Of a stretch of DNA of 64,000 bases, positions 1-64,000 are shown piece by piece (within the stretch, counting starts at the first letter, position 1; each line of letters opens with the position of its first letter). A program made the position numbers and the translations under genes. This stretch comes from Blastococcus sp. PRF04-17 (GTDB lineage: Bacteria > Actinomycetota > Actinomycetes > Mycobacteriales > Geodermatophilaceae). The notes below the pieces were generated by a model. The model made no database searches. It was given only the letters and a program-made list of their open reading frames with translations, and was not told the origin of the DNA. The stretch lies in assembly GCF_023016265.1 (NCBI RefSeq), contig NZ_CP095412.1, positions 372,001 through 436,000 on the forward strand, given 5' to 3'.

Positions 1-912
1 GAGGACGTCCTCGACCGCATCCGCGGGCTGGCCGTTCCGCCGGCGTGGAAGGACGTCTGGATCTGCCCCTGGCCGAACGGGCACATCCAGGCGACCGGCG
101 TGGACGCGGCGGGTCGGCGGCAGTACCGGTACCACGACCAGTGGCGGGCCCGGCGCGACGCGGAGAAGCACGAGCGGGTGCTCGAGATCGCCCACCAGCT
201 GCCCGACGTGCGCGACGCGGTCAACGCCGGCCTGCGCACCCGCGGCCTGAACCGGGACCGCGTGCTGGCCTGCGCCATCCGGCTGCTCGACCTGGGGGCC
301 TTCCGGGTCGGCAGCGAGCAGTACGAGGAGGAGAACGGCACCTACGGGCTGGCCACGCTCAAGCGCGCCCACGTGTCGGTGCGCGGCGAGCGGACCTTCT
401 ACTCCTACACCGCCAAGGGGGGCATCGAGCGGGAGGTGGAGATCACCGACCGGCCGACGGCGACCATCGTCCGGCAGCTGCTGGACCGGCCGGCGGACGC
501 GGGGGAGGACCTGCTGGCCTACCAGACCGAGGACGGCGAGTGGCGCGACGTCACCAGCGCCGAGATCAACGCCTACCTCAAGGAGATCAGCGGCGCGGAG
601 ATCACCGCCAAGGACTTCCGGACGTGGACGGCGACGGTGCTCATGGCCGCCGCCCTCGCCGAGGCGCCGCCGCCCAGGAGCCGCACCGCCCGCAAAAAGG
701 TGGTCAGCGCCGCCTACCGGCAGGTCAGCGAGCAGCTGGGCAACACACCGGCGGTCTGCAAGGCCAGCTACGTCGACCCGCGGGTGGTCGACCGGTTCGA
801 GAACGGAGAGACCATCCGGCAGCACGTGCTGGAGCGCGCGGACGAGGCGGAGGCCGACCGCGACACCCAGAAGCTGCTCGAGCAGGCGGTGTGCCAGCTG
901 CTGTCTGCCTGA
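1..912 (+). CDS. DNA topoisomerase IB (5' end outside window)
   Basis: Type IB topoisomerase of the poxvirus/eukaryote-like family, relaxing supercoils through a transient 3'-phosphotyrosyl nick. The frame is open from the first base, so only the last 303 codons are present. Seen: the PPAWKDVWICP and GHIQATGVD segments of the N-terminal DNA-binding part, a KRAHVSV strand, KDFRTWTATVLMA, and SYVDPRV near the C-terminus, whose tyrosine (bases 769-771) is the expected nucleophile. A strong hairpin follows the stop. It lies upstream of Ku/LigD, but the opposing genes between them argue against a shared operon. Identification rests on these motifs; the start cannot be judged. Confidence 0.93.
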   Translation, partial: EDVLDRIRGLAVPPAWKDVWICPWPNGHIQATGVDAAGRRQYRYHDQWRARRDAEKHERVLEIAHQLPDVRDAVNAGLRTRGLNRDRVLACAIRLLDLGAFRVGSEQYEEENGTYGLATLKRAHVSVRGERTFYSYTAKGGIEREVEITDRPTATIVRQLLDRPADAGEDLLAYQTEDGEWRDVTSAEINAYLKEISGAEITAKDFRTWTATVLMAAALAEAPPPRSRTARKKVVSAAYRQVSEQLGNTPAVCKASYVDPRVVDRFENGETIRQHVLERADEAEADRDTQKLLEQAVCQLLSA

Positions 913-916
913 GGAA

Positions 917-956
917 CGCGAAAGGCCCCGCCGGCGGACCGGCGGGGCCTTTCGCG
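917..956 (+). terminator. Rho-independent-type terminator after topoisomerase
   Basis: Perfect 18-bp stem (917-934 pairing with 939-956) with a CGGA loop, starting 4 bases after the topoisomerase stop and ending 11 bases before the convergent STAS gene stop. It has no strong U tract on either side, as is common in high-GC actinobacteria, and could serve both strands. Confidence 0.85.
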
Positions 957-966
957 TGGTCCTTCG

Positions 967-1365
967 TCAGCGAGCGGTGCTGTCGGCGATCGTGAAGAGG
1001 TCGATCAGGCCGGTCACCTCGAGCGGGCGGGTGACGGCACGGGTGGTCGCGATCAGGCGCAGGCCCACCTCGCGGGCGCGGGATGACTTCTGCGTCTCGA
1101 CGAGCACGGCGAGGCCGGCGGAGCCGAGGAACTGCACGCCGGACAGGTCGATGACCAGTTCGCGCGGCTGCTGCTCCAGCTGGCTGTCGAGCGTCGAGCG
1201 GAGCACCGGAGCGGTGAAGGTGTCCACCTCGCCGACGACCGTGACCGTCACCACGCCGTCCTCACCGGTGGAGGTCGAGAGCGTGATCACGTCGTCGAAG
1301 GGTGCCTCGGTGCCCTCGGTCGACACGTCGGGCTGCCCCTCGGCGGGCAGGTCGGATGTGGTCAC
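967..1365 (-). CDS. STAS-domain anti-sigma factor antagonist
   Basis: 132-aa protein made of one STAS domain (about residues 26-130) behind a short acidic N-terminus. The diagnostic segment DLSGVQFLGSAGLAVLVE holds Ser82 in FLGSAG, the usual phosphorylation site in SpoIIAA/RsbV proteins. Known role: the unphosphorylated antagonist binds an RsbW-type kinase and frees its sigma factor. GTG start at 1365 with GAGGAG upstream. Its kinase partner is not adjacent; the RsbW-like ATPase at the far end of the window (63434-64000) is only one candidate. Glu-Gln rich surface segments are unremarkable. Confidence 0.9.
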   Translation of the reverse strand: MTTSDLPAEGQPDVSTEGTEAPFDDVITLSTSTGEDGVVTVTVVGEVDTFTAPVLRSTLDSQLEQQPRELVIDLSGVQFLGSAGLAVLVETQKSSRAREVGLRLIATTRAVTRPLEVTGLIDLFTIADSTAR

Positions 1366-1564
1366 GGACAGTGGCTCCTCTCGGCGGCGTTCCCGGGCGG
1401 CGGTGACCGCCCGATCAATCTACCGCTGTGCGTTCGGGGGCTCGTCGCCCCCGGCCCGCAGGTGGATCTTCCAGGTCGCGCACCGCACCCGGGGGAGCGG
1501 TCCGCAGCGGCTGCCTGCTGAACCGCGAATTACAACGTAGACAACCGTCGGCGGGCGCGCCAAT

Positions 1565-1590
1565 CCCGCCCCCGGGGGTCCGGGGGCGGG
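1565..1590 (-). terminator. GC-rich terminator hairpin of the DUF5709-like gene
   Basis: Perfect 11-bp stem (1565-1575 with 1580-1590) and a 4-base loop, 27 bases downstream of the stop of the minus-strand gene at 1617. The remaining sequence between 1366 and 1564 shows no gene I can support; it must contain the promoter of the STAS gene. Confidence 0.7.
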
Positions 1591-1616
1591 GTCGGCGTGC
1601 GGCGACTCCGGCGGGA

Positions 1617-2030
1617 TCAGCCCTCGACGACGTGCACGGCGCCCTCTTCGGGCCCCTGCCCGCCGACCGGCTCGTCGGCGGTGGCCTCGATGTCGTCGGC
1701 GGTGCGGTTGGTGCCGGAGTCGGAGTCCGGCGTGGTGTTGAGGTCCTGCTCCAACTGCGCGCCGGCCCGGTCGGGGTCCTCGGCGGGCCGGACGTCGGGA
1801 GCGTCGTCCGGGATCTCGCGGTCGAGCCGGTCGGTCAGCGCCTCGCCCTCCGACTGCTCGAACGCCGTCGTCCCGTGGTCGACCGATGCGCCAGGCCGCT
1901 CGCCGGGCAGTGGTGCGAACTGCGGGTCCTCGGCACGAGCCTGGGTGGGCATGTCGTCCTGCGACACCTCGGGGATGCCGTCGTCCTCGGGGAAGATGTC
2001 GCGGGAGGTCTGGCCCTCGGGCTGCGTCAT
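1617..2030 (-). CDS. Acidic DUF5709-like protein
   Basis: 137-aa hydrophilic, strongly acidic protein without membrane segments. I place it with the actinobacterial DUF5709 group from remembered features: an N-terminal PEDDGIPE element, a central GTTAFEQSEGEALTDRLDRE segment and the closing EEGAVHVVEG. Function unknown. The ATG at 2030 is chosen because AAGGAGG lies 8 bases upstream; the open frame extends further but that part is Arg/Pro-rich out-of-frame-looking sequence. Divergent to the DUF1360 gene at 2197, with 166 bp of shared promoter space. The DUF assignment is from pattern recognition only. Confidence 0.7.
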   Translation of the reverse strand: MTQPEGQTSRDIFPEDDGIPEVSQDDMPTQARAEDPQFAPLPGERPGASVDHGTTAFEQSEGEALTDRLDREIPDDAPDVRPAEDPDRAGAQLEQDLNTTPDSDSGTNRTADDIEATADEPVGGQGPEEGAVHVVEG

Positions 2031-2196
2031 CGCTGTGCCTCCTTCGGCTCGTGGTCGCGCGCCGGGCCACCGGCCCGGCGCGACTGCGTCTGGCACCCGC
2101 CCTACCCGCCGCCCCGCCGGACATGCCTGGTTGTGCCGTGGCGCACGGGGGGCCGCGCCGGGCATGCGCCGTCCGCGGCGGGGGTAGCGCCGCCCC

Positions 2197-2772
2197 ATGG
2201 CAATAGCAGACGAGGTCTCGCGCCTCGCCGATCCCGTCCGCCGGTGGGCACGCGCGCAGAAGCAGGAGTACACCAACGGGGAGCCGCGCCCGCTCGCGGG
2301 CGACCTCGGTGCGATGGGCGTCTACCTGGGTCTGGTCTCCGCCGCCGCCACGGCGGTGCGCGCTTCGGGCCGGGAGCTGCCCGAGCGGATCCCCGCCGGC
2401 GACGCGTTCCTCCTGACCGTCGCGACCTTCCGCCTGGCCCGCCGGATCGCCAAGGACCCCGTCACGGCCCCCGTGCGAGCGCCGTTCGTCCGGTTCGAGG
2501 GGCCGTCGGGGCACGCGGAGGTGGCCGAGGAGGTGCGGGAGCACGGTGGCGTCAAGCACGCCGTCGGTGAGCTGCTGACCTGCCCGTTCTGCCTGGCCCA
2601 GTGGGTCGGCACCGGGTTCGTCTTCGGCTACGTGACCGCGCCCAAGGCCACCCGGCTGGCCGCCCTCACGATGACCATGGTGGCGGGGTCCGACGTTCTG
2701 CAGTTCGTCTACGACTCGATCCAGAACGGCGGCCTGGCGCCGCAGACCGAGGGTGTGGACCCGCCGGACTGA
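2197..2772 (+). CDS. DUF1360 membrane-associated protein
   Basis: 191-aa protein of the DUF1360 family, function unknown. Hydrophobic segments lie near residues 38-55 (AMGVYLGLVSAAATAV), 70-82, 130-150 and 150-170. The signature ELLTCPFCLAQWVGTGFVFG (a CxxC motif at the start of a membrane helix) is typical of the family. ATG at 2197. The family includes small Bacillus proteins of unknown role; nothing next to it suggests a pathway. Confidence 0.85.
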   Translation: MAIADEVSRLADPVRRWARAQKQEYTNGEPRPLAGDLGAMGVYLGLVSAAATAVRASGRELPERIPAGDAFLLTVATFRLARRIAKDPVTAPVRAPFVRFEGPSGHAEVAEEVREHGGVKHAVGELLTCPFCLAQWVGTGFVFGYVTAPKATRLAALTMTMVAGSDVLQFVYDSIQNGGLAPQTEGVDPPD

Positions 2773-2899
2773 TCAGGCCCGGTCGCCCGTCCGGGGGAGC
2801 CGGCGCGTCGGACGACCTGCCGCGGGTACCCGGGCGGACCTATTCTGACGATCTTGACCTGTGTGCGGGTCCGAGGGCGACGTTCGGGAGAGGTTCGGC

Positions 2900-3919
2900 A
2901 TGCGATCGATCTGGCGCGGGGCCGTGTCGTTCGGCCTGGTCAGCATCGGCGTGAAGTTGTACTCGGCCACCGAGGACAAGGACATCCGCTTCCACCAGGT
3001 GCACGCCACCGACGGCGGCCGGATCAAGTACCGGCGGGTCTGCTCGATCGACGGCGAAGAGGTCGAGTACAGCGACATCGCCAAGGGCTACGAGCTGCCC
3101 GACGGCCAGGTGGTCATCCTCACCGACGAGGACTTCGACGACCTGCCGCTGAGCACCCGGCGCGAGATCGACGTCCTCCAGTTCGTCGCCCAGGACGAGA
3201 TCGACCCCATCCAGTTCGAGAAGACCTACTACCTCGAGCCCGACGGCCCGGCGACCCGCCCCTACGTGCTGCTGCGCGACGCCCTGGAGAACGCCGGCCA
3301 GGTCGCGATCACCAAGATCGCCATCCGCCAGCGCGAGTCGCTCGCGGCACTGCGGGTCCGCGACGGCGTGCTGGTCCTGCACACGATGCGCTGGCCCGAC
3401 GAGATCCGGACCCCGGACTTCGGGTTCCTCGACGAGGACATCACCGTCCGCCCGCAGGAGCTGAAGATGGCCGAGGCCCTGATCGCGTCGATGACCGGTG
3501 AGTTCGACCCGACCGAGTTCACCGACGACTACCGCGAGGCCATGACCGCGCTGCTCGAGGCCAAGCAGACCGGCGGCGAGGTCGCCCAGGTGCCGGAGGT
3601 GGAGGACACCGGCGGTGCGGTCGTCGACCTGATGAGCGCCCTGCGGCGCAGCGTCGAGCGGGCCCGTGGCGGTCCGGCCGACGACATCGCGGACGACTCC
3701 TCCGACGACGTCCAGGAGCCGGCCGCCGCGACGAAGGCGCCGGCCAAGAAGGCCGCCCCGGCCAAGAAGGCCGCCCTGGCCAAGAAGGCCGCCCCGGCCA
3801 AGAAGGCGGCTCCCGCGAAGAAGGCGGCGGCCGAGAAGCCGGCGGCGAAGAAGACGACGGCGGCGAAGAAGACCGCCGCGGACAAGCCGCCGGCCAAGCG
3901 CGCCCGCCGCAGCGCCTGA
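2900..3919 (+). CDS. ku: Non-homologous end-joining protein Ku
   Basis: 339-aa bacterial Ku, which binds DNA double-strand ends as a homodimer and recruits LigD. It begins MRSIWRGAVSFGLVSIGVKL, the family's conserved N-terminus, with the core running to about residue 255. The tail (about 275-339) is Lys/Ala/Pro-rich with tandem PAKKAAP-type units, like the DNA-binding extensions of many actinobacterial Kus. ATG 2900 is preferred over an upstream in-frame start because homology begins there and GGGAGAGG lies upstream. A TATTCT element (2841-2846) could be its -10. LigD begins 1 base after the stop, so the genes form an operon. Confidence 0.97.
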   Translation: MRSIWRGAVSFGLVSIGVKLYSATEDKDIRFHQVHATDGGRIKYRRVCSIDGEEVEYSDIAKGYELPDGQVVILTDEDFDDLPLSTRREIDVLQFVAQDEIDPIQFEKTYYLEPDGPATRPYVLLRDALENAGQVAITKIAIRQRESLAALRVRDGVLVLHTMRWPDEIRTPDFGFLDEDITVRPQELKMAEALIASMTGEFDPTEFTDDYREAMTALLEAKQTGGEVAQVPEVEDTGGAVVDLMSALRRSVERARGGPADDIADDSSDDVQEPAAATKAPAKKAAPAKKAALAKKAAPAKKAAPAKKAAAEKPAAKKTTAAKKTAADKPPAKRARRSA

Positions 3920-3920
3920 C

Positions 3921-5408
3921 GTGCCTGCCCGGCCGGGCGACCCGCTCGCCGAGTACCGCCGCAAGCGGGATCCCGCGCGCACTGCCGAGCCGGTGCCGGC
4001 GGAGGGCCGGCCCCTGCCGGTGGGGAACGACGACACCTTCGTCGTCCAGGAGCACCACACGCCCCGTGGCCGCACCGGTGAGCGGGTGCACTGGGATCTG
4101 CGGCTGGAACGGGACGGCGTCCTGAAGAGCTGGGCCGTGCCGAAGGGCCCGCCGACGGTGCCCGGACCCAACCGGCTCGCCGTCCCGACCGAGGACCATC
4201 CGCTGGAGTACGCATCGTTCGCCGGCACGATCGCCGCGGGGGAGTACGGCGGCGGCGAGGTCACCATCTGGGACGCCGGCCGGTACGCCACCGAGAAGTG
4301 GGACGACAAGCACATCATCGTGAGCTTCGACGGCCGCCGGCTGGCCGGCCGGTACGCGCTGTTCCCCGTCGACGAGAAGGCCTGGAACATCCGCAAGCTC
4401 GACGACACACCTCCGGTGGGGAACCGGGCCGACGAGCTGATCGACGTCCCGCTGCCGATGCTGGCCTCGCCGTCGACCATGCCCACCGACGCCGAGGACG
4501 CCCAGTGGGGCTACGAGTTCAAGTGGGACGGCGTGCGCGCGGTGGCCGCCGTGCGGGACGGCGTCCTGCAGCTGACCTCCCGCAAGGGCACCCCGATCAC
4601 CGTGCGCTACCCGGAGGTGGCCACGCTGCCCACGGCGCTGGCCGGACACGACGCCGTCCTCGACGGCGAGATCGTGCTGCTCGACGAGGCGGGACGACCC
4701 GACTTCGGGGCGCTGCAGAGCCGGATGCACCGCACCGGGCCGGAGGTGCCGCAGCTCGCGGCGGCGCGGCCGGTCACCTACCTGGTCTTCGACCTGCTGT
4801 CGTGGGACGGCGAGGACCTGCTCGACCGCCCGTTCGCCGAGCGCCGGCGCCTCCTCGACGGACTCGGCATCGCCGGGCACCGCTGGGTGACGACGCCGTG
4901 GTTCGAGGGCGACGGCTCGGGAGTGGGCGCCGACGTGCTCGCGGCCAGCCAGGAGAACCGGCTAGAAGGCGTGGTCGCCAAGCGGCTGACGTCGGTGTAC
5001 CGCCCGGGCGTGCGCAGTCCCGACTGGCGGAAGATCAAGAACGTCCGCGCGCAGTCGGTCGTCGTCGGCGGGTGGCGGCCGGGTCAGGGACGGCGGTCCG
5101 GGGGCATCGGCTCGCTGCTGTTCGGTGTGCCGGACGACGAGGGCCGGCTGGTCTACGCCGGGCACGTCGGCACCGGCTTCAGCGACCAGGACCTCGACGA
5201 CCTGCAGCGGATGCTCACCCCGCGGAAGACCTCGCCGTTCGCCGGCACGCTGCCGCGGGAGATCACCCGCGACGCGCACTGGGTCGAGCCCGACCTCGTG
5301 GGGGAGGTCGCCTTCTCGGAGTGGACGGCGGACCGCCGGCTGCGGCACCCGGCGTGGCGCGGCGTGCGCGACGACCTGGAGCCCGACGACGTCGTGGTGG
5401 AGTCGTGA
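3921..5408 (+). CDS. ligD: LigD phosphoesterase-ligase protein (PE-LIG)
   Basis: 495-aa protein with two LigD modules. The N-terminal 3'-phosphoesterase (about 35-165) shows QEH, VHWDLRLE and EDHPLEY, giving expected metal/catalytic residues H45, H57, D59, R61, H93 and Y97. The ATP-dependent ligase domain (about 178-495) carries YEFKWDGVR with K201 as the adenylated lysine, then LDGEIVLLDE, YLVFDLLSWDG and EGVVAKR, and an OB fold after about residue 385 (KIKNVRAQSVVVGGWRPGQG). GTG start right after the Ku stop. The polymerase module is absent here and is encoded by the next gene: a split LigD. Confidence 0.95.
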   Translation: MPARPGDPLAEYRRKRDPARTAEPVPAEGRPLPVGNDDTFVVQEHHTPRGRTGERVHWDLRLERDGVLKSWAVPKGPPTVPGPNRLAVPTEDHPLEYASFAGTIAAGEYGGGEVTIWDAGRYATEKWDDKHIIVSFDGRRLAGRYALFPVDEKAWNIRKLDDTPPVGNRADELIDVPLPMLASPSTMPTDAEDAQWGYEFKWDGVRAVAAVRDGVLQLTSRKGTPITVRYPEVATLPTALAGHDAVLDGEIVLLDEAGRPDFGALQSRMHRTGPEVPQLAAARPVTYLVFDLLSWDGEDLLDRPFAERRRLLDGLGIAGHRWVTTPWFEGDGSGVGADVLAASQENRLEGVVAKRLTSVYRPGVRSPDWRKIKNVRAQSVVVGGWRPGQGRRSGGIGSLLFGVPDDEGRLVYAGHVGTGFSDQDLDDLQRMLTPRKTSPFAGTLPREITRDAHWVEPDLVGEVAFSEWTADRRLRHPAWRGVRDDLEPDDVVVES

Positions 5409-6340
5409 GCCCGGACCCGAAGAAGCAGCGGGTGGAGATCGGCGGGCGGGTGCTGCAGGTCTCCAACCTGGACAAGGTGCTGTACCCGGAGGTCTCGTTC
5501 ACCAAGGCACAGGTGATCGACTACTACGTGCGGATCGCGCCGGTGCTGCTGCCGCACCTGGCCGGGCGCCCGGTCACCTTCACCCGCTGGCCCGACGGGA
5601 TCGAGGGGCAGACCTTCTTCGAGAAGAACAGCGCCCGGCACGCGCCGGACTGGGTTCGCCGCGTCACGATCCCCAGCCCCGGCAGCTCCACCGGCCGCGA
5701 GACCCTGGAGATGGTCGTGCTCGAGTCGGTCGCCGATCTCGCCTGGTCGGCGAATCTGGCCGCCCTGGAGCTGCACGTGCCGCAGTGGCAGGTCGACGAG
5801 GACGGCGTCCCGCAGCTGCCCGACCTGCTCGTGCTCGACCTCGACCCCGGGCCCGACACCGGCCTGCCCGAGTGCTGCGCCGTCGCCGAGCGGCTGGGGG
5901 AGCGGCTGGAGGCCGACGGCCTCGACCCGGTGGTGAAGACGTCGGGCTCCAAGGGCATGCAGGTCTACGCGCCGATCGAGGCGCCGGCCGACCGCGAGCA
6001 CCCCAGCCGGTACGCCAAGGCGCTGGCGCAGGAGCTCTCGGCCGAGACCCCGGACGACGTGGTGTGGCGCATGGAGAAGGTGCTCCGGCCCGGCAAGGTG
6101 CTCATCGACTGGAGCCAGAACAACCCGGCCAAGACCACGGTCGCCCCGTACTCGCTGCGCGCGCGGCCCGCCGCCACCGTCTCGACGCCGATCGGCTGGG
6201 ACGAGGTCGACGCGGTGCGCGAGGGCGCCGATCCGTCGTCCCTGCGGTTCGGCACCGACGAGGTGCTGGCGCGGGTAAAGGAGTACGGCGACCTCTTCGA
6301 CGTCGCCGGTGCCCGGCGGGCGCCGCTGCCCGAGGCCTGA
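5405..6340 (+). CDS. LigD polymerase domain protein (POL)
   Basis: 311-aa stand-alone LigD polymerase (archaeo-eukaryotic primase fold), which fills gaps with preference for ribonucleotides during end joining. Seen: KVLYPEVSFTKAQVIDYY at the N-terminus, LLVLDLDPG with the two metal-binding aspartates, KTSGSKGMQVY for nucleotide binding, and LIDWSQNN. The GTG start overlaps the ligase stop as GTGA, indicating translational coupling in the Ku-PE/LIG-POL operon. Length fits the single-domain family. No frameshift is seen at the junction, so the split looks genuine. Confidence 0.95.
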   Translation: MSPDPKKQRVEIGGRVLQVSNLDKVLYPEVSFTKAQVIDYYVRIAPVLLPHLAGRPVTFTRWPDGIEGQTFFEKNSARHAPDWVRRVTIPSPGSSTGRETLEMVVLESVADLAWSANLAALELHVPQWQVDEDGVPQLPDLLVLDLDPGPDTGLPECCAVAERLGERLEADGLDPVVKTSGSKGMQVYAPIEAPADREHPSRYAKALAQELSAETPDDVVWRMEKVLRPGKVLIDWSQNNPAKTTVAPYSLRARPAATVSTPIGWDEVDAVREGADPSSLRFGTDEVLARVKEYGDLFDVAGARRAPLPEA

Positions 6341-6368
6341 ACTCCGGCATCTGCGAGGATCTGCGGCC

Positions 6369-7241
6369 ATGTCCGCTCCCGACGCCCGCTTCACCGACGT
6401 CGGCCGGCTCGTCGTCCGCTGTCCCGACCGGCCCGGCATCGTCGCGGTGCTGTCCCGGCTGCTCGCGGATGTCGGTGCGAACATCACCGACTCGCAGCAG
6501 CACTCCTCCGATCCGCTGGGCGGCACGTTCACGCTGCGGCTGGAGTTCGTGCTCGCCGACCTGGCGGCCCACCGGCAGCACCTCGAAGGGGCGCTGAGCC
6601 TGCTGGCCCGGCAGTGGGGCATGACCTGGCGGCTGACCGAGGCGGTGCACCGGCCGACCATCGCGGTGTTCGTGAGCAAGACCGACCACGTGCTGCAGGA
6701 GCTGATCTACCGGGTGCGGGCAGGTGACATCCGTGCCGAGATCGCCTGCGTCGTCTCCAACCACCGCGACCTCGAGCCGGTGGCGGTGTCGGCCGGCCTG
6801 CCCTTCCACCACGTGCCGGTGACGGCGGAGACCAAGGCCCAGGCGGAGGCGGCCGCGCTCGAGCTGATCGGCGACGTCGACCTGGTCGTGCTGGCGAGGT
6901 ACATGCAGATCGTGTCGCCGGAGTTCTGCGCGCGGTTCCCGGAGCGGCTGATCAACATCCACCACAGCTTTCTGCCGGCGTTCGTCGGCGCCAACCCGTA
7001 CCAGGCCGCGCACGACCGCGGGGTGAAGCTGATCGGTGCGACCGCCCACTACGTGACGCCGGAGCTCGACGCCGGGCCGATCATCGAGCAGGAGGTGGCC
7101 CGGGTCGACCACCGTGCCACCGTCGAGGACATGCGCCGGGTGGGCCGGTACGTCGAGCGTCAGGTCCTCGCCCAGGCGGTCACCTGGCACGTCGAGGACC
7201 GCGTCATCGTCGAGGGCCCACGCACCATCGTCTTCGCCTGA
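6369..7241 (+). CDS. purU: Formyltetrahydrofolate deformylase
   Basis: 290-aa PurU, hydrolysing 10-formyl-tetrahydrofolate to formate and tetrahydrofolate and so balancing one-carbon units and supplying formate for purine synthesis. An N-terminal ACT domain (about 8-85, with RCPDRPGIVAVLSRLL) precedes the formyltransferase-like catalytic domain (about 95-285). NIHHSFLPAFVGANPY carries the catalytic His region and DAGPIIEQ the catalytic Asp. ATG 6369 is chosen because homology begins directly after it; an upstream in-frame ATG adds only Arg/Pro-rich sequence. The gene ends before a large dyad element. Confidence 0.95.
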   Translation: MSAPDARFTDVGRLVVRCPDRPGIVAVLSRLLADVGANITDSQQHSSDPLGGTFTLRLEFVLADLAAHRQHLEGALSLLARQWGMTWRLTEAVHRPTIAVFVSKTDHVLQELIYRVRAGDIRAEIACVVSNHRDLEPVAVSAGLPFHHVPVTAETKAQAEAAALELIGDVDLVVLARYMQIVSPEFCARFPERLINIHHSFLPAFVGANPYQAAHDRGVKLIGATAHYVTPELDAGPIIEQEVARVDHRATVEDMRRVGRYVERQVLAQAVTWHVEDRVIVEGPRTIVFA

Positions 7242-7254
7242 CCGCCCCGGCCAC

Positions 7255-7334
7255 GATCAGGTGACCTGATCATCGAGCGTCCTCCCTCGTGGTGGGCGGT
7301 GAGGGAGGACGCGCCACGATCAGGTCACCTGATC
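7255..7334. repeat. 80-bp nested dyad element after purU
   Basis: Two 17-bp palindromes, GATCAGGTGACCTGATC (7255-7271) and GATCAGGTCACCTGATC (7318-7334), are exact reverse complements of each other. Between them is a perfect 12-bp inverted repeat (7277-7288 with 7301-7312) around a 12-base loop. The 5-base gaps on either side are equal in length, so the whole element is a near-perfect 80-bp dyad. It may be the purU terminator, a pair of operators for the transporter downstream, or a dispersed palindromic repeat. Confidence 0.8.
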
Positions 7335-7464
7335 CTCGCCGTGCCTTGGCGTGGACGGCCCGCGCGACGTCACGGGCCACCGGATGACGCAGTGCGGCCC
7401 GAACGACAGGCCGCGACGGGGACCTCCGGTCGCGGCCCGTTGTGCTCTCGGCAACGCTGGAGCC

Positions 7465-8805
7465 ATGAGCGAGTCGGGCACCACCACATCTGCGTCGACC
7501 GGCACCGCCGCCCGCGCGGCCGGATGGGTCGGGCCGCTGTGCTGGATCGCCGTCCTGCTGGACGGCTTCGACCTCGTGGTGGTGGGCACCGTGGTGCCGA
7601 CCCTGCAGTCGCCGGAGGAGTGGGACCTCACCGGCGCAGGGACGACGTTCGTCATCACGATCGGCCTGGTCGGCATGATGATCGGCGCGCTGACCATCGG
7701 CACGCTCACCGACCTGGTGGGACGGCGCAAGGCGCTGATCGGCGCGGTGGTCGCGTTCTCGCTGTTCACGCTGCTGTGCGCGTTCGCACCCAACGAGGGC
7801 GTGTTCGGCGTACTGCGGTTCCTGGCCGGGGTGGGGCTGGGCGGCTGCCTGCCGACCGCGATCGCGATGGTCAACGAGTTCTCGCGCTCGGGGCGCAGCG
7901 GCCGGGCGACCACGACGATCATGACCGGCTACCACGTGGGCGCGGTGGCGACCGCCGCGCTGGCCATCGTGGTGATCCCCACCCTGGGCTGGCGCGCGAT
8001 GTTCGTCATCGGCGCGCTGCCCGCAGTCGTCCTCGTCCCGCTGATGCTCAGGCAGCTGCCGGAGTCGGCGTCCTGGCTGGAGGCCCGCGGCCGCCGGGCC
8101 GAGGCCGAGGAGGTGGCCCGCCGCTACGGGTTGCAGCTCGAGCAGCCGGCCGCCCCGGTGGCCGAGCAGGCGGGCGAGTCGGCGGGCGCCACGCTCAGGA
8201 CGCTGTTCAGCGCGGGCTACGTCCGCAACACCGTGGTCATCGGCGTCACGTCGTTCATGGGGCTGCTGCTCGTGTACGGGCTGAACAACTGGCTGCCGAC
8301 GATCATGCGCGAGGCGGACTACGAGCTCGGCGCGGCGCTGGCCTTCCTGCTGGTGCTCAACATCGGCGCGATCGTGGGCCTGCTGGTCGCGGGGACGGTC
8401 GCCGACCGCATCGGGGCCCGCGCTGCGGGCATCGCCTGGTTCGGTGGCGCGGCGGTGTTCCTCGCGCTGCTGTCGATCCGGCTGCCCATCGCCGGCATCT
8501 ACCTGATGGTGTTCCTCACCGGATGCTTCGTGTTCAGCGCGCAGGTGCTCGTCTACGCCTTCGTCAGCGCCAACCACCCGCCGCAGGTCCGTGCGACGGC
8601 GCTGGGCTGGTCGGCGGGCGCGGGCCGCATCGGCGCGATCGTCGGACCGGTCATCACCGGCGCACTGTTCGCGACGGGCAACGCCTTCCCGGGTGGCTTC
8701 TACCTGTTCGCCGTGGTCGGTGCCCTCGGCGCGATCGCGCTCAGCGTCGCGGTGACGGTGCGCTCCTCCGGAGCGCACCGCGGCCAGGTGCCGTCCTCCA
8801 GCTGA
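7465..8805 (+). CDS. MFS transporter, aromatic acid:H+ symporter (AAHS)-like
   Basis: 446-aa major facilitator with about 12 membrane helices. The first helix contains LLDGFDLVVVGTVVPTL; DGFD in helix 1 is typical of the AAHS family, which imports aromatic acids such as benzoate and protocatechuate by proton symport. The loop 2-3 motif reads GTLTDLVGRRKAL. A long cytosolic loop (about 205-250, RRAEAEEVARRYG) separates the two halves, as in the family. ATG 7465 follows a short GGAG. No aromatic-catabolism genes are adjacent, so the substrate is unknown. The dyad element at 7255-7334 lies 130 bp upstream. Confidence 0.85.
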   Translation: MSESGTTTSASTGTAARAAGWVGPLCWIAVLLDGFDLVVVGTVVPTLQSPEEWDLTGAGTTFVITIGLVGMMIGALTIGTLTDLVGRRKALIGAVVAFSLFTLLCAFAPNEGVFGVLRFLAGVGLGGCLPTAIAMVNEFSRSGRSGRATTTIMTGYHVGAVATAALAIVVIPTLGWRAMFVIGALPAVVLVPLMLRQLPESASWLEARGRRAEAEEVARRYGLQLEQPAAPVAEQAGESAGATLRTLFSAGYVRNTVVIGVTSFMGLLLVYGLNNWLPTIMREADYELGAALAFLLVLNIGAIVGLLVAGTVADRIGARAAGIAWFGGAAVFLALLSIRLPIAGIYLMVFLTGCFVFSAQVLVYAFVSANHPPQVRATALGWSAGAGRIGAIVGPVITGALFATGNAFPGGFYLFAVVGALGAIALSVAVTVRSSGAHRGQVPSSS

Positions 8806-8828
8806 GCTGAGCCACGCCTTCCTCGCGC

Positions 8829-9779
8829 TCAGTCCCGGGGCTTCTTGCGATCCTGGTCGGCGAGGAAGCGCTCGAACTCCGCGCCGATCTCCTCCGCGGA
8901 GGGGACCTCGCCGCCCGACAGAAGGTCGGTGCCCTCGCGGGCGGCGGTGAACGCGTCGTACTGCTGCTCCAGCGCGGCCACCACCGCGACGTTCTCGGTC
9001 GACCGGGCGATCTGCTCGTCCACCTCGGTGCGGTGCGCCTCGGCCGCCTCGCGCAACGCCTCGGTGGGCAGGTGCAGGCCGGTCAGCCGTTCCAGGTGCT
9101 CGACCAGGGTCAGCGACGCCGCCGGATAGGTGGCCTGCGCCAGGTAGTGCGGCACGTGCGCGGCCACGCCGAGCGCGTCGACGCCGGCCTCGCCCATGCG
9201 CAGTTCCAGCAGGGCCGAGACGCTGCCCGGGATGCGCATCTCGCCCCAGTACACCGGATACGGCTCGATCAGCTGCCGGCGGGTGGCGTGGGCGGTGACG
9301 GTGACCGGACGGGTGTGCGGCACCGGCATGGGGATGGCCTGCAGCGCCACGACGGAGGTGACGCCGAGCTGCTGCACGAGCCGGGCGACCGCGGCGACGA
9401 ACCGCTCCCACGCGTAGTCGGGCTCGGTGCCGTGCAGCAGCAGGAACGGCGAGCCGGCGTCGTCCTCGAGCGCGTACAGCAGGATCTCCGGCGCGGTGAA
9501 CGACTCGTAGCGGTCGCCGCTGAACGTCATCCGCGGCCGGTGCGCCCGGTAGTCGACCAGGCTGTCGGCGTCGAACCGGGCGATCACCTCGTGGGGGAGG
9601 GCCGCCAGCAGGTGTGCGCCGGCCAGCGCACCGGCGTGCGCGGCGTCGAAGTCACCGGCCAGGTCGTGCACCAGCACCAGCCCGCGCCGCTCGGTGGGGT
9701 CGCCGACCTCCGCCTCCCGACCGAGGAAGCGGTTCGCCGCGGGGAGCAGCTCGACGAGCTCCTCCGGTCGCTGGGGCAC
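8829..9779 (-). CDS. PAC2 family protein
   Basis: 316-aa member of the PAC2 (proteasome assembly chaperone 2-like) family, common as a single soluble protein in actinobacteria; its molecular role there is not established. Seen: VLVHDLAGDFDAAHAGALAG near residue 35, the FLLLHGTEPDYAWERF segment around 110, and LGVAAHVPHYLAQATYP near 205, which fits the family's C-terminal fold. The last 70 residues are charged and helical. GTG start at 9779 with GGGAGGT 6 bases upstream. It lies downstream of the AI-2E transporter on the same strand with an 85-bp gap. Confidence 0.85.
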   Translation of the reverse strand: MPQRPEELVELLPAANRFLGREAEVGDPTERRGLVLVHDLAGDFDAAHAGALAGAHLLAALPHEVIARFDADSLVDYRAHRPRMTFSGDRYESFTAPEILLYALEDDAGSPFLLLHGTEPDYAWERFVAAVARLVQQLGVTSVVALQAIPMPVPHTRPVTVTAHATRRQLIEPYPVYWGEMRIPGSVSALLELRMGEAGVDALGVAAHVPHYLAQATYPAASLTLVEHLERLTGLHLPTEALREAAEAHRTEVDEQIARSTENVAVVAALEQQYDAFTAAREGTDLLSGGEVPSAEEIGAEFERFLADQDRKKPRD

Positions 9780-9864
9780 GCGGGACCTCCCTGACGGTGT
9801 GGACGTTCGAGCTGTGCAGCTTCGGGGCGCGGCCAGGCATTCCCGCGGTGCTCCCCGGGCGCGG

Positions 9865-11175
9865 TCAGCGCTCCGGGTCGGGCGGCCCCGGTGCCTCCAC
9901 CGGCTCGCGCACGAGTTCGGTGCCTTCGTCGCCGCCGGCGACCGCAGCCACCGTGCCGTCCTCGGCCACCTCCGGCGACTTGCCGTCGAACTCGTCGCGT
10001 ACGTACCGGTAGATCACGGCGACCAGGGCGGCGACCGGCACGGCGAGGAAGGCGCCCACGATGCCGCGCAGGTTGCCGCCGGCGGTGACGGCCAGGATGA
10101 CCACGGCGGCGTGCAGGTTGAAGCCCCGGCCCTGGATGATCGGCTGCAGGACGTTGCCCTCGATCTGCTGCACGACCACCACGATCGCCAGCACGATCAG
10201 GGCTGTGGTCAGCCCGTTGCTCACCAGGGCGATCAGGACGGCGAAGGCGCCGGCGACGAACGCGCCGATGATCGGGATGAACGCGCCGAAGAACGTCAGG
10301 ACCGCCAGCGGGATCACGAGCGGGACGCCGAGGATCCACAGGCCGATGCCGATGAAGAACGCGTCGATGAAGCCGACCAGCGCCTGCTGACGGATGAACT
10401 CCGACAGCGTCGCCCAGGTCTTGTAGGAGAGCGCGGAGACGTGCCGCGCCGCGCGCGGACCGGTCTGGGCGGCCAGCCAGGGCACCCAGCGCGGTCCGTC
10501 CTTGAGGTAGAAGAAGACCAGGACGAGCGACAGGACCAGGTTGATCAGGCTGTTGCCGACGGCCGAGGCGCCCGTGAGGGCGTATCCCGCGATGTTCTGG
10601 GCGTTGCCCTGGATCGAGTTGATCACCGAGTCGACGGCCTCGCCGATCTGGTCCTCGCCCAGGTTGAACGGCGGCCCCTGCAACCACTCCTGCACGTCCT
10701 GGAGCGCGGCGGTGGCGGCGTCGGCCAGCTCGGTGACCTGGTCGGCGACCTGCGGCGCGAGCGCGACGATGATGCCGACGAGGGCGGCCAGGAAGCCGAC
10801 GAGGACGGTGGCGGCGGCGAGGGCGGGCGGCCAGCCGTGCCGGCGCAGGAAACGGGCGAGCGGCCACAGCACCGTGGCGATCAGCAGCCCGAGCACGATG
10901 GGCAGGAGGATCGACCACAGCTTTCCGAGGACGTAGCCCAGCACGACCACGGCAGCGGCGACGAGCAGGAACTGCGCGGAGGCGATGGCCAGCGTGCGGC
11001 TCGCGGACCGCATGCGCTCGGCGCGCTGGAACTTCGGAGCCGGGGCGACCGTCGCGGCCGCTAAGTCGGGATCCGGGGCGTTGCGCCGCGCGGCGGGGGT
11101 GTCCGCCGGGCTCGACGTCTGCTCGGAGTCGGGGCTCCGTTCGTCGGCGGAGCGGCCGGGACGTCGGAGCCTCAT
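9865..11175 (-). CDS. AI-2E family transporter (first of two)
   Basis: 436-aa membrane protein of the AI-2E/UPF0118 (PerM-like) family; members export autoinducer-2 or act as ion antiporters, and the substrate here is unknown. About eight helices between residues 60 and 405, with the conserved FFYLKDGPRWVPWL region in the middle and FGAFIPIIGAFVAG near the C-terminal cluster. The N-terminal 55 residues are hydrophilic and the C-terminal 35 acidic. ATG 11175 is preferred; the frame stays open upstream but enters the divergent PPOX gene. A paralogue lies at 18864-20186. Confidence 0.88.
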   Translation of the reverse strand: MRLRRPGRSADERSPDSEQTSSPADTPAARRNAPDPDLAAATVAPAPKFQRAERMRSASRTLAIASAQFLLVAAAVVVLGYVLGKLWSILLPIVLGLLIATVLWPLARFLRRHGWPPALAAATVLVGFLAALVGIIVALAPQVADQVTELADAATAALQDVQEWLQGPPFNLGEDQIGEAVDSVINSIQGNAQNIAGYALTGASAVGNSLINLVLSLVLVFFYLKDGPRWVPWLAAQTGPRAARHVSALSYKTWATLSEFIRQQALVGFIDAFFIGIGLWILGVPLVIPLAVLTFFGAFIPIIGAFVAGAFAVLIALVSNGLTTALIVLAIVVVVQQIEGNVLQPIIQGRGFNLHAAVVILAVTAGGNLRGIVGAFLAVPVAALVAVIYRYVRDEFDGKSPEVAEDGTVAAVAGGDEGTELVREPVEAPGPPDPER

Positions 11176-11251
11176 GCCGACGATTGCAGCACAGATGGAG
11201 GAACCCGACCGGCTGGAAACGATCATCGGTGCCAGGCCGTAGCGTCGGGCC

Positions 11252-11719
11252 ATGCCGAAGACAGCGACCGCCGACCGGGTCGGCCGGGACGCCCTGCTCG
11301 AGTTCCTGCGCCCTCGGCACCACGCCGTCCTGCTGACCCGCCGGAGGGACGGGGGCGCCCAGCTCTCGCCGGTGACCTTCGGCGTCGACGCCGAGGACCG
11401 CATCGTCGTCTCCACCTACCCGCAGCGGGCGAAGGTGGCCAACGCCCGCCGCGACCCCGCGGTCTCGCTGTGCGTGCTGTCGGACGACTTCGACGGCCCC
11501 TGGGTGCAGGTCGACGGCCGTGCGGAGGTGCTCGACCTGCCCGAGGCCCTGGAGCCACTGGTCGACTACTACCGCTCGATCAGCGGGGAGCACCCCGACT
11601 GGGACGAGTACCGCGCGGCGATGGGTCGCCAGGGCAAGAGCCTGCTGCGGGTCACGATCACCGGCTGGGGGCCGGTGGCCACGGGCGGCTTCCCGCCCGA
11701 CGTCATCGACAAGCTCTGA
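11252..11719 (+). CDS. PPOX-class F420-dependent oxidoreductase
   Basis: 155-aa split-barrel flavin/deazaflavin protein of the pyridoxamine 5'-phosphate oxidase superfamily. AVLLTRRRDGGAQLSPVTFGVD, RIVVSTYPQRAKVANARRDPAVSLCVL and WVQVDGRAEVLDLPEALEPLVDYYRS are the usual landmarks of the TIGR03618-type F420-binding group in actinobacteria. These enzymes reduce varied substrates with F420H2; the substrate is not predictable here. Divergent from the AI-2E gene (76-bp gap) and followed after 38 bp by the SatD-like gene, which appears to have its own promoter. Confidence 0.87.
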   Translation: MPKTATADRVGRDALLEFLRPRHHAVLLTRRRDGGAQLSPVTFGVDAEDRIVVSTYPQRAKVANARRDPAVSLCVLSDDFDGPWVQVDGRAEVLDLPEALEPLVDYYRSISGEHPDWDEYRAAMGRQGKSLLRVTITGWGPVATGGFPPDVIDKL

Positions 11720-11722
11720 GCC

Positions 11723-11751
11723 TTGCATCGGTCGAGGAAAGCTGTCAGACT
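11723..11751 (+). promoter_or_regulatory. Putative leaderless promoter of the SatD-like gene
   Basis: TTGCAT (11723-11728), a 17-base spacer and CAGACT (11746-11751), ending 6 bases before the GTG at 11758. No Shine-Dalgarno sits at a useful distance, so transcription probably begins at or next to the start codon. The same CAGACT-N6-GTG arrangement precedes the ECF sigma gene at 16111. Confidence 0.5.
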
Positions 11752-11757
11752 TGCGAG

Positions 11758-12342
11758 GTGTTCGTCCTGACCGTGGACCAGAAGGGCAGTCGGCGGGCGG
11801 CTGACCGCGTCGCCGGCCTCCTGCCCCGGCTGAACGCGGCCGTCACCACCGTGCTGCCCTTCGAGCGTACGGCCGGCGACGAGTTCCAGGGGGTGCTCGA
11901 GGACCCCGACGAGGTCGTCGACGTCGTGCTCGACCTCGTGCGCGCCGGTGACTGGAGCATCGGCGTGGGGGCGGGCCCGGTGCAGACGCCCCTGCCGCAG
12001 AGCACCCGTGCCGGATCCGGCCCGGCGTTCCTCGGCGCCCGTCGCGCCGTCGACGCGGCCAAGCAGCGCCCGTTCCGCCTCGCGGTACGCGGCGCGTCCC
12101 CGCCGGATGCGGGCGACGCGCAGGCGGTGCTGAGCGCGCTCGCCGCGGTGGTGGACCGGCGCAGCGACCAGGCGTGGGAGGCCATCGGGCTGGTCGCCGA
12201 CGGCCGGACGCAGGCGGAGGCGGCGACGGAACTGGGCATCTCCCGGCAGGCGGTGGGCCAGCGGTTGGCCGCCGGGCTCTGGGACCTCGAGCGCGAGCTG
12301 CGGCCGACGGCGGCACGGCTGCTCGTCCGGGCCGCGGGCTGA
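11758..12342 (+). CDS. SatD-like protein with C-terminal helix-turn-helix
   Basis: 194-aa protein. The N-terminal part (1-112) resembles the SatD family: LTVDQKGSRRAADRV, FERTAGDEFQGVLEDP and RAGSGPAFLGARRAVDAAKQ. The C-terminal part (about 135-172) contains TQAEAATELGISRQAVGQRL, a helix-turn-helix that would bind DNA. Family members are often annotated as MarR-like regulators; SatD was named in a streptococcal acid-tolerance locus, and its biochemical role is unclear. GTG 11758 is supported by the promoter spacing. The next gene, 9 bases downstream, is a membrane protein, the usual companion of this family in actinobacteria as I recall it. Confidence 0.75.
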   Translation: MFVLTVDQKGSRRAADRVAGLLPRLNAAVTTVLPFERTAGDEFQGVLEDPDEVVDVVLDLVRAGDWSIGVGAGPVQTPLPQSTRAGSGPAFLGARRAVDAAKQRPFRLAVRGASPPDAGDAQAVLSALAAVVDRRSDQAWEAIGLVADGRTQAEAATELGISRQAVGQRLAAGLWDLERELRPTAARLLVRAAG

Positions 12343-12351
12343 GGGGCTGGA

Positions 12352-12873
12352 ATGGGCATCGCCTCGCTCGTCGTCCTCGCCGTCGTCGCGGCCGTCGGGC
12401 TGTTGCTCACGGCCCGGGGGGAGCGACGCCGTCCGGCCTGGGCGGCCGCCTTCCTGGCCGCGCTGCTCGTCCTCTCCGGCGCGCTCGCCTGGATGGCCGA
12501 GGACGTCGCGGGCGGCGTCCTCGAGGGTGGAACCGCCGCGGCCGTGCTGGCCGCCGTACTGGGTGGGGGTCCGATCGCCACCGCCGTCCTCCGTGCCGCC
12601 GACCCCGCGTCGATCGGTGTCGCCGGCGGCCCGCAGGACCCGGCGATCCTCCGCGGCGGTGCCTGGATCGGCGTGCTCGAGCGGGCGGCCATCGCGGTGG
12701 CGATGCTCGCGGGCTCCGCCGAGGCCCTCGCCGTCGTGGTCGCGATCAAGGGGCTGGGCCGCTTCGCCGAACTCCGCGCCCCGGCCGCCGCCGAGCGGTT
12801 CATCGTCGGCACGCTGGCCAGCGGGCTCTGGGCGGCCGGGTGCGTGGGGGTCGCCCTCCTGCTGCGCGGCTGA
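12352..12873 (+). CDS. Integral membrane protein paired with the SatD-like gene
   Basis: 173-aa protein with five probable membrane helices: near 2-20, 30-48, 58-80, 100-125 and 145-172. No catalytic motif is visible, apart from a short acidic EDVAGGVLEG loop and a VVAIKGLGRFAELR amphipathic segment. Its start lies 9 bases after the SatD-like stop, so the two are co-transcribed and probably act together; a SatD/SatE-type pair is a reasonable comparison but only an inference. Function unknown. Confidence 0.75.
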   Translation: MGIASLVVLAVVAAVGLLLTARGERRRPAWAAAFLAALLVLSGALAWMAEDVAGGVLEGGTAAAVLAAVLGGGPIATAVLRAADPASIGVAGGPQDPAILRGGAWIGVLERAAIAVAMLAGSAEALAVVVAIKGLGRFAELRAPAAAERFIVGTLASGLWAAGCVGVALLLRG

Positions 12874-12959
12874 TCACCCGACCGGGTGGCGCCGTCCCCA
12901 GCGCGTTTGGGTGCCGGAACGGGAGGGAAGATGCGCCCCCAGCCGACCCAGGAGGACAC

Positions 12960-13601
12960 GTGAGCAACGACGAGGCACCGCGACCGCTCTCGCCCGAGGA
13001 ACTGGCCGCCGAGACGGGGGCCGCCCTGCCCGACAAGGAAGTCATCTCGCTGCTCGACCTCAACGCCGACGTCGACCTCGCGCTCGACGCCGCGGCCCCC
13101 ATCGACCTCGCCGTGGCCGCCAACGCGAACGTCGCTGCCCCGATCGACGCGGCCGTCGCCGCGAACGTGCTGTCGGTCGACTCCAGCGCCCAGGCGCTGG
13201 CCGACCAGGGCGTGCTGATCGACCAGGGCATCACCGGCGAGGCCGTCGCCACCGCGCCGCAGGACAGCACCATCGACCAGGGCGACGACACCGTCGGCGA
13301 GCCGGCCCCGGCCCCGGCGCCCACCCAGGGGGTGACCGAGACCGTCGGCGACCCGCTGTCCGGGAACCTGCTCGACGTCGACGTCAACCTGGCTGCCGAC
13401 CTCGACCTCGCCGCCCCGATCGCCGGCGCCGTCGCGGCCAACGCCAACGTCGCCGCCCCGATCGACGCGGCCGTGGCGGCCAACATCGGCTCGGTCGGAT
13501 CGGAAGCGACCGCGATCGCGCAGCAGGACGCGATCATCACGCAGAACATCGACGCCGACGCCTCTGCGACGGCCGACCAGCAGTCGAACATCACGCAGTA
13601 A
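12960..13601 (+). CDS. Ala/Asp-rich duplicated-repeat protein, possible substrate of the M50 protease
   Basis: 213-aa acidic protein with no recognised domain. It is built from two copies of a roughly 78-residue block (about 31-108 and 137-213) joined by a Pro/Ala linker (114-122). Residues 51-69 and 157-175 are identical over 19 positions (AVAANANVAAPIDAAVAAN). Each block ends in Gln/Asp/Asn-rich sequence, the second with QQDAIITQN and QQSNITQ. There is no signal peptide, membrane segment or cysteine. GTG 12960 follows GGAGGACAC. The M50 protease gene starts 17 bases downstream, so a leader-like N-terminus (1-30) with a processed or secreted repeat region is plausible but unproven. Confidence 0.7.
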   Translation: MSNDEAPRPLSPEELAAETGAALPDKEVISLLDLNADVDLALDAAAPIDLAVAANANVAAPIDAAVAANVLSVDSSAQALADQGVLIDQGITGEAVATAPQDSTIDQGDDTVGEPAPAPAPTQGVTETVGDPLSGNLLDVDVNLAADLDLAAPIAGAVAANANVAAPIDAAVAANIGSVGSEATAIAQQDAIITQNIDADASATADQQSNITQ

Positions 13602-13618
13602 GCGCGCGTGTCCCACCG

Positions 13619-16063
13619 ATGACCGACCCCGCCACCCGACCGATCGCGGTCGCGGGCGCCGCCGCCGCGGGGAGCGGAGCCGAGGTGCTGCGGCGGGCGA
13701 CCGGCGTCGAGCTGCTCGGCGAGGTGCCCGGCTCCGGGTACCGCCGGCCGCCCGCGCTGGCCCGCCGGGGCGACGGCCAGGTCCTCCAGCTCACCCCGCT
13801 GTTGCACCAGGTGCTGCTCGCGGTCGACGGCCGCCGCACCGTCGACGAGATCGCCGAGGAGGTCGGCCGCGCCACCGGCCGGCTCGTCCGCGCGGACGAC
13901 GTCCAGCAGCTGGTGGCGTCGGGGCTACGTCCCCTCGGGCTGCTGCGCACCGCCGACGGCGGCGAGCCGGAGCTCCGCCGCTCCGATCCGCTGCTCGCGC
14001 TGAAGTTCCGGAAGGTGGTCACCGACCCCGCGGTCACCCGGCGCCTGACCGCGCCGTTCGCGGTCCTGTTCACGCCGCTGGTGGTCGTGCCCGTGGTCCT
14101 CGCCTTCGGGTTCGTGGCGGTCTGGGTGTTGTTCGAGCAAGGTCTGGCCGCGGCCACGGCACAGGCCTTCGCCAACCCGGCACTGTTCGTCACCGTCGTC
14201 CTGGTGACGGTGCTGTCGGCCGGCTTCCACGAGTTCGGGCACGCCGCGGCCGCGCGCTACGGCGGCTCGACGCCGGGCGCGATGGGCTTCGGCATCTACC
14301 TCTTCTGGCCGGCCTTCTACACCGACGTCACCGACAGCTACCGCCTCGGCCGGGCCGGGCGGGTGCGCACCGACCTCGGCGGCCTCTACTTCAACGCGAT
14401 CGTCGTCCTGCTCTCGTTCGGCGTCTGGTGGGTCACCGGCTGGCACGCCGTCCTGCTGATCGTGGCCACCCAGGTGCTGCAGATGATCCGGCAGCTCCTG
14501 CCGTTGCTGCGCTTCGACGGTTACCACGTGCTCGCCGACGTGACCGGCGTCCCCGACCTGTACCAGCGCATCGGGCCGGTGCTCAAGGGACTGCTGCCCG
14601 GCCGGTGGCACCAGCCGGAGGCGACCGCGCTCAAGACCTGGGCGCGGGTGGTGGTGATCGCCTGGATCCTCGTCGTGATCCCGCTGATGGCGGTGTCGCT
14701 GCTGCTCATGGCGCTCGCCCTGCCCCGGCTCCTGGCCACGGCCTGGGCCTCGGTCCAGGACCAGGCGTCGCGCATGGGAGAGGCGTTCGGCGAAGGCGAC
14801 ATGCTGGCCGTCCTCGCGCGTGCCCTGGGCATCGTGGCCGTCGTCATCCCCCTGCTCGGCATCGGGTACGTCCTGCTCCGCCTGGTGCGGCGCACGGCGC
14901 TCGGCGTGTGGCGCCGCACCGACGGCCGCCCCGCACGCCGAGGTGTGGCGGTTCTCGTGGCCGCCGCGCTGGTGACCGGACTGGCCTGGCTGTGGTGGCC
15001 GGTGGACGACCGGTACCGGCCGGTGCGGGCGTGGGAGGGCGGCACCGTGCTGGACGCCGTCCCGGCCGCCAGCAGCACCGCCCTCGCCGAGGGGTCCCGG
15101 GGCGCCGCGACCACGATCTGGCCGGAGGACGCCGGACCGCTGCCCACCGAGGACCGCCCGCAACTGGCCATGGTGCTGGTGCCGGCGTCCGAGGCCGTGG
15201 CCGAGGGCAGCGAGAGCACCACGGCCGACGGCGGGACCGCGCCCACCTGGGTCTTCCCGTTCGACCGGCCGTTGCCCCCGGCCGACGGCGACAACCAGGC
15301 GCTCGCGGTGAACAGGGAGGACGGCTCCGTCCTCTACGACGTCGCGTTCGCCCTCGTGTGGGCCGACGGGGAGACCGTCGACAGCCGCAACGAGGCGTAC
15401 GCCTTCGCCAGCTGCCGGGACTGCCGCACCGTGGCGGTGGCCTTCCAGGTCGTGCTGGTCGTCGGCTCGGCCGACGTGGTCGTGCCGCAGAACCTCGCCG
15501 GTGCGCTGAACTACGCCTGCCTGGAGTGCGTCACCTACGCGCTGGCCACCCAGCTGGTGGTGTCGGTGCCCGGCCCGTTGAGCGACGACGCGGCGCGCGA
15601 ACTGGCCGAGATCTGGGCGGAGCTCCAGGCCTTCGGCGAGGACATCGAGGACGTTCCGCTCGCCGCGCTGCGCGACCGGTTGACCGAGTTCGAGGCCCGC
15701 ATCCTCGACGTCGTCCGCGAGGACGTCGGAGAAGCGCCCTCCGAGGGGGAGGAGCGCGCCGACACCGGCACCACGGACGACGGCGGTACGGACGACGGCA
15801 CCACCGACGACGGCACGACCGTGGACGGCGGCACCTCCGACGACGGGAGCAGCACCGGCGGCGGACCTGCGACGTCCACGGGTTCCGCCGAGCCGGGTGG
15901 CGGGGGGACGTCGGGGTCCACCGGTACGGCGCCGACCAGCGGTGCCCCCGTGTCGTCCAGCGCCTCCTCGAGCACCAGCCCGGCCTCGAGCACGAGCCCG
16001 GCCACGTCGGCGGGCAGCACGGCCGGCGCGGAGACCTCGGCTCCGGCCGAACCGACCGGCTGA
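13619..16063 (+). CDS. PqqD-like/M50 zinc metalloprotease membrane protein
   Basis: 814-aa membrane protein. Residues about 30-110 look like a PqqD-type winged-helix domain (LTPLLHQVLLAVDGRRTVDE), which in other systems binds peptide substrates. Membrane helices flank HEFGH (H204, E205, H208), the zinc-protease motif; FDGYHVL supplies D300 as likely third ligand, as in site-2/M50 proteases. After further helices (about 345-470) an extracytoplasmic domain has two CxxC pairs (C599/C602 and C634/C637). The last 100 residues are Thr/Ser/Gly/Asp-rich and disordered. Proteins of this type are annotated as putative peptide zinc metalloproteases. ATG 13619; co-transcribed with the repeat protein. Confidence 0.85.
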   Translation: MTDPATRPIAVAGAAAAGSGAEVLRRATGVELLGEVPGSGYRRPPALARRGDGQVLQLTPLLHQVLLAVDGRRTVDEIAEEVGRATGRLVRADDVQQLVASGLRPLGLLRTADGGEPELRRSDPLLALKFRKVVTDPAVTRRLTAPFAVLFTPLVVVPVVLAFGFVAVWVLFEQGLAAATAQAFANPALFVTVVLVTVLSAGFHEFGHAAAARYGGSTPGAMGFGIYLFWPAFYTDVTDSYRLGRAGRVRTDLGGLYFNAIVVLLSFGVWWVTGWHAVLLIVATQVLQMIRQLLPLLRFDGYHVLADVTGVPDLYQRIGPVLKGLLPGRWHQPEATALKTWARVVVIAWILVVIPLMAVSLLLMALALPRLLATAWASVQDQASRMGEAFGEGDMLAVLARALGIVAVVIPLLGIGYVLLRLVRRTALGVWRRTDGRPARRGVAVLVAAALVTGLAWLWWPVDDRYRPVRAWEGGTVLDAVPAASSTALAEGSRGAATTIWPEDAGPLPTEDRPQLAMVLVPASEAVAEGSESTTADGGTAPTWVFPFDRPLPPADGDNQALAVNREDGSVLYDVAFALVWADGETVDSRNEAYAFASCRDCRTVAVAFQVVLVVGSADVVVPQNLAGALNYACLECVTYALATQLVVSVPGPLSDDAARELAEIWAELQAFGEDIEDVPLAALRDRLTEFEARILDVVREDVGEAPSEGEERADTGTTDDGGTDDGTTDDGTTVDGGTSDDGSSTGGGPATSTGSAEPGGGGTSGSTGTAPTSGAPVSSSASSSTSPASSTSPATSAGSTAGAETSAPAEPTG

Positions 16064-16075
16064 TCGGCGCGTTCC

Positions 16076-16104
16076 GAAAGAACGGGGGCGCGTCCGGACA
16101 GACT
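16076..16104 (+). promoter_or_regulatory. Putative autoregulated promoter of the ECF sigma gene
   Basis: A 25-bp element (16076-16100) starting GAAAGAACGGGG and ending TCCGGACA recurs with 22/25 identity at 16613-16637, ahead of the next gene. GAAAGA at 16076-16081 and CAGACT at 16099-16104 are 17 bases apart, and CAGACT is 6 bases from the GTG at 16111, which fits a leaderless ECF-type promoter. GAAC in the -35 region is typical of ECF promoters. Confidence 0.5.
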
Positions 16105-16110
16105 GTCGAC

Positions 16111-16671
16111 GTGCGCCCCGCTGCCGACGACGCCGCCCGCCGCGGCCGATTCGAGGACGTCGTGGCCGCCGTGTACGAGCCCGTGCAGCGCTACCTGCTG
16201 CGGCGAGCCGACCCGGCGACGGCCGACGACGTGCTCGGCGACGTGTTGCTCGTCCTCTGGCGCCGGCTCGACGACGTGCCGGCCGACGCCGTCCTGCCCT
16301 GGACCTACGGGGTCGCCCGCGGCTGCCTGGCGAACAGCCGGCGCAGCGCCGTCCGCCAGGAGCGCGTCGTCCAGCGGCTCGCGCAGGTCTCCCGCGCCGA
16401 GGAGGAGCCCGACCCCGAGGGAGACCTGGCCGAGGCGCTGCAGGCGTTGCCGGAGGCCGATCGCGAACTGCTCCGGCTCTGGGCCTGGGAGCAGCTGGCG
16501 CCCCGCGAGATCGCCCTGGCGCTGGAGACCAGCCCGAACGCGGTGAGCATCCGGTTGCACCGCGCCAAGCAGAAGCTCAAGGCGGCCCTGCTGGCGGTCA
16601 GGGACCCCACCGGAAAGAACGGGGACGGATCCGGACATTCCGGAGTGCGAGAGGGAGGAGGGGCGCGATGA
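16111..16671 (+). CDS. ECF-type RNA polymerase sigma factor
   Basis: 186-aa sigma-70 family protein of extracytoplasmic-function size. Region 2 spans about 15-75 (VYEPVQRYLLRRADPATADD and LLVLWRRLDDVPADAVLPW), and region 4 about 105-160 (LPEADRELLRLWAWEQLAPR and TSPNAVSIRLHRAKQKL, the -35-binding helix-turn-helix). GTG 16111 has no Shine-Dalgarno and is probably leaderless. The stop overlaps the next start as ATGA, coupling it to a single-pass membrane protein, the usual place for an anti-sigma factor. It follows the M50 protease by 47 bp, which suggests control by regulated proteolysis. Confidence 0.92.
   Translation: MRPAADDAARRGRFEDVVAAVYEPVQRYLLRRADPATADDVLGDVLLVLWRRLDDVPADAVLPWTYGVARGCLANSRRSAVRQERVVQRLAQVSRAEEEPDPEGDLAEALQALPEADRELLRLWAWEQLAPREIALALETSPNAVSIRLHRAKQKLKAALLAVRDPTGKNGDGSGHSGVREGGGAR
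16613..16637 (+). promoter_or_regulatory. Second copy of the 25-bp sigma-locus element
   Basis: Differs from 16076-16100 at three positions only. It lies inside the 3' end of the sigma gene, 31 bases upstream of the ATG of the membrane protein gene. It may be a second promoter or regulator site. Being in coding sequence, part of the identity could be coincidental, but the protein sequence here (PTGKNGDGSGHS) is not a conserved sigma-factor segment. Confidence 0.4.
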
Positions 16672-17313
16672 CCGACATGCCGGGCCAGGACATGCCGGAC
16701 GACGAACTGCGGGCCCGGCTCTCCCGGCTCGACCCGGCATCCGCCGGGACCCCCGTCGACCCCGTCACGAGCCCGCGGGCTCGTTCGCTCATGGAGCGTG
16801 CCATGACCGCACCCGTCCAGACTCCTTCTCCCGCTCCCGCGGGAGCCGACGGCTCGCCGCCGCCCGCTGTGGCTGCTCGCCGCCGCGGCGGCCCTCGTGC
16901 TCGTCGCCGTCGTCAGCGGTGCCCTGCTCCGCGGCGGCGACGGCCCGGGGGCCGACCGGGAGCCGGCGCCGCTCGCGCTCGAGCTGCCGGCCGCCGACGC
17001 GGCCATGTCCTGCGTCATGTTCGACGTGGCGTTCCTCGCTCAGATGCCCGTCGCGTTCGCGGGCACCGTGACCGGGATCGAGGACGGGCAGGTCTCCCTC
17101 GACGTCGACCGCTGGTACCGCGGTGGCACGGCCGAGCGCGTGACCATCGCCGTTCCGCCGGAGCAGTCCTCGGCCGCGCTGGACGGCGTCGACTTCCGCA
17201 CCGGCGAGCGCTACCTGATCACCGCGACCGACGGCACGGTCAACGGCTGCGGCTTCAGCGGGCCGGCCAACCCGGAGCTGGAGAGCGCGTACGACGAGGC
17301 CTTCGGCGGCTGA
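16668..17313 (+). CDS. Single-pass membrane protein following the sigma gene, possible anti-sigma factor (frameshifted)
   Basis: Two frames are needed. From ATG 16668 (overlapping the sigma stop) the first reads MTDMPGQDMPDDELRARLSRLDP and is sensible to about residue 65. The second, from about 16861, reads RPLWLLAAAAALVLVAVVSG, a membrane helix, then an extracytoplasmic domain with MSCVMFDVAF, VSLDVDRWYRG and NGCGFSGPANPE to the stop at 17313. Removing one C near 16860 joins them (..SPPPLWLLAAA). The short cytosolic N-terminus, single helix and outer domain fit an anti-sigma factor, but no zinc-binding HxxxCxxC is present. The outer domain looks OB/TIMP-like by eye only. Confidence 0.65.
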
Positions 17314-17390
17314 CGGCGCGACGACACCCTGCGGGCGGCGGCGGGGGCGGCGAGAATGAGCACGTCCCGCCGCCGTCCCCTGGAGGTCAC

Positions 17391-17938
17391 GTGCCCGAGT
17401 CGTCGTCGGCAGCCGGTGCCGTCCGCAACCTCGAGCTGCTCGGCATCTACTGCAACGACCACCTGGCCGCCGCCACCGGGGGATCGAGCTGGTGAGCCGC
17501 ATGCTCGGCCGCCACCGCGGCGGGGAGTACGAGCAGCCGCTCGAGCAGCTGCTCGACGAGCTGCGCGAGGAGCGGTCCGCCGTCCGCGCCTCGATACAGG
17601 CCCTCGACCTGCCGGTGCGGCAGTACAAGCAGGTGGGTGCGTGGGTGGGGGAGAAGTTCTCCCGCGCGAAGCTCAACGGGCACCTGCTCTCCCGGTCGCC
17701 GTTGTCCGACCTGGTCGAGTTCGAGTTCATCGCCACGGCGGTCCTGGCCAAGCGCGCCGGCTTCGAGACCCTGCGCGAGATCGCCGCGGTCGACTCCCGC
17801 CTGGACGGCGACCTGCTCGACCGGCTCATCGCGCAGGCCGACAAGCAGCACGACTGGCTGGCCGACGCCCGGCGGGAGGTCGCCGCCCGCGTGTTCGGCG
17901 GACGGGTCGGTCCCGCCGACGCCGCCGCCAGCAGCTGA
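17391..17938 (+). CDS. Small helical hypothetical protein (frameshifted)
   Basis: Two frames join into one protein of about 182 aa. GTG 17391 gives VPESSSAAGAVRNLELLGIYCNDHLAAATGG and stops at 17495 in a G run; the next frame continues IELVSRMLGRHRGGEYEQPL and ends at 17938. One extra G in the G5 run at about 17479-17483 would restore NDHLAAATGGIELVSRM. The rest is helical, with KLNGHLLSRSPLSDLVEFE and AQADKQHDWLADARREVA; I recognise this as a conserved actinobacterial family but know no function or Pfam name for it. GGAGG precedes the GTG. Confidence 0.65.
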
Positions 17939-17944
17939 CCAGCC

Positions 17945-18697
17945 GTGTGCCACGACCAGGACAGCCGGCCGCCCGCGCCGCCGAGGAGCGCGCCGGTCCT
18001 CGAGCGGGGCGTCCTGACCCTCACCGCCGGTGACGGCACCGACTTCTCCGCCGCGTACGCCGCGCCGGAGGCGGAGCCGCACGTCGGGGTCGTCGTGCTG
18101 CCCGACGTCCGCGGCCTGCACCCCTACTACGTCGCGCTGGCCGAGCGGTTCGCCGAGACCGGCGCCGCCGCGGTGGCGATCGACTGGTTCGGCCGCACCG
18201 CCGGCGTCCCCGAGCGCGGGGTGCGCGACGCGGACTTCGACTGGCACCCGCACGTGCAGGCGGCCACCGCCGAGCAGATGGATCGCGACATCGCGGCGGC
18301 CATCGGCTACCTGCGCGAACGCCAGAGCCCCGAGCTCCCCGTGGTGACGGTCGGCTTCTGCCTCGGCGGCAGCATCTCCTGGCGGCAGTCCGGCGGCGAC
18401 CTCGACGTCGCCGGATGCGTGGGCTTCTACGGCAAGCCGTCGGTCGTCGGGGACGCGGCCACCCGCGCGCGCCGGCCCACGGTGATGGTGATCGCCGGCG
18501 CCGACGCGGCCACGCCCGTCGAGGAGCAGCTGCGGCTGGCCGACACCATGCGGTCGGCCGGTGCCGACGTCGACGCGGTCGTCTACGACGGCGCGCCGCA
18601 CTCGTTCTTCGACCGGGCCCACGGCGACTGGGCCGAGGCCTGCGCCGACGCATGGCAGCACGTCCTCGCGCTGACCGACCGGGTGGCGAGCCGCTGA
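17945..18697 (+). CDS. Dienelactone hydrolase family protein
   Basis: 250-aa alpha/beta hydrolase. GFCLGG puts the nucleophile at Cys139, as in true dienelactone hydrolases, and PHSFFD supplies His219; the Asp is probably in VIAGADAATPVEE. VVLPDVRGLHPYYVALAERFAETG is the typical N-terminal strand-helix. Dienelactone hydrolases open 4-carboxymethylenebutenolide in chlorocatechol breakdown, but no such pathway is nearby, and many family members act on other esters. GTG 17945 lies 6 bases after the preceding stop. Confidence 0.9.
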   Translation: MCHDQDSRPPAPPRSAPVLERGVLTLTAGDGTDFSAAYAAPEAEPHVGVVVLPDVRGLHPYYVALAERFAETGAAAVAIDWFGRTAGVPERGVRDADFDWHPHVQAATAEQMDRDIAAAIGYLRERQSPELPVVTVGFCLGGSISWRQSGGDLDVAGCVGFYGKPSVVGDAATRARRPTVMVIAGADAATPVEEQLRLADTMRSAGADVDAVVYDGAPHSFFDRAHGDWAEACADAWQHVLALTDRVASR

Positions 18698-18726
18698 TCA
18701 CGCCCCGGTGCTCCTAGGCTGGCGCC

Positions 18727-18813
18727 GTGACCGGCACGCCGATTCGACCGGAGGTCAGCGAGCTCGCCGCGACGGTGATCCGGCGGCTGGAGGGCTCCCC
18801 CCAGCGCCGGTGA
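18727..18813 (+). CDS. Possible 28-aa small protein
   Basis: GTG-initiated frame in the gap between the hydrolase and the second AI-2E transporter, reading VTGTPIRPEVSELAATVIRR and ending LEGSPQRR. The composition is plausible for an amphipathic helix and the codon third positions are GC-rich, but there is no strong Shine-Dalgarno. It may be the remnant N-terminus of a truncated gene or chance. Confidence 0.25.
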   Translation: MTGTPIRPEVSELAATVIRRLEGSPQRR

Positions 18814-18863
18814 ATGCGCGATTACGGAACGGGTACTGGCGCGCGGGGATCGAGGGGGGCGGC

Positions 18864-20186
18864 ATGGCGGTGCAACCGGAGGTGACGGGGACCGGGCAGA
18901 CCGGGCCCCGCCCGCTGCTCCGCCCGTCCGGCGAGAAGTCGGTCGGGGCCGGCGCCGCCCCCGCGGACGGCGATGCCCCGGCCGACGAGCGGGCCCCGAC
19001 CGACACGGGGTCGACGGCGGTCACCACGCACACGGCACCGACGGCGATCCCGCGGTGGCTGCTGCTCCTGGTCGGGCTGGCCGCGGCCACCATCGCGGTC
19101 GGGGGTATCCGCGCGGTCTCCTGGCTGGTCGCACCCGTCCTGCTGGCGCTGGTCGTGGTCGTCGCCCTGGCGCCGGTGCAGAGCTGGCTGCGCGGCGTCG
19201 GGGTGCCGCGGTGGCTGGCGACCACCGTGCTGCTGCTGCTCGTGTGGTCGGTGCTGCTGGCCATCGTCGGAATGCTCGTCGTCTCCGCTGCCCAGTTCGC
19301 CGCCCTGCTGCCCGACTACGCCGACCAGGCGGAGATCCTGATCAGCGACGTCGTGCGCGACCTCAACGACGCCGGGATCGTGTCCGGCCAGCTCTCCGAC
19401 CTGGTCCGCCAGATCGACTACGGCCAGTTCGTCGGGCTGGCGACCGGCGTGCTCGGCCAGCTGACCAGCGCCGCCAGCACCCTGGTCCTGCTGCTGTCGG
19501 CCTTGGTGTTCATGTCCATCGAGTCCAGCGGCTTCGCGCGGCGGATGGCGCTGGTGGGCGCGGAGCGGCCGCACCTGCCCGTGGCGATGACCCTGTTCGC
19601 CCAGGGCACGCGGAGCTACCTGCTGGTCAGCACGGTGTTCGGGGCCATCGTGGCGGTCGGCGACTGGATCGCGCTCAGCATCATCGGCGTCCCGGCGGCT
19701 GCCCTGTGGGGACTGCTGGCGTTCGTCACGAACTACGTGCCGAACATCGGCTTCGTCCTCGGCGTCGTCCCGCCCGCCCTGCTCGGCCTGCTCGACGGCG
19801 GGTGGGGCGAGCTCGTGGCCATCATCGTCGTCTACGCGCTGCTGAACTTCGTCGTCCAGACGCTGATCCAGCCCCGGTTCGTCGGCGACTCCGTCGGCCT
19901 GTCCATGACGGTCACCTTCATCGCACTGCTCTTCTGGGGCTGGGTGCTCGGCGCCCTCGGCGCGCTGCTGGCGATCCCCCTGACGCTGCTGGTCAAGGCG
20001 CTGCTGGTGGACGTCGATCCACGCGGCCACTGGCTGGACGCCCTGCTGCGTGAGGAACCGCGGGCCCCGCGCACGATGCGGGCCCGCCGCCGGATGCACG
20101 CCCGCCGTGCGGCGATGGCCTCCGTGCGCCGGCTGCACCCGCCGCGCCGTGCCGTCCCAGTCACTCCCGCCGACGAGGCGGACTGA
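18864..20186 (+). CDS. AI-2E family transporter (second of two)
   Basis: 440-aa UPF0118 membrane protein. The hydrophilic N-terminus (about 1-62) contains alternating Ala/Pro/Asp residues. Around eight helices follow, with the long extracytoplasmic segment between about 150 and 200 (LLPDYADQAEILISDVVRDL) and the C-terminal FVTNYVPNIGFVLGVVPPALLGLL and LIQPRFVGDSVGLS motifs that define the family. ATG 18864 follows GAGGGGGGCGGC. Although homologous to 9865-11175, the two differ widely in sequence, so they are old paralogues rather than a recent duplication. Substrate unknown. Confidence 0.88.
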   Translation: MAVQPEVTGTGQTGPRPLLRPSGEKSVGAGAAPADGDAPADERAPTDTGSTAVTTHTAPTAIPRWLLLLVGLAAATIAVGGIRAVSWLVAPVLLALVVVVALAPVQSWLRGVGVPRWLATTVLLLLVWSVLLAIVGMLVVSAAQFAALLPDYADQAEILISDVVRDLNDAGIVSGQLSDLVRQIDYGQFVGLATGVLGQLTSAASTLVLLLSALVFMSIESSGFARRMALVGAERPHLPVAMTLFAQGTRSYLLVSTVFGAIVAVGDWIALSIIGVPAAALWGLLAFVTNYVPNIGFVLGVVPPALLGLLDGGWGELVAIIVVYALLNFVVQTLIQPRFVGDSVGLSMTVTFIALLFWGWVLGALGALLAIPLTLLVKALLVDVDPRGHWLDALLREEPRAPRTMRARRRMHARRAAMASVRRLHPPRRAVPVTPADEAD

Positions 20187-20292
20187 GCCGTTCGCGCTGG
20201 TCAGGAGGCGTGTCGCGGGAATGTCACCCCTGACTGGGACGTTCTTCCGGTGGAGCGTCCGGCGCTCCGTGCGCCGCGCGGAGGAGGCAGTC

Positions 20293-20556
20293 ATGAAGGG
20301 CGATCGGGTCGAGATCGTGATCGACGCGGGCGGGGGCACCCGCACGTACGACATCACCGCCACGCGGGCCGGGCGGCGGGTGGAGGTCACCCACGGGCGG
20401 GGGCTGGTCGAGGTGACCGAGACGACGCGCGGGGGCACCTCGGTCCGCACGGCGCGGTTCATGGCCGGCCGGGTCCTGGCGCTCGTCGAGCACCCGGCGC
20501 CGCGGCCGGCGCAGGAGGACGACGCCGCGGTGGCGTCGATGCGCCGCTCCGCCTGA
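20293..20556 (+). CDS. Small basic/acidic hypothetical protein
   Basis: 87-aa protein (MKGDRVEIVIDAGGGTRTYD) predicted to be mostly beta strand: VEIVIDAG, RTYDITATRAGRRVEVT, GLVEVTETT, VRTARFMAGRVLALVE. GAGGAGG 6 bases before ATG 20293 makes translation likely. No cysteines, membrane segment or known motif. Stand-alone between the AI-2E transporter (106-bp gap) and the DUF350 gene (133-bp gap). Function unknown. Confidence 0.65.
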   Translation: MKGDRVEIVIDAGGGTRTYDITATRAGRRVEVTHGRGLVEVTETTRGGTSVRTARFMAGRVLALVEHPAPRPAQEDDAAVASMRRSA

Positions 20557-20689
20557 GCCACCACCTCGCGCGGCCGGGGTGACCGAGGCGGTCAGGAACG
20601 ACGGCGACGGCCCGGTCCGTGCGCGGAGAGGGCGCGTGCGGTAGACCTGGCAGGCCCTCGTCCCGCCGTCCCGTCCGGAGGTCCTCCTC

Positions 20690-21109
20690 GTGCTGGAGAG
20701 CATCGGCTACGCCGCCGCCTACACCGGGGTCGGCATCGTGCTGCTGGTCCTGGGCTTCTACGCCCTCGACCTGCTCACCCCGGGCCACCTCGGCCGGCAC
20801 ATCTACGAGGACCGGTCGGTCAACGCCGCGCTCACCCTGGCCGCCGGGTTCCTCGGCCAGGGCGCGATCGTCTTCACCAGCATCTGGACCAACGCCACCA
20901 GCGGCTTCGGCAGGGCGCTTCTCTACACCGTCGTCTTCGGCGTGCTGGGCGTCGTCCTGCAGGCGATCGCCTTCCTGGTCCTCGACCTGATCACGCCCGG
21001 ACGGCTGGGTCAGCACCTCACCGACGCCACCTTCCACCCGGCGAGCCTGGTCAGCGCCGCCGTGCAGCTCGCCGTCGCCGCGATCATCGTCGCGTCCATC
21101 TGGCCATGA
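20690..21109 (+). CDS. DUF350 family membrane protein
   Basis: 139-aa integral membrane protein with four helices arranged as two similar halves: IGYAAAYTGVGIVLLVLGFYALDLLTPG and ALLYTVVFGVLGVVLQAIAFLVLDLITPG-type segments. The repeated DLLTPGHLGRHI and DLITPGRLGQHL are characteristic of DUF350. Function is not established, although some family members are linked to membrane stress responses. GTG 20690. The SDR gene follows after a 135-bp gap containing a small 6-bp hairpin (21130-21144). Confidence 0.85.
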   Translation: MLESIGYAAAYTGVGIVLLVLGFYALDLLTPGHLGRHIYEDRSVNAALTLAAGFLGQGAIVFTSIWTNATSGFGRALLYTVVFGVLGVVLQAIAFLVLDLITPGRLGQHLTDATFHPASLVSAAVQLAVAAIIVASIWP

Positions 21110-21244
21110 GCCTGGCCGGGAGGCTGGCCGGGGGCGCATCGCCCCGGACCTTCTGACGGGCCCGTCGGGGCGCGGCCGTACGGTGTCGACGGGGGCTCGG
21201 CCCCGCCGGCGGAGTTGCCGGCAGACCACAGGAGAGGAAGTTTC

Positions 21245-22018
21245 ATGAGCGAGGCAGGCACCACGGGCGCGTCCCGCGTGGCCATCGTGACCGGCGCGGC
21301 CCGCGGCATCGGCGCGGCCACCGCACTGCAGCTGGCCCGGGACGGCTTCGCCGTCGCCGTCCTCGACCTGGACGAGGCCGCCGCGAAGGGCACCGTCGAC
21401 GCGATCGAGGCGGCCGGCGGCCGGGCCCTGGCCGTCGGCGCCGACGTGAGCGACGCCGAGCAGGTCCAGGCGGCCGTCGACCGGGTGGCCGCCGAGCTGG
21501 GCGGGCCGACCGTGCTGGTCAACAACGCCGGCGTCACCCGGGACAACCTGCTGTTCAAGATGACCGACCAGGACTGGGACGTCGTCATGAACGTGCACCT
21601 GCGCGGGGCGTTCCTCATGACCCGGGCGGCCCAGAAGTACATGATCGACGCCACGTGGGGTCGCATCGTCAACCTCTCCAGCACCTCGGCGCTGGGCAAC
21701 CGCGGCCAGGCCAACTACTCCACCGCCAAGGCCGGCCTCCAGGGCTTCACCAAGACTCTCGCCATCGAGCTGGGCAAGTTCGGGGTCACCGCCAACGCCA
21801 TCGCCCCCGGCTTCATCCAGACCGAGATGACCAAGGCCACCGCCGAGCGCATGGGCATCCCGTTCGAGGACTTCCTGAAGGGCGCCGCCTCGCAGATCCC
21901 CGTGGCCCGCGTCGGCCAGCCCGAGGACATCGCCAACCTGGTGTCCTTCCTCGTCAGCGAGGGCGCGGGTTTCGTGTCCGGCCAGGTCATCTACGCCGCG
22001 GGCGGTCCGAAGGCATGA
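21245..22018 (+). CDS. fabG: FabG-like short-chain dehydrogenase/reductase
   Basis: 257-aa classical SDR resembling 3-oxoacyl-ACP reductase. The cofactor motif is TGAARGIG (16-23), then NNAG (93-96) and the catalytic S145-Y158-K162 (NLSS..NYSTAK). GFIQTEMT and the terminal VSGQVIYAAGGP also fit FabG. Acidic D41 after the second strand suggests an NAD preference, which some acetoacetyl-CoA reductases and degradative SDRs share, so the true substrate could be a 3-hydroxyacyl-CoA rather than ACP. ATG 21245 with AGGAAG 7 bases upstream. It ends in its own terminator, so it is monocistronic. Confidence 0.85.
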   Translation: MSEAGTTGASRVAIVTGAARGIGAATALQLARDGFAVAVLDLDEAAAKGTVDAIEAAGGRALAVGADVSDAEQVQAAVDRVAAELGGPTVLVNNAGVTRDNLLFKMTDQDWDVVMNVHLRGAFLMTRAAQKYMIDATWGRIVNLSSTSALGNRGQANYSTAKAGLQGFTKTLAIELGKFGVTANAIAPGFIQTEMTKATAERMGIPFEDFLKGAASQIPVARVGQPEDIANLVSFLVSEGAGFVSGQVIYAAGGPKA

Positions 22019-22021
22019 GAC

Positions 22022-22053
22022 CGGGCCCGGGCCGCTCCTGCGGCCCGGGCCCG
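22022..22053 (+). terminator. Terminator of the fabG-like gene
   Basis: Perfect 14-bp GC-only stem (22022-22035 with 22040-22053) with a TCCT loop, beginning 3 bases after the stop codon at 22018. It lies 30 bases ahead of the SGNH hydrolase start, which must therefore have its own promoter close by or depend on readthrough. Confidence 0.8.
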
Positions 22054-22083
22054 CGGCATACCGGCACCGCTCCCTTCGTTGGG

Positions 22084-22713
22084 ATGGACGTGGAACTCTC
22101 CCGTCTCCGGCTCCTCCTCCTCGGCGACTCGATCGCGTACGGCACCGGTGCGCAGCGGGCCGAGGACACCCTCGGCCGCCGGCTGTCCCGCGCGCTGACC
22201 GCCGAGGGCTTCGACGTCGAGCTGCACGTGCTGGCCGTTCCGGGCGCCGCCTCGGCCGACCTCGCGGCGCAGGTCCGGCGGGCCGAACACCTGCGCGGCG
22301 ACATCGCCGTCGTCGTCATCGGCGCCAACGACCTGGCCCGGTTCGTGCCGGCCGAGCAGGCCGCCGCGGCCCTGGGCAGCGCGGTGTCCCACCTGAGGGC
22401 GGCCGGGGCCGACGTCGTCGCCGTGCCGGCGCCGGACATGTCGTCGGTGCCGTTCGTGCCACCGGCGTTCCGGCCCGTCGTGCAGGCCGCCTGCGTCCAG
22501 TTGCAGCGCCGCCAGTTCCTGGTCGTCGAGGAGGCAGGGGGAACGGTCGCCTCCGACACCGCGGCGGTCGGCCGCGCCTTCGCCACGGACCCGGCGATGT
22601 TCTCCGCCGACCGGTTCCACCCGAGCTCCGAGGGCTACGCCCGCATCGCCGCCGCGCTCGCGCCCTCGGTGGTCCAGGTGGCGCGGGCCCGACGGGAGCG
22701 CGAGGCCGCCTAG
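22084..22713 (+). CDS. SGNH-family GDSL hydrolase
   Basis: 209-aa esterase/lipase-like enzyme of the SGNH fold. Block I is LLLGDSIAYG with nucleophile S16; block III is VVIGANDLARF (GxND); block V is DRFHPS with D176 and H179. No signal peptide, so a cytoplasmic esterase is likely. Substrate not predictable. ATG 22084. Its TAG stop shares the four bases CTAG (22710-22713) with the stop of the convergent dehydrogenase gene, so there is no room for a terminator between them. Confidence 0.88.
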   Translation: MDVELSRLRLLLLGDSIAYGTGAQRAEDTLGRRLSRALTAEGFDVELHVLAVPGAASADLAAQVRRAEHLRGDIAVVVIGANDLARFVPAEQAAAALGSAVSHLRAAGADVVAVPAPDMSSVPFVPPAFRPVVQAACVQLQRRQFLVVEEAGGTVASDTAAVGRAFATDPAMFSADRFHPSSEGYARIAAALAPSVVQVARARREREAA

Positions 22714-25570
22714 CCGGAGCGGGGCAGGCGCTCGGCCAGCAGCTCGGCCAGGTGCACGCCTCGTCGTCCGGCCAGCTGGTCCAGCTGGGTCCGGCACGAG
22801 AAGCCGTCGGCCAGGACGACGCCGTCGGTGCCCATGGCGCGGACCGCGGGCAGCAGCTGCTGCTCCGCGATGGTGACCGACACGTCGTGGTGGCCCCGTT
22901 CGACCCCCCAGTTGCCGGCCAGCCCGCAGCAGCCGCCGAGCCGGGTGACCCGCGCGCCGGCCCCGCTCAGCAGCCGCGCGTCGGCCGACCACCCGAGCAC
23001 CGCGGCGTGGTGGCAGTGCGGCTGGGCCACGATCTCCAGCCCCTCGAGCGACGGCGGCGTCCAGCCGGGGGTGTCGGCGAGCAACTCGGCCAGCGTGCGG
23101 GTGGCGGCCGCGACCGTCTCGGCGGCCGGGCCGCCGACGACCTCGAGCGACTCCCCGCGCAGCGCCGCGGTGCAGGACGGCTCGACGCCCACGATCGGGA
23201 TGCCCGCCTCGGCGATCGGCAGCAGCGCCTGCACGGTGGACCCGAGGATCGCCCGCGCGCGGTCGAGCTGGCCGGTGGTGATCCAGGTCAGCCCGCAGCA
23301 GGTGTCGGCGCCGGGTACCTGCACCGCGTAGCCCGCCGCCGCCAGCACCCGGGCGGCGGCGTGTGCCACCTCCGGCTGGAAGTGGTCGGTGAACGAGTCC
23401 ACCCAGAGGGCGACCGGCCGCCCCCGTCCCGGCCGGAACCGCGGTTCCGGTCGCGCGTAGACCACTCCTGGCGGAAGGTGCGGCGCGCGAACGGCGGCAG
23501 GTCGCGGCGCTGGTCCATCCCCGCGCCCCACTTCGCCAGCCGCCCCCCGAGCCGCGACCGGAGGAACCCGTTGACCAGCCCGGGAGCACGTGCGGCGAGG
23601 TCGGCCCAGAACGGCAGCCGGCCCAGCGTGTAGTGCGGGCGCGGCCGCAGCCGGCGGCGGTAGGACTGGTGCAGCACCTCCGCCTTGTAGGAGGCCATGT
23701 CCACCCCCGTGGGGCAGTCGCGCGAGCAGCCCTTGCACGACAGGCACAGGTCCAGCGCGGCGTGCACCTCCGGCGAGCGCCAGTCCCGCACCGGGCCGCC
23801 GGGCGCGAGCATCTCCTGCAGCACCCGGGCCCGACCGCGCGTGGTGTCCTTCTCCTCGCGGGTGGCCGGCCACGAGGGGCACATGACGCCGCCCGCCGAC
23901 TGCAGGTCGGCCCGGCACTTGCCCACACCCGTGCAGCGGTGCACGGCCGTCGAGAAGTCGCCCCCGTCGTGCCGGTAGGCGAGCGCCAGGCCCTGCCGGT
24001 GGGCCGGCGCGGCGGCCGTGCGGAGGTCGTCGTCCACCGGCGCGGGCCGGACGAGCACGCCGGGGTTGAGGACGTCGTCCGGGTCCAGCAGCCCCTTCAC
24101 CTTCTCGAACAGCGTCAGGACGGCGGGGGAGTACATGTGCGGCAGCAACTCGCCGCGAGCGCGGCCGTCGCCGTGTTCGCCGGACAGCGAGCCGCCGTAC
24201 CCGGCCACCAGCCGGGCGGCGTCCTGGACGAACGCCCGGTACCGCCCCCGGCCCCGATCGGGCCCCCTGCCGAGCGGGAAGTCGATCCGGCCGTGCACGC
24301 AGCCGTCCCCGAAGTGCCCGTACGGCACGCACTGCAGGCCGTGCTGGTCGAGCAGCGCGTCGAACTCGCGCAGGTATGCGCCCAACCGCTCGACCGGGAC
24401 GGCCGCGTCCTCCCAGCCCGCGTGCGCCGGGTGCCCGTCGGAGGTGCGGGCGGCCAGACCGGCGCCGTCCTCCCGGATCCGCCAGATCGCCGCCGCCTCG
24501 GCCGGGTCGGTGACGACCAGCGAGTCCAGTGCGGCGGCGTCGGCGAGCACGCCCCGGGCCTTGGCGACGACCTCCGCCTCGGTGTCACCGGTCAGCTCGA
24601 CGACCAGCCAGGCGTCGCCGCGCGGCAGGTCCGGGACGACGGCCGCGGGCACGTCGCGCAGCCGCTGCACCATCCGGGCGTCCAGGCCCTCGACGGCGGT
24701 CGGCTCGTGCGGGAGGAGCCCCGGCGTCGCGTCGGCCGCCTCGGGCATGGTCGGGTAGCCGAGGACGACCAGCCCGCGGAAAGGCGCGTCGGCGACCAGT
24801 CGGACGGTGGCGCCGAGGACGACCGCGAGGGTGCCCTCGCTGCCGACCAGGGCCCTGGCCACGTCGAAGCCACGCTCGGGCAGCAGGTGCTCGAGCGAGT
24901 AACCCGACACCTGACGGCCGAAGCGGCCCAGCTCGGTGCGGATCGGGCCGAGGTGTGCCTCGACCAGCCGCTGCAGGTCGGCCAGGACACCGACCGGGAG
25001 CGTGTCCGGGCCGAGCGTCAGCCGTGCGCCGGAGCCGGTGACCACGTCGAGGCCGACGACGTTGTCCGATGTCCGGCCGTAGCCCAGGGCACGGGACCCG
25101 CAGGCGTTGTTGCCGATCATCCCGCCGATCGTGCAGCGGTTGTGCGTGCTCGGGTCGGGCCCGAAGCGCAGCCCGTACGGGCGGGCCGCCGCCTGCAGCG
25201 CCGCCTGCACGACGCCGGGCTCGACGCTCGCCGTCCGAGCCTGGGCGTCGACCGCCCCGACCCTGGCCAGGTGCCGGCTCGTGTCGAGCACGAGGCCAGG
25301 ACCGACGGCGTTGCCGGCGATCGAGGTTCCGGCCCCGCGGACGGTCAATGGCACGCCGAGCGTCCGGCAGACCTCGAGCGTGGCGAGGATCTCGTCGGCG
25401 TGCCGCGGCCGGACGACCGCGCGGGGGAGCACGCGGTAGAGGGAGCCGTCGGAGGAGTACAGCGCTCGGGCCAGACCGGAGGCGTCGACGTCGGCGACCC
25501 CCGCTTCGCGCAGCTCCCCGAGCAGGTCCGCGGAGCCCGGGTGCGCCTCGGCCCCGGCGGCGACGGTCAT
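22710..25570 (-). CDS. FAD-linked dehydrogenase fused to Fe-S/CCG domains (frameshifted)
   Basis: About 953-aa fusion of a GlcD-like flavoprotein with a GlpC-like electron-transfer part, the layout of large D-lactate/2-hydroxyglutarate-type dehydrogenases. From the N-terminus: FAD-binding (about 45-190, with GAGTSIAGNAVGPG and NNACGSRALGYG), the FAD-oxidase C domain (about 220-490, with YGHFGDGCVHGR), CTGVGKC and CLSCKGCSRDCPTG cysteine clusters for [4Fe-4S], and two CCG motifs (CCGLTW, CCGLAG). The frame breaks near 23455-23470, where QEWSTR meets RPEPRF; one missing base explains it. Substrate unresolved. Start at 25570. Confidence 0.85.
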
Positions 25571-25656
25571 GGCCCGAGTCTGCCGGGGCGTCGTCGGCGG
25601 CTGCCACTCGCCTCCCGGCTAGCCTCCGGACACGACCACGACGGATGGGAGGACGC

Positions 25657-27302
25657 GTGTTCGAGCACGAGTTCCACACCATCGCCGCGCTGCTCGCGGT
25701 CGCCGCCGTCGTGGCGGCGCTCGCGGTGAAGCTCCGGCAGCCGCTGATCATCGGCTTCATCGCCGTGGGCATCCTGGTCGGGCCGGTCGGCGTGGGGTGG
25801 GTGGCCGCGGACGGCGACGTGGCGCTGCTCGCGGAGCTCGGCATCGCGCTGCTGCTGTTCCTCGTCGGACTCAAGCTCGAGCCGCAGCTGATCCGGACGA
25901 CCGGCCCGGTGGCGCTGGCGACGGGCCTGGGACAGGTGGCCTTCACGTCGATCGTGGGCTTCGGCCTCGCCCTGCTCCTCGGCCTCGACGTCGTCCCGGC
26001 CATCTACGTGGCCGTCGCCCTCACGTTCTCGAGCACGATCATCATCGTCAAGCTGCTCTCCGACAAGCGCGAGATCGACGAGCTGCACGGACGGATCGCG
26101 GTCGGCTTCCTGATCGTCCAGGACATCGTCGTGGTGGTCGTCATGATCACCCTCACCGCGGTCGGCTCGGCGGGGCAGGGCGACAACCTGGCGGTCGACC
26201 TGGCCGTGGTCGTCGGGAAGGGGGCGCTGTTCATCGGCGGCATCGTCGCGGTCATGCGCTACCTGCTCCCCCGCTGCTGGCGTGGATGGCACGGTCGAAG
26301 GAGCTCCTCGTGCTCTTCGCGCTGGCGTGGGGCATCGCGCTGGCCGGGCTGGGTGACTGGCTGGGCTTCAGCAAGGAGGTCGGCGCCTTCCTCGGTGGCG
26401 TGGCCCTGGCCGCCACCCCCTATCGCGAGGCGATCGGCTCGCGGCTGATCAGCCTGCGGGACTTCCTGCTGCTGTTCTTCTTCGTCGACCTCGGCTCCCG
26501 GCTGGACTTCAGCGACGTCGGCAGCCAGCTGGTCGGGGCGGCGGTCCTGTCGCTGTTCGTGCTCATCGGCAACCCCGTGATCGTCCTGGTCATCATGGGT
26601 GCGATGGGGTACCGGAAGCGGACCAGCTTCCTCGCCGGGCTCACCGTCGCGCAGATCAGCGAGTTCTCGCTCGTCCTTGCCGCGCTCGGGCTGAGCCTGG
26701 GTCACATCACCGGTGACACCGTCGGGCTCATCACCGCCGTCGGCGTCGTCACGATCGCCGCGTCGACCTACATGATCCTCTACTCGGGGCCGCTGTTCGC
26801 CCGGCTGGCGCCGTTGCTCTCGGTCTTCGAACGACGCGCACCCCGTGGGGGCCCCGAGGCACCGGGCGACAGGAGCGAGATCGCCATCGTCGTGGTCGGC
26901 GCGGGCCGGTACGGCGGGCGGTTGGTGGAGAAGCTGCTCACCGAGGGGGCCCAGGTGCTCGTCGTGGACACCGATCCGCAGGCGCTCGCGCGGATCGAGG
27001 AGCTCGGGGCCCGGACCTTGTACGGGGACGCCGAGGAGCCGGAGCTCATCGCCGAGCTGCCGTTGCGCGGGACCTCGTGGGTGGTCAGCACGGTGCCCTC
27101 TCGCAGCGTGAACCTGGCCCTCCTCCACGGGCTCGAGCACGCCGGTTACACCGGACGGGTCGCGGCCACGGCGCACAACGACCCCGACGCCGCCCGCCTG
27201 CAGGAAGCCGGCGTGGACGTCGTGCTGCGGCCCTTCCACGCCGCTGCCGACAGCAGCGCCCTGACCTTCCTGGAGGGCGTGCCACGGGAGGAGCGGTCCT
27301 GA
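25657..27302 (+). CDS. KefB-type cation:proton antiporter with TrkA-N domain (frameshifted)
   Basis: About 548-aa CPA2 monovalent cation/proton antiporter. Around 12 helices (3-395) include [18 protein letters not shown] and [17 protein letters not shown]; a cytosolic TrkA-N domain (about 405-540) has [16 protein letters not shown] and VDTDPQAL for NAD(H) binding and gating. The frame breaks near 26266-26271: one additional C in the C5 run joins YLLP to [16 protein letters not shown] 25657 with GGGAGG is preferred over the ATG 12 bases upstream. It probably exchanges K+ or Na+ for H+. Divergent from the dehydrogenase (86 bp). Confidence 0.85.
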
Positions 27303-27345
27303 TCGGTCCCCGGCGAGCGGGTGCCCGGCACGAGGGCGCAACTGG

Positions 27346-29820
27346 TTGCCTGAGGTGGTCGGCATCGGATGGGATCAGGTGGTGGACGTCCTCGTGGAAC
27401 CCCAGGCAGGAGCCCCGAGTCACCCCCTGTCCGCCGATGAGCTGACCGCACTGGACGCCTGGTGGCGGGCGGCCAACTACCTGTCGGTCGGCCAGATCTA
27501 CCTGATGGGCAACCCGCTGCTGCGCGAGCCGCTGCGACCGGAGCACATCAAGCCGCGGCTGCTCGGCCACTGGGGGACGACGCCCGGCCTGAACTTCGTC
27601 TACGCGCACCTGAACCGCGCCATCGCCGCCCGCGACCTGGACATGATCTACGTGATGGGCCCGGGGCACGGCGGACCGGGTCCGGTCGCCGCGGCGTGGC
27701 TGGAGGGCACCTACAGCGAGGTCTACCCCGACGTCTCGCAGGACGCCGCCGGCCTGCAGCGGCTGTTCACCCAGTTCTCCTTCCCCGGCGGCATCCCCAG
27801 CCATGTGGCGCCCGAGACGCCCGGCTCGATCCACGAGGGCGGCGAGCTGGGGTACGCCCTGGTGCACGCCTACGGCGCGGCGTTCGACAACCCGGACCTG
27901 GTGGTGGCCGCGATCGTGGGTGACGGCGAGGCGGAGACCGGGCCGCTGGCGGCCAGCTGGCACAGCAACAAGTTCCTCGAGCCGGGTCGGGACGGCGCCG
28001 TGCTGCCGATCCTGCACCTGAACGGGTACAAGATCGCCAATCCCACCGTGCTGGCCCGCATTCCCCGCGACGAGCTGCTGGCGCTGCTGCGGGGCTACGG
28101 CCACACGCCCCACCTCGTCGAGGGCACCGACCCCGCCGACATGCACCAGCGGTTCGCCGCGACGCTGGACCGCTGCCTGGACGAGATCGCCGAGATCCGG
28201 CGGCGCGCCCGCGAGGAGGGCGTGGTCGAGCGGCCGAGCTGGCCGATGATCGTCCTGGCCTCGCCCAAGGGCTGGACCGGCCCGGACACGGTCGACGGAC
28301 TGCAGGTCGAGGGCAGCTGGCGCTCGCACCAGGTGCCGTTCAAGAACGCCCGCGAGGACGACGGTCACCGGCGGGTGCTCGAGGAGTGGCTGCGCAGTTA
28401 CCGGCCCGAGGAGCTCTTCGATGCCGACGGCGCGCCGGTGCCGGCGGTCCGGGACCTCCATCCGGCCGGCCGGCGGCGGATGAGCGCGAACCCGCACGCC
28501 AACGGCGGGGAGCTGCTCCGGCCCTTGCGCATGCCGGACTTCCGCGAGTCCGCCGTCCCGGTGCCGGCGCCGGGCACGGGGGCGGTCGAGGCAACGCGGG
28601 TGCTCGGCGGGTTCCTGCGCGAGGTCATGCGCCAGAACATGGCGACGTTCCGGCTGTTCGCGCCCGACGAGAACAACTCCAACCGGCTCGGTGACGTCCT
28701 CGACGTCACCGACCGGGCCTGGGTGGCCGAGCGGCTGCCCGGCGACGACTCCCTCGCCCCGGACGGCCGCGTCATGGAGGTGCTCTCCGAGCACCTCTGC
28801 CAGGGCTGGCTGGAGGGTTACCTGCTCACCGGCCGGCACGGGTTCTTCTCCTGCTACGAGGCGTTCATCCACGTCGTCGACTCGATGTTCAACCAGCACG
28901 CCAAGTGGCTGAAGACCACCAACGGCATCCCGTGGCGGCGGCCCATCGGGTCGCTCAACTACCTGCTCACCTCGCACGTCTGGCGGCAGGACCACAACGG
29001 GTTCTCCCACCAGGACCCCGGCTTCATCGACCACGTGGTCAACAAGAAGGCCGACGTCATCCGGGTCTACCTGCCGCCGGACGCCAACACCCTGCTGTCG
29101 GTCGCCGACCACTGCCTGCGCACCCGGCAGTACGTCAACGTGATCGTCGCGGGCAAGCAGCCGGCGCTGCAGTACCTGTCGGTCGACGACGCCGTCGAGC
29201 ACTGCACCAAGGGCATCGGCATCTGGAGCTGGGCCAGCACCGACGCCGGCGTCGAGCCCGACGTCGTCCTCGCCTGCGCGGGCGACGTCCCGACGATGGA
29301 GACCCTGGCCGCCGCGGAGATCCTGCGCGGCTGGTTCCCCGACCTCCGGGTGCGCGTGGTCAACGTCGTGGACCTGATGCGGCTGCAGGACGAGCGGCAG
29401 CACCCGCACGGCCTCTCCGACGCCGAGTTCGATGCGCTGTTCACGGCGGACAAGCCGGTGATCTTCGCCTACCACGGCTACCCCTGGTTGATCCACCGGC
29501 TGACCTACCGGCGGACCAACCACGAGAACTTCCACGTGCGCGGCTACGTCGAGGAGGGGACGACGACCACGCCCTTCGACATCTGCGTGATGAACGGGAT
29601 CGACCGGTACGACCTGGCGATCGACGTGATCGACCGGGTCCCACGGCTGCGCGACGTCGGAGCGCACGCCCGGGAGCGGCTCCGCGACCAGCTCATCGAG
29701 CACCGCCGGTACGTGCGCACGCACGGCGAGGACCTGCCCGAGATCCGCGACTGGCAGTGGAGCGGCGTGTCCGGCCCCGTGACCGGCGGGGCGAGCCCAC
29801 TGGAGGAGCCGGAGGCGTGA
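27346..29820 (+). CDS. xfp: Phosphoketolase
   Basis: About 815-aa thiamine-diphosphate enzyme cleaving xylulose 5-phosphate and/or fructose 6-phosphate to acetyl phosphate plus an aldose phosphate. Landmarks: [43 protein letters not shown], the ThDP/Mg motif [31 protein letters not shown] and the C-terminal RVVNVVDLM. The start is uncertain: TTG 27346 opens the frame, while GTG at 27355, 27379 or 27382 are also possible; homology begins near [13 protein letters not shown]. Acetate kinase overlaps the stop, giving a phosphoketolase shunt that yields ATP from acetyl phosphate. Confidence 0.95.
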
Positions 29821-30917
29821 GCGTCCTCGTCGTCAACGCCGGTTCCAGCAGCCTCAAGCTCACCCGCCTCGGGGACGACGCAGGGGTCACCGCCGCGGTC
29901 ACCGTCGACGGCTGGCGGGGAGCCGGCCACCTCGCCCCGCTGGAGGAGTTCCTGGCCGACTGCGGGCCGGTCGACGCCGTCGGGCACCGGGTCGTGCACG
30001 GCGGGCCCCGGCACACCTCGGCCGCCCTCGTCGACGACATGCTCGTCGCCTACCTCTACTCGGTCAGCCACCTCGCGCCGCTGCACAACCCCCGGGCACT
30101 GGCCGGCATCCGGTCGGTCCGCGAACTGCTGCCGGACACGCCGGCCGTCGCCGCCTTCGACACCGGTTTCCACGTCACCCTGCCGGCAGCGGCGGCCACC
30201 TACGCCTTGCCGCGGGAGTGGAACGAGCGGTGGGGGCTGCGCCGGTACGGCTTCCACGGGCTCTCGCACGCGTACGCAACCCGCCGGGCGGCCGAGCTCG
30301 TGGGCCGCCCGCTCGCCGAGCTGCGCACCGTCTGCTGCCACCTCGGGGCCGGCGCCTCGCTGGCGGCCGTCCGCGGCGGCGTCTCGGTCGACACCACCAT
30401 GGGGTTCACGCCGCTGGCCGGGCTGGTGATGAACACCCGGCCGGGCACCGTCGACCCCGGTCTCGTGCTGTGGTTGCTCGAGCACGGGCACGTGCCCGAG
30501 CCCGAGCTCGGCGACGTCCTGGAGCACCACTCGGGGCTCAAGGGGCTGTCCGGGACGTCGGGGGACCTGCGCGACGTCCTCGCCGGGCGGGCCGCCGGCG
30601 ACGCGGCCTGCCGGCTGGCGTTCGACGTCTACGTGCACCGCCTGGTGCGCGAGGCAGCCGCGATGACGGCCGCGACGGGAGGCCTCGACCTGCTGGTCCT
30701 CACCGGCGGGGTGGGTGAGCGCTCGGCCCAGGTGCGCGGCGAGCTGGCCCGCGGCCTGGCGCACCTGGGCGTGAGCGTGGACGGCGAGCGCAACCGGGCG
30801 GTGACCGGCGACGGCGACATCAGCGGCGAGGGAGCCGCCGTGCGCACCGTCGTCGTCACCGCGCGGGAGGACCTGGAGATCCGTCGTCAGGTGCTCGAGG
30901 TGCTCGGATCGGCCTGA
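29817..30917 (+). CDS. ackA: Acetate kinase
   Basis: 366-aa acetate kinase of the ASKHA fold, here converting phosphoketolase-derived acetyl phosphate and ADP to acetate and [16 protein letters not shown] (N7 to K14) is signature 1; [17 protein letters not shown] is signature 2; [36 protein letters not shown] and [11 protein letters not shown] complete the active site. It is somewhat shorter than the usual 395-400 aa, mostly between about 20 and 45. The GTG start overlaps the phosphoketolase stop (GTGA), indicating a coupled operon. A strong hairpin follows. Confidence 0.96.
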
Positions 30918-30927
30918 GGCCGATGGT

Positions 30928-30974
30928 GTGCGCTGACGCGGCATTCCGCACGGCGGAATGATCCGTCAGCGCAC
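30928..30974. terminator. Bidirectional terminator between ackA and the cupin gene
   Basis: A two-tier hairpin: 11-bp outer stem (30928-30938 with 30964-30974) and 7-bp inner stem (30942-30948 with 30954-30960), with 3-base internal loops on both sides and a 5-base terminal loop. It sits 11 bases after ackA and 13 bases from the end of the convergent cupin gene, so it can serve both. Confidence 0.8.
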
Positions 30975-30986
30975 CCACCCGGGCCC

Positions 30987-31385
30987 TCAGGAGTTCGGGG
31001 GCTCGTCCTTGCCCTCCTCCTCCAGCCGGTCGGCCTCCTCCTTGGTCGCGTGGACCGCGCCGTCGGCGTGCTCGGGCGGGCCGTACACGGTGTAGAGGAT
31101 CAGCGGGTTGGTGCCGGTGTTCAGGAAGTTGTGCTTCTTGCCGGCCGGGACGACGACCAGGTCGCCCTGCGCCACCGCCTTCTCCGAGCCGGAGATGATC
31201 GCCTTCCCGGTGCCGCTGACGAACGTGAGGATCTGGTCGACCTCGTGGACCTCCTCGCCGATCTCGCCGTCCGGCGGAATGGTCATGATCACCAGCTGGG
31301 TGTGCTCACCGGTCCACAGGACGCGGCGGAAGTCCGGGCTCTTCTCCGCCTCGGTGGCGATCGTGTAGTGGATGACGGACGCCAT
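30987..31385 (-). CDS. Cupin-domain protein
   Basis: 132-aa single cupin barrel. GEEVHEVDQILTFVSGTGKAI corresponds to cupin motif 1 (one His and two Glu ligands seen), and GDLVVVPAGKKHNFLNTG to motif 2 with its His. It resembles small stress-associated cupins rather than a defined enzyme. The C-terminus (HATKEEADRLEEEGKDEPPNS) is charged. ATG 31385 is chosen because AGAGGAG precedes it and the domain begins at once; an in-frame upstream ATG at 31466 adds 27 basic residues without homology. Function unknown. Confidence 0.85.
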   Translation of the reverse strand: MASVIHYTIATEAEKSPDFRRVLWTGEHTQLVIMTIPPDGEIGEEVHEVDQILTFVSGTGKAIISGSEKAVAQGDLVVVPAGKKHNFLNTGTNPLILYTVYGPPEHADGAVHATKEEADRLEEEGKDEPPNS

Positions 31386-31488
31386 GGACGGCGCTCCTCT
31401 CGTCGGGCCGGCAGTTCGGAGTCCTCCTGCCCGGCTGCGGCGCGAGTAGTCCTCGAGAGTGGTCACAACGGCCTCGACCGGGCGCCGC

Positions 31489-32760
31489 TCAGTTCGGGAG
31501 CGGGACCGGGGAGCCGGTGGACGGCTCCGGGGCGAGGAGGTGGGGCGCGGTCCGCGCCCGTTCCTGGCGGTGACGCATCAGCCCCGCCGCGACGAGCGCG
31601 GCGGTGATCAGCGTGGCCGTGGCCACGACGGCGACCGCTGACAGGGCCCCGGTCGCGGCCAGTACCTGGACGGCGGCGACCTCCAGCACGGCTGCGGACC
31701 AGACCAGGACGCCGGGCAGCCGGCCGGCGGCGGCGATGTCGGAGTAGAGCAGCAGCTGGGCCACCGCCAGCAGGGTCCCGAGGGCCGCGAAGCACCAGGT
31801 CGCCGCGCCCAGGGAGTCGCCGTACGCGGCACCCCCGACCAGCGGGAGCGCTGCCGCGCCCAGCGCCGCCGTCGCGAGCGTGAGCACCGCGCCCACCCCG
31901 GCAACGAGGGCCAGCGCGGGCGCCAGGAGCCGCCGGCGCCGGCCGGCGTCGGCGAGCCGGGGGAGCAGGACGACCCCCACGCCCTGCGGGAGCCAGAAGG
32001 CGACCTTCGCGACGATCGACCCCACGGCGTACTCGCCGGCGGCGCCCGCGGGGAGGTGGTGACGGGCCAGCAGCAGGTCGAGGTTGAGCAGCAGCACGAA
32101 CCCGAGCAGGGCCGCCGACGCGCGTGCGGCCGCCAGCGCCGGCGCCCGGAGCCGCCCGCGCAGGCCGGGGAACCCGCACCCGGCCCAGCCGAGCGCGGCA
32201 CCCACCGAGGCACCGACGGTCATGCCGGCCAGGGCGGCGGTCGGCGTCCCCCCGACCAGCAGGCCGACCGTCCCGCCCGCCAGCTTGGCCGCGCCGAAGC
32301 CGGCCGCCACCGCCGCGAGGCGGCCGTAGCGGTGGGTGCCCTGGAGGATGCCCTGGTAGCCCGCGACCAGGGTGTGCGGGAACAGCAGCACCGCCAGCCA
32401 GGCCATGGCGGCCGGGTCCTGCAGGTGCAGGAGCACCACCGCCGGTGCGATCGCCAGAACGCCGGCCGCCGTGACCACCAGGCCGGTCGCTCCCGCCGTC
32501 GCGTGCAGCCGGCGCACCACCCCGGAGCGGTCCCCGTCGCGCCCGCCCAGGTACAGCGCCGCGACGGTCTGCACGCCCGTGGCGGGAACGGAGCCGACCA
32601 GCAGCACGCTCATCAGGGCCGCGAGTTCGCCGAACGCCGCGGGTGCGAGCGCCCGGGCAGCCAGGACGGTGAACCCGTAGGCCAGGGCGTTCGTGCCGAG
32701 CAGCGCCACCGACACCAGCGCGGCCGAGCCGAGCTCTCCGCGGAAGCGGAGCCCGCTCAC
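31489..32760 (-). CDS. Polysaccharide flippase-like membrane protein (MOP superfamily)
   Basis: 423-aa protein with about 12 helices, resembling Wzx/MATE-type lipid-linked oligosaccharide exporters: ALAYGFTVLAARALAPAAFGELAALM at the N-terminus, GYQGILQGTHRYGRLAAV near 130-150 and VAFWLPQGVGVVLLPRLADAGRRRRLL at the start of the second half. Such proteins flip undecaprenyl- or polyprenyl-linked glycans outward. It opens the cell-envelope block and is divergent from the membrane glycosyltransferase-like gene at 32829 (68 bp), so both may share control. GTG start at 32760. Confidence 0.8.
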   Translation of the reverse strand: MSGLRFRGELGSAALVSVALLGTNALAYGFTVLAARALAPAAFGELAALMSVLLVGSVPATGVQTVAALYLGGRDGDRSGVVRRLHATAGATGLVVTAAGVLAIAPAVVLLHLQDPAAMAWLAVLLFPHTLVAGYQGILQGTHRYGRLAAVAAGFGAAKLAGGTVGLLVGGTPTAALAGMTVGASVGAALGWAGCGFPGLRGRLRAPALAAARASAALLGFVLLLNLDLLLARHHLPAGAAGEYAVGSIVAKVAFWLPQGVGVVLLPRLADAGRRRRLLAPALALVAGVGAVLTLATAALGAAALPLVGGAAYGDSLGAATWCFAALGTLLAVAQLLLYSDIAAAGRLPGVLVWSAAVLEVAAVQVLAATGALSAVAVVATATLITAALVAAGLMRHRQERARTAPHLLAPEPSTGSPVPLPN

Positions 32761-32828
32761 GCCCGCCCCCTACGCTGCGCTACGGCCGGGAACCCGGCGC
32801 AATCGGCGGGCGGACGAGAGGGGGAGCC

Positions 32829-34583
32829 ATGGACGACACCGGGTGGAGGCCCGCCGGGTTGACGCGCGCCGAACTGTCGCCCTGGCCTGCCCGGGCGCTG
32901 GCCGCGGTCGTCGCCCTGCTGGTCACCGCCCCGGTGCTGGCCCCGGGCTTCGTCCTGCTCCGCGACATGGTCTTCGTGCCACGGCAGGACCTCGATCTCG
33001 ACGCGCTCGGCCTCGGCGGCACGCTGCCGCGGGCGGTGCCGGCCGACTCGGTGATGGCGCTGGTGACCGCTGTCGTCCCCGGCGACCTCGTGCAGAAGGC
33101 GGTGCTGCCGGCCACCGTGTTCTTCGCCGTGCTCGGTGCCGCGCGGCTGGTCCCACCGGCGCCCGACGGCCGTCGCGGGGTCGCCGGCCTGGTGGCCGGC
33201 CTGGTCTACGGCTGGAGCCCGTACCTGGCCGAGCGCCTCCTGATGGGCCACTGGAGCCTGCTCGTCGCCTTCGCCGCCCTGCCGTGGATCGCCCTCGCCG
33301 CCCTGCGGGTCCGCGAGGGGCGACCGCGCGCCCTGGCCCGGCTGGTCCTGGTGGTCGCCGCGGCGGCCCTGACCCCGACGGGGGCGGTGCTGGCCGCGGG
33401 CGTCGTCCTGGCCCTCGTCGGCCGCCGCCGGCTGCCCGCCGCCGGCGCGGCTGTCCTGGTGCTCGCAATGCCCTGGATCGTCGCCGGTGCGCTGCACCCG
33501 GGAGGGGCCGCCTCCGACCCGGGCGGGGTGGCCGCCTTCGCCGCACGGGCCGAGGGCTGGGGCGGACCCCTGCTCGCGCTGCTGAACACCGGGGGCATCT
33601 GGAACGCCGGTGCCGTTCCGGCCAGCCGGGCGAACGTGCTCCTGCCGGTGCTGACCCTGGCGCTGGTCGCCCTGGCGGTCACCGGCTGGGCGGCTGGTCG
33701 ACCGCTCCGCGGTCCGGGCGGCAGGCTCGTCGTCCTCGGGGTCGGGGGACTGCTGCTGGCCCTCGCGGGCACCGTCCCCGTCCTCCGCGACCTGCTCGAG
33801 GTCCTCGTGCGCGAGGTGCCCGGCGCCGGCCTGCTCCGCGACGGGCAGAAGTGGACCGCCTGGTGGGCGCTGCCCCTGGCCGTCGGTGCCGGGCTGGGAG
33901 TCCGGCGAGTGGCCGAGCGCGCCCGGGGGCACGGGGGCGCAGCGGCCGCCGGCCTCGTGGCCGCGGGCGCCCTGCTGCTGCCGGTCATCGCCCTGCCCGA
34001 CCTCGTCTGGGGCGTGGGCGGCCGGCTCGAGCCGGTCGCCTACCCGGCCGACTGGCAGCAGGTGCGCGAGGTCCTCGCCGACGACGACGGACCCGGCGAC
34101 GTCGTGGTGCTGCCGTTCGGCGCCTACCGCGCCTTCGACTGGAACGACGGCCGGCCACAGCTGGACCCGGCGGCCCGCTGGCTGCCCCGGGCCACGGTGA
34201 CCGACGACCGGCTCGTGGTCGACGGCCGCCCGGTGGAGGGCGAGGACGTCCGTGCGCGGACGGTCGCCGCGGCGGTGGACGACCCCGCCGAGCTGGTCGA
34301 ACTGGGCGTGGGCTGGGTGCTGGTGCAGCGCGGGACGCCCGGTCGCCCGGTGCCCCCCGAGGTGACCCGGCTCCCGCTCGTGGTGGACGGCGACGACCTC
34401 GCCCTGTACCGGGTTCCAGGCGCCCGACCAGGGCCGATGCCCTCGCCCGGTCGGGTGACGGCGGTGGTGCTGGTTCACGCGTGCGCGCTCGGCACGATCG
34501 TGGGGGCCGTGTTGTCGGCGACGACATTGCCCTCTACGGTGACGCTCCGTCGCCACTCCCCGAGGAAAAGGGTTCCCGAATGA
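32829..34583 (+). CDS. Multi-pass membrane protein, GT-C glycosyltransferase-like
   Basis: 584-aa membrane protein with about 11-13 helices in the first 400 residues and a soluble extracytoplasmic C-terminal domain (about 405-555), ending in one more helix. The general layout, with long helical repeats, a short loop after helix 1 (LRDMVFVPRQDLDLDALGLG) and an outer domain, recalls polyprenyl-phosphate-sugar-dependent GT-C enzymes such as the actinobacterial arabinosyl/mannosyltransferases, but I find no clear catalytic motif. The stop overlaps the DUF2613 start as ATGA. A role in envelope glycan assembly is inferred from neighbours. Confidence 0.7.
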   Translation: MDDTGWRPAGLTRAELSPWPARALAAVVALLVTAPVLAPGFVLLRDMVFVPRQDLDLDALGLGGTLPRAVPADSVMALVTAVVPGDLVQKAVLPATVFFAVLGAARLVPPAPDGRRGVAGLVAGLVYGWSPYLAERLLMGHWSLLVAFAALPWIALAALRVREGRPRALARLVLVVAAAALTPTGAVLAAGVVLALVGRRRLPAAGAAVLVLAMPWIVAGALHPGGAASDPGGVAAFAARAEGWGGPLLALLNTGGIWNAGAVPASRANVLLPVLTLALVALAVTGWAAGRPLRGPGGRLVVLGVGGLLLALAGTVPVLRDLLEVLVREVPGAGLLRDGQKWTAWWALPLAVGAGLGVRRVAERARGHGGAAAAGLVAAGALLLPVIALPDLVWGVGGRLEPVAYPADWQQVREVLADDDGPGDVVVLPFGAYRAFDWNDGRPQLDPAARWLPRATVTDDRLVVDGRPVEGEDVRARTVAAAVDDPAELVELGVGWVLVQRGTPGRPVPPEVTRLPLVVDGDDLALYRVPGARPGPMPSPGRVTAVVLVHACALGTIVGAVLSATTLPSTVTLRRHSPRKRVPE

Positions 34584-35872
34584 AGACGCTCGTCGCTGTT
34601 CTCATCGCTCTCGGCGGTGGGACGACGCTCGGGGTCGCCGCCGTCCTGGGCGTGCAGGCTGCTGCCGACCCCGACCGCGGGGTCGAGACCGACACCGCCA
34701 ACCAGACGATCGACGTCCTCCAGTACGGCCAGCGCGCCAGCTGATCCGGCACCGGCCGGCACGGCATCGCGCACCGCGGATGCCAGCACCGCGGCGAAGC
34801 CCGCGATGCTCGCCGGCCAGGTGAACCGGGACGCATGACCCGCCGCCGCCTCGCCCATGGCGAGGCGGCGGTTGTCGTCCACGAGCAGCTCCTCGACCGC
34901 CGCGACCATCTCCTCGAGCTCGTCGACCAGGACGCCGGTCGTCCCGTCGAGGACCGACTCCCGCAGCCCGCCCGCGGACCGGTAGCCGACCGTGGGCACG
35001 TGGTGCGAGCCGGCCTCGGTGACCACCAGGCCCCAGCCCTCCTTGACCGACGGGCAGAGGTGGACCCACGCCCGGGCCAGCTCCTCGTGCTTGGCCTGCT
35101 CGTCGACGTGGCCGGTGAAGTCCACGATGTCGGTGACGCCGAGCCGGGCAGCGTGCTCCCGTAGTTCGGATTCCCACCAGCCCTCGCCGACCACCGACAG
35201 GCGCAGCGTCGGCCAGCGGTCGCGCAGCGCGGCCACCACCTCGAGGGCGTGCTCCACGCGCTTGTGCGGGACCAGCCGGCCGAGGACGACGAGTCGCGGC
35301 TCGGCGGAGCGTTCCGCCGTGACCTCGGGCGCCGGCTCCACGCCGTTCGGCACGACCGCGAGCCGGTCGCCGTCGACGCCCAGTCCGACCAGCTCGGCGG
35401 CCGTGGCCCGGGAGACCGTGACGTAGCGACTGCGCCGGTAGAGCCGCGGCGCCAGGACCGACTCGATCCACCAGCCCAGCGCGCCGCCGATCCGGCCGAA
35501 CACGATCGGCCACTGCTCGCGGTGGACGTGGTGCACGAGGTTCACGACGGGGCGGCGGGTCACCAGCGTGCTGGCGAACGGCAGGCCGTTCTGGACGTCG
35601 ACCACCAGGCCCGGCCGCGTCCGCAGGACGTGCAGCAGGGCTCGGGGGTAGACGCTGAGCCGACCGCCCCGCCGCAGGATCTCGACGTCGTTGCGGATCT
35701 CGTCGGCGGGGGAGCGGTCGTGCGCGGCGCAGAACATCGCGACGCGCAGGCCGGCCGCGGCCAGGCCCTCGGCCACGCGGTGGACATAGCGCTCCGAGCC
35801 CCCGCCTTCGGGGTGGGTAACGTCCCGCCAGTTGACGAACAGGACGTCGATCGACGTCGATCGGGTGTGCAC
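34475..35872 (-). CDS. GT4-family glycosyltransferase with long overlapping tail
   Basis: 465-aa GT-B glycosyltransferase of family GT4. The N-terminal acceptor domain has NWRDVTHPEGGGSERYVHRV, and the C-terminal donor domain VVLGRLVPHKRVEHALEV and the EGWGLVVTEAG motif with the conserved EX7E-type glutamates. Homology ends near residue 375 (FAAVLASAVRDAVPAG). The remaining 90 residues run antisense through the DUF2613 gene (34580-34744) and the end of the membrane protein gene. No stop occurs in this frame before 34475, so either the tail is a real overlapping extension or a frame error hides a stop near 34750. GTG start at 35872. Confidence 0.85.
   Translation of the reverse strand: MHTRSTSIDVLFVNWRDVTHPEGGGSERYVHRVAEGLAAAGLRVAMFCAAHDRSPADEIRNDVEILRRGGRLSVYPRALLHVLRTRPGLVVDVQNGLPFASTLVTRRPVVNLVHHVHREQWPIVFGRIGGALGWWIESVLAPRLYRRSRYVTVSRATAAELVGLGVDGDRLAVVPNGVEPAPEVTAERSAEPRLVVLGRLVPHKRVEHALEVVAALRDRWPTLRLSVVGEGWWESELREHAARLGVTDIVDFTGHVDEQAKHEELARAWVHLCPSVKEGWGLVVTEAGSHHVPTVGYRSAGGLRESVLDGTTGVLVDELEEMVAAVEELLVDDNRRLAMGEAAAGHASRFTWPASIAGFAAVLASAVRDAVPAGAGSAGALAVLEDVDRLVGGVGLDPAVGVGSSLHAQDGGDPERRPTAESDENSDERLHSGTLFLGEWRRSVTVEGNVVADNTAPTIVPSAHA
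34580..34744 (+). CDS. DUF2613 small membrane protein
   Basis: 54-aa protein with one helix or uncleaved signal (TLVAVLIALGGGTTLGVAAV) and a short outer tail ending NQTIDVLQYGQRAS, matching the DUF2613 family whose C-terminus ends in a similar YG-R motif. Family function unknown; in mycobacteria, as I recall, a DUF2613 gene lies next to aftD, and here aftD is 3 kb away in the same block. ATG 34580 overlaps the preceding stop. The full length is antisense to the tail of the GT4 gene. Confidence 0.8.
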   Translation: MKTLVAVLIALGGGTTLGVAAVLGVQAAADPDRGVETDTANQTIDVLQYGQRAS

Positions 35873-35942
35873 CGCGGAAGCCTACCTGCGGGTAACTACC
35901 GTTCCACCAGCCGATTCACCGCAAAGAAGGGGGCCGCCGGGA

Positions 35943-36668
35943 ATGGCTCGCTCCGCGACCCTGTCGCGCTCGGTCGCGCTTTTCCGCGCATTCCTGCACG
36001 AGCAGACCGATCCGGATCTGTTCTACGGGGTCCTCGCGGCGGACTCGGTCCGGCAGCTCCGCGAGCACGTGACACTCGACGGCGCGACGGTGCTGGACGT
36101 GGGTGGCGGGCCCGGCTACTTCGCCGACGCCTTCCGCGCCGCCGGGGCGAGGTACGTGGGGCTCGAGCCCGACGCCGGTGAGATGACCGCTCGCGGGGAG
36201 GCGTCGCCGGGGACCGTGCGGGCCAGCGGCGAGGCGCTCCCGATCCGGACGGCGTCGGTGGACGTCTGCTACTCGTCCAACGTGCTCGAGCACGTCCGCT
36301 CGCCGTGGACGATGGCCGGCGAGATGGTGCGCGTGACCAGGCCGGGAGGCACGGTCTTCCTGTCCTTCACACCGTGGTGGTCGCCCTGGGGCGGGCACGA
36401 GACCGCCCCGTGGCACTACCTCGGCGGCCTGCGCGCGCGACGCCGGTACACCCGTCGCACGGGGCGCGAGCCGAAGAACAGGTACGGCGAGTCCCTCTTC
36501 CGCGTCTCGGTGGGGGCCGCTCTCCGGTGGGCGCGGAACTGCCCCGACGTGGCGGTCGTCGCGACGTTCCCGCGTTACCACCCGTGGTGGGCCCGATGGG
36601 TGGTCGCGGTGCCCCTGCTGCGCGAGCTCGTGTCGTGGAACCTCGTGGTGGTCATGCACCGGCGGTGA
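35943..36668 (+). CDS. Class I SAM-dependent methyltransferase
   Basis: 241-aa methyltransferase of the type-11 group. ATVLDVGGGPGYFADAFRAAG is SAM motif I, YVGLEPD the acidic end of strand 2, and DVCYSSNVLEHVRSPWTMAGEMVRVTRPGG motifs IV-V. It may methylate a lipid, sugar or quinone; its place between a glycosyltransferase and DUF3068/aftD suggests envelope glycan or lipid modification. ATG 35943 follows GAAGGGGG; an upstream in-frame start at 35832 would overlap the divergent GT4 gene and lacks homology. Confidence 0.88.
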   Translation: MARSATLSRSVALFRAFLHEQTDPDLFYGVLAADSVRQLREHVTLDGATVLDVGGGPGYFADAFRAAGARYVGLEPDAGEMTARGEASPGTVRASGEALPIRTASVDVCYSSNVLEHVRSPWTMAGEMVRVTRPGGTVFLSFTPWWSPWGGHETAPWHYLGGLRARRRYTRRTGREPKNRYGESLFRVSVGAALRWARNCPDVAVVATFPRYHPWWARWVVAVPLLRELVSWNLVVVMHRR

Positions 36669-36701
36669 ATTCCGCTGCGGCGGAGCGGCTGGGCGCGACC
36701 G

Positions 36702-36721
36702 GTGGTACGAACCCGTACCAC
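36702..36721. promoter_or_regulatory. Operator-like dyad GGTACG-N4-CGTACC, copy 1
   Basis: Perfect 8-bp arms (GTGGTACG / CGTACCAC) separated by AACC. The same 6-bp half sites and spacing recur at 36784-36799, with centres exactly 80 bp apart. Between them is another dyad, CAGGGTGA-N6-TCACCCTG at 36740-36761. All lie in the 221-bp gap upstream of the DUF3068 gene. Confidence 0.65.
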
Positions 36722-36783
36722 GGGTGCCCGGTCACTCGTCAGGGTGACTGCATTCACCCTGATACGCGTCGGTACCAGGCATC

Positions 36784-36799
36784 GGTACGGGTGCGTACC
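36784..36799. promoter_or_regulatory. Operator-like dyad GGTACG-N4-CGTACC, copy 2
   Basis: Perfect 6-bp arms around GGTG, ending 8 bases upstream of the -35 element at 36808. The position suits either an activator or a repressor of the DUF3068-aftD transcript. An additional half site GGTACC occurs at 36771-36776. Confidence 0.65.
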
Positions 36800-36807
36800 A
36801 AGCGGGA

Positions 36808-36836
36808 TTGGACAGCGCCCTACTCGCCAGTAGTGT
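36808..36836 (+). promoter_or_regulatory. Predicted sigma-70-type promoter for DUF3068/aftD
   Basis: TTGGAC (36808-36813), 17-base spacer, TAGTGT (36831-36836). Transcription from about 36843 would give a leader of about 47 bases with GAGGAG ahead of the ATG at 36890. The leader contains the short inverted repeat GCGACA/TGTCGC. Confidence 0.5.
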
Positions 36837-36889
36837 TGCCGCGCTGCGACACAAGGGTGTTGTCGCGACGAGCTTGAGGAGCATTGGGC

Positions 36890-37864
36890 ATGCGAGCACG
36901 CACCATCGGGCTGGTTCTGCTGGGTCTGGGGGCGTTCCTGCTCGTCGGGGCCCTGATGATGAGCCTGGTGCTCGCCCCGACCCTGGTCCGCCTGCCGCTC
37001 GACCAGCAGTCGACCGTGATCTCGGTGGACGAGGACGCCCGGTACCTCGACCGGTCGGAGCTCGAGGAGGCCCGGGGAACCGTCATCGTCAACCTCCTGG
37101 TCGAGGGTGACCCGGGAGCCGACGAGGCGAACGACGACGTGGCGGTGTGGCACTACGGCACCTCGATCACCGACGCCGACGGCGAGCTGATCGTCGACCC
37201 GAGCGAGAACGTCAACTGCCTCGACCGCACGAACGGCGAGGCGGTCGAGTGCGCGGCGCGCACCGCCGAGATCGAGGGCCTGACGCTGACCTTCCCGTTC
37301 GACACGCAGAAGCGGGACTACCAGGTGTGGAACGGCAACATCGGCGCTCCCGTGACGGCCGGCTACGCCGGCGAGGACACGGTCGAGGGCGTCGACGTCT
37401 ACCGCTTCGAGGTCTCCATCCCGGCGACGGAGATCGACCGGACCGAGGTGCCCGGCCGGCTCGCGGCCTCCGACGAGCCGTCGGTGACGGCGGACGTCGT
37501 CTACTCGAACGAGCGCACCATCCTCGTCGAGCCGGTGAGCGGCAAGATCGTGAGCTCGGTGGAGAACCCGCGCATCGTGCTCAAGAACCCGAACGGCGCG
37601 ACCGGCGCCACGATCCTCGCCGCGACCTTCGGCCCGGACGACGAGACCCTGGCCAGGAACGCGGAGGACGCCGCCGACACCCGGAGCCAGATCCGGCTCG
37701 TGGGCACCATCCTGCCGTGGGTGCTCGGTGTCCTGGGCGTGCTGGCACTCGTCGCCGGTGCTGTGCTGGCCGCCTTCGCGCCGCGTGCGGCTGACAGCAC
37801 CCCGCCGCGGCACGCGGTCGACCGGGACGAGGAGCGCCCCGTGCCGACGGCCGCGGCGAACTGA
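36890..37864 (+). CDS. DUF3068 membrane-anchored protein
   Basis: 324-aa protein of the DUF3068 family, seen in actinobacteria with complex walls; some members have been discussed as porin-like (PorA-type) envelope proteins, but the function is unsettled. An N-terminal helix (about 5-30), a large outer domain (about 35-270) with FPFDTQKRDYQVWNGN and EVYRFE-like VDVYRFEVSIPAT segments, and a C-terminal helix (about 275-298) place both ends in the membrane. ATG 36890 with GAGGAG 8 bases upstream. AftD begins 34 bases after the stop, so the two are probably one transcript controlled by the GGTACG operators. Confidence 0.85.
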   Translation: MRARTIGLVLLGLGAFLLVGALMMSLVLAPTLVRLPLDQQSTVISVDEDARYLDRSELEEARGTVIVNLLVEGDPGADEANDDVAVWHYGTSITDADGELIVDPSENVNCLDRTNGEAVECAARTAEIEGLTLTFPFDTQKRDYQVWNGNIGAPVTAGYAGEDTVEGVDVYRFEVSIPATEIDRTEVPGRLAASDEPSVTADVVYSNERTILVEPVSGKIVSSVENPRIVLKNPNGATGATILAATFGPDDETLARNAEDAADTRSQIRLVGTILPWVLGVLGVLALVAGAVLAAFAPRAADSTPPRHAVDRDEERPVPTAAAN

Positions 37865-37898
37865 GCGGCCGGGGGGTCCGCTCCCCGTCGAGGAGACC

Positions 37899-40800
37899 GT
37901 GAGCACCGTCCTGACCCAGGAGCCCGCCGGCGCGTCGCCGGCGGGCTCCCGCGCATCCACCCCGCCGGCGACCGCGCAGTCGGCCCCGCCGCCCTCGCGC
38001 CTCGTCCTCGGCCTGCGCCATGCCGCGGTGGTCCTGGGCTTCCTCGGGCTGGTGCTGACCCAGCAGCCGGGTCGCGTCGTCCCTGACACGAAGCTCGACC
38101 TGGCCGTCGACCCGCTGGCCTTCCTCGAGCGCGCCCTGCGGCTCTGGGAGCCCGAGGGGTTCGGCGGGCAGGTGCAGAACCAGGCCTACGGCTACCTGTT
38201 CCCGATGGGCCCGTTCTTCGCCCTCGGCGACGCGGCGGGGATCCCCACGTGGATCGTGCAGCGTCTGTGGTGGGCGCTCCTGCTGTGCGTGGCCTACTTC
38301 GGCGTGGTCCGGCTCGCTCGCGCGCTCGGACTGGGCACCCCGGCGACACGCATCGTCGGCGGGCTCGCGTACGCGCTCGCGCCGCGCATGGTCAGCGGCA
38401 TCGGGCTGACCTCGGTGGAGGTGCTCCCGATGGCGGTCGCACCCTGGGTGCTGGTGCCCCTGGTCGCCGGGGCACGTGCGGGCTCCCCCGCCGCGCCGCC
38501 GCCCTGTCGGGCGTCGCCGTCCTGTGCATCGGTGGGGTCAACGCGGTCGCCACCGCCGCCGTGCTCCCGCTCGCCGCGCTGTGGCTGCTCATGCTTCCGG
38601 GCGGCCCCCGCAAGCGCCGCCTCATCGGCTGGTGGACCGCCTCGGTCGCGCTCGCGACGGCGTGGTGGGTCGGCCCGCTGCTGCTGCTCGGCCGGTACAG
38701 CACGCCGTTCCTCGACCACATCGAGACGGCGACGACCACGACCGCCGGCACCGAGCTCGTACAGGTGCTCCGCGGGACCTCGCAGTGGTTCGCCGGACTC
38801 GGCGGTCCCCGGGGTCCGCAGTGGCCGGCCGGCTGGGACCTGCTCTCCGCGGCGCTGCCGGTGGCCGGCACCCTCGTGGTCGCGGCGGCGGGCCTGGCGG
38901 CCCTGGCGCGACAGGACATGCCCCACCGGCGCTGGCTGGTCCTCGGCGTGCTGACCGGCGTCGCACTGGTGTCCGCCGGTCACGTGGCCTCGGTGGCCGG
39001 GGCCGGGGCGGGGTCGATGCGCGACCTGCTCGACGGCGTCCTCGCGCCACTGCGCAACCTGCACAAGTTCGACCCCGTCGTCCGCCTGCCCCTGGTGCTG
39101 GGACTCGTGCACCTCGTGGCCGTCCTGCTGCGCCCCCGGCGCCGCACCGGCCGTCGACTGCTCGGCGCCGCCGCGGCCGCGCTCGTCGTCGCGGGGGTGG
39201 CCGCGACGGCGCAGCCGGCCGTGGCGGGCCGCCTCACGCCACCGACCGGATTCACCGACGTCCCGGTCTACTGGCAGGAGACGGCGAGCTGGCTGGCCGC
39301 CCAGCAGCAGAGCGGCCGCGCGCTGCTGGTGCCCGCGTCGTCCTTCGGCACCTACATCTGGGGGACGACGGGGGACGAGCCCCTGCAGCCGCTGGCCGAG
39401 TCGAGCTGGGGCGTGCGCAACGCCATACCGCTCACCCCCACAGGCCACATCCGCGGGCTCGACGCGGTGGAGGACCGCCTCGGTCGCGGGCAGGGATCCG
39501 CCGGGCTCACCCGCTTCCTCGCCCGCTCGGGCTACTCCCATCTCGTGGTGCGCAACGACCTGGACGCGCCGGCCGCCCGGACCTCCCGCCTAGCCCTGGT
39601 CCGGCAGGCGCTCGACGACTCGCCCGGCATCGTCCGCGTCGCCGGGTTCGGGCCCGAGCTCTTCGCCGGCAACGGTCTCTCCGGCATCGTCACCGACGGC
39701 CGGGTCGACAGCCCGGTGCCGGCCGTCGCGGTCTACGCGGTCGATGGAACGGTGCCCTCGGCCTACACGGTCCCGCTGTCGAGCACGGTCGAGGTGGTCG
39801 GCGGTCCCGACGCCGTCCTGGCGCTCGAGGAGCACGGGCTGCTGCGGAACCGGACGGCCATCGTCGCCGGCGCGCAGGTCGCGCCGACCGGCGGCACCCT
39901 GGTCAGCGACGCCCTCGTGCGGCGCGAACGCAACCCCGGAGCCGTCGTCGGCTCGGCGTCGGCAGGGCTGACGCCCGCCGACCCGCTGCGCCTCGACCGG
40001 CCGGTGCGGGACTACCTGATCCCCGGCCACGAGGCCAACGAGTCGTTCGTCCGCATCGCGGGAGCGACCGTCACGGCGTCGGGGTCGGGAGCCGACGCCG
40101 ACAACGGCCTGGGCGTCCGGCCGGGCGAGCACCCCTTCGCCGCCGTCGACGGGGACCCGGCCACGGCGTGGCGGCCGGCCCCCGTGCCCGCGCGGCCGGG
40201 CGGGGTCTGGTGGCAGATCGACCTGGACCGGCCGCTGCCGAACGGGGAGATCCGGCTCCGCCTGGACGACGCGACCGCCGCCGCGCCGCCGGATCGGGTC
40301 CGGGTGGTCACCGACAGCGGGAGCACCTCGCTGCGGCTCGCCCCCGGCGACCGGTCCCTGCGCGTGGTCCTGCCGGAGGGCTCGACGCGGTCGATCCGGC
40401 TCGTCGCCGAGCCGGACACCGGTTCCGGCGATCCCGTGGTCTTCGGGCTCGCGGAGGTCTCGGTCCCCGGCCTGGAGGTGAGCCGGACCGTGGTTCTGCC
40501 CGCCCCGAGCGGGTCGGACGAGGCCGTCGAGGGGTTCTCGTTCGACGCGTCGAATCCGCCCGGCCACGGGTGCGTCGCCGATGGCGGTGGCCGGCCCCGG
40601 TGCCTGCCGTCGCTGGTGACGTCGGCCGAGGAGCCGCACGGACTGGACCGCGCCTTCACCGTGCCCGCACCCGCCGACTACGGGCTCGCGGTCACGGCGC
40701 GACCGCGCCCCGGCGCCGCGCTGGACCGGCTGATCGCCTCGGCCGCCGGAGGGGTCCGCGCGCGGTCGAACGGTTCGGTGGTGCCCGACCCCCGTGCCGG

Positions 40801-42094
40801 TCCGTGGGCCGCCGTCGACGGAGACCCCGCGACGGCGTGGCTGGCCGCACCGGGGCCCGGCGAACGGCTGCGCGTCAGCTGGCCGACCGAGCAGCGCATC
40901 ACGCAGATCCGCGTGCACTACACGGCCGGCACCGCGGCCGCTCGGCCGCTGGTCCTCACACTCCGCGCGGGCGGCGCCGAGCGGCTGGTGACCCTGGACC
41001 GGCGGGGGATCGCCACCTTCCCGGCGCTGGTGACCGATTCCCTGTCGATCGACTTCCTCACCCGCGTGGAGCTGACGTCGCTCGACACGTACACCGGCGA
41101 GCGGTCGGAGCTGGGCGTCGGCGTGAGCGAGCTGGAGATCCCCGGAGTCCCGTCGCTCTCCGTCGACGCCCGCGTCGACCTCGCGTGCGGCGAGGGCCCC
41201 GACGTCGTCGTCGACGGCGTCCGGTACCCGACCTCGGCGCAGGCGACGGTGCGTGAGCTGCTCGACCTCCGGCCGCTGGAGCTCACCATCTGCCCGCCCG
41301 CCGCCGCTGCGGCCCCGGGGGGTGCGCCGGCGCCGGGCACGCTGTCACTGGACGCGGGGGAGCACTCGCTGGTCGCGGCGAGCACCGCCGCTCTCGGCGT
41401 GGAATCCGCGACGCTGCGGCGGGTCGGGACCGCGTTGCCCGTCACCGCGGAGCGCCGGGCGGTCGACGCGGGCCGCTGGGAGGCCGAGAACCGGGTGCTC
41501 GAGATCGACCGCCGGGACCAGCCCACGCTGCTCGTCGTCCCGGAGAACGTCAACGACGGGTGGCGGGCCACCCTGGACGGCGACCCGCTGCGCGCGGTGC
41601 AGGTGGACGGATGGCAGCAGGGCTACCTGGTTCCGCCCGGTGCGGCCGGCGTCGTCGAGCTGACCTTCGAGCCGGGGAGCGCCTACCGGACCGCGTTGCT
41701 GGCCGGGGCGGCCGCCGCGGCGCTGCTCGTCGTCCTGGCGCGGGTCCCCGCACGGCACCGCGCGCCGACTCCGTCCCGGAGGCCTGGCCGAGGGGTGCCG
41801 TCGGTGCTCGTGGCCGCGGCCGCGGGTGGGTTGCTGCTCGCCATCGGAGGTCTCTGGTCGCTGTTGGCCGTCGCGGTGGTCGCGGCGGTGTTCGGCCGGG
41901 CACGCCGTTACCGCGCGCTCGCCCTCGTGTCGACGGCGTGCGTGCTGGCCGCCGGTGCGCTGCTCGCCGCCGGGGACGCCGTCGAGCCGGTGCGTCAGCT
42001 GCTCGTGCTGACCGCGTTGGCCGGTGTCGTGCTCTCGGTCTGTGCGCCGGCATCATCCGCGGGTCCCGCGCGCCGAGCGGGTTCCGGCGCCTGA
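37899..42094 (+). CDS. aftD: Alpha-(1->3)-arabinofuranosyltransferase AftD-like (frameshifted)
   Basis: About 1398 aa, the size of mycobacterial AftD, a GT-C enzyme adding alpha-1,3 arabinofuranose branches to arabinan from decaprenyl-phospho-arabinose. N-terminal helices contain the DTKLDLAVDPLAFLERALRLW loop typical of the family (DUF3367), where catalytic acidic residues lie. The outer region has discoidin/F5-8C-like carbohydrate-binding modules: VDGDPATAWRPAP and VDGDPATAWLAAP are parallel repeats. The C-terminus is again membranous. One missing C in the C5 run near 38485-38489 splits the frame; one extra C restores SPRRAAALSGVAV. GTG 37899 with GAGGAG. Confidence 0.88.
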
Positions 42095-43254
42095 GCCGGC
42101 ACCAGCGAGCGCCAGCGCCGGACGGGCTTCTCGAGCAGCAGGTAGCAGGCGCCGGCCACCGCGGTGCCGCCCAGCCAGGTGACGATCGCGACGAACCAGA
42201 ACGGCCCGCTGAACGGGGGCCAGCCGAGCAGGTGGTAGAGCCCGACCAGCACCGGCATGTGGAAGAGGAACAAGCCGTACGAGAGCTCGGCCAGCACGCG
42301 AGCCGGCCGTCCGCCGAGCACGGAGCCGACCGCGCCCAGGGGGCGACGACCCAGGACCAGCGGGGCGACCAGGAGCACGCCGACCGCCAGGTACAGCATG
42401 CTCTTGGCGACGGCCTGCGCCGGGGTCGGGTCCTCGAGCCCGAGCGGCCCGGCCACGGGGCTGCACGCCAGCCAGAACGCCGCGGCGGCCAGCGCCCAGC
42501 AGGTCCAGAAGCTCGACGCGACGTCGCGGGCCACCCGGGCGGTCGTCCGGTCCGGGTCGCCCAGGCTCAGCACCGCCAGCGCCATGCCGCCGGCGAACCA
42601 GGCGAGGTGGGTGGGCAGCCAGAGGTGCGGGGTGACCCCGTCGAGGTCGAGCAACCAGATGCCGGCCACCCAGACCCAGCCGGCGAGGGCGAGCACGACG
42701 AGCGCGGCGAGCAGGCGGTCCGGCCGCCACGTCCGGCCGGCGAGGCGGAGGAGGCCGGCCGCCAGCCAGGGGAGCAGCAGGTAGAAGGACACCTCGGTGC
42801 ACATGCTCCACAGGTGGGTCAGTCCCACGGCGTCCGGACGGCCGTCGTAGATCTGCACGAGCAGCAGGTGGCGGACCCAGTCCCCGACCGTGGCCTCCTC
42901 GTTGCCGGGCAGGAGAAGCAGGGCGGCGACGACGGCCACCCAGTACGCGGGCAGGATCCGCAGGCCCCGGCGCCACAGGTATCCGGCGGCGCGAGGCCGC
43001 GGCCGGCCGGAGGCGGCGGCACGGACGAACGGCCGGCCCAGGAGGAAGCCCGAGAGCACGAAGAACACGGCGACGCCGACGTCGAGCCGGGCGAGGGCAC
43101 GGTCGGCCACGGTGCTTCCTCCGGCCGTCGTCCAGAACGCGGCATGGGTGAGCACGACGGCGGTGGCGGCGAGTACCCGTACGCCGTCCAGGCCGGGGAA
43201 TTCGTGTTCCGTGCGCCCGACGGCACCGCCGTCCGGCGCGACCGATGCGGTCAC
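41995..43254 (-). CDS. Acyltransferase 3 family membrane protein
   Basis: 419-aa integral membrane O-acyltransferase (OafA/NodX-like), with about 10 helices, that probably transfers acetyl or succinyl groups to envelope glycans. LDGVRVLAATAVVLTHAAFW carries the usual catalytic His at the end of helix 1 and its Arg partner; FFVLSGFLLGRPFVRA is the next family motif, and ELSYGLFLFHMPVLV the late one. GTG start at 43254. Its 3' end overlaps the convergent aftD gene by 100 bp, with the last 33 codons lying antisense to aftD. Arabinan or related glycan is a candidate substrate by location only. Confidence 0.88.
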   Translation of the reverse strand: MTASVAPDGGAVGRTEHEFPGLDGVRVLAATAVVLTHAAFWTTAGGSTVADRALARLDVGVAVFFVLSGFLLGRPFVRAAASGRPRPRAAGYLWRRGLRILPAYWVAVVAALLLLPGNEEATVGDWVRHLLLVQIYDGRPDAVGLTHLWSMCTEVSFYLLLPWLAAGLLRLAGRTWRPDRLLAALVVLALAGWVWVAGIWLLDLDGVTPHLWLPTHLAWFAGGMALAVLSLGDPDRTTARVARDVASSFWTCWALAAAAFWLACSPVAGPLGLEDPTPAQAVAKSMLYLAVGVLLVAPLVLGRRPLGAVGSVLGGRPARVLAELSYGLFLFHMPVLVGLYHLLGWPPFSGPFWFVAIVTWLGGTAVAGACYLLLEKPVRRWRSLVPAQAPEPARRAGPADDAGAQTESTTPANAVSTSS

Positions 43255-43432
43255 TGGGCTTCCGTCCTGCGCGTCGGCACCGCACGAGCCTAGAGAGAGC
43301 AGCGCTCGGGACGGCAGCCGACCGACCCGTGCGGATGACGTGCGCTCACCCGCACGGGTCGGGTCGGCGGTCGTCGACCGCTCCGGAGCCCTGACCTGCC
43401 TACACTCCCCGGGGCGGTCCGAGGGGAGAAGA

Positions 43433-45313
43433 GTGGCGCACGCAGTCGATACGCGGGATGTCGCGCGCCCCGCACCGCCCGGTCCGGACTCTCCCCGCGG
43501 CGTCCCCGGGCTCTCGTGGCGGTGGACCGGCAGTCGCCGGCTGCTCGTCGCCCTCGTGCTGCTCCTCGTCCTGCACGTGGCCGTGCGGGTCTGGTTCGTC
43601 AGCCAGCGAGGCCTCTACGGGGACGACCTGCACTACGGCACCCGTGCCCTGCAGTTCCCGTTGTTCTCCGCCGACCTGCTGCTGGCCCAGCACGGCGGCC
43701 ACTTCATGCCGGGAGCGCTGGTGCTCGACGGCGCGCTGACCCGTGTGGCGCCGCTCGAGTGGTGGCCCCGAGCCGTCGCGTTGGTCGCCCTCCAGGTGCT
43801 CGGCGCCTTCGCCGTCCTCCGGCTGCTGCGGCTGCTGGTCGGCGATCGGCCCGCGATGGTCGCCGCCCTCGCGGTGTACCTGTTCTCGCCGCTCAACCTG
43901 GGGTTCTTCGCCTGGTGGTCGGCCGCGATGAACTCGCTTCCGCTGCAGATCGGGCTGGCCTGGGTGGTCGCCGACGCCGTCCTGCTCGTGCGGTCCGGCC
44001 GGATGCGCTACGCCCTCACCGGTGCGGTGGCGCTCGCGGTGACGCTCTCGTTCTACGAGCGGGCGGTGCTGCTGCCCTTCGTGGCCTTCGCCCTGGTGGC
44101 GGTGCTGCTCTTCGCCGAGGGACATGCGCGTCCGGTCCTGGAGACGTGGCGTCGTGGCCGGTACCTGTGGTCGGGGTCGGCAGGGGTCCTGGCGGTCTGG
44201 TTCTGGGCGTTCACCAACAGCGTCCCGCCCGAGGCGGTCGGGTCGGCGACCGTCTCCCAGGTCGCCGCGACCACCCGGGCCGCCCTGGTGGCGCCGGTGG
44301 CCGCGCTCCTGGGCGGCCCGTGGTCGTGGACGAGCGGACCACCGGACACCCCGCACATCGCGCCTCCCGGCCCACTCGTCGCGGGAAGCGGGCTCGTGCT
44401 GCTCCTGCTCGTGGTCTGGACGTGCTGGCGGCTCCGTGGGGCAGCAGCGCTCTGGCTGCTGCTCGGCGGCTACTCGCTGTCCGGTGCGCTCCTCGTCGGC
44501 CTCGGTCGCGGGATGTTCGGCACCGGTGAGCTGCTTCCTCTCACCTACCGGTACTACGCCGGGGACGTCGTGGTCCTCGCCGTGGTCCTCGGGCTGCTGG
44601 CGGTCCTGCCGAGCCGCTCTCCCGCAGGACCGTCCCGCGTGCGCCGCATGCTCGATCGAGTTCGGTCCTCCGCGGTCGCGGGCCTCGCCCTGTTCCTGAC
44701 CGTCTCGGCGTTCGTCGCCAGCTCCCTGGTGAGCACCGTCCACTACGTGGAGGTGTGGTCGCAGCACAGGACGATGGCCTATCTCGCCACCGTCGAGGCG
44801 GAACTGGCCGCCGCCGCCGACGAGGAGCCGCTCCTCGACCAGCCCGTGCCGGACGACATCCTGAACGGGCTCTTCTACCCCAGCAACCAGTTCTTCCAGC
44901 TGTTCCGACCGCTGGTGGACCGTCCCTCCTTCGCCGCGTCGACTCACGAGCTCCGCATCCTGGACGACGAGGGACGGCTGCGGCCCGCCCACGTGGTGGG
45001 CGGCTTCCGGGTCGTCGAGCCGCCGGCCGGAGAGTGCGGGTGGCCGGTGGCCGGCCGGCCGGCGGTGGTTCCGCTGGAAGGCGCCCTGTTCAACTGGGTC
45101 TGGACGGCGGAGCTCCGCTACGAGGCGAGCCGCGACGGGGTCCTGACCGTGGCGATGCCGTCGGGGGACGTCGTGGAGGCTCCGGTGCGGCGGGGTGCCC
45201 ACACCCTGTACGTCCGCCTGGTCGGGGAGGGCGACGCCCTGCAGGTGACCGCGGAGGCCGGGGTCGAGGTGTGCATCCGGTCGGGTTCGGTGGGCAACGT
45301 CGAGATGCGCTGA
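43433..45313 (+). CDS. Polytopic membrane protein, glycosyltransferase-like
   Basis: 626-aa protein with about 11 helices through residue 430 and an outer C-terminal domain (about 440-626). An early loop contains SQRGLYGDDLHYGTR; an Asp pair in the first outer loop is a common feature of GT-C glycosyltransferases. LPLTYRYYAGDVVVLAVVLGLL and FFAWWSAAMNSLPLQIGLAW are further family-like segments found in uncharacterised actinobacterial envelope proteins. GTG 43433 follows GAGGGGAG. Divergent from the acyltransferase gene with a 178-bp gap. Sugar donor and acceptor unknown. Confidence 0.7.
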   Translation: MAHAVDTRDVARPAPPGPDSPRGVPGLSWRWTGSRRLLVALVLLLVLHVAVRVWFVSQRGLYGDDLHYGTRALQFPLFSADLLLAQHGGHFMPGALVLDGALTRVAPLEWWPRAVALVALQVLGAFAVLRLLRLLVGDRPAMVAALAVYLFSPLNLGFFAWWSAAMNSLPLQIGLAWVVADAVLLVRSGRMRYALTGAVALAVTLSFYERAVLLPFVAFALVAVLLFAEGHARPVLETWRRGRYLWSGSAGVLAVWFWAFTNSVPPEAVGSATVSQVAATTRAALVAPVAALLGGPWSWTSGPPDTPHIAPPGPLVAGSGLVLLLLVVWTCWRLRGAAALWLLLGGYSLSGALLVGLGRGMFGTGELLPLTYRYYAGDVVVLAVVLGLLAVLPSRSPAGPSRVRRMLDRVRSSAVAGLALFLTVSAFVASSLVSTVHYVEVWSQHRTMAYLATVEAELAAAADEEPLLDQPVPDDILNGLFYPSNQFFQLFRPLVDRPSFAASTHELRILDDEGRLRPAHVVGGFRVVEPPAGECGWPVAGRPAVVPLEGALFNWVWTAELRYEASRDGVLTVAMPSGDVVEAPVRRGAHTLYVRLVGEGDALQVTAEAGVEVCIRSGSVGNVEMR

Positions 45314-45345
45314 GCCGTGGCCGCGCGGGCGCCGGCTCGCCTGCT

Positions 45346-45981
45346 TCAAGGGCGTCGGCGTTCGAGCAGGCCGACCAGCACCTGGGCGGCGGCATCGGTC
45401 TCCTCGGCGAGCCGGGCCGCGTCGCCTCGTTCCACGCGCAGGAGCATGAGCTCGTGGATGCCGCCGACCGCGGCCACGACCTGCTTCTCGTCGACCTCCC
45501 GCACCTCGTCCGGGAAGCGCCGGGCCAGGTCGGCGGCGGTCTCGCGGATCAGGGCCGTGTACCGGTCCAACAGGTTGCGCCGGAGCGCCCGGCCGCGCCG
45601 CCCGGCCGCCTGGACCTCGACGACGACCGCCCACGCGACCTCCGGCCCCGAGCCCAGCGCGTCGAGGAGTGTCGCGACCGCCAGGCGCAGCCGCTCCCGC
45701 CACGGGACGTCCGCCTCGACCGCCTCCTCCTGGCTGCGACGGATGGTCTCGAGGACCTTGTCGGTCGCCCGCGAGACGAGCTCGAGGAGGCACTCCTCCT
45801 TGTCGTGGAAGTGTGCGTAGAGCGCACTCTTGGAGACCTGTGCGACCCGGGCGATGTCGGCGCTCGTCGTGGCGGCGTACCCCTTCTCCTCCAGGCAGGT
45901 CGCCAGCGCCCGGAGGATGCGCCCGCGGCGGTAGCCGTCGTCGACCGCGGGGTCTTCCAGCGGGAGCGGTGGGCCGTGCAT
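45346..45981 (-). CDS. TetR-family regulator
   Basis: 211-aa TetR regulator. The helix-turn-helix is TTSADIARVAQVSKSALYAHFHDKEECLLE split as residues about 35-65; the ligand domain (about 75-205) ends in IHELMLLRVERGDAARLAEETDAAAQVLVG. ATG 45981 is chosen over in-frame ATGs at 46056 and 46068 because the latter leave only 3 bases to the divergent MFS gene; a TAGCGATACAGT stretch just upstream could be a -10 for a leaderless message. It most likely controls the adjacent transporter. Confidence 0.85.
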   Translation of the reverse strand: MHGPPLPLEDPAVDDGYRRGRILRALATCLEEKGYAATTSADIARVAQVSKSALYAHFHDKEECLLELVSRATDKVLETIRRSQEEAVEADVPWRERLRLAVATLLDALGSGPEVAWAVVVEVQAAGRRGRALRRNLLDRYTALIRETAADLARRFPDEVREVDEKQVVAAVGGIHELMLLRVERGDAARLAEETDAAAQVLVGLLERRRP

Positions 45982-46071
45982 CAGACGGGACTGTATCGCT
46001 ACCGATGCCCGGGTGAGGCGATTCACGGCGCGGACGGGAAGGCCCGGCGTCCTCATGGCGTCTGTCATCAG

Positions 46072-47406
46072 GTGACGACGTCCGGTACGGCCGCCCGAGC
46101 GGCGCGCGGCGCCTACCTCGTTTGGGGCATCGCGCTGTTCGCATACGCGATCGCCGTCTTCCACCGGTCCTCCCTCGGAGTCGCCGCCGTCGACGCCCAG
46201 GAGCGCTTCTCGGCCGGCGCGTCCGTCGTCTCGCTGTTCCTCGTCCTGCAGCTGGCCGTCTACGCCGCGCTCCAGATCCCCGTGGGCGTCGCGCTCGACC
46301 GGTTCGGCTCCCGGCGGATGATCCTCGCGGGCGCGCTCACCATGGCCGGTGGCCAGCTGGTGCTGGCGCTGGCCTCCGACGTGCCCACGGCGATCGCGGC
46401 GCGGGTGCTCGTCGGCGCGGGCGACGCCATGACCTTCATCAGCGTGCTGCGGGTGGTCTCCCTGTGGTTCCCCGGCGGCACCGTTCCGCTGATCACCCAG
46501 CTCACCGGCATCCTCGGGCAGGCCGGTTCCATCGCCGCGGCCTATCCGCTCGTCGCGCTGCTCCACGTCACGTCGTGGCGGACGACGTTCCTCGGCGCGG
46601 CGGCGACCGGCGCGCTGGTGGCGGTGCTCGTCCTCGTGGCCCTCCGGGATGCGCCGCGAGGCACGACGGCCCCACCCCCGGTGGACGCCGCCGAGCTCCG
46701 CCGCCGCCTCGCCGACACGTGGCGGGAGTCGGGCACCCGCATCGGGCTGTACACGCACCTGGTCACCCAGTTCTCGGGCACCGTGTTCGCCCTGCTGTGG
46801 GGCTATCCGTTCCTCGTCGTGGGCCAGGGGCGATCGCCGGCGACCGCGGCGGGTCTGCTCACCCTGCTGGTGCTCGTCGGCATGGGTGTCGGCCCCGTGC
46901 TCGGCCGGCTCTGCGGTCGGTGGCCGCTGCGCCGGTCGGTCCTGGTCTTCGCCATCCTCGCGATGACGGTGACGGTCTGGACCGTCGTCCTGCTGTGGCC
47001 CGGACGCGCGCCCCTTCCGCTGCTGGTCGTGCTGGTCGTCGTCCTCGGGACGAACGGGCCCGGTTCGATGATCGGCTTCGACTACGCCCGGACCTGGAAC
47101 CCGGTCGAGCGCATGGGCAGCGCCAGCGGCGTGGTGAACGTCGGCGGCTTCGTCGCGTCGCTGCTCACGGTCCTCGCCGTGGGGGCCGTGCTCGATCTGC
47201 TGACCCCGGGAGCGTCGACCGCCTACTCGCTCGACGCGTTCCGCGCGGCCTTCTCCGTGCAGTACCTGTTCTGGGCCGTCGGCCTGGTCGGCGTCGTACG
47301 GCATCGCCGTCTGCTGCGCCAGCGGCTGGCCCGCGACGGGGTGGTCCTCGTGCCGCTGCACCTCGCGGTGGCCGCCCGTCTGCGCGGGGGTTCGGCCTAC
47401 CGCTGA
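46072..47406 (+). CDS. MFS transporter divergent from TetR
   Basis: 444-aa major facilitator with 12 helices. LVWGIALFAYAIAVFHRSSLGVAA opens helix 1, and LDRFGSRRMILAGALTMAGGQL is the conserved loop 2-3 motif. The FHRSSLG element and the MIGFDYARTWNPVERMGSASGVVNVGGF segment in the second half resemble the sugar-phosphate/nitrate-type group often annotated simply as MFS. GTG 46072. A TetR regulator reads away with a 90-bp gap, a typical drug- or metabolite-efflux arrangement. Substrate unknown. Confidence 0.82.
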   Translation: MTTSGTAARAARGAYLVWGIALFAYAIAVFHRSSLGVAAVDAQERFSAGASVVSLFLVLQLAVYAALQIPVGVALDRFGSRRMILAGALTMAGGQLVLALASDVPTAIAARVLVGAGDAMTFISVLRVVSLWFPGGTVPLITQLTGILGQAGSIAAAYPLVALLHVTSWRTTFLGAAATGALVAVLVLVALRDAPRGTTAPPPVDAAELRRRLADTWRESGTRIGLYTHLVTQFSGTVFALLWGYPFLVVGQGRSPATAAGLLTLLVLVGMGVGPVLGRLCGRWPLRRSVLVFAILAMTVTVWTVVLLWPGRAPLPLLVVLVVVLGTNGPGSMIGFDYARTWNPVERMGSASGVVNVGGFVASLLTVLAVGAVLDLLTPGASTAYSLDAFRAAFSVQYLFWAVGLVGVVRHRRLLRQRLARDGVVLVPLHLAVAARLRGGSAYR

Positions 47407-47473
47407 CCGGTGACGATCCTCCCGCCGGACGGGTTCGACTTGACGCCGGGGCGCCGTCGTGGAGGGTGTGGCC

Positions 47474-49047
47474 ATGAGCCTCGCCTCGAGGGCGGCCGCC
47501 GCGGGCCTCAGCGCGCTGGCCGCGGTCGCCGCCCGTGACCTGCTGCAACGCGAGCACACGCTGCTGCGCAACTTCCCCGTGCTGGGCCACGCCCGGTACC
47601 TGCTCGAGGCGATCGGGCCCGAGCTCCGCCAGTACCTCGTCGCGGGCAACAACGAGGAGCGGCCCTTCACCCGCGACCAGCGGCGATGGGTCTACGCCTC
47701 GGCGAAGAAGGACAACAACTACTTCGGCTTCGGCACGGACAACGATCTCGAGTACACGGCCGGTTACCCGGTCATCAACCACCGGACGTTCGGCCGCGCG
47801 GTCCCGCCGACCCACGTCGAGGTCGGCCAGGACGTCGCCGTGCCCGCGGCCAAGGTCGTCGGCGCGGCCCGCGGGCGGGCCCGGGCGTTCCGTCCGGCGT
47901 CGGTGGTCAACGTGTCGGCGATGAGCTACGGCTCGCTGTCCGGCGCGGCCGTCGAGGCGCTCAACCGGGGCTCCGCGCTGGCCGGCTGCCTGCACAACAC
48001 GGGCGAGGGGGGCATCTCCAAGCACCACCGCCACGGCGGGGAGCTGATCTACCAGATCGGGACGGCGTACTTCGGCTGCCGCGACGAGCACGGGCGGTTC
48101 GACCTGCAGCGGCTCAAGGACCTCGTGGCCGGTGCGCCGGTGCGGGCGTTGGAGATCAAGCTCAGCCAGGGCGCCAGCCGGGGCTGGGCGGGGTGCTGCC
48201 GGCGGCCAAGGTCTCCGCCGAGATCGCCGAGGCGCGCGGCGTGCCCGAGGGGGTCGACTGCGTCAGTCCTTCGCGGCACGCAGAGTTCTCCGACACCGAC
48301 AGCCTGCTGGACTGGGTGGAGCTGCTGGCGGCCGAGACCGGCCTGCCGGTGGGCATCAAGTCCGCCGTCGGCGACATGGCCTTCTGGCACGAGCTCGCCG
48401 ACCTCATGACGACCACCGACCGCGGTGTCGACTTCGTGACGATCGACGGCGGTGAGGGCGGTACGGGCGCCGCGCCGCTGATCTTCACCGACTCGGTGTC
48501 CCTGCCCTTCCAGCTCGGCTTCGCGCGCGTCTACTCCGTCTTCGCCGGCGCCGGGCTGCACGAGCAGGTCGCCTTCGTCGGCGCCGGCAAGCTCGGGCTG
48601 CCGGACAACGCGGTCGTCGCCTTCGCGCTGGGCTGCGACATGGTCAACGTCGCGCGCGAGGCGATGCTGGCGATCGGCTGCATCCAGGCGCAGAAGTGCC
48701 ACACCGACACCTGCCCGACGGGAGTCGCCACCCAGAACAAGTGGCTCGCCCACGGCCTGGACCCCACCCTCAAGTCGGTCCGCCTGGCCAACTACGTGTC
48801 GACGCTGCGCCGCGACCTGCTCAAGGTGGCGGAGGCCTGCGGCGTGGAGCACCCCGGCCTGATCGACACCGGATCGGTCGAGGTCCTGACCGGTCGGACG
48901 GCGTCGACCCCGCTGCGGGACGTCTACGGGTACGCCGAGGACTGGGGACTCCCGTCGGCCGCCGACCGCGCGGAGATCGTGCGGCTGATGACCGAGCACG
49001 CGCCGCAGGGCGGCACCGCGCCACCGTCGCCCACCGCCGTCGGCTGA
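47474..49047 (+). CDS. FMN-binding glutamate synthase-like protein (frameshifted)
   Basis: About 524-aa protein resembling the central FMN barrel of glutamate synthase large subunit (GltB), as a stand-alone family. N-terminal helix, then FGTDNDLEYTAGYPVINH, VVNVSAMSYGSLSG, LHNTGEGGISKHH, EIKLSQGAS, then after the frame break GVLPAAKVSAEIAEARGVP, VDFVTIDGGEGGTGAAPLIF and a Cys-rich QKCHTDTCPTGVATQN Fe-S-like motif. The break is near 48180: one more C gives GASPGLGGVLPAA. ATG 47474. Such proteins lack the amidotransferase domain and their reaction is not established. Confidence 0.85.
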
Positions 49048-49198
49048 CCGAGGCCGCGCAACGCACAGCTACGTGATCGGCGCGTGACGCATCGCCGCGC
49101 CGGTGCGTGAGCGTTCCGCGGCGTCTGGTGGCTCCGGGCGCGACGGCGAACCCTCTGACAGGCGGGACCGGCCACGCGCGCCGGCGAAGGGGGACACC

Positions 49199-50116
49199 GT
49201 GATCGGACACGCGGTCGCACGACGCACGCCCCGGCGGGTCTGCCTGGTGGTGGGCGGGGTGGCGCTGTTGCTCCTCACCGGCTGCGGCGACGTGGCGACG
49301 CCCACCGACACCGACGCCGCCGGGGACAGCTCCAGCGTCGACCCCGACGGGAACGGCGGCGGTGGGGGCTCGGGCGGCGGAGGCGGCTCCGGGGGCGGGG
49401 GCGGCGGCTCCGGGGGCGGGGGCGGCGGCTCCGGGGGCGGGGGCGGCGGCTCCGGCGGTGGCGGCGAGGAGGAGTACGACTGGAGCCTCCCGGCCAGCGA
49501 CAACTCCGTGGGCACCACCGGCGAGATCGGCGGCTACGACGCCCTGCTGCGCTGCGACGGCGCCGAGGCGTTCGTCGACGCGAACTGGCGCGGGTTCGAG
49601 AGCCCGCGCAACGTGCTCGTCTACCTGGCCGGCGCCCGCGCGTGCCAGGGCGACGTCCAGGGCGCCCGCTCCTGGTACGACCTCATGGCCGGCAAGTACG
49701 GCACCGGCGGCATGGGCAACTGGCCCAACGTCTGCTCGGTCCACCGGTCGGTGTCGAGCGTGGTCCACCAGGAACCCCGGGAGTCCTTCGGCTGCCCCGA
49801 GGGGGAGGCCCCGCCGTGGGTGGAGACGTTCGACGAGACCACCGGCGAGTTCCACAAGGACGATCCCCGCACCGACGAGGACGAGTCCGTCGTGTCGTCC
49901 GAGGAGAACGGCACCGAAGGCACGGGGGAGAACGGCACGGGGGAGACCGGCACGGAGGGGAACGGCACCGAGGGCGGGGAGGGGACGGACGGCACCGAGG
50001 GGAACGGCACCGAGGGGAACGGCGCCGAGGGCGAGGGCACGGAGGGCGAGGGCACGGAGGGCGAGGGCACCGAGGGCACCGGGGAGACCGACGGCGCGGA
50101 CGGGGACGCGCCCTGA
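49199..50116 (+). CDS. Lipoprotein with polyglycine linker and acidic repeat tail
   Basis: 305-aa predicted lipoprotein. The signal runs through VCLVVGGVALLLLTGC with lipobox LLTGC and C29 as the lipidated residue. A Gly/Ser linker (about 52-88, in units of four to six Gly and one Ser) separates it from a compact domain (about 90-225) with four Cys residues (LRCDGAEAF, GARACQGD, NVCSVHRS, SFGCPEGEA) spaced for disulfides. The last 65 residues repeat NGTEG/EGEGTEG. Function unknown; it would stand on the outer membrane face. GTG 49199 with GGGGGA upstream. The next gene encodes a membrane protein. Confidence 0.75.
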   Translation: MIGHAVARRTPRRVCLVVGGVALLLLTGCGDVATPTDTDAAGDSSSVDPDGNGGGGGSGGGGGSGGGGGGSGGGGGGSGGGGGGSGGGGEEEYDWSLPASDNSVGTTGEIGGYDALLRCDGAEAFVDANWRGFESPRNVLVYLAGARACQGDVQGARSWYDLMAGKYGTGGMGNWPNVCSVHRSVSSVVHQEPRESFGCPEGEAPPWVETFDETTGEFHKDDPRTDEDESVVSSEENGTEGTGENGTGETGTEGNGTEGGEGTDGTEGNGTEGNGAEGEGTEGEGTEGEGTEGTGETDGADGDAP

Positions 50117-50157
50117 CCGAGACGCAGCCCACCGACCGCAACTCGCTGCTCCGCGCC

Positions 50158-50982
50158 ATGGCGGGGGTGGTGGCCAACGCCGCCGTCCTGACCGCCCTGC
50201 TGGTGTACTTCGGCTGGGTCAGGATCTCCGAGCAGTCCCGGTGGCTCGGGGTCGACGAGAGCCTGTTCCGGGTCTCGACCCGGGAGTACCTGCTGCGCAG
50301 CGTGCGGCCGGTGCTCATCCTGCTGATCGCGGTCGGTGCCGCCGGGCTGGTCTGGGTGGCGCTGGACCACTGGCTGGCCGGGCGCATCGCCGCGCGGGGA
50401 GTCCGTGACCGGGCCGTGCGGTGGACGCTGCGTGGCCTGCTGGCGGCCGTGGTGCTGCTGCCGCTGGCCGTGTGGCTGGCCCGGCCGCTGTGGCCGGCGA
50501 CGGCGTTCGTCGCCTTTCCGCTCGCGCTGGCCGCCGCGCTGCTGCTGCTGCTCTACGTGCTCAAGGTCCGGCAGCGCACCGGTGAGGACGTGCCGCTGTC
50601 GGCGTCCCGCGACGTCGTGGTGCGGGCCAGTGCCGCGCTGCTCGCCGGCATCTGCCTGTTCTCCGCCGCGGCCAACTACGCCCAGGTCGAGGGCCGCCGG
50701 CTGGCCCTCGGCTTCCTCGACGGACTGGACCGGCAGCCGCAGGTCGTCGTCTACAGCGCCCAGCACCTGCACATCGACGCACCGGGGGCCCGGGAGGAGG
50801 AGCTGGACCCCGAGCAGAGTGCCTACCTGTACCGCTACGTCGGCCTGCGGCTGCTCGAGTACACGAACGACACGTACTTCCTGGTCTCCGACGAGTGGAC
50901 GCCGGGGTACGGCGTGGTCGTCGTCCTGCCCGACGAGGCGGTGCGGGTGGAGTTCGTCCGCGGCGCCCCGGGCGGCCCCTGA
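50158..50982 (+). CDS. Four-helix membrane protein, hypothetical
   Basis: 274-aa protein from ATG 50158; the frame opens 45 bases earlier with a CTG overlapping the previous stop, so the true N-terminus may be about 15 residues longer (TETQPTDRNSLLRA). Helices near 1-22, 55-78, 100-118 and 122-142, another near 165-180, then a soluble C-terminal domain (about 185-274) with YSAQHLHIDAPGAREEEL and YVGLRLLEYTNDTYFLVSDEW. The WLGVDESLFRVSTREYLLRSV segment is conserved in uncharacterised actinobacterial proteins, as I recall. Linked to the lipoprotein by a 41-bp gap. Confidence 0.65.
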   Translation: MAGVVANAAVLTALLVYFGWVRISEQSRWLGVDESLFRVSTREYLLRSVRPVLILLIAVGAAGLVWVALDHWLAGRIAARGVRDRAVRWTLRGLLAAVVLLPLAVWLARPLWPATAFVAFPLALAAALLLLLYVLKVRQRTGEDVPLSASRDVVVRASAALLAGICLFSAAANYAQVEGRRLALGFLDGLDRQPQVVVYSAQHLHIDAPGAREEELDPEQSAYLYRYVGLRLLEYTNDTYFLVSDEWTPGYGVVVVLPDEAVRVEFVRGAPGGP

Positions 50983-50983
50983 C

Positions 50984-51601
50984 TCACTGGCCGCGCAGCA
51001 GCTCCTCGAACGAGGTCGCCGGGTCGGCGAACGGGTCCGCCGGAGCGGCCGGCGGGCGGCCGGCCATCAGGTCGGCCAGCTCGCCGGCCGCCCGGTCGAT
51101 GCGCCCGGCGAGCGCCCGGTCCACCCCGCCACCGGCCCAGTCCTCCGACGCGGCGAACACCGCGGTCGGCAGCACCACCGCACGCAGGTAGGCGAACAGC
51201 GGCCGCAGCGCGTGCTCGAGGGCCAGCGAGTGACGCGCCGTCCCGGCGGTGGCGCCCAGGACGACCGGCTTTCCGGCGAGCGCGTCCTTGTCCAGGACGT
51301 CGAAGAACGTCTTGAACAGGCCGCTGTAGGACGCCGAGAAGATCGGTGTGACGGCGATCAGCCCGTCGGCGCCGGCCACCGTGTCGACCGCCGCCTGCAA
51401 CGACCTGTTGGGGAAGCCGGTCAGCAGGTTGTCGGCCAGGTTGCGGGCGTGCTCCCGCAGCTCGACCACCTCGACGGTGGCGGTGATGCCACGCTCGCGG
51501 AGCGCCTCGACGGCGGCCGCGGTCAGCCGGTCGGCGAGCAGCCGGGTGGACGACGGATCGGACAGCCCGGCGCTCACCACGGCGAGTGTGCGGGTGGTCA
51601 T
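50984..51601 (-). CDS. NADPH-dependent FMN reductase (CE1759-type)
   Basis: 205-aa flavodoxin-fold reductase. VVSAGLSDPSSTRLLADRL is the phosphate-binding loop, LIAVTPIFSASYSGLFKTFFD the second FMN-binding segment with PIFSASYSG, and KPVVLGATAGTARHSLALEHAL the third. It supplies reduced FMN to the LLM monooxygenase encoded just upstream; the ATG (51601) overlaps that gene's stop as ATGA, so the two are translationally coupled. These form a two-component flavin monooxygenase system. The + strand membrane-protein gene ends 1 base away. Confidence 0.9.
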   Translation of the reverse strand: MTTRTLAVVSAGLSDPSSTRLLADRLTAAAVEALRERGITATVEVVELREHARNLADNLLTGFPNRSLQAAVDTVAGADGLIAVTPIFSASYSGLFKTFFDVLDKDALAGKPVVLGATAGTARHSLALEHALRPLFAYLRAVVLPTAVFAASEDWAGGGVDRALAGRIDRAAGELADLMAGRPPAAPADPFADPATSFEELLRGQ

Positions 51602-52758
51602 CGGACCTCGATCTCCTCGCGGGCCTGGGACGAGGCCTGGCCGGTCACCGAGTCGGCAGGTGCGTGGACGGTGGAGTCCTTGGCGCCGCCGGCGGCCGCG
51701 ACGAGCGATGCGTGCGTCGGCGCGTCCGGCACGTGCGCCGGCTTGAGCGCGGCGAACTCCTTGCGCAGGACCGGCACGACCTCCTCGCCGAGCAGGTCCA
51801 GCTGCTCGAGCACGGTCTTCAGCGGCAGGCCGGCATGGTCGATCAGGAACAGCTGGCGCTGGTAGTCGCCCACGTAGTCACGGAACCCGAGGGTGCGCTC
51901 GATGACCTGCTGGGGGCTGCCCACGGTCAACGGGGTCTGCTCGGTGAACTCCTCCAGCGACGGGCCGTGGCCGTAGACCGGCGCGACGTCGAAGTACGGG
52001 CGGAACTCCTCGACCGCGTCCTGCGACCTCTTGCGCATGAACACCTGCCCGCCGAGCCCGACGATCGCCTGGTCGGCGGCGCCGTGCCCGTAGTGCTCGA
52101 ACCGGCGGCGGTAGAACTCGACCATCCGCTGGGTGTGCTCCGGCGGCCAGAAGATGTGGTTGTGGAAGAAGCCGTCGCCGTAGTACGCGGCCTGCTCGGC
52201 GATCTGCGGGCTGCGGATCGAGCCGTGCCACACGAACGGCGGGACGTCGTCGAGTGGGCGCGGCGTCGACGTGAAGCCCTGCAGGGGAGTGCGGTACTTG
52301 CCCTCCCAGTTCACGACGTCCTCGCGCCACAGCCGGCGCAGCAGGGCGTAGTTCTCCACCGCCAGCTCGATGCCGTTGCGGATGTCCTGGCCGAACCACG
52401 GATAGACCGGGCCGGTGTTGCCGCGGCCCATCATCAGGTCGACCCGGCCGTCGGCCAGGTGCTGCAGCATCGCGTAGTCCTCGGCAATCTTCACCGGGTC
52501 GTTGGTGGTGATCAGCGTCGTGGACGTCGACAGCTGCAGTGTCGTGGTCCTCGCGGCGATCCAGGCGAGCGTGGTGGTGGGGGAGGAGGAGAAGAAGGGC
52601 GGGTTGTGGTGCTCGCCCAGGGCGAAGACGTCGAGTCCGACCTCCTCGGCCTTCTGCGCGATCGCGAGGACGGCCTTGATCCGCTCCGCCTCGGTCGGGG
52701 TGCGACCGGTGGTCGGGTCGGGGGTGATGTCGCTGACCGTGAAGATCCCGAACTGCAT
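51598..52758 (-). CDS. LLM-class flavin-dependent oxidoreductase (CE1758-type)
   Basis: 386-aa luciferase-like monooxygenase with a TIM-barrel fold using FMNH2 and O2. Seen: MQFGIFTVSDITPDPTTGRTP, DVFALGEHHNPPFFSSSP, DYAMLQHLADGRVDLMMGRGN and FVWHGSIRSPQIAEQAAYYGDG. The partner reductase overlaps downstream. The substrate is unknown; this pair is widely conserved in actinobacteria and often linked to MarR-type control. ATG 52758 with GGAG upstream is favoured over an earlier ATG (52788) lying inside the dyad at 52774-52791. Confidence 0.9.
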   Translation of the reverse strand: MQFGIFTVSDITPDPTTGRTPTEAERIKAVLAIAQKAEEVGLDVFALGEHHNPPFFSSSPTTTLAWIAARTTTLQLSTSTTLITTNDPVKIAEDYAMLQHLADGRVDLMMGRGNTGPVYPWFGQDIRNGIELAVENYALLRRLWREDVVNWEGKYRTPLQGFTSTPRPLDDVPPFVWHGSIRSPQIAEQAAYYGDGFFHNHIFWPPEHTQRMVEFYRRRFEHYGHGAADQAIVGLGGQVFMRKRSQDAVEEFRPYFDVAPVYGHGPSLEEFTEQTPLTVGSPQQVIERTLGFRDYVGDYQRQLFLIDHAGLPLKTVLEQLDLLGEEVVPVLRKEFAALKPAHVPDAPTHASLVAAAGGAKDSTVHAPADSVTGQASSQAREEIEVR

Positions 52759-52773
52759 GTCCGTCTCCGTTGC

Positions 52774-52791
52774 TAGTTGAGAGTGCAACTA
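52774..52791. promoter_or_regulatory. Operator-like dyad TAGTTG-N6-CAACTA
   Basis: Perfect 6-bp arms, 15 bases upstream of the LLM oxidoreductase start. AGTTG/CAACT half-sites with short spacing are typical of MarR-family operators. Its overlap with the probable promoter and leader suggests repression. No MarR gene is in the window. Confidence 0.6.
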
Positions 52792-53109
52792 CCTGCTCCC
52801 GACAACACGGGCACCCCTCGCCGTATGCCCGACCGCCCGGGCCGTCACTCCCGACGGGCGGGGACCCTCCCGGCCGGATGCGGGTCGGTGCCGCTCCGTC
52901 CGGCGTGCCCTTCCGTGCACGGGCGCCGCGGCCGCGCCCGGACACCCGAGATCGACGACGGTGCGTAGCGGATCTGGCACAGCGCGACGAACTACGCCGG
53001 TGCCACTTCACGGTCTGGTCACGGAGCCGTCCCGCCGTCCCCGGTTCTGGCACTGTCCGAACCGGAACCGCGGAACGGGCGTGTAACGAGCCAGGGGGAC
53101 GGAGTGGGG
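52792..53109. other. Divergent promoter region without a gene
   Basis: Gap between the LLM oxidoreductase and the DivIVA-like gene. Small open frames exist on both strands but are Arg/Pro/Gly-rich and lack ribosome sites. Near the right end CGGAAC repeats (about 53062-53076) precede TGTAAC (53082-53087), a possible -10 for the DivIVA-like gene. Nothing else is evident. Confidence 0.5.
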
Positions 53110-54003
53110 ATGTCTCGGCGTGCGACGGGCAGCGACGTGGGCGAGGGCGAGGTCGCGGGTCAGCCTAACTTCACCGGCGACCTGGACGAGTTGCTGGATC
53201 TGCGCCCGGTGTTCCGCACGCGGCCGCGAGGGTACGACCGCCTGCAGGTGGACAACTACGCGGCCTGGGCGGAGTCGGAGCTGGCGACCGCTCGTCGGCA
53301 GATCGACCACCTGCTGAGCCGTTTCGGCGCCTGCTCCGCCGAGCTGGAGATCTCCCGTCGGCTGCTGGCCGAGGCGCCGCGCGGCCGCGAGGTCTACCCC
53401 GTCTCGGAGCGGGTGGAGGAGATGATGCGGCTGGCCTCCGAGGAGGCGGCCGCGCTGACCGAGGCCGGCGCGCGGGAGGCGGAGCAGATCCTCGCCGAGG
53501 CCCGCGTCGAGGCCGACGCCCGGCTGCGCAAGGCGCACGAGATCAAGGAGCTGGCCGTCGCCTCGGCCGACGAACTGCTCGAGCACGCCCGGCGGGAGCG
53601 CGCGGCGGCCGCCGCCCAGGTCGACCGGGCCCGGTCGGAGGCCGAGGAGATCCTGGCGGCCGCGGCCCAGGAGCGGCAGCGCCTGGACGACGAGGCCGCT
53701 CAGGCGCGCGAACGCGCCGACCGGGCGGCCACCGAGCACCTGCTCGCGGTGCAGCAGCAGGTCGACAACCTGCGCCGCCAGCGGGACGAGGCGCGCCAGA
53801 TGCTGCGCCGACTGACCGATCAGATCGGGGAGGCCATCAAGGCGGTGCTGGGCACCCTGCCCGAGGCGCCGCCCGCCCCCGCGGCGCCCGAACTTCGGTC
53901 GGTGCGGATGGTCGACAACATCGTGGCCGACGACCGCACTCCCGAGGAGGCGCCGGACGAGCGGGTCCTCCGGACCGGCCGTCCGCAGCCGGTGCCGTCC
54001 TGA
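53110..54003 (+). CDS. DivIVA/coiled-coil protein
   Basis: 297-aa protein. An N-terminal DivIVA-like module (about 35-85, FRTRPRGYDRLQVDNYAAWAE) precedes a long coiled coil (about 105-250) of Ala/Glu/Arg heptads (EEAAALTEAGAREAEQILAE) and a Pro-rich tail. DivIVA-family proteins bind curved membranes and organise polar growth or division; this one is a paralogue type rather than Wag31. ATG 53110 with GGAG 5 bases upstream; GTG 53104 is an alternative with AGGGGG. The universal stress protein gene follows after 58 bases. Confidence 0.8.
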   Translation: MSRRATGSDVGEGEVAGQPNFTGDLDELLDLRPVFRTRPRGYDRLQVDNYAAWAESELATARRQIDHLLSRFGACSAELEISRRLLAEAPRGREVYPVSERVEEMMRLASEEAAALTEAGAREAEQILAEARVEADARLRKAHEIKELAVASADELLEHARRERAAAAAQVDRARSEAEEILAAAAQERQRLDDEAAQARERADRAATEHLLAVQQQVDNLRRQRDEARQMLRRLTDQIGEAIKAVLGTLPEAPPAPAAPELRSVRMVDNIVADDRTPEEAPDERVLRTGRPQPVPS

Positions 54004-54061
54004 CCGGCCAGGAGGGGTGAGAAGCTTCCCCCGAAGCGCAGGCGCCGAGGAGGAGGCAGCA

Positions 54062-54571
54062 GTGGACGACGTCGTTGAGGTCGTGCGGGTCGAGGGCGGC
54101 ATCGTCGTGGGACACGACGGCTCGAAGTGCGCACAGGACGCGCTGGTGTGGGCTGCCCGCCTGGCCCGCCGGGCCGACATCGAGCTCCACGTGGTCCGGG
54201 CCTGGGCGATGATGACCGCCCCGCAGCCGAGCAGCTGGTCGCCCGGCTACGTGCCGCCGCTGCCCGAGTGGGAGCAGGCCGTCCTCGACGAGCTGACCAG
54301 GCACGTGAAGGCCGCTCGGCTCGACCCGGCCGTGCGGGTCAACTGCCACGTCGTGCACGACAAGCCGGCCGCGGGCCTGCTCGCCGCCTCCGAGGGCGCC
54401 AACCTGCTGGTGGTCGGCGCCCGCGGCCGCGGCGGCTTCCGTGGGCTGCTGCTCGGCTCCACCAGTGACCAGCTGGTGCACCACGCCGCCTGCCCCGTCA
54501 CCGTCGTCCGCACCGGTGCGACCGGTCGGGAGATCGACGCCGCTTCCGGGAGCGCTGTCGCGACCGAGTGA
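54062..54571 (+). CDS. Universal stress protein (UspA family)
   Basis: 169-aa single Usp domain. GGIVVGHDGSKCAQDALVWAARLA begins the fold, and VVGARGRGGFRGLLLGSTSDQLVHHAACPVTVVR is the ATP-binding GxxGxxG..GS motif region with the end strand, showing G-2x-G-9x-G-S spacing, so ATP binding is likely. The 45 residues around ADIELHVVRAWAMM fit the family. GTG 54062 is preceded by GAGGAGGCAGCA, a strong ribosome site. Co-directional with the DivIVA-like gene; convergent to the TetR gene with a 19-bp gap. Confidence 0.92.
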   Translation: MDDVVEVVRVEGGIVVGHDGSKCAQDALVWAARLARRADIELHVVRAWAMMTAPQPSSWSPGYVPPLPEWEQAVLDELTRHVKAARLDPAVRVNCHVVHDKPAAGLLAASEGANLLVVGARGRGGFRGLLLGSTSDQLVHHAACPVTVVRTGATGREIDAASGSAVATE

Positions 54572-54590
54572 GACCCGGCTCGCCCCGGGC

Positions 54591-55238
54591 TCAGTCGGCC
54601 GGTGCCGCGCCGTAGACGGCGCGCAGCCACACTTCGAGCAGGACGTCGACCACGTCGTCCTCGGCGACGGCCGGGCCGTCGCCGCTGAACGTCGCGTACA
54701 GGACGCGCTCGTTCATCGAGTTGAGGACCACGGCCAGATCCCGGGCCGGGGGACCGGGCGGCGCAGCCCCCCGGGCGCGCTCGGCCTCCACGACGACCGC
54801 GCACCGCTCGACCCAGTTCTCGAAGACGCGCGCCCACAGTTCGCGGATCTCGCGATTGGTCGGCCGGGCCTCGGCCCACGCCAGGGTGAGCGGCCGGTGC
54901 GCCCGGAACGTCGCGAAGTACGCGGCGATCGCCCGGCGCCAGGCCTCCCGCGGGCCGGCGGCCGGCCGGCTGAAGGCGTCGCGCATCGCGGCGTCGGCCT
55001 CGGCCACCACCCGGTCCAGCAGGGTCAGCAGGACGTCGTCCTTCGACGCGAAGTAGAAGTAGAAGGTGGGCCGGGAGATGCCGGCGCCGCGCGCGAGGTC
55101 GTCGACCGAGACGGCGCTCAGCGGGCGCTCGGCCAGCAGCCGCTCGGCGGTCGCGAGGATCGCCAGCTCGCGATCGTCTCCCGACGGGCGGGAGGCACGG
55201 CGTCCGCGCACGGACGGCTCGCCGGCAGGGGTTCGCAC
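54591..55238 (-). CDS. EthR-like TetR-family repressor
   Basis: 215-aa TetR regulator. The helix-turn-helix spans about 40-68 (VSVDDLARGAGISRPTFYFYF), then the long-helix ligand domain with HRPLTLAWAEARPTNREIRELW and VLYATFSGDGPAVAEDDVVDVLLEVWLRAVYG, recognisably EthR-like. In mycobacteria EthR represses ethA, and here an EthA-like monooxygenase is divergent across 139 bp. No Shine-Dalgarno precedes GTG 55238, but TATCCT (reading leftward, 55251-55246) ends 7 bases before it, so the message is probably leaderless. Confidence 0.88.
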   Translation of the reverse strand: MRTPAGEPSVRGRRASRPSGDDRELAILATAERLLAERPLSAVSVDDLARGAGISRPTFYFYFASKDDVLLTLLDRVVAEADAAMRDAFSRPAAGPREAWRRAIAAYFATFRAHRPLTLAWAEARPTNREIRELWARVFENWVERCAVVVEAERARGAAPPGPPARDLAVVLNSMNERVLYATFSGDGPAVAEDDVVDVLLEVWLRAVYGAAPAD

Positions 55239-55267
55239 GTGACGCAGGATACGTCTCGGAGCGCGTG

Positions 55268-55310
55268 TCTCGACACCGTGTTGACTCGTTCGACAGGGTG
55301 TCGATAACGT
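55268..55310. promoter_or_regulatory. Operator dyad over the monooxygenase promoter
   Basis: Imperfect dyad: 55268-55285 pairs with 55289-55306 at 14 of 18 positions, half site TCGACACCxTGTxGA. It covers TTGACT (55281-55286), an 18-base spacer and TAACGT (55305-55310), a near-canonical promoter for the monooxygenase. Its GTGTCGATA and GTTGAC elements resemble those in the mycobacterial ethA-ethR intergenic site as I remember it. Confidence 0.65.
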
Positions 55311-55377
55311 CGCTGCAGCAGAGTTCCGCGGCAGCGCCCGCCACGCCGGCCCCCGGCCAGACCCCTGGAGTGCGCAC

Positions 55378-56874
55378 ATGGCACCGGAGCAGCCCGACGT
55401 CCAGCACGTCGACGTCCTCGTCGTCGGAGCCGGGCTGTCCGGTATCGGCGCGGCCTGCCACCTGCAGGACGAGTGCCCGGGCAAGAGCTACCTGATCCTC
55501 GAGTCCCGCGGGGCGATCGGCGGGACCTGGGACCTGTTCCGCTATCCCGGCATCAGGTCGGACTCGGACATGTTCACCCTCGGCTACGCCTTCCGGCCGT
55601 GGAAGGACTCGAAGGCCATCGCCGACGGCGCGGCGATCCGCTCCTACATCCAGGAGACCGCCCGCGAGCACGGGGTCGAGGCGAAGATCCGCTTCCACCA
55701 CCAGGTGCTGTCGGCCGACTGGTCGAGCGCGGACGCCCGCTGGACGGTGACCGCCCGCCGCACCGACACCGGTGCGACGGTCCGGTTCACCTGCTCGTGG
55801 CTGACGGTCTGCTCCGGCTACTACCGCTACGACGAGGGTTTCCGCCCGGAGTTCCCGGGTGAGGAGCGCTTTCCCGGCCAGGTCATCCATCCGCAGCACT
55901 GGCCGGAGGACTTCGACGCCACCGGCAAGCGGATCGTCGTGATCGGCAGCGGCGCGACGGCGGTGACCCTGGTCCCGAACCTGGCCGGGGCCGCCGAGCA
56001 CGTCACCATGCTCCAGCGGACGCCGAGCTACGTGATGACGCTGCCCGGCCGCGACCCGCTGGCCCGGTTCCTGCGGGACAAGCTGCCGGAGAAGCTCGCC
56101 TATCCGATCGTGCGGTGGAAGAACGTCCTGCTCTCGACCGCCTTCTACCAGTTCAGCCAGCGCTTCCCGAAGGCCGCGAGGAAGCTGCTGCACCGGCTCA
56201 CCCAGAAGCAGCTGCCCGGCGTCGACGTGGGCACCCACTTCAACCCGCCGTACGACCCGTGGGACCAGCGGCTGTGTCTCGTGCCGGACGGCGACCTGTT
56301 CCGCAGCCTCCGCCGCGGCGACGCCTCGATCGTCACCGGCCGGATCAGGACCTTCACCGAGAAGGGCATCGAGCTGGAGTCGGGGGAGCACCTCGACGCC
56401 GACGTGATCGTGACCGCGACCGGTCTGAACCTGCTGCCGATCGGCGGCATGACGCTCTGCCGGGACGGCCGGCCGGTCGACCTGTCGGAGACCGTCTCCT
56501 ACAAGGGGATGATGATCTCCGGCGTGCCCAACTTCTCCATGGTCATCGGTTACACGAACGCCTCGTGGACGCTCAAGGCAGACCTGGTCAACCGCTACGT
56601 GTGCCGGCTGCTCAACCACATGGACGCCGAGGGCTACGTCGCGGCCACGCCCGTGGCGCCGCCGGAGGGTGCCGACCAGCCGTTCCTGGACCTCGCGTCC
56701 GGGTACGTGCAGCGCAGCCTGACGCAGCTGCCCAAGCAGGGCCGCCGCAAGCCGTGGCGGCTGCACCAGAACTACATCCGCGACGTCCAGCTCATGCGGC
56801 GGGGCTCGCTCGAGGACGAGGGCATGACCTTCTCGCGGGGCGTGCCGACCACGACGGAGAAGGCGGTCGCGTGA
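55378..56874 (+). CDS. EthA-like flavin monooxygenase (Baeyer-Villiger type)
   Basis: 498-aa class B monooxygenase using FAD and NADPH. VVGAGLSGIGAACHLQ is the FAD Rossmann motif; FPGQVIHPQHWP (165-176) is the Baeyer-Villiger fingerprint FxGxxxHxxxWP; VVIGSGATAVTLVPNLA is the NADPH site; DVIVTATGLN is the late ATG motif. WRLHQNYIRDVQLMR resembles the C-terminus of EthA-like enzymes. Probable reactions are ketone-to-ester or sulfur oxidation; the native substrate is unknown. ATG 55378, with an SDR gene overlapping the stop, so the alcohol/ketone pair likely works in one pathway. Confidence 0.9.
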   Translation: MAPEQPDVQHVDVLVVGAGLSGIGAACHLQDECPGKSYLILESRGAIGGTWDLFRYPGIRSDSDMFTLGYAFRPWKDSKAIADGAAIRSYIQETAREHGVEAKIRFHHQVLSADWSSADARWTVTARRTDTGATVRFTCSWLTVCSGYYRYDEGFRPEFPGEERFPGQVIHPQHWPEDFDATGKRIVVIGSGATAVTLVPNLAGAAEHVTMLQRTPSYVMTLPGRDPLARFLRDKLPEKLAYPIVRWKNVLLSTAFYQFSQRFPKAARKLLHRLTQKQLPGVDVGTHFNPPYDPWDQRLCLVPDGDLFRSLRRGDASIVTGRIRTFTEKGIELESGEHLDADVIVTATGLNLLPIGGMTLCRDGRPVDLSETVSYKGMMISGVPNFSMVIGYTNASWTLKADLVNRYVCRLLNHMDAEGYVAATPVAPPEGADQPFLDLASGYVQRSLTQLPKQGRRKPWRLHQNYIRDVQLMRRGSLEDEGMTFSRGVPTTTEKAVA

Positions 56875-57713
56875 TGCAGCCCTACCAGTTCGCCGGCGGC
56901 ACGGCCGTCGTCACCGGAGCAGCCAGCGGCATCGGCGAGGCACTCGCCGTCCAGCTGGCCGCGCGCGGCAGCAACCTGGTCCTGGTCGACCGCGACAAGG
57001 ACCGGCTCGGCGACGTCGCCGACCGGCTCCGGGCCGCACACCCGGGCCTCGGCCTCGCCACGCACGTGGCCGACCTCTCCGACGACGCGGCCACCGACGC
57101 GCTGGCCGCGACGCTCGCCGCCGAGCACCCGGAGACCACGCTGCTGGTCAACAACGCCGGCGTCGCGCTGGGCGGGCGGCTGGACCAGGTGACGCTCGAG
57201 GACTTCGACTGGGTCATGTCGGTCAACTTCCGCAGCGTCGTCCGGCTGACCCACGCGTTCGTGCCGGTGCTCAAGTCGCACCCCGGCTCGCACGTGGTCA
57301 ACGTGTCCAGCGTCTTCGGCATCTTCGCCCCGGCCGGCCAGGCGGCGTACGCGGCCTCGAAGTTCGCCGTCCGCGGGTTCTCGGAGGCCGTGCGGCACGA
57401 ACTGGCCGAGGACCGCGTCGGCGTCACCGTCGTCCACCCCGGTGGGATCAGGACCCGCATCGCCGAGAGCGCCCGGGTCGGCTCCGGCGTCTCCCGCGAG
57501 GAGTACGAGCAGGGGCAGCGGCAGTTCAAGAAGCTGCTGTCGATCCCGCCCGAGGACGCCGCCGCGCAGATCATGACCGCGATCGAGAAGCGCCGGCCGC
57601 GGCTGCTCATCGGCTGGAGCGCCCGGGTGCCCGACGTCCTGGTCCGGCTGATGCCCGGGTCGTACTGGAAGCTGATCGCCAAGCGCGCCGCGCCCCCGAA
57701 GCCCGCGGGCTGA
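56874..57713 (+). CDS. Short-chain dehydrogenase downstream of the monooxygenase
   Basis: 279-aa classical SDR. TGAASGIG (about 14-21), NNAGVALGG, NVSSVFG and YAASKFAVRGF supply the cofactor motif and the Ser-Tyr-Lys catalytic set; VHPGGIRTRI and a C-terminal PDVLVRLMPGSYWKLIAKR amphipathic/hydrophobic end fit the acyl/ketone-reductase group associated with mycobacterial-type lipid metabolism. The ATG shares its A with the preceding TGA stop (GTG 56871 is an alternative), so it is coupled with the monooxygenase and likely produces or consumes its carbonyl substrate. Confidence 0.9.
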   Translation: MQPYQFAGGTAVVTGAASGIGEALAVQLAARGSNLVLVDRDKDRLGDVADRLRAAHPGLGLATHVADLSDDAATDALAATLAAEHPETTLLVNNAGVALGGRLDQVTLEDFDWVMSVNFRSVVRLTHAFVPVLKSHPGSHVVNVSSVFGIFAPAGQAAYAASKFAVRGFSEAVRHELAEDRVGVTVVHPGGIRTRIAESARVGSGVSREEYEQGQRQFKKLLSIPPEDAAAQIMTAIEKRRPRLLIGWSARVPDVLVRLMPGSYWKLIAKRAAPPKPAG

Positions 57714-57723
57714 GCTGACCGGC

Positions 57724-58365
57724 GTGGCCGACGTCCCGGCGGAGTTCGTCCGTGCGCACACCCGGCCGGCGCGTCCCTCGCTCGTGCCCGAGGTGACGCT
57801 GCTCGTCGCGGACGACGTCGTCGCGCTCTGGGAGGCGATGGAGCAGGGGCAGGTCGACCCGGGCTCGGATCCTCCGTTCTGGGCGGCCGCGTGGCCGGGC
57901 GGCCAGGCGCTGGCCCGCTACGTGCTCGACCACCCGGACGTCGTCGCCGGGCGGACCGTGCTCGACCTCGGGGCGGGCAGCGGCCTGGTCGCGGTGGCGG
58001 CCGCTCTGGCCGGCGCGGCGCGGGTGGTCGCCAGCGACGTCGACCCGTACGCGCAGACCGCGGTGGTGGTGAACGCGGAGGAGAACGGGGTCGGGCCGTT
58101 CACCGTCGCCGGCGACGTCCTGGACGCCGACCCCGACCCGGAGCTGGAGGTCGTCCTGGCCGGAGACGTCTGCTACGACCGCGAGATGACCGCGCGGGTG
58201 CTGCCCTACCTCGGGCGTGCATGGCTCGGTGGAGCGTCGGTCTTCCTGGGCGACCCGGGCCGGGCCTACGTGCCGCGCGAGGGGCTCGTGTCCGTGGCGG
58301 AGTACGAGGTGCCGGACGTCGAGGGCCCGCCGGCCCGCCGGACGACCGTCTGGCGTCTTCCCTGA
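57724..58365 (+). CDS. Class I methyltransferase (ETFB-lysine/nicotinamide-type)
   Basis: 213-aa methyltransferase. PFWAAAWPGGQALARYVLDHP is typical of the METTL20/ETFB-lysine methyltransferase-like and nicotinamide N-methylase group; TVLDLGAGSGLVAVAAALAGA is SAM motif I; VVASDVDPYA follows; VLAGDVCYD replaces the usual catalytic loop. A protein-lysine methyltransferase is therefore possible. GTG 57724 lies 10 bases after the SDR stop, so it may be the last gene of that transcript. Substrate not determined. Confidence 0.82.
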   Translation: MADVPAEFVRAHTRPARPSLVPEVTLLVADDVVALWEAMEQGQVDPGSDPPFWAAAWPGGQALARYVLDHPDVVAGRTVLDLGAGSGLVAVAAALAGAARVVASDVDPYAQTAVVVNAEENGVGPFTVAGDVLDADPDPELEVVLAGDVCYDREMTARVLPYLGRAWLGGASVFLGDPGRAYVPREGLVSVAEYEVPDVEGPPARRTTVWRLP

Positions 58366-58490
58366 GCCGGGCGCGAGATGGATCACGGTCGCCGTCCTGG
58401 TCCCGGCATTGTCACGGCCCGATAACGACGGTTAGCGTGAGTCCCGTCCGGCCGGCCCGCACATCCCCAGCCGGGGAGACCGCGCCGGGC

Positions 58491-58650
58491 GCCGCCGAGT
58501 CGCCCGCAGCTCCGAACAGCACCACGCACCTGGAGCGAGGGTGAGCCGGGGACCCACCGCAGTACTGGGGTGAATCGGGCCGTGAGCCACTCGCTCACGG
58601 CCGGTAGGGCTGCTTCCCGCCCGAATCCGTCAGCTAACTCGGTAGGCGGC
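58491..58650 (+). ncRNA. Cyclic di-AMP (ydaO/yuaA) riboswitch
   Basis: Upstream of the transglycosylase the leader carries the conserved elements of this class: GGGGTGAATCGGGCC (58568-58582), TAGGGCTGCTTCCCGCC and CGAATCCGTCAGCTAAC (58622-58638), then GGTAGGCGGC closing with the start (GCCGCCGAGT at 58491 pairs with ACTCGGTAGGCGGC). The variable hairpin CGTGAGCCACTCGCTCACGG (58581-58600) sits in the expected place. In actinobacteria this riboswitch commonly sits before rpf-like and other wall-hydrolase genes, where c-di-AMP binding switches expression off. Confidence 0.9.
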
Positions 58651-58669
58651 ACACGGAAGAAACGGCTTC

Positions 58670-59443
58670 ATGAATCTGCGTTCCCGCACGTCCCTGCACG
58701 CCCTCCGCCGTTCCGCCTCGCGCCCGCCGCTGTCCGGTCGCCGTCCCGCCCTGTACCTGGGAGTGGCCGCTTCCGGCGCCCTCATGGTCAGCGTCCTCAC
58801 CGCCGGTGCGCCCGCCGAGGCCGATCCCCAGCTGAAGTCGGTCAGCATCGCCGAGCAGCTCGGCATCCCGGCCGGGTCGCCGGCGCCGCTCGCCGCCGAG
58901 GAGGCCGTGCGGCCGCTCGAGCAGCTGGCCGCCAGCCGCAGCGAGCGCGAGGACGCGCGCACCGCCGCCGCGCAGGCCCAGGCCGCCGCCGACCGGGCCG
59001 AGCGGGACCGCATCGCGGCGGAGGAGGCAGCCCGCAAGGCCGCGGCCGAGAAGGCCGCCGCCGAGGCCGCCGCTGCCGAGGCCGCCCGCCGCGCCGAGGC
59101 CGAGGCCGCCGCGGCAGGTCCGGGCCGGGGCACCAGCGCACCGGTGGCTCCCTCCGGCTCGTACCAGGACTACGCCATGCAGAAGCTCGGGGGCAGCGGC
59201 AGCGAGTTCAGCTGCCTGGAGAACCTGTGGGGCAAGGAGAGCGGCTGGAACCCGAACGCGCAGAACCCGACGAGCACCGCGTACGGGATCCCGCAGTTCC
59301 TCGACTCCACCTGGGCCGGCACGGGCATCGCGAAGACGTCGGACGGCTACCGGCAGATCGACGCCGGGCTGATCTACATCGAGCAGCGCTACGGCTCGCC
59401 CTGCGCCGCATGGGGCCACTCGCAGGCCCACAACTGGTACTGA
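58670..59443 (+). CDS. Secreted transglycosylase (Rpf/SLT-like), riboswitch-controlled
   Basis: 257-aa secreted wall hydrolase. Signal segment about 27-52 (PALYLGVAASGALMVSVLTA, cleavage after PAEA); an Ala/Glu/Arg coiled coil (about 85-148); catalytic domain (about 160-257) with LWGKESGWNPNAQNPTSTAY, where Glu190 is the expected acid, followed by GIPQFLDSTWAGTG. These residues match soluble lytic transglycosylase-type domains related to Rpf. It cleaves peptidoglycan during growth or resuscitation. ATG 58670 lies 20 bases after the c-di-AMP riboswitch, and ACGGAAGAAA precedes it. A weak AGG/CCCCCT hairpin follows (about 59446-59500). Confidence 0.9.
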   Translation: MNLRSRTSLHALRRSASRPPLSGRRPALYLGVAASGALMVSVLTAGAPAEADPQLKSVSIAEQLGIPAGSPAPLAAEEAVRPLEQLAASRSEREDARTAAAQAQAAADRAERDRIAAEEAARKAAAEKAAAEAAAAEAARRAEAEAAAAGPGRGTSAPVAPSGSYQDYAMQKLGGSGSEFSCLENLWGKESGWNPNAQNPTSTAYGIPQFLDSTWAGTGIAKTSDGYRQIDAGLIYIEQRYGSPCAAWGHSQAHNWY

Positions 59444-59540
59444 GAAAGGACCCCCTTCCCCCACCGCTCGCACGCTCGCGACGGGACCCTGCAGGGGGCC
59501 TGACGTGCACTCGACCCCGGTAGCGGGGTAGGGGCGGCCG

Positions 59541-60269
59541 GTGGCCGTGCACATCGGGACGTCGGGGTGGAGCTACGACCACTGGGACGGCGTCCTGTAC
59601 CCGCCGGGCACCCCGCCCCGTGACCGGCTGGCGCACTACGTCGCCCGCTTCGGCACCGTCGAGCTGAACGCGAGCTTCTACCGCTGGCCCCGCGACGCTA
59701 GCTTCGCGAGCTGGCGCCGGCGCCTGCCGCCGGGGTTCCGGCTGTCGGTGAAGGCCCCACGCGGCCTGACCCACGCCAAGCGGCTGTTCGCGCCGGAGCC
59801 GTGGCTGCCGCGGCTCACCACGGCGTGGCACGAGCTGGGGGAGAAGCGGGCGGTGCTCCTCGTCCAGTTGCACCCGGCCCACCAGCGGGACGACGTCCGC
59901 CTGGACTACTTCCTCGCCCGGCTGCCGGAGTGGATGGGCGTCGCGGTGGAGTTCCGGCACCGGAGCTGGCACGACGAGGGTGTGTACGCGCTGCTCGAGC
60001 GGCACCGGGCGGCGTACACCGTGATGAGCGGGGCCCGGCTGCCGTGCGTGCTGCGGGCGACCGCGCCGGTGGTCTACGTCCGCATGCACGGCCCCGACCC
60101 GGACCACCTCTACGGCGGCTCGTACGGCGAGGACGACCTGCGCTGGTGGGCCGACCGGGTGGGGGAGTGGGCCGGCTCGGGGCGGGACGTCTACCTGTAC
60201 TTCAACAACGACGGCCACGGGCACGCCGTGCGCAACGCGCTGCGGCTGCGCGAGCTCGTGGGGGCGTGA
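59541..60269 (+). CDS. DUF72 family protein
   Basis: 242-aa TIM-barrel-like DUF72 protein. HIGTSGWSYDHWDGVLYPPGTP is the family's N-terminal signature, VELNASFYRWP the second, FRLSVKAPRGLTHAKRL the third, and YFNNDGHGHAVRNALRL the C-terminal one. Its biochemical role is unknown; a nuclease or sugar-related function has been proposed for relatives. GTG 59541. It stands alone between the transglycosylase and a convergent GH3 gene, whose stop lies 4 bases beyond its own. Confidence 0.9.
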   Translation: MAVHIGTSGWSYDHWDGVLYPPGTPPRDRLAHYVARFGTVELNASFYRWPRDASFASWRRRLPPGFRLSVKAPRGLTHAKRLFAPEPWLPRLTTAWHELGEKRAVLLVQLHPAHQRDDVRLDYFLARLPEWMGVAVEFRHRSWHDEGVYALLERHRAAYTVMSGARLPCVLRATAPVVYVRMHGPDPDHLYGGSYGEDDLRWWADRVGEWAGSGRDVYLYFNNDGHGHAVRNALRLRELVGA

Positions 60270-60272
60270 GGC

Positions 60273-61505
60273 TCAGCCGAGCAGTCCGGCCCGCGCCTTG
60301 GCCGTGAGCGCCGTGGCCACCGCCGACTCGACCTGCTCGGCGAACTGCGGGTCGGTCGCGGTGCGGGCCAGGACGGCGTCGACCATGCCCGCGACGATCG
60401 ACGGCTCGACGGTGAGCACCATCGTGCCCCCGGCCTCCAGGAAGCGGACCGCCCGCTCGCCGGCGTCGAGGTCCTGCACCGCCGCGGCGTTGCCGACGTC
60501 GTCGGTGAGCACCACCCCGTCGAAGCCCAGCTGACCGCGCAGCAGATCGGTCAGCACGGTGCGGGAGAAGGCGGCCTGGTGGTCGGGGTCGATCTGCTGG
60601 TACGTGGCCGAGGACATCATGACGAAGGGATGCGCGGGCGAGGCCGCGAGCGCGCCGAACGCGGCCACCTGCTCGTCGCCGGCGGTGGTGACCCGGTCGA
60701 CGACGCCGGCGCTGGTGTCGGTGTTGCCGGTCACCCGGCCCAGGCCCGGGAAGTGCTTGAGCGTCGACGTCACGCCGGCCTCGGCCAGCCCGGCCATCAC
60801 CGCGCCCGCCGCCGACCGGACGGCGGATGCGGTGCTGCCGTACTGCCGGCCGAATGCGCCGATCGGCTCGTTGCCCGCCTCGGAGCCGGCCGGGACGACG
60901 TCGACGACCGGGGCGAGGTTGAGGTTGACTCCCGCGGCGGCGAGCTGCTCGCCCATGGTCCGCGCCATCGCGGCCAGTTCGGCCGGCGGCAGCGCGCCCT
61001 GCTCGGCGGCCGTGGGCAGCCGATCGAAGCCCGGCCCCTTGAAGGTCTGGACGGCGCCGCCCTCCTGGTCGGCCGCTATCCACAGCGCCGGGCCGGGGGC
61101 CAGCGACTGCCACCGATCCGTCGCCTCGGCCAGGTCCGCGGTCGGGGCCTGGGAGCGCCCGGCCATGAACAGGCCGCCCAGGCCGTCCTCCGCCAGCGCG
61201 TCGCCGGCGTCGAGGTCGTCCAGCGGCACGCCCACGAGGAAGAGCTGCGCCACTCTGGCCCGCTCGTCGAGCGCCTCCAGCGTGGTCGCCACCAGCTCTT
61301 CCTCGGTCGACGCGTCGGAAGGGGCCGACCCGGACGGTGACGCCTTGTCCTCGGTCCCGGTCCCGGTCCCGGTCCCGGTGGACGTCGGCGTCGGTCGCGT
61401 CTGCGACTGCTGCTCCGTGCGCAGCACCGCGCCGCCGACGACGATCGCGACGAGGACGCCGAGGATCAGGGCGGCCCAGAGGCTCCGGCGAGTGGCGACG
61501 GACAT
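60273..61505 (-). CDS. Glycoside hydrolase family 3 protein (NagZ-like)
   Basis: 410-aa membrane-anchored enzyme: single N-terminal helix (about 8-28, SLWAALILGVLVAIVVGGAV), a Ser/Thr/Gly linker with GTGTGTGTE repeats, then a GH3 barrel (about 75-405). LWIAADQEGGAVQTFKG, KHFPGLGRV (the NagZ-type loop holding the catalytic His) and DGVVLTDDVGNAA (likely nucleophile Asp) are the landmarks of beta-N-acetylhexosaminidases, which recycle muropeptides. Being exported, it may act on wall glycan outside. ATG 61505 with GAGGAG upstream is chosen over 61520. Confidence 0.88.
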   Translation of the reverse strand: MSVATRRSLWAALILGVLVAIVVGGAVLRTEQQSQTRPTPTSTGTGTGTGTEDKASPSGSAPSDASTEEELVATTLEALDERARVAQLFLVGVPLDDLDAGDALAEDGLGGLFMAGRSQAPTADLAEATDRWQSLAPGPALWIAADQEGGAVQTFKGPGFDRLPTAAEQGALPPAELAAMARTMGEQLAAAGVNLNLAPVVDVVPAGSEAGNEPIGAFGRQYGSTASAVRSAAGAVMAGLAEAGVTSTLKHFPGLGRVTGNTDTSAGVVDRVTTAGDEQVAAFGALAASPAHPFVMMSSATYQQIDPDHQAAFSRTVLTDLLRGQLGFDGVVLTDDVGNAAAVQDLDAGERAVRFLEAGGTMVLTVEPSIVAGMVDAVLARTATDPQFAEQVESAVATALTAKARAGLLG

Positions 61506-61612
61506 GGGTCTCCTCGGCACCTCCGGACGGCGCGGCGGTTCGGTCTGGGATCGTGCCCCAGTCTGCCGGGGTGTCGGAGGGCGGCGCCGAGCGGGGGTAA
61601 TACGGTCGGGGC

Positions 61613-62002
61613 ATGGGTGGTGAGCAGCAACAGCCGGAGCCCGCGTCGGGCAACCTCGTCGGGCGGTCGATCGACGAGTTTGTCAACCAGCTGCGGGGCT
61701 TCACCGACCGCGCCCGCTCCATGGCCGGTCAGGTGCCGTCCAAGCTGCACCTGCCGGCGCTGCCCAGCCCGCCCGGCGCGATGTCCGCGGCCCAGCTGAG
61801 GACCGTCGCCCAGACGGTGCACGCACAGCGCCAGTCGATCGCCGCCATGCGCGCCCAGCTCGACGCGTTCGACCAGCAGCTGGCCGTCTTCGAGCGGCTG
61901 CTCGACCCGCTCGTCGAGTGGAGCGCCACCTGGGCGCAGCTGGAGAAGGCGGTCGGCGACTTCGTCCGGCCGGGCAACGCCGACGACGGCCCGAAGGGCT
62001 AG
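61613..62002 (+). CDS. Hypothetical helical protein
   Basis: 129-aa soluble protein of predicted helices, with RSIDEFVNQLRGFTDRARSM, TVAQTVHAQRQSIAAMRAQLDAFDQQL and VEWSATWAQLEKAVGDFV forming amphipathic coiled coils. No known domain. TAATAC (61598-61603) lies 9 bases before ATG 61613, so the transcript may be leaderless. Its stop codon uses the last three bases of CTAG (62000-62002) while the convergent gene uses the first three. The partner gene encodes a similar coiled-coil protein, which hints at a shared complex, but this is inference. Confidence 0.7.
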   Translation: MGGEQQQPEPASGNLVGRSIDEFVNQLRGFTDRARSMAGQVPSKLHLPALPSPPGAMSAAQLRTVAQTVHAQRQSIAAMRAQLDAFDQQLAVFERLLDPLVEWSATWAQLEKAVGDFVRPGNADDGPKG

Positions 62003-62445
62003 ATCCCCGGCAGGTCGTCCTCGTCGTCCTCGGCGCGGGGCTTGCGGCGGAGCAGCCCGGTCACCGACCCGACCCGCGACTGGGCGACGCGCAGGCCGTG
62101 GATCAGCGGCACCAGGTCCTCCTGGATGCGCCGCAGGGTGTCGGGCACGGTGTCGACCACGGGGTCGTCCAGCACCCGGCCCACCCGCTCGATGCCGGGC
62201 TTGAGCGCCCGCACCGGCTCCTCGAGCTCGTCGACCAGCGTCTCCAGCCGCTCCGCGATGCGCTGCGCCGACGCGATCGTGTCCCGCGCCATCGTGGTCG
62301 CCTCGGTGAGCTCGCGGACCGTCCCCTGGAGGTCGGTCAGCGTCCGCGGCAACTGCGCCAGCGCCTCGGTCTGCGTCTGCAGCAGGGCCACGATCTCGCT
62401 CAGCCCCGGGATGCGGGGCATGCCGAGACCGCGGAAGGGATCCAC
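61999..62445 (-). CDS. Coiled-coil hypothetical protein
   Basis: 148-aa protein almost wholly helical: LSEIVALLQTQTEALAQLPRTLTDLQGTVRELTEAT-type heptads (about 18-75) and IASAQRIAERLETLVDELEEPV, ending in a basic/acidic LLRRKPRAEDDEDDLPGI. No membrane segment. The GTG at 62445 is one candidate start; ATG 62421 and TTG 62481 are alternatives, and none has a good ribosome site. Similar Gln/Leu/Thr repeat proteins occur in actinobacteria as PHA-granule-associated or phasin-like proteins; no PHA genes are nearby except the fabG-like SDR. Confidence 0.6.
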   Translation of the reverse strand: MDPFRGLGMPRIPGLSEIVALLQTQTEALAQLPRTLTDLQGTVRELTEATTMARDTIASAQRIAERLETLVDELEEPVRALKPGIERVGRVLDDPVVDTVPDTLRRIQEDLVPLIHGLRVAQSRVGSVTGLLRRKPRAEDDEDDLPGI

Positions 62446-62493
62446 GTCAGCAACCGTCGAGGACCCGCGGCGACGCCGCAACCCCGGAGCCGA

Positions 62494-63252
62494 TCACGGG
62501 GCGCCGAACTCGCCGGTGCCCACCAGGTGCTGCGCGACGTCCCGCACCTTGGTGTTCGACTCCATCGAGACCCGCGTGAGCGCCCGGAACGCCTGGTCGG
62601 CGGTGAGCTTGTACCGCTCCATCAGGATGCCCTTGGCCTGGTCGATGACGCCCCGGGAGTCCAGGGCGGTCTGCAGGTTGCCGGCCCGCTCGACGGCCGT
62701 CTCGTACAGGTACATGTTCGACACCGGCACGACGGCGTACGAGGCGAACCGCGACACGAGGCGCCGGGTGCGCTCGTCGGTCACGGTGAACCGTCGCGCA
62801 TAGACGTTGAGGGCGGCCGTCAACTCCTCCCGCACGGGGAGCGGGAACGACAGGACGCTGCCGCACCCCTGCTCGGCCGCTCGTCGGGCCACCTCCGGCC
62901 ACTGCGTCGGGCGAGCGGTGTCGGGAATCTCGGTCGGGCGTCCGGTCGAGGCGGCGGTGACGCACGGCCCGTCCCCGAGCCGGTACTGCAGCTCGTCCAG
63001 ATCCGTCGCGAGGGGGCCGCTGGCGGCAACCGTCGTCGGCCGGCCCCGGGTGAGCACCGTGACAGAGGTGATCGGATCGCCGGGCAGGACCCGGCCGGCG
63101 ACGGCGGTGACCCGCTCGAGCAGCGAATCGAGGGAGTGCTCCGCGAAGGAGAGCCGGCCGAGTTCGTCGAAGGCCGGCTGGACGGCGACGTCGTCGTGGT
63201 AGTCGTCGTCGTGGTAGTCGTCGTCGTGGTAGTCGTCATCGGGGCTTGTCAC
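62494..63252 (-). CDS. GAF-ANTAR antiterminator
   Basis: 252-aa regulator. The GAF domain spans about 20-170 (SLDSLLERVTAVAGRVLPGD..LGDGPCVTAASTGRPTEI) and the ANTAR RNA-binding three-helix domain about 180-240 (ALDSRGVIDQAKGILMERYK, with the Ala-Lys-Gly-Leu turn expected). Such proteins bind paired hairpins in nascent RNA and block termination in response to a signal through GAF. GTG 63252 has GGAG upstream and precedes a DDDYH repeat; ATG 63381 would add 43 basic residues. Its RNA targets cannot be read from this window. Confidence 0.9.
   Translation of the reverse strand: MTSPDDDYHDDDYHDDDYHDDVAVQPAFDELGRLSFAEHSLDSLLERVTAVAGRVLPGDPITSVTVLTRGRPTTVAASGPLATDLDELQYRLGDGPCVTAASTGRPTEIPDTARPTQWPEVARRAAEQGCGSVLSFPLPVREELTAALNVYARRFTVTDERTRRLVSRFASYAVVPVSNMYLYETAVERAGNLQTALDSRGVIDQAKGILMERYKLTADQAFRALTRVSMESNTKVRDVAQHLVGTGEFGAP
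63190..63234 (-). repeat. Three tandem 15-bp repeats encoding DDDYH
   Basis: Three perfect copies of a 15-bp unit at the 5' end of the GAF-ANTAR gene, encoding an Asp/Tyr/His-rich segment (residues 7-21 from GTG 63252). The repeat number could vary between strains by slippage, keeping the frame. It is too short and regular to be a CRISPR array. Confidence 0.85.
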
Positions 63253-63433
63253 GTCGTGTGCTCCGAGCAGTCGTGCCGGACTGCGGGATGCCGGCGATCG
63301 CTGACGAACCCCGGCTGTTCCAAGGTGCGGCAGTGGTGCGGGTGGGCTCGCCGGCTGTGTGACGCGCTCGACCGAGATCATATCCGGGTGGCCGCGGCGG
63401 TCCGGGGAGGCGGCCCTGCCGGCGGCGGGGCGA

Positions 63434-64000
63434 TCAGAGCCAGGTGGTGACGCGCACCGTCGTCCCGCTCGTCGAGGAGCGGAGCTGCACGAGGTCGCAC
63501 AGCTGGTTGACCAGGTAGACGCCGCGCCCGCCCTCGGCGTCCAGCGGCGGGGAGAGCCGACCGGTCAGCGGGTCGCTCACGTGCCCGGCGTCGCTGAACT
63601 CGACGACGACGGCTCCGGGCTCGACCCACATCGCGACGGTCCCCGTGCCGCCGCCGTGCCGGATGCTGTTGGTGGCCAGCTCCGACGCCGCCAACGCCAG
63701 CACCTCCACCTGCTCCTTGGACAGCCCGCAGCGACGGGCGTACTGCGCCACGGTGCGCCGTGTGGCCGGCACGTCGCCGGGGCCGAACTCGCCGCGCAGG
63801 ACGGCGTCCCTCGGCGGTGGGAGAGCGGCGGCGTAGGCGTCGGCCCAGCCCTGCGCGGCGTACGCGCCGCTGGACCGCCGCCCGGCCGTGCCGGCCAGGA
63901 TCGGGTGGGTGTGCTCGGCCCTGCGGACGACGTCGCGCGGCAGGCGGTCCTCGTCGTACGGACACAGCAGTCGCCAGCCCGGTCCGCCGTCGAAGGCGCG
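63434..64000 (-). CDS. MEDS-HATPase anti-sigma regulatory kinase (RsbW-like, 5' end outside window)
   Basis: 188 residues plus stop, open to the window edge, so truncated at the 5' end. The first part (WRLLCPYDEDRLPRDVVRRAE) is the C-terminal end of a MEDS/DcmR-like sensor domain. The second is a histidine kinase-type ATPase domain: LALAASELATNSIRHGGG (N box), VVEFSDAGHVSDPL (G1 region) and EGGRGVYLVNQLCDLV (G2). This architecture is common among RsbW-like anti-sigma kinases of actinobacteria, which phosphorylate STAS antagonists such as the one encoded at 967-1365. Its substrate and sigma factor are not identified here. Confidence 0.9.
   Translation of the reverse strand, partial: RAFDGGPGWRLLCPYDEDRLPRDVVRRAEHTHPILAGTAGRRSSGAYAAQGWADAYAAALPPPRDAVLRGEFGPGDVPATRRTVAQYARRCGLSKEQVEVLALAASELATNSIRHGGGTGTVAMWVEPGAVVVEFSDAGHVSDPLTGRLSPPLDAEGGRGVYLVNQLCDLVQLRSSTSGTTVRVTTWL

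Follow-up and report, generated by a model that had tools for sequence, protein, structure and literature searches.

Introduction

Leader removal in daptide clusters is described for MpaP, an intramembrane site-2 protease to which an RRE is fused (PMC10036551). Other RiPP pathways use the M50 proteases EpeP, TglG and TmoG, of which EpeP is believed both to cut a small peptide and to export it (PMC10885120). Geodermatophilus obscurus is reported to produce abundant extracellular amyloid that is recognised by an amyloid antibody, for which the available text of the report names no gene (PMC3035280).

Here we describe a locus from Blastococcus sp. PRF04-17 within a stretch of 64,000 nucleotides, referred to as the window. 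An initial annotation had proposed that four consecutive genes, coding for a repeat protein, a protease with a PqqD-type domain, an ECF sigma factor and a membrane protein, make up a candidate system. All four genes are present, but the conserved unit consists of the repeat protein and the protease only, and the membrane protein gene, although also present, is split over two reading frames in the window. Among the open-access papers listed in literature searches, none describes the system of peptide, protease and tail domain dealt with below in its title or the opening of its abstract, and the term 'M50' is absent from the main text of PMC7470986, PMC12710340 and PMC13381572. The features of the locus are as follows.

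12352..12873, + strand: upstream flanking gene, marker of the empty site
12960..13601, + strand: repeat protein precursor, 213 aa; homologue directly 5' of the protease in 21 of 22 loci
12960..13058, + strand: leader part, residues 1-33; invariant columns in alignments A2 and A4, limit of the leader putative
13059..13283, + strand: module 1, residues 34-108, P.D.A.A.N..S..S.A.A.A.Q
13371..13598, + strand: module 2, a copy of module 1 by duplication (hhalign probability 99.6), residues 138-213
13619..16063, + strand: RRE/PqqD-M50 membrane protease of the site-2-protease type, 814 aa
13679..13957, + strand: RRE/PqqD domain, about residues 21-113 (AlphaFold2; Foldseek/VIA matches)
14228..14242, + strand: HEFGH (H204, E205, H208), predicted membrane segment
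14516..14518, + strand: D300, invariant in alignments A1 (13 rows) and A3 (23 rows)
15236..15583, + strand: predicted extracytoplasmic tail domain, residues 540-655, two CxxC motifs
15485..15553, + strand: P623-Q645, position-for-position match to the repeat module (Ser to Cys)
16111..16671, + strand: ECF sigma factor, outside the conserved unit
16668..17313, + strand: anti-sigma-like membrane protein gene, two reading frames, outside the conserved unit
17492..17938, + strand: downstream flanking gene, marker of the empty site

Further upstream, a 96-base tRNA-Gly is predicted by ARAGORN at 10518-10613 (+); it lies within an apparent coding sequence on the opposite strand and is probably spurious.

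Results

The repeat protein and the protease are gained or lost together

Genome contigs were scanned for the protease, which gave 22 loci, and 61 related genomes were additionally searched directly. It can be seen that a homologue of the repeat protein is encoded just 5' of the protease in all but one of these loci (21/22), the exception being L067, where the contig begins 120 bases ahead of the match. Blastococcus and Geodermatophilus are the closest named relatives; carriers of the pair include Blastococcus aurantiacus DSM 44268 (L064) and Geodermatophilus ruber DSM 45317 (L057), as well as Nocardioides and Kribbella strains. Among genomes of the same genus the pair is present in six of 16. 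Nine of the ten pair-less genus-mates (the tenth is G012) have the two flanking genes adjacent to each other, with 170-347 bp between the match ends, and the flanks are likewise adjacent in G017, a genome of a different genus in which the pair lies elsewhere on the same contig. Because the flanks are adjacent in pair-less genus-mates, we conclude that gain or loss affects the two genes as one unit.

The initial annotation had suggested looking for the repeat protein next to PqqD-M50 homologues. We found a repeat-protein match adjoining 32 of the 33 proteases that have a CxxC tail of the window type (that of L072 is a fragment, and L067 lies at the contig edge). The refuting condition named in the initial annotation, that homologues of the protease usually lack the proposed partners, does not hold for the repeat protein, which is conserved; it does hold for the sigma half of the proposal, matches to the sigma and anti-sigma-like proteins being confined, among the fetched loci, to the window and Blastococcus RYN_169.

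In Sinomonas susongensis A31 (L072), the protease from 7989 reads HEFGR, not HEFGH, and the repeat ORF at 7770-7976 is open over its final 69 residues only, so that protease and repeat gene alike appear to be decaying there.

A membrane protease with an RRE-like domain

The RRE/PqqD domain was modelled by AlphaFold2 with block-mean pLDDT values of 73-94, and Foldseek/VIA gave matches to PqqD and to RRE-leader complexes; the model has the predicted winged-helix fold of an RRE. H204, E205 and D300 are invariant in alignment A3 (23 rows) and H208 is present in 22 of 23, and by motif and hydropathy the HExxH sequence and the distal Asp lie in predicted membrane segments, as in M50/site-2 proteases. 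The PqqD-type domain, HEFGH motif and D300 that had been picked out originally are thus borne out by fold match and conserved residues. Hydropathy plots, read by eye, indicate about seven membrane segments with an N-in/C-out topology.

The gathering score of PF02163 was not reached (11.9 bits, cut-off 27.2), and we therefore term the protease 'M50-type' on the basis of its motif and of subthreshold matches to daptide and LiaK models. When the protease alignment was searched against the PDB, six matches were returned up to E 10, of which the best had an E of 0.053 and none was relevant. The whole protease model had no solved Foldseek match at E <=0.001, sensible matches being obtained for the RRE part alone. 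The AlphaFold2 model of the tail domain was poor, which we count against the cassette model set out in the Discussion. In a plasmid collection, distant proteases were found in two records from Streptomyces, each annotated 'hypothetical protein'.

The repeat protein

The leader of the repeat protein is conserved as LSPEEL..E.G.ALPDKEV.SLLD. The two modules that follow align with each other over 74 columns (hhalign probability 99.6), a score reached by none of 40 shuffles. Judged from its sequence, the window protein consists of two fused modules and is a duplicated version of peptides that elsewhere have a single module and occur in tandem.

Of the 186 residues past the leader, 27 are acidic and none is Lys or Arg; for comparison, the other window proteins of this region contain 6.9-15.1% Lys/Arg. 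The region is free of Lys and Arg in 20 of 21 aligned repeat-protein sequences (window included) and in 46 of the 62 precursors, of several types, that hold LPx[RK]E; 29 of the 8266 residues of this latter set are basic. The 16 precursors that do contain Lys or Arg count against the cassette model. There is no evident Sec signal, and a chain devoid of positive charges may be what non-Sec export would favour. Having no Lys or Arg, the mature chain would also resist trypsin digestion, and routine proteomics could therefore miss it.

The AlphaFold2 model of the repeat protein has a mean pLDDT of 48.8 and is too uncertain for use; at this low confidence it places helices at residues 32-44 and 49-57, which again counts against the cassette model. 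A significant beta-type alternation in hydropathy was seen for residues 34-66 of the repeat protein and for one Cys peptide, and was not significant in four other stretches tested. We conjecture that the chain may form fibres or amyloid.

The window's repeat protein matched no Pfam family up to E 10, and its alignment matched nothing in the PDB up to the same value; neither it nor the protease had a match at E 0.1 or better in PHROGs or PADLOC. In scans that covered a selection of the peptides and three of the separate domain proteins described below, none of the three components exceeded the cut-off of any Pfam or NCBIfam family.

A wider family of proteases and leader peptides

When 296 genomes of the phylum were searched with a profile (A1) of 13 protease cores, at least 27 had a match at E <=1e-20, a few of daptide type among them. 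Taking proteases with a profile E <=1e-90 gave a set of 57, seven duplicate records (L056, L058-L061, L063 and L065) and the weaker or truncated matches L053-L055 and L134-L138 having been dropped beforehand; L135 and L136 have daptide-type peptides. A leader peptide or protein was detected by profile within 3 kb of 45 of the 57 proteases, on the same strand in all except L113 and L119, where it is divergent. By eye, and relying on a loose motif, we recognised a leader peptide beside nine more (L048, which has two proteases, L049, L050, L123, L125, L126, L128 and L133), and none was found near the remaining three (L052, L067, which is at a contig edge, and L122); the case of L122 counts against the cassette model. 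A leader-bearing peptide or protein thus adjoins 54 of 57 related proteases, in agreement with the original suggestion that protease and repeat protein belong together, although many rows are close kin and the counts are consequently not independent events.

The leaders share LPx[RK]xx[MLIV], and the sequence past this motif differs strongly between subfamilies. A leader that is kept while the cores vary is as expected of a recognition leader. Single modules of about 65 residues are found in tandem in several lineages, with four in L116 and three each in L117 and L127.

Several members of the family have features of their own. L048, L049 and L050, all of the same genus, contain a second subfamily with leaders of the form MFEDQxVELLPARTTM and Asn/Gly/Ala-rich cores, and these peptides lie 5' of proteases without a CxxC tail. 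Cys is present in the cores of leader peptides at L129 (5839-6120), L130 (4169-4480), L131 (5845-6351) and L132 (494-904). L124 has its own leader peptide with LLPGREAL at 4092-4313 beside an RRE-M50 protease, and in L125 three peptides, each with an LLPER or a VLPER motif, lie 5' of position 5106, also beside an RRE-M50 protease; the genomes of L124 and L125 belong to a family (f18) that also holds chaplin-rich genomes.

Comparison with described systems

The window protease resembles the daptide protease MpaP (NF041824) in having an N-terminal RRE on a membrane HExxH protease and short leader-bearing ORFs nearby. However, it scores 98.5 bits against an equivalog cut-off of 300, and the leader motif is LPDKEV or LPDREEM here and ELExMEAP in daptides. 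The window precursor also lacks the C-terminal Thr, ending in ...SNITQ, no oxidoreductase, aminotransferase or methyltransferase genes lie between the cassette flanks, and there is in addition a large CxxC tail domain and a protein-sized, duplicated substrate. A daptide-like or other RiPP pathway, in which the RRE-protease would free membrane-active core peptides (bacteriocin or signal) that are possibly modified by enzymes encoded elsewhere, would fit the RRE-S2P architecture and the subthreshold daptide-model match. It would also fit the tandem leader-bearing paralogues in L116, L117 and L127, and the retention of the leader motif while the cores differ (LPARTTM, LPGREAL and LPERSVL types). 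We nevertheless regard such a pathway as unlikely, given simple two-gene cassettes with no modification gene between the flanks and post-leader chains that are 185-308 residues long, acidic and duplicated; moreover, the available text on daptides mentions no module-sharing partner domain (PMC10036551).

A match to the EpeP/YydH-LiaK model NF058609 covers residues 182-311 with 40.3 bits, but the cut-off of 225 is not reached. The epe operon contains epimerase and ABC genes; the cassette has neither, and has instead RRE-like and tail domains.

Like the chaplins (PF03777), the family occurs in one-module (short) and two-module (long) forms. One Cys-bearing peptide of the wider family gave a weak match to PF03777 (E 0.016), and comparison of the chaplin profile with three Cys peptides (L129-L131, QVPIGIAANLC type) gave an hhalign probability of 60, with none of 60 shuffles as good. 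When window-type modules were compared with the chaplin profile the probability was at most 6.7, with 0, 25 and 1 of 60 shuffles as good in three comparisons, and with the short modules 3-7 of 60 shuffles did better. A chaplin identity for the window protein, which has no PF03777 match, was rejected, and the resemblance is kept as a lead for the Cys-bearing cousins only. Chaplins also differ in that no RRE protease is named for them in the available text of PMC7766987.

The tail domain of the protease resembles the peptide module

A domain with two CxxC motifs follows the last membrane segment in 33 proteases. In the window its second half reads P.N.A.A.N..C..C.T.A.A.Q, and the spacing is equal to that of the peptide module, P.[ND].A.A.N..S..S.A.A.A.Q. 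When 24 short modules were aligned with the 33 tails, hhalign gave a score of 28.3 (probability 77, pairwise E 2e-5) over 30 ungapped columns; this score was reached by 0/60 plain and 0/60 parity-keeping column shuffles, the maximum being 19.1. The 24 short modules come from organisms whose proteases, within contig reach, have no such tail, although in L116, L119 and L127 the protease runs to the contig end and absence of the tail there is not proven. With the window-family profiles alone the likeness between tail and module was not significant, as one and two of 40 shuffles were as good. The tail profile detected the L042 repeat protein in two stretches (E 0.0018), and no other repeat protein at E 0.01.

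We also found the tail domain in separate proteins at seven loci (L046, L047, L113, L117, L119, L124 and L201), and most of these proteins have an apparent signal sequence when judged by eye. With the exception of L047, where the domain protein lies beside a second peptide set of the L046 genome, the separate protein occurs in a genome whose protease, where seen, lacks the tail. Parts that are fused in some lineages and encoded by separate genes in others classically act together, and the two arrangements of the domain suggest that it functions jointly with the protease. Most striking among the new findings, as far as profile comparison can tell, is that the predicted outside domain of the protease is related to the module of its putative substrate and is elsewhere a separate partner.

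To survey how often the components co-occur, 296 genomes were scored in three surveys, with no more than 5, 20 and 13 candidates per genome scored for protease, peptide and domain, respectively, with the identity of genomes across surveys taken from recurring labels. The protease was found in at least 27 genomes, the peptide in at least 19 and the tail domain in at least 16. Peptide and protease co-occur in at least 18 (hypergeometric p 3e-21), domain and peptide in at least 14 (4e-18), domain and protease in at least 14 (7e-15), and all three in at least 13, the p values ignoring kinship. Some genomes depart from this pattern. G066 has peptides at a contig edge and no protease match; in G230 protease and domain are present, but its peptide (that of L124) has diverged too far to be picked up by the peptide profile. 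Two cases count against the association, namely G104, with a tail domain and no match to protease or peptide, and G217, where peptides and domain are on a different contig from the protease.

Two further stretches can be described. At L047 (G058:C61, 8242-10366) there are leader peptides, ORFs with a shared leader but unrelated cores, and a CxxC-domain protein, with no protease within the fetched stretch. At L201 (G217:C4:543500-557500) three leader peptides are followed by an apparently secreted CxxC-domain protein; no protease is encoded within the fetched stretch, that genome's protease being on another contig.

Resemblance between tail and module could also mean that the tail is a pseudo-substrate which regulates the protease or recaptures its product, and that the repeat protein is not a polymer but a soluble extracellular protein, for instance a hydration or ion-binding polyelectrolyte. 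The strong acidity of the chain and its lack of Lys and Arg would suit such a role, as would the existence of the domain as a separate, apparently secreted protein; a separate copy is, however, hard to square with control of an active site that faces the cytosol, and we consider this explanation distinctly improbable. For the cassette reading that we prefer, curli offer no more than a works-like analogy. CsgA is the curli fibre subunit and CsgB the nucleator, and the likeness lies in an anchored partner that resembles the subunit repeat.

The sigma and anti-sigma-like genes are neighbours of the pair

Among the fetched loci, matches to the window's sigma and anti-sigma-like genes lie beside the pair in the window and in Blastococcus RYN_169 only, and no sigma match was found between the protease and the downstream flank in seven further cassettes (L037, L039-L043 and L062). 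Relatives of the sigma factor were present in seven of 41 genomes at E <=1e-25: in G002 and G045 the pair is present with the sigma relative on a different contig, and G016, G018 and G042 have a sigma relative and no match to the pair. The anti-sigma-like gene of the window has one frame from 16668 and another ending at 17313. Its homologue in RYN_169 is a single open frame with 67% and 63% identity to the two parts, and the split in the window could reflect either a genuine frameshift or a mistake in the assembled sequence.

The initial annotation had suggested testing whether the sigma and membrane protein genes are conserved with the pair, and among the fetched loci they adjoin it in no more than two genomes. 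The accompanying idea, that cleavage of the anti-sigma factor releases sigma, finds no comparative support, and the anti-sigma-like frame is broken in the window. With so few such neighbours and a split anti-sigma-like gene, sigma release is unsupported; as a conserved feature it was rejected, the sigma genes not being kept beside the pair. Site-2 proteases classically cut anti-sigma factors, the sigma gene is on the same strand and starts 47 bp past the protease stop, and both genes are at the equivalent place in RYN_169. Regulated intramembrane proteolysis, with the M50 protease cutting the anti-sigma-like protein to free the ECF sigma factor and the repeat protein acting as signal or bystander, is nonetheless very improbable, as these genes adjoin the pair in just two of the genomes represented among the fetched loci, sigma relatives otherwise lie on a different contig or in genomes that lack the pair, the window's anti-sigma-like gene is in two frames, and the protease carries what appears to be an RRE-like domain of peptide-binding type. 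We take the sigma and anti-sigma-like genes to be neighbours of the pair and not parts of the system.

Discussion

We consider it probable, though by no means certain, that the two genes form a cassette for leader-directed processing and export, in which an anchoring, adaptor or assembly role would fall to the tail domain. Of the claims made here, the best supported is that the protease processes the repeat protein in a leader-directed way, a prediction for which the genetics gives good support. The pairing, the leader motif, the RRE-like fold, the catalytic residues, the similarity of the modules and the occurrence of the domain as a fusion or as a separate gene can be read at the level of sequence and model; from these we infer binding, cleavage and its site, the export route, assembly and a role at the surface.

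In the cassette model, the repeat protein would be synthesised in the cytosol, where its LPx[RK]xx[MLIV] leader would be bound by the cytosolic RRE/PqqD domain of the protease. The site-2-protease core would then remove the leader, and the acidic, Lys/Arg-free and unmodified remainder would cross the membrane with the protease's help. Outside, the Cys-paired tail domain, which is like the substrate module, may be an anchor, adaptor or assembly partner of the released modules, and the end product would be a polymer at the cell surface or in the extracellular space.

A more specific version of this model is that assembly at the surface is Sec-independent, the protease both releasing and translocating the chain and the Cys-locked copy of the module, either fused to the protease or present as a separate partner outside, nucleating or anchoring the polymer, which would make the cassette a candidate source of the G. 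obscurus amyloid. We put this forward tentatively, as a possibility that is rather doubtful in its full form.

So far, site-2 proteases with a fused RRE have been described for small RiPPs, and here the leader logic apparently serves a protein-sized repeat chain with no modification genes in the cassette. The findings point to the cassette as a so far unrecognised route for the export and assembly of a surface protein. If true, the protease would be one that mimics its substrate and doubles as an assembly platform; this would extend RiPP-style leader recognition to cell-surface material, and would suggest an export route that avoids Sec.
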